From Bryopsis sp. KO-2023 (Eukaryota; Chlorophyta; Ulvophyceae; Bryopsidales; Bryopsidaceae): a stretch of DNA of 64,000 bases. The first letter of the stretch is position 1, and each line of letters begins with the position of its first letter. Below are positions 1 to 64,000 of the stretch, piece after piece. The DNA lies in the NCBI GenBank assembly GCA_030272585.1, contig BSYQ01000004.1, forward strand, positions 3,100,001 through 3,164,000, read 5' to 3'. The translations under genes and the position numbers were made by a program. The notes beneath the pieces are model-generated. The model ran no database searches and was not told the DNA's origin. It saw only the letters and a program-made list of their open reading frames with translations.

Positions 1-200
1 GACCTGCGACAGGGAAAAAAAACAAATGAATATCTTATTCTTCCATCCAAAAAACAAGGATGAAGGCCCCAGATGGTGACAGAGCAAATAAAACTGTTCA
101 ATTCTATGCGAATCGATATTTACGATAAAATGTAGTTGGAAAAGGTTCGTTGAGAAGATCTGATACCCCAAATAAAACACCCACACACTCACACACACAC

Positions 201-1550
201 CTTGAATCCTTGATAAACGAGGTCTTTGTCCCAGAGATTCTTGAAAACCCACCACACGCTCTCCATGAACGTGGGATCCAACGTCTTGTAGTCGTTTTCA
301 AAATCGATCCAGCGGCCCAGCCTCTTCACAGTTTTTTCCCACTCCTTGGAATACCTGGTGATCAACTCAATAAAGTTCTTAAACTGAGTTGAAATATATC
401 CACACACTCAGCACCAGGTTACGTTATTCTTTCCCCCTTTTTGGGATAATTGAGCAGGACTTCAACCGAGACAAGAATCACCAGGGATTTCATTTTGCCC
501 TCATGGCATTATCGCAGGGTGATTTTTTAGCGAGAAAAAGAAAACTGGAAAGAAACCAAAAAAATGGGCAAATGAAAATGTGCACAATGAATAAAAATCA
601 ATGAGTTGACCTCATCACAATTTTTCGGCATTCTTCATTGTAGGTTCCGATCCCCATTTTCAGCACATCCTCTCGAGACTTGATGTCTGACCAGACAAAA
701 ACAACCCCCCAAAAAATTCAATTCAAAAATACCAATGAGCACAAAACAACTCACGAGAGCAGCTTCCAAAAAAACGAAAAAGGAAAAACAAAAATTCCAA
801 AGAAAATCGAAACAGTCAAACATCGAAATGCCTTCAGGCGCCGGTCGATCTTTTTTCCCAACAAAAAAATGGCAAATTTCCTTACCGAAAGCTTTGTCGA
901 TTTCGTATTCCACGGGCAAGCCGTGGCAATCCCACCCAAATCTGCGACTGACGTGATGTCCAGTTGAAGATGCGTATCGTGTTACGATGTCCTGATTTCA
1001 GCATCCCACAAAAAACGTCAAGAATTTGACAAAAAAAAAAGAAAATTGAACTTGGGCACCAACTTCTAACCATTTTGTGAAACCCTGGCGCCTAAAACTC
1101 AGTGTTCGCTCCTTTATCGTTTCTTTTATTTTGTTTTTTATTTTAATTCATTTTATTTTAATCCAATTTTTTTTTTTTTTCACAAATTCTTTATGTACCT
1201 TCTGTTTACTTTCTCAAAGATTCAAGGAGTAGATCCCATCTTTCGTTTTCCTCCAAAAGTTGAAAGTTAAATAAGCCAACCAGACAACCCTTCCCACCCC
1301 CAGAAACCCCCAAAAAAAAACAGAAATCGATCAAGAATCAAGAATGGCAAACCTTGAGCGTCCCAGCCAAAAGATGGCCATAGTGAGGCAAGCCGGTTGC
1401 GAAAGGGGGTCCATCGTAGAAAATGTACTCGGGTTTTGATTGCGTTCGCCTGAGCTGCTCCTGGAAGGCGTCGATCTCGTCCCAGTGCTGCAAGATCTTT
1501 TCCTCTTCCTTGGGAAAAGAGTAATCCTTTCCCTCGATGGCGTCCTCCAT
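201..1550 (-). CDS. Cytosolic isoleucyl-tRNA synthetase, 5' part (runs off the left edge)
   Basis: Charges tRNA-Ile with isoleucine in the cytosol (class Ia synthetase). Four exons join in frame: 1353-1550, 886-991, 611-686 and 201-354, giving 112 residues from the ATG at 1550. The product carries the class I HIGH signature as [11 protein letters not shown] near residue 55. It continues with [18 protein letters not shown], then [19 protein letters not shown] and [18 protein letters not shown], the conserved order of eukaryotic cytosolic IleRS. All donors and acceptors are GT-AG, and the phases sum correctly. The editing domain, KMSKS loop and anticodon-binding domain lie beyond position 1. 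The ATG at 1550 is chosen because the family N-terminus (FPxEEEKIL) follows about 12 residues later. A perfect palindrome lies about 165-205 bp upstream. Confidence 0.95.
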
Positions 1551-1714
1551 GTTTCGAAACAGAACAGCGAGCGTCTATGCGTGTGCAGAAGTGGAGTGGT
1601 GGGGAAGTTTGTTGCTGAATATCCCAGCAGCCAACTCTATGACAGACCAGCGTGAAGCTGCTTGGAATGACAAGAAAAAAGGGGGGCACAATTTCTGAAC
1701 ATGATTTTGAGGAA

Positions 1715-1755
1715 GGGTGTGGAAGAGAAAGATGGCATCTTTCTCTTCCACACCC
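1715..1755. repeat. Perfect 41-bp palindrome (20-bp arms, 1-nt centre)
   Basis: Left arm 1715-1734 (starts GGGTGTGG, ends AGATG) is the exact reverse complement of right arm 1736-1755, with a single G between. It lies upstream of the IleRS start codon, in the probable promoter or 5' UTR. Such a perfect spacerless inverted repeat could extrude as a cruciform, or could be a fold-back assembly artefact. Confidence 0.9.
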
Positions 1756-3687
1756 AACTCCGCTCAGTCTGACATAGACGCACCACCCCGTCCCCTCAGA
1801 TTATGCACAAGAGGATTTTTCTTTGGGGACTGTGCATTGTTTGGTGGTGATGGGATGGTGAATGCTTGGGAAATCCACTTGCAGAAAATACTGACTTTTT
1901 TGTACAAAGCCCCAGTTTCAACAGAAGGCCTTACCCAAGTTTAGATGGGTGCATTTAATGACAGTCATGGTTACAATTACTAGACAATGTTGGGGCGGGG
2001 GGGGGGGTTATCGGAGGTCTCAGGGAAAGAGTTTCCATTGGGGTGAAAAAAATCGATCTCGGGTTTTCTCTTTTCGATTGCTGGAAAAAGCACATCATCC
2101 TCAGTATTGGATGGCAGTCGCAGCCTCAAAGGATAGGAGGGGTGTTCATAGAGACTTGATTTTAGGTAAATTGTTGTGGTGGAGTTTCCGAAAAGGATGG
2201 AATTCTTTAATTATCATTAGGGATGCGCCTACACGTAATTGGGCAGATGCAGAGGATGCAAAGAAAAGACGGTTCAAAAAAATACTGAAAAAAGAACAGC
2301 AGAATTGAGTAGGTCAAGGCCACAATTTACATGGATTTGTTATGTTTGCTTCAGATTTGGGTTTTGGGGGGGCTGTTTCCACTTTTTTTTTTGTCTGGAT
2401 TCGGATGGTGCAACGTACTGGTAAATAGTAAGCAATGAACAAAGAATGTAAAAGAAGCCAAAAATGAACACTTCGGGTGTTTACTTCTGTGGAGGCTTGT
2501 CTTGCAAACTGCTTAGCCCAACAAAACTGTCGCACCAGTGAAAGCAATTCTGAATGGTTGAGGTAGTTGTTGCGATGTGGTTGGGAGTGAATGGCGATGT
2601 GATCGTTCGAACAATCAATGCTGCAATTGGCTATTGATGTGACTACCTTGGTGTTTGAGGGTTAATGCTGTGACTACCTTGGTGGATTGTCCAGACGTTT
2701 TCCCAGTAATTACTGTGTATATTAATATATAAGCGTCTGTCTGTCGAACGGAACTGTTTTTTCCCGCTCCTGTAAATAAACAAGCAAATGAATGACAAAA
2801 TGAAGATGGTGAGAGTGGGGTGTTGGAAATCAATGCTGTTTGTTTTTGAATCGTTACAGGATGGCACATGGGGTTATGGGAGGGAAAACAATTTTGCTTT
2901 CCGCTGTTTTTCATTTTTTCATTTTTTCTTTAACTCGCAGGATGAATCACTTGTATGGAACATATATATATTATATTAATAATAATTGTCAGCACCCCCA
3001 ATTGTAGTCCCCTACAACAAAAACTTACAAAATATATAATATAATTTGATATATATGCAGCAATGGGCTGGACTGGATGAGTAATCTCTTTTTTTTTACT
3101 TTTGAGTTTCAATTTGGGTTTCATAAGGCTGACTAATATGACATATACATACATATAATGCAATAGCATTCCTGGATGCACTCGCTAGGAAATTGGGAGT
3201 GTTGGGATTCTGAAACTGCAAAATGCAAGATTGGTCTATTTGAGTAACCACAAAACACACTGAGAAACATTTTTCACTGTCCAAATTTTTTTTTACAAAT
3301 CCAAATTTTGGACTGTTTTAACCACCCCCTTTTGCCCCCCTCACGAATCTTCCCCCACCCTGCCCATTTTTGGGTTTTGAGTCGATCGCTGAGGTGAGGG
3401 AGACTAGGGGGTGGCCCATCAAAATAATAATAAACCAAATTTTTGTCCGTAATATCATCTTCATAGAAAAAATATCACTCCTGTCCATTTTTTTCCATCT
3501 ATTACCCCATTTCTGTACTCCCCCTCTTTTTGAAAACTAAGGCTTTTCTCAAAACACCAGCCCATTCTTTTTCTTCTCACCCTCATCATCCAATTCTGTT
3601 CCAACTTAAATTTTTCATCTTTTTTTGGTCCCCATCACTGGCCCCCCCCAAAAACCTTTCCACCACTCATTCTTGGATTTTGAGTTC

Positions 3688-4617
3688 AGTCCATCACCGT
3701 CGACCTCATTCAAATTGAGGTTGGTGGTCATGCACCTGACACTGATCGCTTTGGGGCAAAAAAACCCCCTCATAATCCACTTGAAAAAAGTCAAGTGTAA
3801 ATATATGCCATTCAATTTTATGGACCAGTGAAATCCACCTGATGAAACCCAGATTCACTCTTGAAAACCACACTCCTTCAAACATTGATTTTTGTTTCAC
3901 TCCAGATGTATCCAAAGCCCTGTTCATAAACTTCCCAGGCCATAATGTCCCACAAAAAATGTTTCACTTGCCACCCCAGGCCAGCAAACCCTCACTGAAC
4001 AAAAGGAATCGAACCAGATCCCACCTAGTTGTGTTCTCCTCCGCTTCCCCCCGAAACCTTTCTCAACCACCCATGTTGAGGTGGGGCTGCCCAGTCCATC
4101 GCCGCCGACCTCATCTAAATAGAGGCTGGTGGTCATGCACCTGACACTTTCTTTAAAAAAGGTTTTGGAGGGAAGAAAAAGAAATTCAATCTTTATGAAA
4201 TCAAACGTCCGAGAAGTTTATTTTATTTGTTCCTTAAAATAAAAAAGCTGTCTTATCAGGAATATTTTTTTATGATTTTTTGACTTTTTAAAAACGTATA
4301 CCAAATTATCCCCACTTCAATTCTGCTCTCTCTCTTTTTGCCAGTTCATTCCTTTTTTCTTCCATTCATATACCTTTTTTGTTGGGGGTTCCCATAATTC
4401 CACCAAAATTCTCAGTTCCATTTTTGCTTGTCCATTCATAAACCTGATTTTTTGTTTTGTTCTCCACCAAAATTCCCAGAACCTTTTTTTTTCCCCCAAT
4501 GCAACCTGTTCCGTTGTCCAACAACTTCCCCCCATTACCCAATTGACCACCCATGTTGAGGTGGAGCTTTTGGTCGATCACCGCCCCACATCCAAACAGA
4601 GGTTGGTGGTGATCAAC
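3688..4617. repeat. Three diverged copies of a ~55-80 bp dispersed repeat
   Basis: Copies lie at about 3688-3743, 4093-4148 and 4573-4617. All share a core reading CCATCxCCGxCGACCTCAT followed by AGGxTGGTGGT. Copies 2 and 3 are longer and also share a leader at 4063-4085 and 4542-4565 containing CCCATGTTGAGGTGG. The copies differ at many positions, so they are old duplications or remnants of a small mobile element. Confidence 0.75.
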
Positions 4618-4734
4618 TGTCCAATTATTTTTCTGGGTTTCAAGGGGGAAGAAAATATCCTGTTTTTTTGCGCCGTATAATCCAATATTTCCCTACCATA
4701 TCGTTCAAGCCCCTCCGCTGCATCCATCAAGAAT

Positions 4735-5215
4735 TCAATGAAAAATAAAAAATCAAAGAATCTGCTGCCCATGAATAAAAAATAAAAAATCTGCTGCATC
4801 TAAAAATAAAAAATAAAGAATTTGCTGCCTCCAAGAATAAAAAATCAAAGAATCTGCTGCCTCCAAGAATAAAAATCAAAGAATCTGTTGCCTCCAAGAA
4901 TAAAAAATCAAAGAACCTGCTGCCCATGAATAAAAAATAAAGAATCTGCTGCCCATGAATAAAAAATAAAGAATCTGCTGCCCATGAATAAAAAATAAAG
5001 AATCTGCTGCCCAAGAATCAAAAATCAAAGAATCTGCTGCCCATGAATAAAAAATCAAAGAATCTGCTGCCCATGAATAAAAATCAAAGAATCTGCTGCC
5101 TCCAAGAATAAAAAATAAAGAATCTGCTGCATCTAAAAATAAAAAATAAAGAATTTGCTGCATCTAAGAATCAAAAATAAAGAATCTGCTGCCCATGAAT
5201 AAAAATCACATTCAT
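4735..5215. repeat. Tandem array, ~26-32 bp unit, about 16 copies
   Basis: Consecutive units follow the pattern CTGCTGCCCATGAATAAAAA plus a short A/T-rich tail (ATAAAGAAT). Variants replace CCCATG with CCTCCAAG or CATCTAA. On the minus strand the array stays open over long stretches and would read FFIFYSWAADSL-like repeats, but there is no start context or flanking gene structure, so I treat it as a non-coding minisatellite. Confidence 0.85.
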
Positions 5216-5243
5216 TTTTGACTTTCCATCTCGCTTATGACAT

Positions 5244-5457
5244 CCACTGATTTCCTACTGGTCCTCCATCACCAGCCCCTGACGATTTCCAAATCCATTT
5301 TGTAATTGTTCTCCACTGATTTCCCACTGGTCCTCCACCACCAGCCCCTGACGATTTCCATTTCCATTTTATATATATGTTCTCCACTGATTTCCCACTG
5401 GTCCTCCACCACCAGCCCCTGATGATTTCCATTTCCAATTTGCAATTGTTCTCCACT
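5244..5457. repeat. Three tandem copies of a ~72-bp unit
   Basis: Each copy contains CCACTGATTTCCCACTGG, then TCCTCCACCACCAGCCCCTG and GATTTCCATTTCC. The last two copies are nearly identical; the first is slightly diverged. The array directly follows the 26-bp minisatellite. Confidence 0.85.
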
Positions 5458-5696
5458 AAGCTCTTCTCCTCCAACCAACAATACTCCAATCCACCACTTC
5501 GATCCACCAGCCCATCCAAAGTATCTCTAATACATTCTCCTTTTTCCCCATTTCTCCCATATTTCCCATTTTTGGACTCAGGTTTGACAAAAAATCATAC
5601 AGGTAATATATTTTTACTTCTGTGTTTAGTACTTTAGACACGGTTACTACACCCCCCCACTCTTTTGGTTCCCAAAGCAACTGACAGACATTGCTT

Positions 5697-5729
<33 letters not shown>

Positions 5730-5934
5730 GTTCCTATCCCTCCCTGATCATGAACCTACCTACATAGGCCCACAATCTTCTTTTTTGGTTAATGATTCCA
5801 GTTTTTTTTTTGTTTTTTTTTTCATACTTCTTTTTTCTGGAATCATTTTTTTTTTTTTTTTTTTTTTGAAGTTCAAATAAAAAAATCCCCTTCCCCTAAC
5901 ACTATATTTTTTTTTCTATATATACTTTTTTTTT

Positions 5935-8900
5935 CTAGGTTTCTTTATATTTGTAGGTATATGTTGGCCCCCAGAAATATCCAGTTGCCGTGAGGGCCAA
6001 CTGGATATTCCTTTCTCTCGGGGCCAACATAACCTTGGCCCTTTTTGCCTTCCTTGCCCCCCGAGGAGCAAGGACAGCGGTGTCGTCCCTTGCTTTCCTT
6101 TTTGACCCGGCACGAGGGATCCTGAGGTCTGAAAGAAAAGGGAAAAAAATACAGGTTATTTCTTTTTTTTTATATTATTTAGAAAAAAAATGTGATTTCC
6201 AGGAAAAATATGAAAATGACTGATTCTTTTAGTAAAAAAATTGGCAGCCAAAATCCAGCTCAATATATCCACTTTCACAAGGAATTTTTCCAGGTTTACT
6301 TCATGTTAGAAAAAAGAAAAAAAAACTGCGTAAAATTCAATGATTAAAAACAACTGTACTGCTCGTTGCAAAAACAAGAAAAGAACATATCAGGGCCCAC
6401 TGACCCCATTTAGACCATGAAACACCCCCAAAAAAAAAATCTGCTTTTCATACCTTTGTCCACATTCATTTTCACCGGGAGAGGAACAAAAGCGGACTGG
6501 GGGGACGTGAGGTCTGCTCATATACACAAATATTTAGTAGCCAACTCAACAAAACAAAAAAGAAAAAAGCTATACGCACACTATACATTGATTTATTTAT
6601 TTTCTGTGACAGTACATTCTTGAAACCTTTGGGAATCGAACCCAAACACCTTTCTGGTTTCAATCTATATGTTTGGTTGGCCAAGGAATTCGGATAAGCA
6701 AAATTTTCTGGGATTATCCAGATCAGCGTTCCGGTCAGCGTTTTTTCTTATTGTTGCTGGGGTAGAGAGCCAATATAACATTATGATCATACGGTGGCTT
6801 ATTTTTGAGTCAGCCTATCAGATTTTTCCAGCTTTTCAATCATTCTCACCATCATCAATCTCCATGCGATCATCGGCAACTTGGGGGACAGGGAAGGAGA
6901 CGGGGACTTGAGGAACGGAAACAGAAATTGGGACCGGAACAGGGACGGGAACAGGGACAGGAATGCGGACAACGTTTTTTTTCTTCCTCAAATCTGCTCC
7001 TAAATATCACACACACACAACCACATTCAGCAATTAAACACTACACAAGGAATGAATGACATTTCGGATAAAAATCAAAGAAAGGGAGGGGGCTGCACTC
7101 AGGAGAAAAGGAAAAAAAAAACAAACAAACAATGAAAAATTCAGAGTGAGAATGAGCGATGACTTACCATTCAGACTCCCGATCGACATTGCACCTCCTT
7201 GGGCAGGAGCCCAAGTCTGTCCGGCACTAGGCGTATGTTGGCGTGAAGACGCTGCTGCAGCTGATGCTGTGTCTTCTTTGTTTGTTTGGACCCTTGACCT
7301 ACATGAATGCAGTTCACAACATCAAAAAAAACACATTGAACACAAGAGAAATGACAGTGGAAATGCATGGAGCTTTCAACCTGGGTGAGTAATTATATTC
7401 CACTCTGAAATAGAAAAATTAAAATAAATGACTAAAGTTGCATTTCCTGGGTTTATTTTCCACATACCTTTTCACTTTAGGCATGCTTTCGTCAGCCGAC
7501 ACCACAGCCTGCTCAGCGACATTGCTTCCTGGATCATCCTGTGGAACCTGGGGTCCTTTCTGATCGTTTGACTTTTCCTTGGCTTGGGTGGCGGATGATT
7601 TCGCAACACGGACAGTCTTTCGCTTTTCCAAAACTGGGATGGTCATCTCAACAGCATTTCCTCCTCCAGGCACATCTGAAAGAAAAAATAAAAATAAAAA
7701 ATCGAATCTCAGAATTTCAGTGTTGAACCTGAAAGGGTAGAAGCAATCTGGGGAGAGAAAACTGAGGGGGAATTGTTTTTGTGGGCTGCTTTACACAAAA
7801 ACATTTTCAGGTTTTCTGCTGGAGGACATATGTTTCATGTGACAGACAAAATCATCATGAATAACATTATTACGCTTCAGAAAACAGGTTCAAGAAAGGT
7901 TTTTAAAAGCAAATGACTGTACCTGCAGTTATCTTGATGATTGAATCTCCCACTTTTTCCGAATTGAAGCGGAAATGGATTTCCACTTCGCCCTTGCTGT
8001 TTGATTTCAGGACTTCCTTTCCCAACAGAAAGCTCTGATTGCCTGAACAGACATTTCCAGAAAAATTATAAGTAACAAATCAAGACTCATTTTCCTTCTT
8101 CAAAAATGTAAAATGGGGGGGTAATATCTGAAATGCATCCATATGATTCTCACAGAAATTCAACAATATGCACAAGACTTGTTTTCTTTTCACTCTGATT
8201 TTTTTTTTTTGGTACCGTTAAGAATTCTGGACTCACCGTCAGCACATCCTTGTGAGCCCATGACTTCAGGCTGGTTCGCCTTTCCTGGATCAGCCAAAAT
8301 TGTGACCGTCACCGGGACACCGTCGACCTGATCTCCACCAAGCGCAATGGTGGTCTTCACTTCAAATTCCTCCCCGATTCGTGTCAGTTTGGGGTCCGAT
8401 GAAGTCAAGGACAATGGAGGGCCCTGGTTGACCTCCCTTTCACCCCCACCAACACCAGAGACAGCACCAGCAGCACCATCAGATGCAGCAGCAACACCAT
8501 CAGCGCCATCACGATCACCAGTAGCACCTGCGGGACCATCAGAAGCAGCACCCCCTGCGACAGAAATCAGCACATTCTCTCGAACCCTGTTTTTTTTTCC
8601 CCTTAAAACACTAGCTGCAATAAATCACACAGTAGCCACAATCAACTCTGCAGAATTGGTAATGGGTGATGTTCAGTTATATATGTATAATAATCAGATC
8701 ACGCAATACCGCCGGTGAGTTTGCAAAAGACAAAGCAACTGATGTGGGCTTTTTTTCAGGTGTTGTATTTTTTATTTTTGAAGGCAACATTTTTTCGGCG
8801 TTCTGTAAAATTGTTTTCATTTTGTTCTACACTTGAAATCAGTCTTGGCCATATTCAAGGCGTGTTAAGATTTTTTCTGTTTTTTCTTTTAACCTCCTTT

Positions 8901-9592
8901 TTAAATTTCAGCGGGATGGTTTTTCTTTCTTACCGTCGGCAGCATAGTAGTTCTCGACTACTCTTTCCCAATCGAATGCACGTGCAGGCGGCGTGGAAGG
9001 CGTTGTCGGAGTCCTCGGACTTTGGGGGGTGGTAGTGGTGGTGGGGGTGGGATCCGGCACACGGATTGAAAGCACCGGGAAGGGTGGGTCAGCAGGAGGG
9101 GGGGTTGTGTGTGTGGCAGTCGTGGAGGTGGAACCATCTAAAACAGAAATCTCAGAGAATTAATACATGTGTATAGTGTTGTGATATCAGTTTTTCTCCC
9201 ATCAGAATTAACATAACAACATACATTCAGTGCTCACAAGAATTATTCAATCGCCTTTAAAGCTAAACGAAAGACCAAACAAGATTTTTTTTTTTTTTTT
9301 GTCGGATTTCGGAGTTTGGAGATGAAACATGTTTGCGTAAATCTCAGCTCATAAATTTTTCTTTCTCTCAGTTTGGATATCCGAAAAATATCCAGGATAT
9401 TCGCATCAAAGTAATAAATTGTTTTCTTTGTTCTTTTATCAAACATTAAATCAGGTTGGCTTGCAGAGTTTTTGCAGTTGTTGAAGATTGGCTGTTTTTG
9501 CTACCTACCCATCTGGCCTGGCTCGGTCTCTCGGTCTTTCTCTTTCCCTTCTTGCATGGCACCGCCGGTTTGGCAGAAACTCTCCTCAGATT
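5935..9592 (-). CDS. Unrecognised protein with Ig-like segment, P/T-rich linker, Val-Pro repeats and basic C-terminus (5' end uncertain)
   Basis: Eight exons chain in phase: 9509-9592, 8934-9137, 8237-8554, 7923-8042, 7468-7675, 7168-7298, 6850-6999 and 5935-6128, with a stop at 5935. The upstream exon is not resolved; one candidate donor is near 10060. In order the product has an acidic Glu-rich start, a Thr/Pro linker, a Gly/Ala/Asp-rich stretch (DGPAGATGDRDGADG), then about 100 residues of alternating hydrophobics (GVPVTVTILADPG ... GEVEIHFRF ... DSIIKITAD). The last segment resembles a bacterial-type Ig-like (Big) domain. It is followed by Lys/Gln-rich sequence, a Val-Pro repeat and a basic tail (SKRKARDD, RKAKRAK). 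The linker suggests a surface protein but the tail resembles a nuclear-localisation signal, so location is open. The intron between 6129 and 6849 could hide a further small exon near 6480. Confidence 0.6.
5961..6030. repeat. Imperfect inverted repeat inside the last exon
   Basis: Left arm 5961-5987 (ATGTTGGCCCC ... TATCCAGTTG) pairs with right arm 5998-6030 (CAACTGGATA ... GGGGCCAACAT). The outer 11 bp and inner 10 bp are perfect complements, with unmatched bases between them and a 10-nt loop. The stem would form in mRNA of the minus-strand gene close to its stop codon. Confidence 0.85.
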
Positions 9593-10006
9593 CTGACACA
9601 TCCAGCCAAGCACAAGTTGAGCAACAGCCAATCAGAAAATTTATATATGTATCAACCAGTTTTGCAGTTCGAACGATAGTTTTTCAATCCAGTTTTTTCA
9701 CTTTTTTTTTTTCTCCGCGGATTTATTGGGGACAGTCGGTCCAAAATTCAGGGCGATAGTGGCAGCTCTTGAAGATAAATTTTTTCAAAGTTTTTAGTTT
9801 TAAAGGTGCTAGGCACTTTCACAAGGTATTTTCACTAGTTTTTTTTCCATCTAGGATGCAACAGTGGAGGTTTCTAGAAGTGACAAAATTGAGCTGGATT
9901 ATTTCAATTTTCAAACTCAATTTTCAATGGAAAAGATTCAAAAGTCGATATTTGGGTGTTTTGGGAGCTGGGGTCTAGTTATGGCCTATTCCTCGGTGAA
10001 TAGCTT

Positions 10007-10702
10007 TTGTTTAGCACTTGTTTTTCCTCGTCGCAATGTTTCGAGCGTCGAACCTCACCAGTAATGCAAACACGCTCCTCCGTACGCAATCGCAATCTTC
10101 GGCAACAAGGAATCGAAAATGTCGCGCAGCGAATCCCTTGGCGGCGAAAATTTCGACTCCCTCCCCATGTCAGACATGGAAGCTGCTCCGATGTCAGACA
10201 TGGACGAAGTCGAAGTCCCATCGAGTCCACACTTTTTGCTCCGAAAGCAGCGTCATCGGAGACTCTCGCGCTGCAAGCAGTCTCGAAAAACCATATAAGG
10301 AGAGCGACTCCTTCTCCGCTGGCTGCGGCGCCAGCCAACTTGATGAAACACATTCTTGCTGCGAGTGAACGCCTTGTACTTTATGAGCTCCTTCGAGTGG
10401 TGGACGCTCCCGCCTCCAATCTCCCACAGACGAACCGAGGTGGAGACATCCCAAGGGACGTTTTCTTGACGTCTTCGGATAAGTCGAAATGCGAACAGAC
10501 CTGCTTAAGCTTGCATCCCCACAACCCTGTGTGGGGTTTTGCACGCCTGGATCCCATCTGTAACGATCTCTGGGGTCAGACCCATGTATGTATGACATGG
10601 GAATCCTGGAGCAAAAGAAAAGTCTACTGCCTTTTGCTGTTTCAAAATTATTGGCTTTTGAACGATGAGAAAGAAGTCCGGATGGATGCTGACATGTACT
10701 GA
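10007..10702 (+). other. Open frame of 231 codons, no recognisable product
   Basis: This stretch is open on the plus strand (from the ATG at 10007) and largely open on other frames too, because it is locally less AT-rich. Within it, a second frame from 10036 starts MFRASNLTSNANTLLRTQSQ, which looks like an organelle-targeting N-terminus but stops after about 110 codons. A third frame from 10119 gives a short acidic peptide containing MSDM twice. None has a recognisable domain or a clear splice continuation. It may be the 5' exon region of the minus-strand gene or of an unannotated plus-strand gene. Confidence 0.25.
10165..10203. promoter_or_regulatory. Two copies of an 11-bp palindrome ATGTCAGACAT, 24 bp apart
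   Basis: Cores lie at 10167-10177 and 10191-10201; the first extends to a 15-bp palindrome (CCATGTC-A-GACATGG). They sit upstream of the unrecognised minus-strand gene, in a locally GC-richer stretch. Paired palindromic sites are typical of dimeric transcription factors, but the 24-bp spacing is also a multiple of three, so a coding origin is possible. I know no specific factor for this motif. Confidence 0.4.
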
Positions 10703-11660
10703 AGAACTCGAAAAAAACAATTTTGGGCCCGGCCAAAAAACAAAAGTGAATGAAACGCACACCCAACATGCACCGAAAATTTCTTTGCTTTACAAATCAG
10801 GAAAAACTACAGTCCCAACAGTCCCAATCCTCATAGAAAATCATTCAACTGGAGTCTAAAATCCCCCCAAACACCAACGGGGGGGACTGAAAAAAAAAAG
10901 AAAAAAGAACCTCCCCATTCGCAACAGTTAGCCGACCCCCTCCAAAGGAATATGTAAAGATCATCAATCATAAAAGTTCATAAGTACAGACCACCAACCA
11001 GATATCGACAAAAACCAAAAACAGAACCTCGCTAATTTCCGAGTCCCCTGTTCGAAAAGCTTGTTCAGCTTTTTGTCTTGCAATATATATATATATGAAT
11101 ATATCAGGACTGTATTTCTTTTTCACTTCATCATTTTCAAAGCAAAGTCAACAATTCTGTGTGTTTTTCCACCAAGACTGTTGTGGCATCTTTTCTTGAC
11201 TGAAATATGTTTTAACCCCCCTCCCAAAAAAAAAACAAACAAAAAACAAAAAAAAAAGTATAAATTATACAGCCATCAAATCAAAAGGAAACAAAAAAAA
11301 AAGTATTGAGGCTTCATAGCAATTGAAAGGAAAAAAGAAATTCCTTTGTTTTGTTCTTGGAAATCCTAAATGATGCTGTCCATATTCAGAATTTCCAGCG
11401 GAAAAAAGACTCATATCACCTCAAATCAAGACGAAAAACACCCCCTCCCCCCTCCCAAACCAAAAAAAAAAACAGAAACAAGCAAAAAAACATGTATAAA
11501 AACCCCTACCCCCAATGACAAAGCAAAATTAAAAAAAGAAAACACCACAGATTCAACGTTGAATCCATAATAAAAAAGGAAAATAACAAAAAAAATGCCC
11601 ACAACGGACACATTCATACCCTCTGCACCCCCATAGATCAAAAAAAAGGACGAATGGTGA
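10703..11660. other. Intergenic, A-rich, no gene seen
   Basis: A-rich on the plus strand with many A runs and short C runs. No conserved protein segment was found on either strand. It includes the 3' flank of the ammonium transporter gene. Confidence 0.6.
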
Positions 11661-14584
11661 TCACGATGATGCTTCCACATCGTGCTGGATTTTTTTGACA
11701 GCTGCTTTCAGGGCCTCGATTTCCCTCCTCATCTCACTGCAACGCGCACCAACAAAAACACAAAATTTAATTCTAATTGATTAATTGACCCACTATATCA
11801 CTCACTTGGCTACGTGGGACTTTCAGCCTTTCAATAAAACACACACACACACACACACTTGAAAATGATTTTTCGAATATTTTGGAGGAGCTTGTGTAAG
11901 CCTTTGAGTAAATATTTTTACTCAAAGAATATGCATTATGCTTGTTGGAGTTGCAGTGGTTTGTTTTTAGCTAAAAGTTTCCCGGCAGATTGAATCGGTC
12001 CAAAAGCCTGAATCACGCACTGTAGGTGAGGGCTTCACCAGGATTTGTTTTTCAAAAGGCTCCCGATATAATTTGATTTTTTTTTGTACAAAAAATAGCC
12101 CACCCATCTCAAAGACTTTTTTCAATACTCAACCCCCCCTCCCTTCCCAATACACACACACAGCCCACTTACGTTCCCGACAAGGCTCCATTTCCATCAA
12201 TTTTATCGGTTGGATATGCTGCCCCCCCGTGATGCGATATATCCAACCCATCATGTTCCTCCATGGGGCTGACTCTCAGCAGGCCCAAGCTTTTGGCCAT
12301 ATAAAAGAAGGGAACCATGTGGCACATAACCCACATGAAGATGGCCATGATGCCAGTTATGGCGGCCACCAACAGCCGCCCATCTCCCCCAGCAATAAAA
12401 CCAAAGGCCCTTCTTCCCACTTCGCCGTCTTCCCCCACGAAATCACCATATGACAGACCCACCAGATCCTCCTCAGCAAAGGCAGCTGTGGGTTTCAACC
12501 CAAAATTTGGAAACAAAAGTCAGTACAGTTCTTTTTGCATTTGGGGGCAATTCATTCTGTGCATGTCCGTTTTTTTTTCTCTCCCAAAGTTCAATTCGAT
12601 GCTCAGAAAATTTTTCTTAAATAAAAAAACGATGCTCAGAATATTTTTCTTAAATAAAAAATTTCTTGAAGAAAAATGGTCCAGATATCGAAGGCAAAAG
12701 GTCACCTGTAGCAAGAAGGCCCCACATTCCACAGAAGCCGTGAACAGCAATTGCATCTAATGGATCATCCACCTTGAATCATTAGCAAAAAACAACATTG
12801 TTTTAACATTGCGCAATACATTATTAGCAGGAGGGCTTGTTCCCAGACTTGAACTAAAAAGATTGATTTCGTTGGAAAAAACTCATGTGCACTCCACGGT
12901 GATGAGCATATAAGCCAATCGATATATCAAAACGACGGGGCGGCATCACCATGAGAATTTGTGCCACGAGGTAAGAAGACCCAGAGTACACAGCCCCTCC
13001 GAAAGTTCCGATGAGAACCGCAGCCCATGGATGCACCACAGAGCATCCTGCTGTGATGGAAACCAGCCCAGCAAGGGCTCCATTCCCAGCCGCCACTGTG
13101 TCCCACACCAGGATGCCGGTGGATCCAAACAATCTGGCCATCGTCAAGCCGAGCGTGGTGACAGTGCCGGCTGCAGCAGCCAGGGTGGTGTTGACAGCAC
13201 ACAGAGCGACCACTCTGGAGCTTCCGATGATCGTGAAGGCCGACCCTGGGTTGAATCCGTACCAGCCGAACCACAGAATGAAAACGCCCAGCAGAGCCAG
13301 TGGTGCAGAGTGGCCAGGGATGTCACGAGCCTGTGAGAAGAGGTGGATCAGCAAACTCAGCAGTTGGTTTTTTCGACGAAACGCTGCCATGCACGGTCTG
13401 AAAACCAGCAGTGTTTTTTAACTTCAAATTTTCCACCAGGAAAGCAAATCATCCCACGAACGAGACAATGCAACGAATTTCGAGTTTTGGGCAGCAATTT
13501 ATGTCAAAAACAGCATCCTAGCCAAAGGAAAAACAAATATATTTCTTAGGGCAAACAAAAAAGCCTCAATTTTCTTCAAATGATTAGTTTGTTTTCTGGA
13601 ACCTTGCCCATCACCTTTCCTCCTTGATCATATCGACCAAGCCTGGGACCGACACACCAAGCTCCTGCCAGCCCAGCAAATCCCCCCACCATATGAACCA
13701 CCCCGCACCCAGCAAAATCGATCATCCCCGACCCTAAACATCCAATCCAATGCATTATTACTCATAAAACCTGTCGCAGCACCCCCCTTCCCCCCCCAAA
13801 AAAAAGAAACAACGCTGCACCCGGAATCATTTTTCCCTACCAACGGACCATTGAAGAGCTCTTTTCTGGGAAGGTTGACTGACAACCAGCCTTCATCGCT
13901 CCAGACCCAGTGCGCCACGATTGGGTACACCCAAGCAGTCAGAAAAAAAGCATACAGCAGATAAGCTTGAAATTTGGTTCGCTCGGCGACCGCTCCAGAC
14001 ACGATCGTGGCCGCCGTCGCAGCAAACTGACGCACAATCACAATCGATGTCTCAATCCTAGCATCGATCGTTGCTTCCCTGCGGCCAGGACAGCACTCTA
14101 GAATCGAAAAGCGAAAAGCGAAAAGCTATCTGAGTCGTACATTCTTACCGCGAACTGGAAAAACCATGTAGCGTACTCCGCGGTGTCCACCCCTTTCAAT
14201 CCGAAGCCTTTCCCCCCAATGAATTTGTTGCCGTCAGCTCCGAACGCGATGCCGTAGCCCAGCAGATAGAAACCCAGCGCACCGAAACAAGCATCCAATA
14301 AATTCTTCAAAATTATGTTTTTGGCGTTTTTGCTGCGCACGCTGCCTGCAGAAAGCTGCCCGATCGGGACAAAAAACCACACACTTTCAGCGTTTCACAA
14401 TCCTTTCCGCCGTGATCGGAATATGGCGAGTGTGCTTGTTTGGCGGAGGTTGTGGAATTTGATCGATCGATCGATCGGAGTTTCTTACCATGCAAAACCC
14501 GCATTGCATGAAGAACACGAGGTAACCGCTCGCCAACAGAAACGATACGTCGGCATCGTCGGCGGGGGTCGGCGTTGTCGACAT
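11661..14584 (-). CDS. Ammonium transporter (AMT/MEP/Rh superfamily)
   Basis: Moves ammonium across a membrane, probably the plasma membrane. Eight exons: 14489-14584, 14149-14355, 13849-14026, 13603-13733, 12950-13330, 12706-12772, 12173-12485 and 11661-11736. Phases agree throughout and give 482 residues, a normal AMT length. Family landmarks in order are FFMQCGFCM (TM1), [68 protein letters not shown] and [19 protein letters not shown]. The histidines in VVHM and IAVHG match the twin-His pore pair. The C-terminus ends in a short charged helix ([20 protein letters not shown]) that may be a coiled coil. The donor after exon 3 (GTCCGT) is non-optimal but is the only one that keeps frame. An in-frame ATG farther upstream would lengthen the N-terminus; the shorter start is preferred. 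Confidence 0.95.
12598..12663. repeat. 33-bp tandem duplication in an AMT intron
   Basis: Two nearly identical copies (12598-12630 and 12631-12663) begin GATGCTCAGAA and contain TTTTTCTTAAATAAAAAA. They lie between the exons at 12173-12485 and 12706-12772. Confidence 0.9.
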
Positions 14585-15242
14585 CCTTCTCCAAGCGATG
14601 CCGCGATCGAAAGGGAGCAGAGCAGGAACAAAAAGCCAGCAGCAGGTGTGGAGAGGAATTCGCGTGTTGAGGTACAAAAACGCTTTTGATGGCGGACGTC
14701 GAGGTGGGATTGCGACAGATGCATATCACACATATTGACATTGGACGTCACATCCAGCATCCTTGGAACATTCCTCAAGCTATCAAGAGGAGGCAGGACA
14801 CCCCATAAAGATGATGTCAGTTTTCAATGAAATTTCGGTTTGTTTCTTGCCCCAGCAGCGAAGCAACCTGTGGAGAGCGTTACAATCTCCTCTTTTGCGG
14901 TGGAGGCTTAGCAAGCGCGGTAGCTGTTGTGTGAATTGTTAAGGCGAAAGGGCATCTTTGATGAAATCAAGTATCAAGACAGACATCCCGTTTGATCGGG
15001 CTTCAAAGATCAAAGGATTGTGGGTTCCACAAAGATGGTCGCCGGCCAATCTGACTAGAAAGGTGGCAGTTGACATGTCATACTTTTGTAAGCAACCTGT
15101 TTACAAGAAAACCTGCCCTTCTACCTACTATTCATCGCTGCACACCTGCTAAACAATCTATCATGGATACACCCCGCTATATGACATCCCCACCCCCCTC
15201 CAGCTCCGATCGAACAAAACGAAAAAAACGAGTTTCTGCCAG
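14585..15242. other. Spacer between AMT and MCM5 genes
   Basis: Holds the upstream flank of the AMT gene and the 3' flank of MCM5. No gene is supported here. Short open frames around 14.6-14.8 kb overlap the AMT 5' region and show no domain. Confidence 0.55.
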
Positions 15243-22243
<7,001 letters not shown>

Positions 22244-22595
22244 CTGACAAAACCTCCTGCAACGACGAGTGCGCGTTCAGCACCCCTCTCCAGGCCTTGG
22301 TTTTTATTTCTCCAGAAGACTGCTTTTGGAGTTTCTGGCAAGAGCAATTTGTCAGACTGAGCCAAGAGCAACATTATCATTTGACAATGATGTGCATGGA
22401 AATTGGGAGAAAAAGGAAGTTTGTTTTCCCCGCAAAGGTAGCGATAGCAGCTTCTGAACGTTCGTTCTTTGTCCTGTGGCGGATTCCCCAAAGAGAACGC
22501 AACAGAAAGCTGGGTGGGTATCGAAGTATCGCAGTGGGTGAAAAGCTAGTGGACAGGGAATCCTCGAGAGCACGTGACGAGCGCTGTCGAACGTC
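22244..22595. promoter_or_regulatory. Divergent promoter between MCM5 (-) and JmjC gene (+)
   Basis: Only 352 bp separate the two start codons, so both genes must share this DNA for transcription initiation and 5' UTRs. A G-box core CACGTG lies at 22571-22576, about 20 bp before the JmjC ATG. I saw no TATA box. Open frames crossing the region look like shadows. Confidence 0.7.
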
Positions 22596-25827
<3,232 letters not shown>

Positions 25828-26881
25828 CAATTGGGGACGCAGCGTGTGACGAACAGGCTGAGACAATGTTGATTGTGGGGAAATAGGAATAGCTCTTGGA
25901 AATGAAATTTGTAAGACTTCTGTATGTGCAAACAAACACAATTTGTGTTCGATCCTTGGTTCAAACAATTTGTGGCGGCTATTGCATTCAACAGTGTTTT
26001 GTGTGTTCAATCATTTCTTCATGGAGAAAATAAGTGGAGGCAGATTTCGCTGGCCACAACAATATAGTCCACAAGATGATCCACAGGCGTAGCAGTATTT
26101 CTTGACATGTTTGAGCCACTGTTTCAGGTTTCTTCCTCCTCAATTAAAAAACGGCTGCATCCTAATTCCCCCTTCTCTTTCCAATAAAACGTGCGACATG
26201 CTGTTATCTTCCTTCGACAAAAACTTGGAAAATCTCACAACGTCTTCTCTGTATCGATATAAAGATATCCTTGCTCTTATACCGATCACCCCCATTGGAT
26301 TCCGTTGCATCACACGGTTGGGATTGACTCAAAAGGAAGAAAAGCAAAACACTTGCTGTGACAGCCCGACACGACACGACACTGGGAGTCTTGATGAGTT
26401 CTGCACCATGCCTTGCAAGTAGCCAGGGGTGAAACTTGTGTAAATGACTGGAAATTTTCAGGCAATGAGGGTGTAGGAGTTGTGATGAGGCGTTGTTGGG
26501 ATTGTATGGAAGTGCTGTGGTTGGGAACTTGAGGCACATGCATGTAAATCATATGACTTATGTAAATAATTCTTTAAACTGTTTGCATTGTCTGTATGAA
26601 TGAATCAGAGGTGGTCTCATAATTGATTCACCAACAACATGGGTTTTTGGAAAATACGGTTTCTGGCAACGGTTATGTGCTAACGCCCACAATTCCAATA
26701 ACACGGTTTAAAACCAAACAAATTTGAATAACCGTATTAACTGTTTTGCGCGCGCAATACTTTATCCCCCTGTTTTTCCCCGGAATTTCACCAGTCAAAC
26801 AGGCAGCACCAAAGGCAACCCCTTCCGCGTTCTCCAGGTCAAAAAGAACCCACCTGTTTCCGAAGCGCCACAGCGACAGCG
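25828..26881. other. Intergenic, no gene seen
   Basis: Carries the 3' flank of the JmjC gene and the upstream flank of the next plus-strand gene. Open frames around 26.1-26.5 kb lack any recognisable domain or exon chain. Confidence 0.6.
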
Positions 26882-28325
26882 ATGAAGTCGACTTTGGTTA
26901 CACTTGTGGCCTGCGCAGTCGCAGCGACGGTTGCGGGGGCATGCTACCTTTGGAGGGGAAAGAAGAAGGAGGAGGTCAAACCCCCAGCCAGCTCCCTGGA
27001 TGCGACCACAGGAGCCCTTGTGAAGTTCCACCCACGCCTCGACCACTCCGCTGAAGATGAGGTGAGTCTGTTTCCGTGCGCTTCGCTGTTACGACGAATG
27101 ACATTGATTACACTGTCGCTTTTCTGTCTAAAAGAAACGAACCACACTCTAACTTGCGACTAAACAAGTCCTTTTCGCTTCGCAGTTTTGCGACAACCGC
27201 GTCCTCGCGCACCAGTCCCTCTTCATCCAGTTTCACGACGCTTGGTGTCAGATTGTGAGTATTATTTCGAGCATTATTTGTCGTTATCATCTGTGAGTTG
27301 TGCATACAATTTCCTTGCAATCCATGAACTCCTCCTAAAGGTAGCTCTGATGTTTATACTAGGATTCTTGGCTGAGGAGTGGGTCGGCTGTGGCGGCGGT
27401 CGAGGTGCACGGTCCGCTCACCGTCTTCTTCGTGGATACGTGTACCTCTTTTGTGTACTCGTGTCGATCTTCTGGAGCTGCAATCCGTCCTTCCGACGGT
27501 GATGGAGTCGTCTTAGTGATGCCCGATTGGATTTTCACTCGGGAATCACTGGACGACTTCTATCACAGATTGTCAGGTAATTGTTTCTGAATTTTTCACA
27601 TGGATTTTTGATTGCTTATATTGAGTTAGTAAGGTGATTGAATCGTTTTTGCATTGATTGTCCGAATCAACAGTTGCAGCAGCGAGTGGTCTCCCCTTGT
27701 GTGACTACCATGGCGCCGTGGCAGATTTCTTTGCCGAGCACGGTGTGGACTTCCCGACGACAGACCTGCCACCTTATTGGTTGGTAGGTTTGCCAGCCTT
27801 GTTCTAGGTACGAAAAAGAAGAGTGATAAAGAAGAGTGAATGTGTTTGTGTGTTTTTGTTTTTATTCTGCCGATTCTGGGGCAGTGTGTGTTCTATTATC
27901 ACTCGTTCTTGCAACTGAAAGCTTGTTCATTTGATTCGCAGTACGCCTTCCAGGCGTGTATATAGCCTCCGTCGAGTGTCAGTATACCACCAAGATCTGT
28001 CGACACTCAGGTATGTTCACGATTCTAACGTTTTGCATTTGCATGGGTGCCATTGTGTTCATAGAGAAGCAAACAATCGACTGGGGCTCAGAATGCAGGG
28101 GCACTTTTTTTTGCTGGAGATCGGACACACCGATCGTGCTTTGCAGAGTGGTTAGCGTTACTTCCAGCGACGAAGGCGTTTACTGATTTGAGTCGTTTTT
28201 GAAACGCAGGCGGAGCAGTTTTTTTATTTTTTGTCACAGCCCGTCATCCGAGATTTGAAGGTCAAAAGTCCAGAATCCAATCCTGTGGCGGAAACAAGCA
28301 TGTGGTCGTCGACCGCGCGAACTGA
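26882..28325 (+). CDS. Unknown single-pass membrane-anchored protein
   Basis: Not recognised. Six exons join in phase: 26882-27061, 27186-27254, 27363-27576, 27674-27787, 27942-28010 and 28210-28325, giving 253 residues. The N-terminus ([20 protein letters not shown] then [11 protein letters not shown]) is a typical signal anchor with a basic cytosolic or stromal flank. The rest is soluble-looking, with several aromatics and Cys ([57 protein letters not shown]). Two donors four bases apart end exon 4. The one after 27787 keeps the frame through the last two exons; the one after 27783 would give a stop in exon 5 at about 27963. The final exon overlaps the start codon of the LeuRS gene by 23 bp in another frame. 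The gene call rests on consistent splice phases, not on homology. Confidence 0.55.
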
Positions 28326-31300
28326 GGCTCTCCTTCGAACGTTTTCATCGTCTTGCCGCCGACCCTCACTGGCCTGGGTCGGAAGGAGCGCTGCAGTCCA
28401 TCGCAAATCCCAACCGTCCATCGCCCCTCGCTACCGTGTTCCTGAACGTGCATTCGCTGCAAGGCTTCCTTTTTCGACGCGAGTGGGATGTTCGGTGGGG
28501 CAAACCCAGGTCGCGACTCCGCAGCATCAACAGACTCTCGGCTCTGAGGCCGACGGGAACGGGGCTGAAGGAAAAGCAAAGTCGACGGCCTATCCTTTTA
28601 CTGAAGTGGAGGAGAAATGGCAGGCATACTGGGCAGAAAACAAGACTTTCAGAACTCCGGAAGATGTGGACATGACTAAACCCAAATTCTATGTGCTGGA
28701 TATGTTTCCTTATCCAAGGTGAGCAATGCAAAATCCAATGATAACATCTTTTCCTTTCCCATATTTTTTCTCTGGACAAAAAACTATCATGCACCCTGAC
28801 CACAAAATTGAAAAATGGAATCATGAGGGGATAAAGTGAGGTTGGCATGTGTTTACTGGGATTTTTTTTCTCTTAAAAATCGCCTTTTTGTGGGGGATAC
28901 TTTTTTGCAGTGGATCTGGATTGCACGTTGGACATCCAGAAGGTTACACTGCAACAGACATCATCGCTCGCTACAAGCGAATGAAAGGATTCAATGTGTT
29001 GCACCCAATGGGCTGGGATGCGTTCGGATTACCTGCCGAGCAATATGCCCTCCAGGTGAAAATCTGGAAACCCACGACTGACTCAAGATTTCATTGCGCA
29101 TCCGATGTTTTTATTCTGTTGAAACTTGAACCTTGATTTCTGGTTTCAATGCAATGCATGCATGCCACAAATTCCCAGCATCGATGGGATTTTTGGCCAT
29201 TGTTGTTAGTGATATAACGGAATCTGTTTTGATGTTGATTGGATGTGCAGACGAACACACACCCTCGAGTAACCACCGAGAAGAATGTGAACCGATTCAG
29301 GGAGCAGCTCCAGTCCTTGGGATTTTCCTACGATTGGGATCGAGAAATTGCCACCACCGACCCAAATTACTACAGGTGTGTTTTTTTGTTTCTTTACAGG
29401 TGTTTTTTTTCGCCCGAGAAATAAATTTCACGAGTTGTTCGTGTGAACCTCTGCTTTAATGGTTCAAAGGATAGGAGCTGGCTTACATAGTCCCCCACCC
29501 CCGCTCCCACCCCCGGGGTTATGATGGTTTGTCTGTATATTTGACTTGTTTTGCTGGGCTCAGGTGGACCCAGTGGATTTTCTTGCAGCTGTTCGAACGT
29601 GGGTTGGCATACCAAGCTGAGGTCCCCGTGAATTGGTGCCCTGCCTTAGGTAATTTTCAACCTCTCGAATCTGTTGTTGATCACCGACAGCAGCTTCTCA
29701 TCTCTGGAGGGCCCCAATGAAAAAATTGAAACCAAAACCAAAGAAAAAAAAAGCGGAATAGAAACAACACAAAGAAAAGGCATCGAGGTGTTCTGACGAT
29801 CGAACAGTGTGGAATAATTGAGCCTTTGGGATTTGTGGTGAGGAAGAAGAAAAAAGCAACATATGCACGCGAAAGAGAGAAACTTCGCCTTCATATATAT
29901 ATATATATATATATATATTTCAAGAGAGAGAGGAGTGCATGTGTGTGGGGAGGGGAGAAGAGTGAGAAAAGAGTGAGGATTTGGCTGGGTTGTGTATGCA
30001 AAACTTTGTTGGGATTTTTTGCAGGGACGGTTTTGGCCAATGAGGAGGTCATCGACGGAAAGAGCGAGAGGGGGGATCACCCCGTTTTCCGACTCCCCAT
30101 GAAACAGTGGATGTTGAAAATCACAGCATATGCAGACAGATTGTTAGAGGATCTGGATGATTTGGATTGGTCTGACAGCATCAAACAGATGCAACGAAAC
30201 TGGATTGGACGATCGGAGGTGTGCGAACAACGGAGGCCTTTTTCTTGGGCTTTTTCTTCCAAAAACATTCTCACACCCCTGCTGTATGGGTGGATTTATT
30301 GAGGAAAAATATCGAAAAAAATGGAATTTTGTAATTGGGAAACAAAAAAGAGAAGCGTACTCCAAACCATTCCTTGTCTTTTTCATTTGTTCACTAACTA
30401 TTGTAATTTTTTTCCAATTTATATTATTTATTTTTTTAATCATTTTTATATGATATATTTCGACATTGTATTTGACTGGAAATGTGCAAACTACGTTCAG
30501 GGTGCAGAAATTTTTTTCGAGGTGCTACCAGGAGAGGGCTCCAAAATGGAAAGCGGAGCCAAATTGGAGGTTTACACCACCAGGCCGGACACTTTGTTCG
30601 GAGCGACTTACATGGTGGTGGCTCCGGAACATCCCTCGTTGAGCGATTTGGTGTCGGCAGAAAAAAGGGAAGAAGTCGAACAGTATGCAGAAAAGGCAGC
30701 CAGAAAGTCTGACTTGGAAAGAACGGAGCTCCAGAAAGAAAAATCTGGCGTTTTCACTGGTGGGCCATCGTTTCATTTTGACCGAGTTCTTGAAACAGGA
30801 TGAATCATGCTCGGCAGCTTCTTTGTCACTTCTCTTCCCGACTCCTTTCTCAAACAGCTCGACTGGAAAGATTAACTAATCCGTTAAGGAATTTGTTTTT
30901 TCTTAAACAAATTTCCAAATCTTTTTCGTCTGAACGTGTTTCTCAATAAACTTTTTCGATAGCAGGATTTTTCTGTCAGGCTTTTTTCCGCTCAATTCCC
31001 TTTTTTTTTAATTATTATTGAAGAGATTGTTTTTGGGCAGGCAGTTGGGCATTGAATCCAGCAACCGGAGATCGAATTCCCATCTGGGTGGCGGACTACG
31101 TTTTGGGGGGCTATGGAAGCGGAGCCATCATGGCAGTCCCAGCACACGATTCTCGAGACTTCGAATTTGCAAACACTTTTGATTTGCCAATCACCCCCGT
31201 AATCAGCGGGAGCGAACAAGAAGCAGACTTGCCATTCACCGGTAATTCATTTGCTGTTTTTTTGCTGTTTTTTTGCTGTTTTTTCCCCCTTTTCCCGGGG

Positions 31301-34300
31301 TCAATTTTCTATGTGTTGCAGCAAAAACAAAAAGGAACACATGCCTTAAATGGCAGAAGGAGTTCGTTATTGATGGTTGAGTTTTTGTGTGGATGCAGGT
31401 GCTGGGGTGAATGTGAATTCGTCGAACGAAGCCAGCGGTTTGAACATCGATGGAATGGGCACAGAGGAGGCACAGCAGAAAGTGCTACAATGGTTGGAAT
31501 CCAAAAACATTGGATCGAAAAAAGTGAACTACAAGCTGAGGGACTGGCTGTTCGCCCGACAGAGATACTGGGGGGAGCCCTTCCCAATTCTGTACCCAGA
31601 AGGATCTGAGGTAAAAAACAAAAACTAAGAGAGAAAAGGGATACCTTTTCTTGCCAAAGGGAAGAAACACACACACACACACACACACTTTGACAATACC
31701 AGAAAGCGTGGAATGCTGTGGTGCTAACCAAGATTACCATTGTTCAACCAAGCGTCTTCTACTATTATTACTTTCTTTTTTAGGGGGTGGATCAGGGTCT
31801 CGTTCAGATCATCACAAGCAGATTTGGCATATTGACGAGGTTTTAACAATTTTCCCCAAGTCTCACCAATATTTGTCATTTTCCAATTATTCAGGAGCCA
31901 GTTGCAGTCCCGGAGGACCAACTGCCTTTAACCTTACCAGACACCGACACCTTCAAACCCAGCGGCACCCCCGAATCCCCGCTGGCGAACATCACAGATT
32001 GGGTCGAGACCACCGACCCCAAAACGGGCCGACCAGCTAGGAGGGAGACCTCCACCATGCCACAATGGGCCGGCTCTTGCTGGTATTATTTGAGATTCAT
32101 CGACCCTGATAACATTACGGCCCCGATCGATCCCGAGAAGGAAAAGTACTGGATGCCCGTGGATCTGTACATTGGCGGAGCCGAACATGCGGTCCTGCAT
32201 TTGCTGTACGCCAGATTTTGGCACAAGGTGGGATTCTAATTCGGGTCATTTCAGAAGGCCAAAAAAAGAAAATGTATTTTTGTGGATTGGTGTAGGCTGG
32301 ATCAAATTTCAAACCAAATGTCGTTTTTTTTTTGTCATGAGGTGGGATGGGGAGGGGGCCGGATGAATGGTTTTTGTTTTGATCAGGTTCTATACGATTT
32401 GGGGGTGGTTACCACGAAGGAGCCCTTCGGCAAATTGGTCAGCCAAGGTATGATTTTGGGCGAAGTCGAATACTCCGTCTTCAAGAATTCGCAAGGAGAA
32501 TACGTCAAAGAAAAGGATGAGGGCGCCGAGGCGATCAGGTGATATTCAACTGTCAACTTGTTTTTGTTTTTTTTTCCTTTTTAAGATTTTGAGCTTTTTG
32601 GTGCGTGCGAATGAAAGATTTGTACATATATTTCCCGTTCAGTTTCTTTTATCATCGAACATTCTTCCAGCATGTGTGGGGATGACTATTTCCTCAACTG
32701 TTATTTTGATCGCATGAACTTTCCGCTTCTGTTTTCTTTTCCACTTGTTGGGTAAGGGGAAAGGGGTAAGTACGTCAAATTCTCAAATGCTTTGATTTTT
32801 TTTTTTGTTCGAGCAAATCGTTGATTGAGATTTTTTTTCGTTGGTGGTCGATGACAGTGTGGAAGCGTCTGACGTGGAGAAAAAAGGAGATGGTTACGTG
32901 TTGAAATCGAACCCCGAAGTGTCGGTAGCGGCTCGGGTTTTTAAAATGAGCAAGAGCAGAGGCAATGTGATCAACCCGGACGACATCGTGATGCAGTACG
33001 GTGCCGATTCCCTCAGGCTCTACGAAATGTTCATGGGGCCCCTGATCGACACAAAGGTGAGTCCAGCATTCGACTGTTGTTTCGCCGCCAAGGTTTAGCT
33101 TTGAAAATCTTATCACGATTCTCACTGCTTCCATCGAGAAAGAACAAACAGACAAACAAATATGAACTCTAGTAACCCAAAAAATAGCGCACCGAAGGTA
33201 GAGGGAGCATTTTTGGAGAGGAGGGGGCGGCGGCGGCTCGATTCTGTCATCGATGGATGTTTTTTCATGATAGGTTGATTTGTTTTGATTTTTCAATGCA
33301 CGTCCGGTTCACTCATTGCATGTTGATAGTGTGTAGATTTGGAGCACTCGCAGCGTGGAGGGCGTCCATCGCTTCCTGGCCAGAGTCAATCGCCTCTTTG
33401 AACAGGGATGCACAGATGACCCTCCGAGCGACGACCAATTGAGACTCCTTCACACGACCATCAAAAAGGTGATTTCTGAGATGTGATCACGGGGGCTGCA
33501 ATTCTTTCTTCTACGGGTTTGATTTTTGAAATGTGATCATGGGGGCTGCAATTCTTGTTTCTACGGGTTGGATACCGTTTCAAAAGTCGATTTTTGGCTG
33601 AGTCGATCCATCCAACTGCTGTAGGTTTCAGAAGACACTGAGGAACTTCGTTTCAACACGGCGATCTCGTCCATGATGGAATTCTCCAATGGAGCGACAA
33701 AATGGAAAAATCGGCCGCGAGCTGCCCTGGAGCCTTTCGTGAAACTGCTGTCACCCTATGCCCCCCATCTGGCCGAGGAGCTGTGGAGCAACTTGGGCCA
33801 CCCCGACAGCCTGGCGTACGAGGATTGGCCTATCTGGGAGGAGAAGATTTTGGAGGTATGCTTCCAATCTACGTTTGATGCTGGACGGAACTCAAATGGA
33901 ATCTGGGAGGGTTGAGTTTCATTTATTTGAGGTCCTGTGACACCATCTTCGGGTCAGCACCCATCGATAGAAATGCCTCGGCTGTTTCTGCTGGTTTCTG
34001 GCTGAGGGCAGTCTCAAAAGCAAACGTGCCCACATGAGCAAACCCCCTGCTATTTCTTCCTTCCTTTTTCATTTTGAAAAGAACCCAATTGCCAATCTCA
34101 ACATGCATTTATGTGGTGTTTGTTTGTTTGTCTCTTCTGCTATACCTGGAAGAAAGGTGTGCTTCGTTTGGCAAGGCTTTTCTGTGGCTTTTTCGTTAAT
34201 CATGGTGGTTATTCAATTTTGTCCCAGGTGCAAGTGGTAAAGATTGCGGTGCAAACCAATGGCAAAATGCGAGGGATGATTGAGATCGGGAAAGACGAGG

Positions 34301-34422
34301 GTCAAGATGCCGCCATGGAAGCTGCCAAGCAGCTGGAGACCGTCCAGAGACAAATCGATGGAAAAGATATCAAAAAAGTGATTTTTGTTCCGGGGAAAAT
34401 TCTCAACATTATCGCAAAGTGA
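28303..34422 (+). CDS. Organelle-targeted (bacterial-type) leucyl-tRNA synthetase
   Basis: Charges tRNA-Leu, probably in plastid and/or mitochondrion. Fourteen exons: 28303-28718, 28911-29055, 29251-29375, 29564-29649, 30025-30218, 30501-30759, 31041-31241, 31399-31610, 31895-32227, 32387-32538, 32858-33056, 33337-33468, 33625-33855 and 34228-34422, giving 959 residues. The first ~100 residues ([20 protein letters not shown] onward) are Ser/Arg-rich with few acids, as in a transit peptide. The bacterial-type core has [22 protein letters not shown] (HIGH motif as HVGH), editing-domain motifs [13 protein letters not shown] and [28 protein letters not shown], and [11 protein letters not shown] (KMSKS). 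It ends with the small C-terminal domain. The ATG at 28231 is an alternative in-frame start; 28303 fits a transit peptide better. No other Met precedes the catalytic core. Confidence 0.95.
33471..33570. repeat. 50-bp tandem duplication in a LeuRS intron
   Basis: Copies 33471-33520 and 33521-33570 share ATGTGATCA then GGGGGCTGCAATTCTT and TCTACGGGTT, with about half a dozen mismatches. The duplication begins three bases into the intron, next to the donor at 33469. Confidence 0.9.
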
Positions 34423-36231
34423 AGTCGATGAATTGCTGCTTTTTTTTAGAAAGGGGGGGAGGGGGGGGAAGGAGCCTCTCCCTATTTTCCTCCAGTTCCC
34501 AGCATTGGATTGGTTTTAGTCAGTCTCTTTCTTAGGAATCGTGCTCCTTGCTTTTTTTGTCCTTTGGAAAGAATTGGGATGAAGAATTGGTTCGGTACTG
34601 GAAGTATTGGATTTTGGAGGTCCAGTGTTTTCTTGAATTTTTTTGGCTTTGGGGATTTATTTTGGATTGTTTACGGACAGATGGCCTGTCATTTCAGAAA
34701 CCCTTTGTGCGGCGATATTTGTTTCGTTGTGTTTTTCCGTGCAACTGTGAGGGATGATCAAGTTTGGAAGCAGCTAAAAACCATCCAAATGCAAATCGAT
34801 GAAATTGCCAACTGTTTTTCTGACTGTTGAGCACTGTTGAGTTTCTTCCTTCTTTTTGAAGGATATTTCTTTTCAATCCATGGAATCCCTCAGTTTATTC
34901 AAATTCTTTTCTCTCAGAAAGATCCAACATTTGTAAGGCATTGTCACCTAATCACCATCACTTACTGCATTGAGTGGATCGACTTGTATGCAATCGGACA
35001 ATCACATGAAGAAGGAATCCCAGAATCTGTGCACTCTTTCAAAAAGAACGAATACCAAATTCACATCCTACCCAAAACACTGGAATTCGCACAGACAATC
35101 ATCACATTCATTCATTATATATATATATGTATATTTGTGAACAATCCAGGTGGGAATGTAACTTGAAGGGATAGAGTCTTGGGTTTGAAAGAAGAGACGT
35201 GGCCTGCTGAATGTTTGTTGAAGCTAACATTGGTCAACTGAATGTTGAAACATGCTGCAGGAGAGGTTGGTTTGTTTTGTTGGAAGCTGGTTGAGATGCA
35301 TACGCTCTCTGGTGGGGAAAAAATCTCAATTCATTCCTACTCACCCATCCTTGCCCAACCCTTGCAAACAAGAGTTCTGCGAGATGCTGCGAACTCAGTG
35401 CTTCCCAACGTTTTTTGTTCACAGCATAATACATATACATATAATACATATACATGCAACCCCCCCCCCCCGGGGTCATAATCAGGACAAAATTGCTCTT
35501 GTTTGGCCAGGCCTCGCCTGCTTGTGTTTTTTTTGCGTCTCATCCAATCATTCCACAATCATTGTTTAAAACTGAATCCATTCCATTTCCCATAACCCCC
35601 CCCCCAAAGAAAACCCAGAAAACTGACTGGTTTTTAGTTTCCTTCTTTGGGTAGCCACATCTTTTTCTTTTCCCCCTGTCGTGCAAATAAAAAAACCAAA
35701 AAAAGCAAAACAATCTTGCACCGACCACACACACACACAACATTATGCCAACAAGATCGGGATTTCACTACCACCGAATGATTTTCGAGACATCACTCCA
35801 CCAAAAAAAAGTAATCGGCGATTTTTTTTCTTCCAAGTCTATAAATAACGGCCCTTCATATGTCCCACCCTAAACCAATCAAATATAGATCTACAAATGT
35901 AAAATCCCCCCTGACCAAAAACATCAATCAACCTGACATAACCCAAACACATTCCTCATTAAAGAAGCACACAAAGAAACCATCGACCACACAAAACTGA
36001 AAGCCCGCCCATCCGATGTGTCCCTGATTAAAGTCTCCCCCACGAATAACCCTTGCATCATATGAAAATACAATTTAAACTCCTGTTCCCCCCTCCAAAC
36101 CCCACATATCCCCGACCAATATTTTTCCTTCCAAATATGAAACCGAATGATCACCACCTCGACTTATCGGAAAAACGGCTGGAAGGAAACGATGGGATCA
36201 GCCATTTCCGGCCAAAAAGGCGGCTACGAGC
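34423..36231. other. Convergent spacer between LeuRS (+) and SnRK2 (-)
   Basis: Both flanking genes end here, so it should contain two 3' UTRs. A segment near 34770-34804 resembles part of the LeuRS last exon (around 34328-34365) in DNA and in the reading frame KQLKTIQMQID versus [11 protein letters not shown]. No intact gene is seen. A C12-G4 run lies at about 35461-35476. Confidence 0.55.
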
Positions 36232-39200
36232 TCAGCCAACGAAATCCCCATCGTCAGCATTCATGGCATCATCCAGATATTCGTCCAGATCATCCATGAA
36301 ACCTTTGGGAGCCATGGGGAGGCGTCTGGCCTCTTGGACGATGGCCTCGATTTCTTCCAGCGTCTTAAGCAAAACGAGGATCAAAATTAGTTGGTTTTTT
36401 CTTCAGGACACGACGGATTTTTACTCCCCCCCCCAAAAAATCTAACATGGAGGAAATCGGAACAGCAAACATCAAAATCATTCACCACAAAAAGATCCGA
36501 TAACTTTATTTCTTTCCCCTATGTATGTAGTACATCTCCTTTTTCCCACTTTTCAGCTTTTCCTTGAACTAGTCATCATTCCCCCCCCCTGAAATTCACT
36601 CACCTGCAATCCATCATGAGGAATGACGAGATTGTTGTTCATTTCTTTCACCCCGGGGGGCAGATTCTTCATGTACCAGGGATGAGATTGAATGCCCCCA
36701 ATGGAAATTCGCTTGTGGGGCTCCCGGACGAGGATTTTCGAGAGCAAATCCTGACAGTCGTCCGATAAATGCACGTGGGGTGGGAAGGCCACGTCCACGC
36801 GCAATATTCTTTGAATCATTTTTTGCAGTTTCTGATTGTCGTGCTTGTCTTCCGGTCGCTCGAAAGGGTAGGCACCCACCAGCATCACGAACAGCATCAC
36901 TCCACATGACCAGATGTCGGCAATCTGCAGAAAAAAAAACAGTTCTTCAAATACATATATATATAAAGATAAAGAGGATACATCTATATATATAGATACA
37001 CACACACATATATATAGATGTATCTTCTTTATCTTTTTATGTATCTTTGTTTTAAAAAGAAAATATATTGACCTCAGTTGAGCAAGTTTGCCTGGTGCAA
37101 TTTAAGCATTCGTTAATTTTTTCCTTCGATAAAACATACATATTGCTATATTTCTCTCTCTTTTTTGGGGAGGAGGGGGGGTGGGGAAGGATGGGGGGAG
37201 GAAAAGAATGACACATAAAAGAGGGATGCCACCGGGAAAATGGTTTTCGATCTGTAAACCCCCCCAATTTGATCAACACCAAACAAAAAAGGGGAGGGGG
37301 GGGATGGGGCCAAGTAACAATTCCTTTTAAACCCATCCGATGACTTCCACAATAGAGAGACGCCTGAAATTGGAAATTGAAATTCTGTTTTTTTTTACCT
37401 TTCCATCATACTTCTTCCCCGTGGTGGTGAGAATCACTTCAGGGGCCAGATAAGCAGGGGTACCCACTCGGGATCCAGGGGCTGACTGGAATTTCTCATT
37501 CTGAAAATCAACAAGGCGAAAAAAAAAGCGACAGGGAAAATTAATCACCACCCCTTCAACCCACGTGGGGACTATTTTTCTCGATCGAACGCTTCGCTTT
37601 CAAACACACCTGGCATATCGTAGAGAGTCCGTCGCTCTGGAGTCGTTTTTTCGTCGCTTTTTCGTCATTTTTACGTCGCTTTTTCGTCATTTTTACGTCG
37701 TTTTTACGTTCGATTTTTTGACCCCCTTCCCTCTGTCAGTCCGTGGTCAGTAGGAATTTTCATTTCGATATCCTAGGTTCGTCTAAAGGTTTTGGAGGAT
37801 TGGGGTTTTCCAAATATTTTTTCTTGTTTTTTTTTCAGAACGAAAATATAAACAGCCCCACCTTGGCATCATACACATCTTCTTCAATGATCTCTGGGGC
37901 TATGTAAGATGGAGTGCCGACCTTGGATTTTGCTATCGACTGCCAGGTGTCACTCTGCACAAGGGCTTTCGATGTCGGCCTCGACAATTCTAATTAAACA
38001 AATAACTGGGGAAAAAAAGGATGAAAAAAAAAAAAATCTCTGTACAATGCTTCCGAATCTCCCCCGCCCCCGAAACTAGAACATATAATTCCACCCTTCG
38101 TTCATTTTTGCCTTGAACAAAAGAAAAAGGAACTCGGTGCTGAGAATAAGAGATCTTCGCGCAATTGAAAAAAATGGTGCTGTCGAGGTGATAGCCCCAT
38201 TGACTAAGCATTGAATTTGCAAGCTAAATATATCTGCCAGTATGGACTTAGCGTCAAATCACCGGCAGAGAAGGGGAATTCAAAGATTTGTCATGTATTG
38301 GTGCATACATTAGGAGTTCGAGGGGCTTTGCTACTGATATCGCTACGTAGCATCGTTTTTAAAACGACATACATTTCTATACACGCGTGTGTTTCGGAAA
38401 AGAAATTCCTGGGTCAAATGTCTAAGCAGTCTATCATTCTTCAACAAACGAGGTGCAGAAAAAAAAAATTAAAAAGTCAAAAATCCTGCTGGAAGAGTGC
38501 TGAAAATGTCTGATCATTTGCAAACATTTTTCACCAATCGACGCCGCCACTTTGCTGCTTTTTTTTTGTAATTGTCATCCTAATTTTCAAACACTGAGGT
38601 TTTTTCTCCAGCGAGCAATTGTCTCGGTAACTTGGGCTGTGAACCCCTCCGTGCATTACCTTTGAATACCCGAAATCGCAAATTTTCAGCAGTGGCCTCA
38701 AACTACCATCCAAAAGGGTGTTCTCCAATTTGATGTCTCTATTCGCCACACCCTGAGCAACAAAAATGATCATCATCTTTCAATTGCTTGTACATCTTTC
38801 TGTAAGCCTCATGAATGTATGTCCCATTTATCTAGTTTTTTTTATCTTCTTTTAATCATTTGAAGTGTTAAAAGGGCTCACAAGATGCTTTCTTGCATTT
38901 CCCTGTTAAAGCTTTTTTTCTGCCAATCAATTTCATCCCAGACCCTTCATATTTGAATTTTTGAACAAGAAAAATTCACAAAGTATGCTAACTCCTGGAG
39001 CCAAAACTTAGTTTCGTATTTCTTCTCTCCTTAGAATTCCATTACAAGCTTTTTTTTTTGGTGTTTTTTTTTGGGTGCATATCCTCACCATTCTGTGGCA
39101 ATAATCGATGGACACGATCAACTGTTGAAAGAACCACCGGGCTTCGTCTTCTTTGAGGCCGTTTTTCCTCACCACGTATTCAAACATATCGCCCCCGGGA

Positions 39201-40168
39201 GCATATTCCATCACGATACAGAGATATTTGGGGGTGAGAAAAACCTGGAAAACAAAATGCCACGACTTCTCGTTCCAAGACTGTTCGACTCATCCTTGAA
39301 TATCGACACAACATTTCTCTTTCGAAAGATTTGCCACGCCATTATGTTTTCCACGGGGCTTTTTTTCCCCTCCTCCTTACATTGATTTGTTTTCGTACAG
39401 TTTGAAAAGAGTTTGTGCTTTCACCTGATCGAAAAATCAGCCAAAACTTGCACCAAGATTTTTTTTGGGGGGAGTGTTGCAATGGGAAGACGGCACACTC
39501 ACCTCCTTGAACTGAATGATGTGTGGATGAAGCAACATCCTATGATTCAAGATTTCGGCCTCCACATACTTCGTCACCTGCCCTCCCATCAACAAAAAAA
39601 AAACGCACACACACCCGCACACATTCAAATCCCAAACCTATCGGCCCACACTACCCAAAACCTTCATACAGTTTTCAGGATGTCGATGATTTCAATAAAC
39701 CTGTTGCTGGGTCTGCTATACTTGATGGGTGGCAGAGGATTCTTTGACCAAAAGAAAGCAAACAGCTCCCCCCCCCCCCCCCCCCCCCCCCCAACCAACC
39801 TTGTCCCCTCTCTCCATGAATTTCACAGCAACTTGCTGTGGAGGGTTCGACTTCTTGTCCCAGGCCAGTTGCACGAACCCGAAGGTCCCTTGATTCAGGT
39901 CGCGAATCTATAGCGAAAATCCAATCCAAGGTGTTTGTGCTCCTTCACCCAATCATCAATACAACGTTTCCCGCAGGGGTTATTCCGGTCTAGACGCTTT
40001 TTGTCGATTTCAAACAGAAATCAGCGTGAAGAGCGTTGACTTTCCGAGCAGGAAGGCAGTTCTGGTGAAATCGCTGATACTGGAAGGCGAGGATCATCGT
40101 ACCTTCTGGTAGCGGGGGTGACCATCGAGCGTGTTGAGGTCGTGTTGGTCCCAGCGACCCGCCTGCAT
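36232..40168 (-). CDS. SnRK2-type Ser/Thr protein kinase with two alternative activation-loop exons
   Basis: Stress/ABA-type SNF1-related kinase of subfamily 2, acting in cytosol and nucleus. Constant exons: 40103-40168, 39800-39907, 39503-39577, 39089-39244, 38660-38752, 36604-36924 and 36232-36363. Two further exons, 37862-37954 and 37399-37500, each encode one full activation segment. All are phase 0. One loop exon gives 347 or 350 residues, normal for SnRK2; both give 381. Landmarks are P-loop [15 protein letters not shown], lysine in [11 protein letters not shown], hinge [15 protein letters not shown], catalytic [20 protein letters not shown], then [22 protein letters not shown] and HPWYMKNLP. 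The last exon carries the SnRK2 box ([16 protein letters not shown]) and an acidic tail ([18 protein letters not shown]) like the plant regulatory domain. The catalytic-loop His of HRD is Asn. Confidence 0.95.
37399..37500 (-). other. SnRK2 alternative activation-loop exon A (102 nt)
   Basis: Encodes 34 residues starting [21 protein letters not shown] and ending in TGKKYDGK, flanked by TTTTCAG and GTAAAA. It joins DFGYSK to IADIWSCG exactly as in plant SnRK2s, apart from a three-residue insertion before YDGK. The Ser before R-VGTPA aligns with the activating phosphoserine of plant SnRK2 (Ser175 of SnRK2.6). Confidence 0.9.
37862..37954 (-). other. SnRK2 alternative activation-loop exon B (93 nt)
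   Basis: Encodes 31 residues starting [20 protein letters not shown] and ending in DVYDAK, flanked by TTGTGCAG and GTGGGG. Its length equals the plant SnRK2 segment. It lies 361 nt upstream (in the transcript) of exon A and is also phase 0 at both ends, so either exon, or both, can be spliced in without shifting frame. Confidence 0.9.
39768..39792. repeat. 25-nt poly-C tract (G25 in the SnRK2 transcript)
   Basis: A run of 25 C's on the plus strand lies within the first SnRK2 intron-side bases after the exon 39800-39907. In the pre-mRNA the intron starts GTTGGTT and then continues as G25. The run is long enough to form a quadruplex next to the 5' splice site. Confidence 0.95.
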
Positions 40169-41744
40169 CTTTCCTGTTCCTTTTTTTTGTGATTTCTTGC
40201 GCGTTTTCTCGTTTCCGTTGGGTGTTCCAGCTCCACTGTTCAATTCCGGTTCGAGCAGTTGGGCCCCCTTCCGTTCACCGGGCCGCAGGAGTGTGTGTCC
40301 TTTTACAAAGAACGCTCGCCAGCGCTCGCAACGAAGAGGCAAAATCGACGACCCCCCACGACGACTAAAGAGAGAGTAACAGCGGAAGAGAGGATCCCCA
40401 CCGATCAAGAGCTGTCGTTCGTTTTTTGGGGTTGTTTTCCTTTCTTTTTTCCGCGGTGCCAGATATCTTTTGAAAGGATGCTGAAAGGAAGCACGCGAAC
40501 GAATCAAGGGCTGGGAAAAGGTACGGAACCCTCCGGGAAAGTGTGAGGATGTGTGACGATTTTTTCAGCAGCAAATTTGTTGGATTGGCGAAACGGCAAC
40601 GCAGCAAAAGAGGGTGCCGAACACACACACAGAAACGAAAAATGAAAAAAAAGGATCAATCAAGCCAAGTTTGAACATTTGATAAAAAATAAATAAATGA
40701 AATATATGCATATATATATATATATATTAATATATATATATGATATATCAATGTATGATTGATTTCAGAGGGGGAGGCGGTTTCGCACAAAATCTCCAAA
40801 CCTCAGTGCCCTTCTCGGGAATTCCAAAAAAACACACGCACACTGAAAACAACAGACATTCCAACACCTGTGCAAGAGAAGCATATCAAACAGAATGAAT
40901 GAAGGAAATTACATCGATCTTTATAACCAATCAATCCTTACACCCTCTGGGGAGGTTCGTTTTTTTTTTTCAATGAAAGGGAGCTATAATATCAGTGATT
41001 TATTCATAATCATCAACAAACCACCGGTTCTTTTAACCCCAACGGAACTGCTCCAATACTCTTCCAAAAAAAATCAAAAGAATAAATAAATGCATCGTTT
41101 TTTTGTTTTTTCTTGTTTTTTTTTCCCCCTATGCACATATCTTCGACCATTTTATCCTTTTTTTCTCGCTTACCTCCCAGACATCAATCTCGATGAAAAC
41201 TCGCCCAGATTTTTCGCTTTATGCTTTTTTTTTCTCTTTTTCTTTCTTTTTCTTTTCTTGCACGATAATTTTCTCGTGACAACTGCCCCCACAATACAGT
41301 TCGTGCCGAATCCATGAAGCTGTATATGAGGGCGATAAAAGTACATGTAACGGAAAGGTTCAAGTTCTAGATCACAATACCCAATCTTGATCCCCCCGAA
41401 CTGATTCTTTGATCAAATGGATGAGATTCCCATACGCCGACTTCAAAATTCCCGGTTTGCAGAAAAGTACAATGCAGCTTATGTACTTTGGTCCAGGGTC
41501 GATGCTAATCAACCCACCTTCATCTTAAACATGTCGCCAGTTTTTTTTTTTCTTCTTTTTTTCTTTTTGTCTTTATACTTAATCACAAATATAACCCTCT
41601 CATTTTTAACCCTCCTTTTTTTTTTTACCTCTCAAATCTTAGGTTTAGTTTTAGTCTAGGTTTAGTTTTTTTGCTTTTCTTATAATTCGTGGATTGCTCC
41701 TTGTATCACCAACAAGAAATCCCTGCAAGAAATTGAAACACATG
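40169..41744. other. Spacer between SnRK2 start and CAP gene end
   Basis: Contains the SnRK2 upstream region, including a long AT-rich stretch with TATATA runs around 40700-40750, and the CAP 3' flank with T-rich runs. No gene is recognised. Confidence 0.6.
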
Positions 41745-43341
41745 TCAGCCTTCCATCTGGTTAAGCCGACCGGTGCGTAATTCTGCCCTAGTTTGCATTT
41801 GCATCCTGGAGCAGTTTGGATCCCCTGGAGCACAAGAATTGAACTGTTCTCGAAATGACGGCCTCTGGTTGCGTGGCTGATCTCCTTGCTGAGAATCGCC
41901 AGAGAAACCTTGGTTCAATTCATCCACCTGTAATGCAGCAGCATACCCATCCATACAAAGAATGAAAAAACGACACATTAATACATGTGTTTTGAATTTT
42001 TTTGGAATGGAATGCATGGAGGATGGAGCATCAAAATCTCATCTAGAAATGGTGTGTGTTGTGTTGTGGGGGGTGGGGGGCAGGGAGTCACCCCAAAGCA
42101 AAACTATTGCAAACAGTACAAAAAAAATTGAGTACTGATGCAAGAAAAACAAGCCTTGACCGGGTATTTCAATCGGACAGTTCCCTACTTCAGTACCTGA
42201 GCAAGGTGATTATTGTTGGGTTCTTGAAGCCCATTTTGGCTTTCAGTGACCCATTGGTTGTTCTGGTCATTAGACTGATCACGATACATCCCCGCATCAT
42301 GGGTGGAAAACATCTGCAGGTGGTTATCCATATAGGGCTCAAAATACGGCTCTGGGCTGGGCTGATGATAAGCACCACATTCACAGACATCATCCGCCGC
42401 ACACCCAAAGTTCTGCGTGTAGTAGTGCGACCCTTGCTGAGACCAGGAGCACCCGATGCCGAGCAGGTTGTAATTGCAGTTCATCACGTTTTTTCTGTGG
42501 GTGGGTGAACACATCCAGGCCATGACGACCTCTTTGGCAGACTCGTATCCGACTGCTACGTTCTCTCCGATTTTTCCCCAGTCGAATCCTGCACGATCCA
42601 CTCTGATGCCGAGCGATGATCCATCCGATCCTGAGTGAGACATCTGGTCCAACCTCGCTTGATCATCGGAGTGCAGCTGGGCCACTTGCGTCAGGGTGCC
42701 GTGCACTTTCAAGGGAGGATAGTTTTTGCCCACGACCTCATGCTGCAGAAGAATCATCAGCATCATCACCCCAGTGTCAGTCAGAGAGAGAGCTGCACTG
42801 CTGACTGTTCAAAAAGGTGGAGAAGAGCCTTACCCTCCAAGAGTCATAATGGCATGGATAATCTCCTGCATATTTGTCCGGGTTTTGTCGAACTGAATTT
42901 GTGCACTCCAGTACCTACATCCACAGATTTGGTTGCGTTGTGAAGGAGAGGAGCACTAGCATTGGAAAGAGCAGATTATTTTAGTCACGCTGCCACTCCA
43001 AAAACCAGAAAAGCATAGCACACCGATTGCTGCATTGATTGACTTGCACCCCTTGTCAGAATTCAACACTGATGGCCTCCCACCGCATTCACGCTGTCGT
43101 CCGACTCCGAGCAGCCCCCCTGCGATTGGAGTTTTCTCCTTGCGTTCGATTGTGTCGGGTGGTGTTGGTTCAGCTGGGATGCCCCGTTATTGCGTGTGAT
43201 AAAAATTCCAACTCCTATTGCCTTCAGGTGCTCGCTCGAATCACCTTCACTGGCTAGACTTCTCCCGTGACACTGCACCGAGAAGGAAAGGGCTGTCAGA
43301 GCCCACGTCACGAGAAGTGCAGATTGGAGCTGCGCCACCAT
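41745..43341 (-). CDS. Secreted CAP-superfamily (SCP/PR-1-like) protein
   Basis: Extracellular CAP-fold protein of unknown activity. Four exons (43084-43341, 42834-42914, 42197-42742, 41745-41927) give 355 residues with consistent phases. The ATG at 43341 starts a clear signal peptide (MVAQLQSALLVTWALTALSF). A Ser/Gly-rich stretch of about 60 residues follows, then the CAP domain from ECTNSVRQNPDKYAGDYPC. Conserved CAP elements are VAQLHSDDQARLDQMSHSG, the GENVAVGY motif, WMCSPTHRKNVMNCNYNLLG and YYTQNFGC. The DGSSLGIRVDRAGFDW spacing is like algal and bacterial CAP proteins rather than land-plant PR-1. After the domain comes a polar, Asn/Gln-rich tail of about 110 residues with one Cys pair (CAPGDPNC). 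Confidence 0.93.
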
Positions 43342-46300
43342 TCTCCTCCCTTCAAGCGGTCGAAACGAACTCAGCAGGGGTTGGGCGAGAACATCGTTTT
43401 GAGTCGTCAAAATTGTATCCAATAAGCGAATAGTAAAGCATATCGATATATTTCGCGCCACCAGGCAATAAAAAAGAAGCTAGCTTGTCAGAGCCCGGGA
43501 GGAAGGTGCGTTTTTTGAGCGTTTCACAAGACGCCAACCACAAAGCGCTGAGCGCGCGACCAGCATTAAGCAGGCAGCACGCGCATTTGTGCACAGGAAC
43601 GTTGTTGTGAAACTACGACTGCAGCAGCGTTTGAACTTTCACCCCTCGCCAGAACTCGAACAGCCGAGTGGAATGAGGAACCGTGCATTTTTAAACGCTC
43701 AAGCGCAAGCAAACAAATGACCTGCAGAACAATTCATACCTCCAGGCACCGCAGCCGAACAGCAAAACCAGGTGCGTCGAGGTTCCGCTAGCCGAAGGAA
43801 GATGTTTCCTTCTCTGCTTCTTTTCACCCAACGCCCCCTGGCTTCGATCGCCTGGGTGGAATGGTAGGGACAACGCAAGCCGGTTTGGGGAGTTCACCGA
43901 AATCCATCGACGTCCTGTTCTTCATTTTCTGTCCAGCTTGCAGAACTGAGTCATCCTCAGTTGGTGGTGTACCTCACGTGACGAACCACAAACAGGGTGA
44001 GATTTTTGGAGGGAAGCAGTGCAATTGGTATTTTTGGACTTCTGGATTTGATTGCATGTTCTCAAAAGAGGAGGCTGGTGGGTGGGTGGGGACCGTTCCA
44101 AGAAAGAAAAAAAAAGGCTGAAAGGGAAAAAAAGGCTGAAAAATAAAATAGAATAAAATCACACGAAAGGCTGCGAGGATCAGCCACCAAGTTGACACTA
44201 TCTCAGGTGTACAAGGTCGTCCATGTGTGTGTGCAACTTTTTGTGTGGCCCAAATGCTGGAATGATTTTACATGTGAAATTCAGCTACCCGAATGCGAAC
44301 TGGGTGCGTGGGGTGCAACTGCTACCGAAACTTGGCGACCTCCAATCATCACACATGGATCAATTATTCATGGTCGTTTGAGCTGGTAAATCGACCAAAT
44401 TTATGTCAATGCACTGAAAAGGTCACAGCCATCTCATGACTCTTTTTTCACTCTCTTGAAAAGCTGTCCATGGGGTATTCCAAAGTTGAGAAAATATGGA
44501 AAAGGAGAATCTTTCTTTTGCAAAATATTTGTGGGTTTGTGTTTTTTGCATGGGAAGCATTTGGTGGGCAAATTTGCCTAATGTAAATTAAACATGCATC
44601 AATTCATTCATTCATGGTGGGTGATGGCCTCGTTTTGCTTTTTGTAATCATTATTATTAATCCTGTTTCTCTCTCTCATCCTGGGTTGCTTTGTTTTCCA
44701 ATCAAAAAAAAAAAAATGGTACACAGGATCCACACAAAGCACAAAGCTCTCAAAAGCTAATGTTAAAATTCTGAACATAAAAAAGTTCCATCCACAAGCA
44801 CGTTGTGCACCATTCCCCCTCTTTTTATACACACAATCGTGTGAAGAATTTTTTTTTTTTGAATTTTTTTGAATTTTTTTCTTTTAAAATCCCATTTTCT
44901 TCCTCTCCTCATCGAAATCAAAGAGGGCAATGCTTCTTCGCAAGTTCTTTTTTTTTTTCTCTTTTTCTGAAGGAGCCCTGCCTACTGTTGATAATTGTCA
45001 GCCCATCAAAAAGAGAATAACTTCGTTGAAAACCACCAGATCCAACCACAGCTAAACTACAGTGTTATATATAGAGACCAAAAAAAAAAAAAAAAAACAC
45101 AAAAAAAAAATCGCATTGAAGACCCCATACACCACGGAAGAGGTCAAATTGTTTTTTAATCTTCACTCTCAGGAAACCCATCCTAATCCATTCTTTTTCT
45201 TTTCTTTTTTTTTTTTTTGGTAAACCCCCTTTCTGTCTAATTTCATCCCTTCTTGCTCCCATTCCCAAATGTTGGCAAATGTGGACTTCGATCATCTTTC
45301 TTTCTCTAAACACCTACTCACAATGAAAACCTCGCACTTCTAATCATCCACCTTGACCTATCGTTTTCACTCTTTGTTTTCTTTTTTCTTTAATACTTCT
45401 CATTGAAGTACCACAAGTAATCATTCCCCCACAAAACCCCAGAAGAAAAAGAAAAAGAAAAAGAAAAAGAAAAGCAAATATCAAGTTCAGTACGGTCGAT
45501 TATTACATACCCAAACCCCCTCTTCCACCCGAGTCCCCACTCTGTCCACACCATCTGGATCTATTTTTTTTTTCTGTTTTCAAAGTGAGGGATGAAAAGA
45601 AATATGCAAATCAAAATGGAAAAGGAAAATTAACCAAAGATTTAACCAGAATGAAACCCAGAGAATCAAAATTCCGTTTGGGGGCCCTGAAATCAACTCT
45701 CCTTTGTTCTCGCCTCGAGGAAAAAAAAAGGATCCTCAGGATCCTTCCATCTTTCTCAGGACATTATAGTATGTTAATTCTTCACTTTGTTCCTCGTTCA
45801 GTTTCTTTTCCTTTCTTTCGTCCCCCATCTTTTTCTTTTCTTTTCTTCTCTTTTCTTTTTAAACAAGCTCTGCTACAGGACACCAGAAAAATCAAAAAAC
45901 ACTTGGGGGCATCAAAAAAAAAAAAAAAGGTCAAAACCTCCCTTCATTTTTCAGAACACACCAAACATTGTTCACCACAGGAAGGGGCACAAAAAAGGGG
46001 AGGGGGGGTGGAGGTGAAAAAAAAAAAAAAAAGATTCTATCCACAGTAGAATCATCCATTCTCCTGCCCTTGATAATCCATCAAACACAATCTGAATATG
46101 CTGGATCTCCTCCGCCTCCATCAAAATGCAAGTACGGTACAAACACATGGCTACAGAAAGTAAGGGTTTTGTGCAAAATTATTTGGCCTCCTTTTCTTTT
46201 TTTTCCTTCCAAAACCCCCACCCCCTTTCCTCTCCCTCCCCATCTTTTGTTTTTTTCTATATCTTTCAAGGAAATTTTATCCTTATCCATCTAGACGTCC

Positions 46301-49300
46301 TTTGATTTCCTCATGCCACTGGGGAAGGGTTCCAGGGACTAAAAGATCATATGGTGTCAAAAATTTATAGCACCATGCATGGACTATCAATGACAAAGCA
46401 AGACAGCAGAAGATATGATTGGCTTCCACTTGCCCCACTTTGGGGTGGTAATTTTCTTTTTTTACTTCTCTTTTCTTTTTGCTTCTACCCCGCTTTGGGG
46501 CGGTAATTTTCTTTTACTTCTGTCTCTCTTTTTTTTGGGAGGTTTTCTTCTTCTTCTTTTTTTTCTTCCTTCCCTTCATAGTTTCTACCCAATCCTTCCA
46601 TCCTAAAGATTCCAAGTTAACAATTCGTAGTATATTTTTTTCTTGATTTAGGTATGGAGAGGAAAAGACACTTTTTTCTTCTTTTTCTTTGTAAGAAGCG
46701 CCTTTTTTCAGTGCATACAAGTACCAACCCCGATGGGAAGCCCCAAAAGCGGCCTAGACTTTTCAAATCCTATTATTCTCCATTGAATGTAATGATTTCT
46801 TTTTTTCATGAAACGAACCCCCAAAAAGAAAAAAAAAGCCAACATACAAATCCGCATCAAAACACAAATCTTTCCCTCCCCCTCTAAAAACCCCAATCCA
46901 CCACCACAATGCTTTTCATTCTTTCCTTTCCTGGTTGGTTCTTGAAAAGAGCAATATTAAAATCCTTCCTTGTAAGCCACACTAGCAAGGTAAGGGGAAA
47001 AAGAAAAAAAAAAGATAGGTTACAAGAAAAACAAAGCGAAAAAAAAAAACAGGAAAGTGAAAGAAAGGAAAGTGAAAGAAAAATATTATACTAGAAAGTC
47101 CCTCATTCCCTAACCATGTCCATTGTCTTTTCTTGGGGAGCAGGGTTGTTTTTTTTTTTTGGAATCTATACTGGGAGAATATTGTTCGCAAAGTAACTTC
47201 TCTTTTTTTTTTTTTTTCAAATTTGTATAAAATCAAACTGAAATTCCTTCTAACGCTGCCATCTGTACATCTAATTTTCTTCAAAAGAGTAAAAACAGTG
47301 TTGTCAAATCAATCCAGGATTGCCATCTAACAAGCAGTTTTTTTGTTGTTTTTTTAAATGAAATCTGGGAAACAGGGAAGGGGAGCAGGCCAATCAAATA
47401 CACCACTTTTTATAATTTTTATGAAGTTTTTTTCCTTCGACTTCCCCAGGAAGAGCCCAAAGCAAATCAATACCTAACGGATTTTTGAAGCCGTCATCTT
47501 TCTGTGGCAAGAAAGCTGATTTTTTAATTTTTTTGTTTCTGTCCCTGCAGTCAAAATGTAGGCCCCCTCCTTTTTTTCTTTTTTTTTTTTGCTCTTTCAA
47601 TTGAACTCCCCTTCCCAAAGATACAATTCCTTTTGTTAGAAGCATCTGAAGCAAAATGCACAGGTTGAGTACACGCTCCCAGATTTTTTTTTTCGATTTT
47701 TTTTCCCCTCCCTCCCTGCATATTTTGTTTTCTGACCACCAAAAAAAAAAAAAAAAGGAAAAAAGAAAAAAAAATACAAAGCAAAGAAAAAGCCAAAAGC
47801 AAGAAGACGAAGAAAAAGATTAAGAGATGGTCTCATCACTTCTAAAATGTTGTGTACTTCAAAATCACCGCTACAAATTAAAAAAAACAAAAACTGTTAA
47901 GGTTGTCTGCTTGCTCATTGGAACCCAGGTTTTGTAAAGAAACCCACCAGGTTTTTTTTTTTAACCTCTCATCTGCCCCCCCTCCTGTCCCCCTCCCTAT
48001 CTGTCTCTCCATTTCCCTTAATCCAACATTCAAAAAATCCTTGTTTGATTTGAAAATAAAACAAAACATTCCCTTTTTTTGTGGACAGACGCTCACTCGA
48101 AAAGATTGCTTCATTCCCATAACCTCCCCTTCAAATCCCCACCACCATTTCCCTCAATTTTCCATGAGACCAGAAATCAGGAAGCTGGATCAGGCAATGG
48201 TTCGACGAAAAAAAACCTGTCTTTGCTAGAGTAGTTCAAATCCCCCACCCTGTATTCTCTTTTTTTTTTTTTTTTTAAACTCTCTCTCTCTCTCTCTCTT
48301 CTCTTTTTTTTGTTTGTCAAACGTTTTCTTTGTTTTTTTTTTCATAATTTTGTAATCACCCCAGAACATCAGCCGCTGCACATCTAATCATCTCTTCTTT
48401 TGGTTTTCTTTTTCTTTTTGCATTTCGTATTTATTCAGGGCCTTGGTTTCCCCAGGATTTTTTTGACTAGACGACAAAAAAAACGTTTTCGCTGAGATTA
48501 ATTCCGGCTAATTTGTAACATCCTTTTTTGCATTTTTAATTTTTTTTCCCCTTCTTCCTCCCCATCCTTTTTGCTGGCTAATTATCTCTTCCTGGGTTAA
48601 TTACCTCCTCCTGGATTGATTCTCTTTTCCACAACCCTGTCCACAAACAAACAAAACACATCCGAATGATTTCCCCCTTTCCCTGCTGTCACTAAAAGCA
48701 CATCCTAACAGGACCACAAGACCCTCAATTTTAAGGCCTCTAATTAACCACCTCACAAAAAAAAAGAAAAAAAAAACAAGAAAAGAGGTGTTTCCTGCAA
48801 AAATATAAGCATAAAAGGAAACCCCTGTTTCTCTTTCCTCATACGATTTCGACACCAAATCATCATACCGTAGCTTCAATTTGTTTTTCCTTCTCTCCTC
48901 CCACCCACCCCCCCTCCTCCAACAAGTTGGGAGCAAGCATTCTCATTTTTCCCTCCAAACCCACCCACCCACCCCCCTTTTTTTTTTTGGTTGTGTGTTG
49001 GTAACTGTTGCTGCTGCTGTTGTTTTTTTTTCCAAAATGAAATATAAATCCAAAAAAAGAATATAAAGCCTCTTATTCGTCAAACCGCTGGGCCGAACAA
49101 AAGATTTGTCCTCAAAACCCCCACCCCTGCCCACCACCATTCCGTGAATTTCTTTTTTATATAATTTTTTTCATTGGTTCAATTGTTGCAATTGTTCCTC
49201 TCTCTCTCTCCCCCCCTCTTTTTTTTTTTCGACATTTCTTTTTTTGAGGGAAGGGGTCAGTATCTCTTTCCCTGCAAATCCACAAAAGGTATTTTTTTGC

Positions 49301-49440
49301 CCTTTCTCCTCATCCTTTTTTTTCCCCTGAAAAGAAGAGGACTTTATCCAGCAAGCGAAATTAACATATTCGTATCTTTTTTCCCCTTTTCTTTCCCCTG
49401 TCTATCTCTCTCTCTGTGTTTTTTTTTTTTTCCTTTTTAT
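43342..49440. other. Six-kb intergenic tract, T- and A-rich, no gene seen
   Basis: Dominated by long T and A runs, CT and GAAAA microsatellites (for example 45442-45474 and 48280-48300) and short low-complexity open frames rich in Phe, Lys and Ser. No frame shows a domain, and no exon chain could be built. It includes the CAP upstream region near 43.3-43.7 kb and the 3' flank of the RBM45-like gene near 49 kb. Confidence 0.6.
46423..46522. repeat. Two ~45-bp direct repeats carrying CCCC-N5-GGGG palindromes
   Basis: Copies at about 46423-46470 and 46482-46522 share CTTTGGGGxGGTAATTTTCT and end TTACTTCT. Each contains a small inverted repeat, CCCCACTTTGGGG and CCCCGCTTTGGGG, at 46433-46445 and 46488-46500. 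Confidence 0.85.
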
Positions 49441-52400
49441 TCATGCCATTTGGCTGGTCAGTTCACCAGGGGATCCGACATGCATTCCAGAAGAAACAGT
49501 GAGCGTTTCGCCCAGGACATCTGCACCATTCAACATTTGGAGGGCATCCCGTGCGGAATCCATCCCTGAAAATTTCACAATGCCAAGCCTCCTGTCCTGT
49601 TGAAGCCTCACGTATTCCACTTTACCAAATTTGGAGAAGAGATGGTGGAGTGTATACTCGGGCATGGGGCGGGTGAGGGCCGTGTACACCTTGGTGTCAT
49701 CTACGTTGTCATCCACCAACACCGATCCATTCCCTGAAAAAAAAAAAGCATACGATTTGAAAAAAATGCATGGGGCATTGTATTGAATTCAAAGTATTTT
49801 ACATAAGGGCAAACGGCCGAGTGCAGCTCGTTCACGAAAAAATGTGTTTTCGGCTACATGGGGCATTATCCTTTTTACTTTATTCCATGCAAAAACAAAA
49901 ATTTACCCAGCAAGCATCACGATTCAGAATTCGTTCATAGAAGAGTTATTCAAATAGGTGTTTGTGTACCTCAAAATTGTTTGTGTACCTCAAAATCGTT
50001 CCGACTTTTCCCCCCCCAACAAAAGTTTCTGATTTGTTCTAGATGGGCCCACCTGAATCGCACTCCTCAAAGACACCTGCATCACAACCCTCCTGGCTTG
50101 AGTTCTTGAACCGACGCCCGCTTTCGCACGTCTGAGATGAATACGATATGGTTGAGAGAGGGCTGCTCTTGACCCCCAAAGGCTCTGCGAACATCACCTT
50201 GAGGCGATGTCCTGAATGAGGGGGAAATTCTATTCCGTTGAGGTGTTGGACCGCTGCTCCGGCAGCCTCGTGTGTTGAATAATTCACATAACAGTACCCC
50301 TAGCACACAAAGAAATAATAATACACCTCACTCTCCGTTTCTTTCCCCCTTCCCTCTATATGTCAAAAGAACGAAAGCATGGTCCAAAATGGTGTTTTGT
50401 TTTACCTTTGATTTGCCAGTTCTTTTATCTTTTTTGAGATCACAATATTCCATGCCTGGGAACCTCCTGAAAAGCCTAGCCAGCATCTCCTCTGTCACCC
50501 CCTGCAGAACACCAACTCCCACACACTCACGAAAGAAACCTATACGAAACGGGCGCACTGACAGTAATGCGAAAGGGTTGCACGAGTGATTTTTTTTAAC
50601 TTAAAACTTCCAGGGGAACAGACAATTCACCAAAAAAAAAGAAACTCGCCTCCAGCATGGACAATGTCTGAGTTGCTGCTGAGATCAGTTTAAAAAAAAA
50701 AAAATCAGAATGTTGAAATTTCAGCCCACCTTATAGACGACAACGAAGAGCCTTTGTTTGCTCAGACTTGGGGAGGATCCAGTCGGTGACAGCGTTGAAT
50801 CAACAGCGCTGTAGCTGTTCATGTCGCCACCCGACAGGGCAGGTTGGTTATCCATCATTTGACCGACACCAGGGGTATTCAAAGCCATTCGGCTCAACCC
50901 AGTACCTGAGTAATACATGCAGCCTGCTCCCATCTCAGCACTCAGGTTTTCTTTTCCCAGGCGGTGGTCGTATGTTGTGAAAAGAGGAAACGACATGTCA
51001 GGCCGACCGGGTGGTTTTGCATGCAAAATACCTGGGGCACCTATGCGCATTCCTCCAAGAGATCCCAGTCCAGAAAGGCTTCCCTGTGCGACACATCCAC
51101 ACAACCCAATCATTGCATGACAGCTACAGTCATTTTCAAATCCAGAAGTGTTTGAACACCCCGCTCTAACCCCCTCCCCAAAAAAAAATGAAAAAAAAAA
51201 ACAACTCCAGCCATGATTGCATTCAACACTGTAACAGAGGGGCTTGGTTAATAATATTCACCTGCGGCGAGATTGGCGAATCCATCTTTCCTAATCCTGG
51301 CATTGAGGACAGTGGCCCCATGCTCATGCTCGCCATCGATGCCAGCGTCCCCACTCCGCCCAAAGCCAACCCTGACAATCCTAAAACAACACAATCAGAC
51401 ACCTCCAGGCCCCAAAAAACACTTCAGCAGGGATTATGCAATCTCAGACAGCGCATTGTCACCTGGAACCGGACGAGCTGGGTGGGGATTGCTCAGGTGC
51501 AAGCCTCCCATGTTAAAATCTAACTGTGTCTGCAACAGAAATGGACACATTTTTTGTGAGTAGAAGACTTAATAATTAAAAAAATCTGTTCATGAAATTT
51601 CTCGAGCATAGTGTTCCTAAGCATGCCAGAAAATGTTGCATACATCTTGGCATTCAGGCTGGCTTTTTCTTCTTTTTTTTTTCAATTTCTGGGGTGGGGT
51701 GGGGGGCATGAATCCCTGTACCTGGAGAGAGTGGCCGTAGCCGCTGTTCGCCATAATGCTGTCAAGTCGTGCTCGCTTGGACTTCGGCTCAGCCAGCATG
51801 CATTTCACTTTGTACCCAGCAAGCTGATCAGAACAGAACAGTCACTTAGAAATCTAAACAGAGTATATGCAATATTTGGAAAAAAAAATTACATGTGAGC
51901 TTTGTGCACAGTACATTGGAAAGAGAGTGAAAACTGAAGGATCGAATTTCTGACGGATGGTCTGTGTGTCGCGGGGTCGGCAAGCGAAACGCGCGTTTCC
52001 AAACGCACCATGCCAGAGTCGCAAATTTCCTCCATTCCCTTCAGGGCTGACGAAGCTTTCGCATACTTGGCAAAGACGACCCCCTTGGATTGAATCAAGT
52101 CGGTTTTGCAGTAGTCCAAATCTGGGTACTTGCTCAGCTCCGCCTGTGGTGTGGAAAATAGCCAGAAAACGCTGCGTCAGTGCGAAATGTGACGACTGGA
52201 AGGGGGGGCGGGTGGCGGGGGGGGGCAGATGTCGTTAAGGATGGAGTGTGGCTGTTGCAACGAGGCGTTACCTTAATTGTCATGGCGTCAGCAGTCTTCG
52301 GAACCACCAGAAATAGACGGGACCTTGGTGGGATGTTGTCGGGGTCACAAGCGAGTTCCAAATCCAGTTGTTGTCGTGTCTGAGGATTATTTCTGCGAAG

Positions 52401-53509
52401 CACGCCGCGAAACAGACCATCAGCATCACAGAGAACGTCCCATTTCGAACGTCACAACACCGATCGACGGCCAGCATCAACCGTTACTTTGCGGAAAAAC
52501 CGCACTTCCTGCCTTTTCGATGCCCCTTGGCGTGCCACACCCTTTCCGACACCATTCCTTTCAAAAAGAGAGATGAGCCCAAGGACGCTGCCCGAAAGAC
52601 GTCAACCCAGTGACGATCGACACGGAAAAAACAGGTTGGAAAGTTGTGCGGGGTGTTGACCCCCGTGACGCACTGCACGTACCTTGCGTTAGGCGATTCC
52701 GCGAGCAACACCTTGAGCTTGGGACCGCGACCGTTGTTGAGAACCGCGCCATTCAAGTTTTCCATCGCGCAGGCAGCAGCGGAGGCAGTGTCGAACTTGA
52801 CATACGCAACTGCGGAAAGGAAAGCAGCGCCGAGCGCGAGCCCGAAGGGGAAGTCAATAAACACAGCAACCTCGGCGGATCGACAAACACGGGTCTTACT
52901 AAGAACACCAAGTTCGCCGACACGTTGACGTTCATCTTCAGCGATAAACGCTCGACGAGCGGAAACTACTGGCGAAGAGCCCAATCCGCACCGAGGACGA
53001 AACCATTACAACAGGAAACTCGAACGCAAGCTGTGTGAAGCCGAAAAAAAAAACCGCGACGGCCAGATGCCCCGACGCTTCCTTCCAACTTTTTCTTACA
53101 CACTGTATTCACGAGACTTGTCATGGGGGTTACCAAACCAAACGATGGAGCAACGTGCGTTCCACAAACCAGAAGGGGTGTGTGTTTCTTTGGGGGGGGG
53201 AGGGAGGGGGGGTTAACAGAAGAGTCCACGGGCAAAACTGCTCACCCCCTTTGTCGCGAATAACCTTGACGTTTTGAATTGTCCCAAAAGGCTCGAATGC
53301 CGATTGCAATACTTCCGCCTAGCAAACAACAACCGCGAAACAAACACAGGAGGCGTCACCAACGAGGGCTAAAGGAGAATACACAGATCGTCTCGGGAAA
53401 CGCAAAAGATGCCAGGGAGGTTCCGTGCGAAGAGCGCGAGTCGGGAGGGCCCCACCTTCGCAGATTTTCCGCAAACGACAAAAAGTCTTGAACCCGGGGG
53501 GTCGTCCAT
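49441..53509 (-). CDS. RBM45-like RNA-binding protein with four RRMs
   Basis: Nuclear/cytosolic RNA-binding protein; its RNA targets are unknown. Twelve exons: 53456-53509, 53246-53318, 52683-52809, 52272-52392, 52009-52143, 51722-51823, 51463-51529, 51262-51380, 50730-51083, 50406-50501, 50053-50299 and 49441-49733, giving 595 residues. RRM1 runs from SRLFVVCGKSAK to KLKVLLAESPNAR, and RRM2 from SRLFLVVPKTAD to GYKVKCMLAEPKSKRARLD. A Gly/Met/Pro-rich linker follows. RRM3 runs from QRLFVVVYKGVTEEMLARLF, with PGMEYCDLKKDKRTGKSKGY, to KVMFAEPLG. RRM4 is near the C-terminus (KVYTALTRPMPEYTLHHLF). The order, and the PGMEYC element matching PGLEYC of animal RBM45 RRM3, support RBM45 rather than CELF/Bruno. 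The ATG at 53509 follows an in-frame stop. Confidence 0.92.
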
Positions 53510-54734
53510 TATCGTCGTCAGCAAGCACAAAGTCAATACGGGCTGGAACTCGCTGGCGTTCCTGGCCGGTCAGAAGACGATCGGTTATCTCACAGATGGC
53601 TGAGCTCTTCTAAAATACCCGATGCCTTGTGCCCCATTATCGAACGTATTTTTGTCGTTCCAGAATCTGGCATTGATTTTGAAGCTTCTGTCTTCCTTGG
53701 CACCGCACGCCGTACAGTCATCACTCGAAAACGGCTGAGTGTTCGCGTCTCGGGCCTCCATGTTGGACTGGAGGGATTTATCTCCTTGTGAAATTCTGTG
53801 GGATGAGTGTGGCTGGCCGCTCTTTGGGTATTCTAGTACCACCTGTAACATAGATTACGATGTTTCACGGAACAAACTTCCGGATCCAGTTCGTGGTGGG
53901 GGCGGTTTTCTTTCTCTTACAGGCACACATTACCAAGCGAACTACGACACCCCTGCATGGCATGGTGCGTGTCTAGGTTGTTGCTCAGTCTCGAGGCGGC
54001 CCTGCCCCTTTCCAACGCGTACCCCCAGTTGGGCTGCCCGCTACCTGCCCGGAGCTATTTTCATTCGTCTTTGCTGATTGATTATGCGGTGCTCACATGG
54101 GTTTGCGGAAGATATTACTATTCGAAGCAGAATTGTTATTGATTGATTGATTCAGACAAAACTTCCACTCCCAAAAAAAGCAAGGGGGCGGGGGGATTTG
54201 ATGTTTGTTTTGTTCACAGGGCGCCGATCACTGTGAAAATGGGAAGAAGTGTTGCATGAAATAGTTGTGGGGTGGGGCCCTGTGCCATGGTAGGCGATCG
54301 TTAAGAGAGAAGCTTGTTCGCAAATTTGTTTTGGCTGTGAATTTGCCACACTTCGAAAGTTTACAATTGTGACCCCAGCTTGCAAGTTGGAAAGCAAAAG
54401 CAACGAAAAAACCGGAAATTCAATTCAATTCAATTCAAAATGAAAGTTTGGGCGATTGCTTCTCCTGGCCGACCGGTCCCTTGGGACTGACAAGCAGCAC
54501 ACACTAGTTTCTGTCACGGCATCATCATCTATTTATTCGATATGAAACACGAAGCAATTCTCTGCAAGAAAAAAAAAAGAATACCCTCGAAACGCGCGTG
54601 TCGATAACCACAGCACTGTCTCAGCGCGAAATCTCTTACAGCTTTTGCCTGTCACGGCCCGAAGAAGCTATTTTCTGTTGGTGTTACGAAACGGCCTGCG
54701 GCTCGCCTTGAGGAAGTAACAACGAGAGTGCGAT
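53510..54734. promoter_or_regulatory. Divergent promoter between RBM45-like (-) and PH gene (+)
   Basis: A 1.2-kb spacer holding both upstream regions. A minus-strand frame at 53585-53851 (MEARDANTQPFSSDD...) is open and ends at a plausible donor (ATCT then GTGAGA near 53594), so it might be an alternative first exon of the RBM45-like gene. It does not join the established reading frame, so I treat it as 5' UTR or chance. Confidence 0.45.
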
Positions 54735-56304
54735 ATGAGTAATCTCTTCGGGCGCTCTTCGAAGAATTATAGTGATGTCGAATTCTGGGAGGAGCCCGAA
54801 CGCTCGGGCTGGCTCATGAAGCAAGGTGCGAACCCGACGAGTTCACCATCTCGTCGCCAATCGATTATCGGCCGTGACATCAGATTTTTTTTCTTTTTTG
54901 TTTTTTGAGATCCGTTCATTAGTCGGAATTCTTCGGTCGCAGGGCGACTGAAGCGCTTTCATTCGGTTGTTTGCTAAGTGGATCTCACGACTTTCAGGGG
55001 AATATCTGAAGAACTGGAGGCGAAGGTTCGTGGTCACTTTGTTTTTTTTTCCTGCGAGAAGCCCGATTGACTTTCAACGCCGGAGCTTTGTTTTATACCC
55101 CACGCAGCATCGTGCAGCACTGACCAGAGCTTTTTATCGCAGGTGGTTTGTGTTGAAGCAGGGGAAAATATTTTGGTTCAAGAGCGACATCGTCACATCG
55201 GTGCGCCTTATCAACACCCTTCCAAAATATAAAATATTACTAATTATTTTTTATTTTATTTATTCAAAAAAAATAAAAGCTTTGAGCACACATCACTGAA
55301 TGGTCCATTTACAGTCGGCAAACATACAAGCAAACAAATCTCAACTGAAATTTATGAAAGAACCGCATATATATATATATATATATTATTTATGTTTGCC
55401 CAGTTGGATATGGGCAAACTTTCCACACTTCTTAAAAAATATATATTTTTTTAATTTTTTCCAAGACATTGCCAAAATCAGAAATTGATGTCAGAATGCC
55501 CTCAAACTGCCTTTTACCCATATGCATGGTGTCAGAAAGAATGAAAGTACTTCCGAGACGAAAGCCTCACCAGTTCTTTTTGTTTTTTTGTTTCAACAGG
55601 AGAGTGTGCCACGTGGCGTAATCTGTGTAAGTTATCCTGTAAATCAACCATTCATTTTACTGCCATGTGAAATCCTCAAGTGCAATGCACCTGAAAAAAG
55701 GTGCACATCTAGGTGATTTTCGGGCGTCCATCCACAGAATCAAGTTTGTTTTTTTTTGGCAAGGGAGCAAAACGAAGCTCTGAAAAATTCTTGTTTGCAG
55801 GTTAACAACTGCTTATCGATCAAGGGAGCAGAGGACACATTGAACCGACAACATGCGTTCGAAATCACTATCCATCCAGTCGATCGGATGTTTTTCATTG
55901 CCGACACTGAAAAGGTAGGACCCCCCCCCCACACACACACACGCACACATGCAAGCACACATAGGAGGCCTGCATGTTTTCTGGGATTGGTTCGTTTCAT
56001 CTCGCACAGCGAAAACACACAAGTGGAAAATGTTGTCTGGGGAGCGATGATCTGTTGTGGCTGGTGTCGCAGGAAAAAGAAGATTGGATTAATTCCATCG
56101 GCCGTGCTATCGTGAAGCATTCGAGAAGGTGTGTGAGGAAATGCTGTGCAACCTTGAATTTGCTTTCACCTTTTTTCCTGGCACGCTCTTGTCATAAGTT
56201 CTCACCAAAATGGGAAGATGGTTGGCTAAAAGGACGCATTTTCTTTGATTCTGTTTTTCAGCTTGCTGGAACACGATCATTCAGACTACACGACCCACAA
56301 GTAG
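54735..56304 (+). CDS. Small pleckstrin-homology protein, plant PH1 type
   Basis: Binds membrane phosphoinositides and is expected on endomembranes. Seven exons: 54735-54825, 54998-55025, 55143-55200, 55600-55626, 55801-55914, 56073-56128 and 56262-56304, giving 138 residues, close to Arabidopsis PH1 (about 145). One PH domain fills most of it: FWEEPERSGWLMKQGEYLKN, then WRRRWFVLKQGKIFWFKSD, VPRGVICVNNCLSIKGAEDT, FFIADTEKEKEDWINSIGRA and IVKHSRRSLLEHDHSDYTTH. The N-terminus (MSNLFGRSSKNYSDVEFW) and the tail both follow the land-plant protein. Two exons are only 28 and 27 nt. This gene is one of the best clues that the genome belongs to the streptophyte/green line. Confidence 0.95.
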
Positions 56305-58261
56305 AGAGAGGATCTGGTGCAAACGACCAAGAACTTGGTGAGCCAATAGTGAAAATTGCCAATTGCTAATTTCTTAACGGCCTTGGAAAGAAAACGTGGG
56401 ATGGAATATGCATAAAAATTTGTTTCAACAGTTTTTATTTTGCGCTTCTGTGGTTGCTGATAGTCTAAAAAACGATTCCAAAAATATACATCTACTGTCC
56501 CCATCCACCCCTCCATTGTTCATGACAATGATGATGATGAAAACAAAATATTTTAAATTATATTTTATATGATTTTAAAATGCTCTGAGGGTGAAAGGAG
56601 AGAAATTGAACAGAGGGTTTGGATTGTACGGGGGAAATTTCATGAAGACGTGTCTGATATTTTTTCTTTCCCTTATCTTTTTTTTGAAAGGGCACAAGCA
56701 AGCATCACAAGGAGGAGGAGGAGAAATGTATCATTTTTCTTGACATCCTTTTATTTGCCACAACGCATGATAGATTTTGCAGGACTAGGAAATGTGTTTT
56801 CTTTTTGTCGTGTGTGTGAAAGTATGAATTTTCGAGAAGGTGTCAGAAAAACAGGCAAAAAAAAGAAAAGAAAACCCCTTCCCCCTGCTTCCCTACTCTT
56901 TTTCTATTTCAATGAAATGGGGAAAAGGAGGAAGGGGGGAAAAAATTGCAAGAAAAAACGATCGAGGTCTAAAAAAAAAAAAGAATGGGGTTTGTGCTTC
57001 ACTTGCACATTTCTTTCAAGGAAAAAAAAGTTGTGGGGGAAGGGAAGAGTCTTTAGCGGGTTTATATTAGTTTTGGCAAAGAAGGGATGAAAAGAAAAAA
57101 AAAAGGAGAGAAAACGTTAAATCGGTGGACTCACGTAGGTGGGGATTGCACAGGAAGTGGTTTGCCCAGTTATCTATTTGATTTTGGTTTTATCTTTTTT
57201 TTTCTCCCCTCTGGATTTCTCTTTTTTTTTTGCTACATGTTTTTTCAGCCAGGGGGGGTAATGAATCCAGGTATTGGAGGAAAGTGAAATTTCATATATC
57301 TTTTAAGCATGTTGGTAGTGTTTTGGGGTGTGTGTGTATTTTCAACCCTTGAAAACAGCATGATGCAAAAGAACAAGGGTTGGTGGCGGCAGGGTTGATT
57401 GTCAGGTCTCCTAGTGAATGAAATGGAGCTTTGGTGGTCATGGGGCTTTCGACACCTTTTTGTGGGTTGAGGTGTCTTCGTAAAAGGGTTGGTACCTCTT
57501 GTCGTTTATTTGTGAATAGAGAGAGAGAGAGAGAGGGGAAATATGGTAATGAACAAGAACCTGTTTTGCTCAGAAGCATACCAGACTCCCCCAAAAATGG
57601 CAAAATGGGGTGTCCCAGGAGAATCAAAGGGCGGCATGTGAAATAAATTTCGGCCATTTCGTATAATTATTCCAGAAAAAACACAAGCAGATGAGGCAAA
57701 CAAGAGCAATTTTATCCAACTTATGACAGTGTATGTGCATGTACATACCCTCATGTGAACCACCAAAAAAAATTGGAAACGAAATATGCTGAGTTTGCAG
57801 CATCTCATTGGACTCTTGTTTGGGGAAGGGTTGGGCAATGCTGAAAAGAATAGGAATGAAACAGTTTTCTTTTTCCCACCAGAGAAAAATCTTGTGCATC
57901 CGAACCAGCTTCAACAAAACGAACCAACCTCTCCTATTACATTTTTCGACAACGGAATAACCAAGCTAACACGCACATCCAGGTCCTCAACATCGCTTTT
58001 CTTTTTTCTTGGGAGGGGGGACCCCAGGTCAAGAATGGCTGAGATGTGGCCCTCCACTCAACCTCCAGAGTGATACATGCTTGCAGCACAAAGCTCTGTG
58101 TTTTTAAACCTGTTGTGTTTGAAAACAACACCTGTACCCTATGAACAACAAAAAGACCTAGCAACAGTGGTTCTTGAGAAAAGAAATAACTGGCTTTTTT
58201 TGAGGCTTCACTGCGCTCCCTCTCTCTCTCTTTGTGGTATTGAATGGTGAGAGAGAAAGCA

Positions 58262-58410
58262 GATGATGATAATATCATTAAAAGATGGGTTAATACGAAC
58301 GAATTAATTTCATTGATTTTCTGTTGATACGAAAGCGGATGATGATAATATCATTGAAAGATTGTTTAATACGAACGGATTGATTTCATTGATTTTCTGT
58401 TAATACAAAC
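58262..58410. repeat. Two tandem copies of a 76-bp unit
   Basis: Copies begin at 58262 and 58338 with GATGATGATAATATCATT and continue through TTAATACGAACG and TTTCATTGATTTTCTGTT. They differ at several positions. Confidence 0.9.
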
Positions 58411-58474
58411 AAGTGTAATGTTATTATTATTCTTGCACGCGTACGCGCGAAAAAAGTGCTTCTTCTTCTTGCAC

Positions 58475-58522
58475 GACGAAGTATGAGTGCGACGAAGTAT
58501 GACTGCGACGAAGTATGACTGC
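58475..58522. repeat. Three tandem copies of a 16-bp unit
   Basis: GACGAAGTATGACTGC and one variant (GAGTGC ending) repeat at 58475, 58491 and 58507. They lie 400 bp from the conserved LTR segment, possibly within the LTR. Confidence 0.9.
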
Positions 58523-58882
58523 GACAGCATCCTTGGAGGGGTCAAACAAACAATCAAATGTTGATCAAATGTTGAGCAGCAAGTTAATGTTTTATATATA
58601 TATGTTCGGCTCGTTAGCGCTGTATGCAATGTGCAAGTGTTGATTGAGCTGGAAAAAGGTTCCAAGCCTGTTGCGTGCCTTAATACGAAAACACCACCAT
58701 ATAAGCATCTCGGAAACGACGAGTACAGTCAAAGATAAACTACAGCTGCATGATCGCTGACACAGCGCAGTTATTTTCAAGATGTTCAAAATACCACAAA
58801 TACTCCATAATGAAAGCTTTGGAACATCTTGTTGAAACAGATTTCTTTCGAGAACAGATTTGCATGATGCTGAAGGCTCTAC

Positions 58883-59032
58883 TATCAAACAACGAAGTAA
58901 ACAGCTGCTTACATTGAATCAAAGTACCTTCGTTCTTTTAACCACAACCATGTTTGATCTATCCCATGTTCTAATCCCATAAGATGACCCCGTCTAATCA
59001 ATCACGAGCTACCTTCCCATCAATTCTGACAC
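58883..59032 (-). repeat. 3' LTR segment (shared 150 bp)
   Basis: Appears to match 60463-60612 base for base. On the minus strand it follows the pol stop codon and a short purine-rich tract. Sequence below 58883 is not present at the 5' copy, so the true LTR end is not visible by comparison. Confidence 0.9.
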
Positions 59033-59038
59033 GCTTCC

Positions 59039-60462
59039 CTAGCGCTTAAAATACTGACGTAACCTATCATGATGAAACACTCCCTTTATCTTAACCCCTT
59101 CAATGGTTTCCAATTCAAACAAACGATTCCCTTTCTTTTGCCGAACCCGATATGGTCCCTTCCATTTCGGCTCAAACTTCTGACCATGAACACCATCTCC
59201 AAGGTTATTTCTAACCAAAACCAAACCCCCATTCACAATTTCTTTTTCCAAAAACTTCTGGGGATCCAATTCTGTTACTTGCTTTTCTCCCATTTGCTTT
59301 TCCAGATCACGAATCTTTCTTCTAATTTCCAAAACATCCACTTTCTTTCCCTGTGCATTTTTACCCAATAAAATTTCTCTGGGAGAAAACCCCAAAACAC
59401 TTGAACGAGAATCCCTCATCAGCTCAACTGCCTTAGTTACGAATTCCGACCACCTCGATTTATCCTTCCAACACATGCGCTGCAGTCGATGCACGAGCGT
59501 CTGATTCGCTCTTTCTACTCTACCATTTGATTTTGGCGAGTACGAACTGATCTCTACCTTTTCAATTTTTTTCTCGGTCAGATACTTGGCAAAATACGAG
59601 CTGCCAAAAGCTCCTCCATTATCGCCCATCAGCGACTCAATGCGGCCCCACTTGTGCCTCCAAGCTTCCACGAAATGAACAAGCTGATCACTGGTCGCAC
59701 TGGACACCGGTTTCGCTTCTATCCAACGCGAAAAGAAGTCTACACCCACCAAAATGTATTTGTGCACGCCGCTAATATCCAGGGGTCCCACAAAATCCAC
59801 CGCCACCACTTGCATAGGTCGATCTGTAGGAATCGACAAGCTGGAGGCAGTCTTCCTCAATTTCCCAAACCGCTGGCACGTGTCACAAGTACGGCAGTGT
59901 GCCTCTGCATCCCTTCGCATATCTGTCCAAAAAAAGGAGCGACGCATCCTCTCCAAGGTTTTCTCAACACCAAAGTGTCCAGCTTTATCGTGGCACGTTT
60001 CCAAAACCGTCTTGACCATACTGCGCGGAACCACCACTTTATAATCCGAATCTACCCATTTCTGCAACATTCCATTTTTCCAAGTCATCTGATGCTTGTG
60101 GCACAATTGAGCTGCACGTAAAAAATCCTTCCATTGCTCTTCCTTTTCCAATTCCTTTTTCAAACACAACTCCTGATTTCCAGCTTCCACAGGGCAAACC
60201 TCCGAACGCTGAACGAGATAACGTTGGCGAGATAACAAATCCGCCAAAAAATTCTCCTGGCCCGCAATATGGTGCACACGTAGAGGATACACAAAAAGAT
60301 CTTGCACTTGAGCCAATTGGCGACGGATAAAGTCGGTAGAAGACGTAGCCGAAAACAGCGCCACCACCGTTCGATTATCAGTGTAGATATCGAATTTCTG
60401 GTTAATCAAAAAGGCTCGAAGGGCCGTGACCGCTCTGCAAAAACCCCGCAGCTCCGAAACCA
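59039..60462 (-). pseudogene. Retroelement pol remnant: RNase H end plus integrase
   Basis: One uninterrupted frame with a stop at 59039. It begins inside the RNase H domain (FDIYTDNRTVVALF ... RVHHIAGQENFLADLLSR). A linker and the H2C2 zinc-binding integrase N-terminus follow (CHDKAGHFGVEKTLERM ... CRTCDTCQRFG), then the rve catalytic core with its DDE acids (VVAVDFVGPLD, MGDNGGAFG, NGRVERANQT). The end is a typical gypsy integrase C-terminus (KFEPKWKGPYRVRQKKGN). No chromodomain is seen. Protease and reverse transcriptase are absent, so it cannot be autonomous. The intact frame suggests recent insertion or deletion. The upstream ATG that opens this frame lies in the LTR and is fortuitous. 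Confidence 0.9.
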
Positions 60463-60612
60463 TATCAAACAACGAAGTAAACAGCTGCTTACATTGAATC
60501 AAAGTACCTTCGTTCTTTTAACCACAACCATGTTTGATCTATCCCATGTTCTAATCCCATAAGATGACCCCGTCTAATCAATCACGAGCTACCTTCCCAT
60601 CAATTCTGACAC
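60463..60612 (-). repeat. 5' LTR segment, truncated and fused to pol
   Basis: The same 150 bp as at 58883-59032. On the minus strand it ends TTTGATA and then passes directly into RNase H coding sequence (MVSELRGFCRAVTAL). Confidence 0.9.
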
Positions 60613-62259
60613 TACCAGGGGTAATATTCGCTTTGCATGAATTCAAACAAACAAACAACATTTACATTATTCATTTGCATGAATTCACTGAGACATCTTG
60701 TGTGGGACATTTTCCAGATATTTGTTGTTGGTAACTTGTTTGGATTTTGCCCTGTATTGCCTTATTTTTGAATGATGCATGAGTGCTTGAAGAGAGGAGC
60801 AGATACATAATGGAAACCTTTTGCTGTTTGCACAAAAAGGGGACCAATCCAATCCTTCTGTTCGGAGAAAGCTTTATTGAAAACACAACGATTTTGAATG
60901 GCGATGAGAAGAAGCTTGGGAGGAAGGAGGAACTGGAGATTGACACGCTGAATGACTGGTTGGCTAAAGAGGGGGGATGTTCAGAGGAAGCGCGCGCTTG
61001 GGCGATGAAATTGAAACCAAACCGCGAAAAAATGGGGTTAAAAACTGCCTGCGACCGATGGTTGACCACGGCCCTCGTGTTGCTTTGTTGGTTGTGCGAG
61101 AGGAAGGCAAATCATTACGCCGTCTATCGCACACGATTCTCCCACGTGACAGAAATTAGGGGGTTCGACCGACAGACACAGGAATGAACCTGTGGAGGTC
61201 TTTACTTTCTCCTGTTCTCCGCCACCATTTCTCCAACACTCACTCTATTTCTTGGGGGTGTTCCCACCCATCCTTTTCCGGACTTTTCGTCTTTTGAATC
61301 TACCTAAAAGAATTGGGGAAGGAAAAAAACGCACCCACACACACGTAACCCCCCAAGTATATATATATATTGATAGATAGATACCCTCGCAACAGTTCAT
61401 ATCGTAATGAACAAGTTGGGAAAAGCGATTATGGATCCTCAAACAACCTGTCCAGTTTGACTTTGTACAGAAATTTTCATTTTGACTTGTTTTCGTTCTT
61501 CTTCTTATTATTATTACTTATCTTCTTGCACAGAAAGGAAACAGGTGTGATTCAGGGTCAACCTATTGAACATCGGTTCAGTGTGTGCGTACAAAAGCAC
61601 TTAGTACAGAAACCAACTAAATTACACATGATCCAAACCGTAAAAATCACACCGCTTCCGCCTGAAATCAAACGAAAAAAAAAAAACATTTTTGTATTTT
61701 TAGGTTCCATGAAACACCAAATTTGGAAAGTGCTCGTCTTGCAGAATCTGTTGATCATCGTTCAAACCGAAACGCAGACCAAGGCAAAAAGCCAAAGCAA
61801 AGATCCCCCCCCCCAAAAAAAAAGTCAGATAAGGAAAAAGACCTTCCAAAGTACAGAAAACGAACTCAGATGCATCCAAGTAACCTCACTCAACTTCAGG
61901 GTTTTCCTTTCAAGCCATCATCAAATCGACCCCAAGAGCTCAACTCAATACTTTAATTTGATCGAATCAAAAACGAAATGTAGTTGCATTCCTCCTAAAA
62001 AAAAGTTGCATCAATGCGGAGATAACCTGGTATCAAATCCATCAAATATGTTGATAAGAAACAGCTGTTGTAGATTGAATTTTAATCAGAAATAAAAGCA
62101 CAAGTGAGAGTTTGATCTCTGGCACCCCGTACCTTCAGTAAAAAAATATGTATATATGAAAAAAGCGTTCATTGGATCCAAACTAGAAATACAGATCAGA
62201 TGACCTACTCGTTGAAATCCTGGTCCTAACAAACTTCAAAAAAAGTGTCCCACACAAGA
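60613..62259. other. Spacer with two unsupported open frames
   Basis: A 134-codon plus-strand frame at 60783-61187 contains LEIDTLNDWLAKEGG and a short hydrophobic stretch (TTALVLLCWLC); a 241-codon frame lies at 61370-62095 and is Lys/Ser/Gln-rich. Neither has a recognisable domain or splice partner. The right end is the 3' flank of the membrane-protein gene. A TA microsatellite lies near 61360. Confidence 0.4.
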
Positions 62260-64000
62260 CTACCTCTCCTTGGAAGTACTGTCCGAATGTGAGTCTGACC
62301 CCGAAGCTATTTCGGTGTCAAAGTGGATATCGCTCCGTTCACTGGAATCATTTTCTTCCTCCTCCTCCTCCTCAATTTCAATGCTGCTCAGAACTCGGAT
62401 CAGGGGCGACCTTTTCAGACCTGTGGAGGTGGTGGTTTCCAGGGGATTGTTCCGGTTTTGCAGATCTTCCCTCAGGCGTTTGTCCCTGTAGTCGCCCACG
62501 ATTCGACTGAAAGAAGCCAGCCATCCCCCCTCCTTGAACGACAGGGCACGCAGTAAAGACGCGACGGGCTTGCTGCCATGGTTCGAGATCTGAAACAGGA
62601 ATTCTTCAGCGAAAATGGGACGTGCGTGTGTACATTCTCAAACTGGGGTGCGGGTTACACACATTGAACGGAACTGCCGGTCAAAGCCGGTCACGAAAAC
62701 GACCACGCCGCCATGCCCCTCTTCCCCATCTGTAGCTCGTACCTGTGCATCCATGATCTGAGCTGTCTCTTCATTGTCCCCGCGAAACAGCTTCCCCATG
62801 AAAGTCGTAAAAAATCGTCGTTCAGCCTCGCTAGCCGACGCCAGCCATTGCGCCATCGGGGCTCTGTCCCTCCAGTTCAACACTCTGTACACAGGCAGGG
62901 GCTCCACCTTGTTCGTGAGGTAGAAATCGCGAAACAAGGTGGTGGCGAACTCGCAGAAAGTATGTCTGGCTTCTTCGTCGGCGACGGCAAGGAAATCGAT
63001 CAGTTCAGGAAACCGGTCCACCAGCTTCCTCCAAAACTTTGCGACCGAATCCAAGGAGAGAAACGACGTCGGGCACTGGTCTGACATCTGGTCCTTCAGC
63101 ATGTTGGTGAGGGTGTCCCAGTCGTCGATGCACTCTGGCCTGTTGCGCAACGCTCGGTAGATGAAGCCGGCGTCGAAAGTTTGCAACAGTTCGACGCTCA
63201 CCTGAAACCGTGCCAAGAAAACCCCACCATATCCAGTCTGCATGCATTCATCTCCAGATTCCCAACAAACTACTGCAGGTTCGACGAACCTCATCCAGCG
63301 CTTCACGATACTCGAACGACATCGCTTTCAGCAGTCCTAGGGCTGCGGGCACTTCGACGGATCCTTTTCGTCTCAAAATCTCCATGCAATGCATCCGTTT
63401 CACGGAAAATCTCTGGTACTTTCTTACCACTTCCACGACAAAAAAGATGAAAAACACAACAAACAGCGCAAACATGATGGACAAAACGATCCACTCGAGG
63501 ATGACCCGGTTGGCTTGGGGAAGGTTGCTGCTGTAAAACATGACCCCTCCGAACGATTCAAACATCAGCGTCACCAGCAGAAAACTGAAGAGGATATCGA
63601 GACTGGTGTCGACGTACGGCGCCGTGTACACTTGCAACATGAGGGATGCATTAATGACGATGGCCAGCGCACCCGCCTGGAATGCCGGGTTGCTCAGAAA
63701 CGTGAGCACCATAACGAACACCAGTCTTCTCACGAGGATGACGATCGGCGTCCAGTAGTACTCCAGCTCGAATCGACGGTACAGAAACCCATAGCGGCGG
63801 AGGTTTGCTGGCTCCTGGAAAGTCATGGCGTTGTGCAGCTGGATCATTTTCCAGGCCACGAAAATGAGGTAGCCCAGGCTGTAGAAAAGAGTCCCGCCGA
63901 CCCCCAGCACCATCAGCCAAGAGTGCTCCGTGGTGTTGCATTCGATGGAGGGCGCTGACCGCAGGACAGACACCCCAGCGATATCTTCGCAGGAGAAGGC
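62260..64000 (-). CDS. C-terminal part of a large algal multi-TM surface protein (continues past the right edge)
   Basis: Three exons are visible: 63290 to beyond 64000, 62659-63201 and 62260-62589, with the stop at 62260. The reading frame is open across the window edge (FSCEDIAGVSVLRSAPSIEC). The first exon has at least five hydrophobic spans: LMVLGVGGTLFYSLGYLIFV, WTPIVILVRRLVFVMVLTFL, AGALAIVINASLML, LFSFLLVTLMFES and LEWIVLSIMFALFVVFFIFF. The pattern of an EC-x-S/TEH loop before the TMs, then FLYRRFELEYYW and a cluster of TMs, is known from large algal and protist proteins annotated as ephrin-receptor-like or cysteine-rich repeat proteins; this assignment is from memory of the pattern. 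A cytosolic domain of about 290 residues follows, partly helical (ECIDDWDTLTNMLKDQM ... VEPLPVYRVLNWRDRAPMAQ), ending in a run of seven Glu and a Ser/Asp-rich tail. Confidence 0.75.

Follow-up and report, generated by a model that had tools for sequence, protein, structure and literature searches.

The genome of Bryopsis sp. KO-2023 contains an SnRK2-type protein kinase gene with two neighboring homologous exons, designated A and B, each of which codes for the segment of the kinase that extends from the DFGYSK motif to the IADIWSCG motif. The gene lies in a 64,000-nucleotide stretch of contig BSYQ01000004.1 (positions 3,100,001 to 3,164,000), which is referred to here as the window and whose position numbers are used throughout. 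The finding of two loop sequences in one gene is real, and it is unusual inside the gene's own family. The most likely single reading, still unproven, is that the two exons form a splicing switch. We favor, at a probability of about one-half, an arrangement in which exon B would be the default loop and exon A a regulated alternative, each giving a full-length kinase with a different activation loop.

Gene structure and possible isoforms

The gene model, which is supported by matches to PDB sequences, runs from start codon to stop codon in nine exons on the minus strand (40168-36232). Each exon has a length that is a multiple of three and is in phase 0, and all introns of the model are GT-AG. 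Exons 1 (40168-40103), 2 (39907-39800), 3 (39577-39503), and 4 (39244-39089) are followed by exon 5 (38752-38660), which ends with DFGYSK and whose donor serves A and B alike. Loop exon A (37954-37862; 93 nt, 31 codons) comes next, followed by loop exon B (37500-37399; 102 nt, 34 codons). The acceptor of exon 8 (36924-36604), which starts with IADIWSCG and has a Pkinase match, is common to both, and exon 9 (36363-36232) ends the gene.

A and B have equal phase at both ends, and every combination of them is in frame, with products of 347 amino acids for A only, 350 for B only, 381 for A plus B, and 316 for neither. The gene model thus confirmed the exon coordinates, the lengths of 93 and 102 nt, the phase, and the isoforms of 347 and 350 amino acids that had been given in a preliminary description of this DNA. 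That description had also stated that use of both exons would duplicate the activation loop, and the 381-amino-acid product would indeed carry two tandem loop segments. When the 1.4-kb A-B region (37300-38700) was used as a DNA query against the 91-Mb assembly (91,088,769 bases in 28 contigs), no match besides the region itself was found, and a collapsed or misplaced copy is therefore unlikely.

The introns on either side of exon B have sequence features of their own. The A-B intron contains an 11-nt tandem repeat (37620-37718), and a 26-nt piece of this repeat had two matches in the A-B intron and, with up to 2 mismatches allowed, none in the rest of the assembly. The intron after B contains an AT-rich near-palindrome with 51-nt arms (36943-37058) and folds with a z of -5.2; stretches partly similar to the near-palindrome occur on the rRNA-gene contig C24, at three sites spaced by 12.45 kb.

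Identity of the kinase and its host

When the A isoform was compared to PDB sequences with phmmer, the top seven among the best 60 of 2,278 matches were to SRK2E, SAPK10, and SRK2I (329.5 to 351.4 bits), and the next match after the SnRK2s, among the same best 60, was to a SNF1-like kinase (185.5 bits). By bit score against solved structures, the kinase domain resembles plant SnRK2 more than SnRK1, SnRK3, or AMPK. The alignment of the A isoform with SRK2E spans residues 10 to 342, past the C-terminal helix and into the acidic tail; the C-terminal region that follows the kinase domain matches SRK2E, and its tail is acidic. This conserved region corresponds to the SnRK2 box. Judged by its sequence, the gene product is an SnRK2-type kinase, for which a role in stress would follow from its family.

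Exon A aligned without gaps to the loop of SRK2E (SnRK2.6) in the phmmer alignment, and the equivalents of both Ser171 and Ser175 of SnRK2.6 are serines in A as well as in B. The preliminary description had recognized a serine at the activating phosphosite of SnRK2.6 in both exons, which proved correct, and moreover for two serines (171 and 175) rather than one. According to the available portion of PMC8080645, activation of SnRK2.6 requires both Ser171 and Ser175, and in vitro Ser171 is targeted by B2 RAFs while Ser175 is preferred by B3 RAFs.

The Bryopsis kinase shares DFGYSK, both activating serines, the C-terminal helix, and the acidic tail with the plant SnRK2s (SRK2E/OST1, SRK2I, and SAPK10). 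It differs from them in that its catalytic loop is NRD instead of HRD, in that the gene has a second loop exon, and in that the B-type loop is three residues longer. The substitution of NRD for HRD, located in the window gene at 38660-38752, also occurs in paralogs L021, L024, L025, L026, L027, L030, L031, L036, and L037, and the HRD catalytic loop is kept in paralogs L022 and L023.

A streptophyte alga had been suggested as the setting for this gene in the preliminary description. This is probably wrong, because a light-harvesting exon from the same genome matches Bry-Lhcb1 (8hlv) at 118 of 119 positions, with 9jzr_d aligning equally well, and this near-identity points to Bryopsis, a giant-celled green alga that belongs to the chlorophytes. 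The chlorophyll a/b-binding family had 107 exon-level matches in the genome, suggesting a large set of light-harvesting genes. Elsewhere in the window, a 492-amino-acid open frame on the minus strand (59042-60517) contains the zinc-binding and core domains of an integrase and probably belongs to a retroelement. A scan of ten open frames gave matches to the leucyl-tRNA synthetase editing domain (31022-31606, plus strand), the CAP family (42188-42808, minus strand), and the TRP channel family (63251-64000, minus strand).

Loop exons across the gene family

From 124 plus 65 genome-wide matches, 20 SnRK2-family loci of this genome were selected by eye and searched, together with the window, for further loops with a loop HMM (6,923 stop-to-stop open reading frames). 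When the loop HMM was trained without A, it still found A at 43.3 bits (i-E, 5.7e-12). In 19 of the 20 family loci one loop was found, with any further match there having an i-E of >1; the other locus, L038, has a single divergent loop that was seen by tblastn rather than by the HMM (the tblastn loop rows are those of the B isoform query). Two loops were present only in the window gene among the window and the 20 family loci. Furthermore, by eye, A and B were the sole same-strand pair within 5 kb among the 65 matches that the A loop and its flanks had across the genome. A search of viral and prokaryote collections (viral and GTDB contigs) for relatives yielded no confirmed match, the 8 pattern matches in GTDB contigs being without homology, and thus no case of conservation of A in another species.

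In paralog L021, the only loop is encoded by a 102-nt exon of its own, bounded by phase-0 introns at the positions seen in the window gene, and both of these positions are also found in L034 and L035. Other members of the family thus likewise have the loop on an exon by itself, as duplication of an exon needs. Strongly diverged loops were seen in L028, L029, and L032, which have GTGSYLPPE, GTDPYLPPE, and GSRGYFAPE, respectively, where VGTP is expected.

The loop encoded by A is identical to that of B at 15 of 31 residues, to L021 at 16/31, to SRK2E at 16/31, and to L022 at 15/31. These near-equal identities favor neither B nor another SnRK2 as the source of A. The loops of B and L021 are identical at 24 of 34 residues.

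Differences between the two loops

The two serines, GTP-Y-APE, and a YD pair are common to A and B. The residues between the two serines are IAK in A and APG in B, and the net charge after APE is -3 in A and +2 in B, which bears out the earlier observation that the residues around the activating serine differ between the exons. Among ten loops compared, including that of SRK2E, the charge after APE was negative in only one besides A (L033; -2). Because A and B retain both serines but diverge in the residues that separate them and in the charge that follows APE, splicing would change recognition. A plausible target of the swap is how upstream kinases, phosphatases, or substrates recognize the enzyme, and the preliminary description had likewise proposed that splicing could switch the controlling kinase or phosphatase.

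Splice sites and the possible fates of exon A

Splice sites were scored with a model built from 44 of 53 script-called family introns (score of ≥55) that were not checked by hand. The sites of exon B are average, with the acceptor at the 57th and the donor at the 52nd percentile of the 44-intron model. Exon A has a strong donor, which is at the 98th percentile and has the top score of the 117 GTs in 39000-36500. Its acceptor is weak, at the 7th percentile of the 44 training acceptors, a score that is equaled or exceeded by 73 of the 146 AGs in 39000-36500. The acceptor tract of A is 47% pyrimidines, and upstream AGs would extend the exon by 11, 25, 35, or 51 nt. Read in the A frame, the 51-nt extension (37955-38005, minus strand) encodes LFV followed by TAA. 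Its acceptor, the rival located before 38005, has a tract that is 95% pyrimidine and a model score of 6.0, compared to a lower quartile of 6.3. Given the weak acceptor, the strong donor, and the stop-adding rival acceptor, A may be a loop exon under regulation, may act as a poison exon, or may be a relic.

It is possible, although somewhat unlikely, that A is a relic, a duplicated loop exon that was formerly used and now has a decayed acceptor, with B alone spliced and A bound to erode. An acceptor that is no better than half of the nearby AGs is consistent with this, as is the fact that all 20 family loci manage without a second loop. The synonymous codon score of A (0.022) is also the lowest of the nine exons (0.218 to 0.324 in the other eight), a value intermediate between the coding expectation and the background, as it was matched or undercut in 11% of coding draws and in 20 of 120 real coding chunks and reached or exceeded in 7% of background. 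However, the weakness of A is not unique, as an AG is equally near upstream at 5 of the 44 training acceptors and the tract of exon 3 is likewise 47% pyrimidines. Furthermore, the donor of A is strong, its frame is open, and its landmark residues are all kept.

Whether A is maintained was also examined by simulated random substitution. At equal nucleotide distance it left a mean of 8.9 identities, and 15 or more in a fraction of 0.00115 of runs. The differences between A and B number 10, 10, and 20 at codon positions 1, 2, and 3, and this concentration at third positions also argues against a relic. All 12 landmark residues were kept in 0 of 200,000 runs, but this test is biased because the landmarks were selected as residues that A and B share. 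A stop-free frame remained in 27% of runs, and the open frame of A by itself says little.

A poison exon appears quite unlikely. According to this explanation, splicing from the acceptor before 38005 to the strong A donor would bring in the in-frame TAA and shut down the kinase message, and the loop portion of A would be a remnant. The pyrimidine-rich tract of the rival acceptor and the stop codon that follows LFV are as expected for such an exon. However, the rival acceptor scores slightly under the training set's lower quartile, and a poison exon offers no reason for the loop residues kept in A. Inclusion of both A and B in most transcripts is very improbable, since a doubled activation segment would be expected to disturb folding of the kinase and none of the 20 family loci has two loops, even though the 381-amino-acid product would be in frame and the A-B intron is of a length ordinary for the family.

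Candidate means of exclusion

The preliminary description had presented A and B as mutually exclusive. The exons are indeed homologous, interchangeable, and in frame, and either one alone gives a full-length kinase. Their mutually exclusive splicing is putative, given that all four exon combinations are in frame, that the acceptor of A is poor, and that a rival acceptor would add a stop.

Several means of enforcing exclusion were considered. Reading frame and nonsense-mediated decay were rejected, as all four combinations are in frame, and so was steric exclusion through a short intron, as the A-B intron is 361 nt. That length, and the location of the nearest AG upstream of B, 51 nt away, do not indicate a distant branch point close to the A donor of the type known from OGDH. 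A search for docking and selector structures gave results that were equaled by 7/60 and 10/60 shuffled sequences. A donor of the minor spliceosome was not apparent among the scored donors when these were compared by eye with the consensus.

The remaining candidate is a predicted RNA helix between the flank of the A donor (37823-37846, minus strand; 16 to 39 nt downstream of the donor) and the acceptor of B (37493-37515, minus strand), where it spans the AG of the acceptor and 8 nt at the start of the exon. In the predicted helix, which is also present in the folded A-B region, 37846-37832 pairs with 37507-37493 and 37828-37823 pairs with 37515-37510. Only 4 of 500 shuffles paired as strongly, for a helix that was chosen for testing after being noticed first. 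The z for pairing between donor flank and acceptor was -2.8 to -2.9, compared to a lowest value of -1.56 in 39 control introns (those of the 44 with a length of ≥180), and neither the gene's 7 remaining introns nor the 14 remaining site pairs had so low a value. Predicted accessibility of the B acceptor was 0.13, the lowest value, compared to 0.18 to 0.64 for the 44 controls, and it was 0.48 without the A-side strand; the acceptor of exon 4, at 0.17, likewise fell under the 44 controls.

Other predictions weakened the case for this helix. When any 40-mer of the upstream intron was allowed to pair, the acceptors of exons 3 and 4 paired more strongly (-26.7 and -26.5) than that of B (-23.6), and 40 control introns (length of ≥150) paired more weakly than B. 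The A-B intron folded no better than shuffled sequences (z, 0.06), and folding of the 481-nt A-B region gave a z of -1.44, with 11 of 100 shuffles as good. The folding predictions are suggestive of a helix between the A-donor flank and the B acceptor that might block joint use of the exons, as a candidate mechanism that is not established.

Proposed mechanism

In the loop-exon switch that we favor, the activation loop is carried on a stand-alone phase-0 exon, of which two diverged copies are present. Average splice sites at both ends would make B the default. A would be kept out by its weak acceptor unless that acceptor is activated; once activated, the strong donor of A would commit it to exon 8. 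Activation would not be lost through the swap, which would instead alter how the enzyme is recognized by Raf-like kinases upstream of it, by phosphatases, or by substrates. Exclusion of one exon by the other might operate through the candidate helix. The complete scenario, in which a mutually exclusive loop swap rewires coupling to upstream kinases, phosphatases, or substrates and is gated by a helix that hides the B acceptor behind the A donor, is unlikely.

Comparison with other alternatively spliced genes

Exon swaps within kinases have been described in other families. The available text of the respective reports indicates that JNK has a swapped exon pair within the kinase domain (PMC8746764) and that FYN has a swapped pair that covers the SH2-kinase linker and the ATP site (PMC9741552). 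As in those portions of the two reports, homologous or alternative exons are found here within one kinase, where a swap would alter activity or partners. By the same sources, the Bryopsis gene differs in that JNK and FYN belong to other kinase families, that the FYN pair is elsewhere in the protein, and that the Bryopsis pair represents the whole DFGYSK-to-IADIWSCG segment with both serines, its exclusivity being putative.

Closer in lineage is the Volvox cyclophilin gene cyn23, for which the accessible section of PMC4378016 describes two adjacent alternative exons that were examined for mutual exclusivity. The chlorophyte lineage and the adjacent alternative exons are shared with Bryopsis, but, as described there, cyn23 does not code for a kinase, both of its exons are 106 nt, and its isoforms differ at 13 positions. 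Exons 4a and 4b of OGDH are, like A and B, a tandem duplicated pair, and according to the abstract and text passages of PMC7969005 their exclusivity is enforced through distant branch points; the Bryopsis gene is unlike OGDH, as described there, in its A-B intron and in the distance of the AG upstream of B. In a review of splicing in microalgae, mutually exclusive exons are among the categories named, with no kinase example of them in its available text, and in the available text of a survey of Chlamydomonas CKIN/SnRK kinases the word "exon" is absent and "splic" occurs once, in an interaction network. No report of an exon swap in the SnRK2 activation loop was found in the titles and abstract openings of the open-licence literature.

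Implications

Activation of SnRK2 is a central step in osmotic-stress signaling in plants, and the variety of SnRK2 kinases is normally spread over many paralogous genes. If the favored reading is true, a single gene in Bryopsis would supply the kinase with either of two activation loops, and splicing would take the place of gene duplication at the switch of the enzyme.
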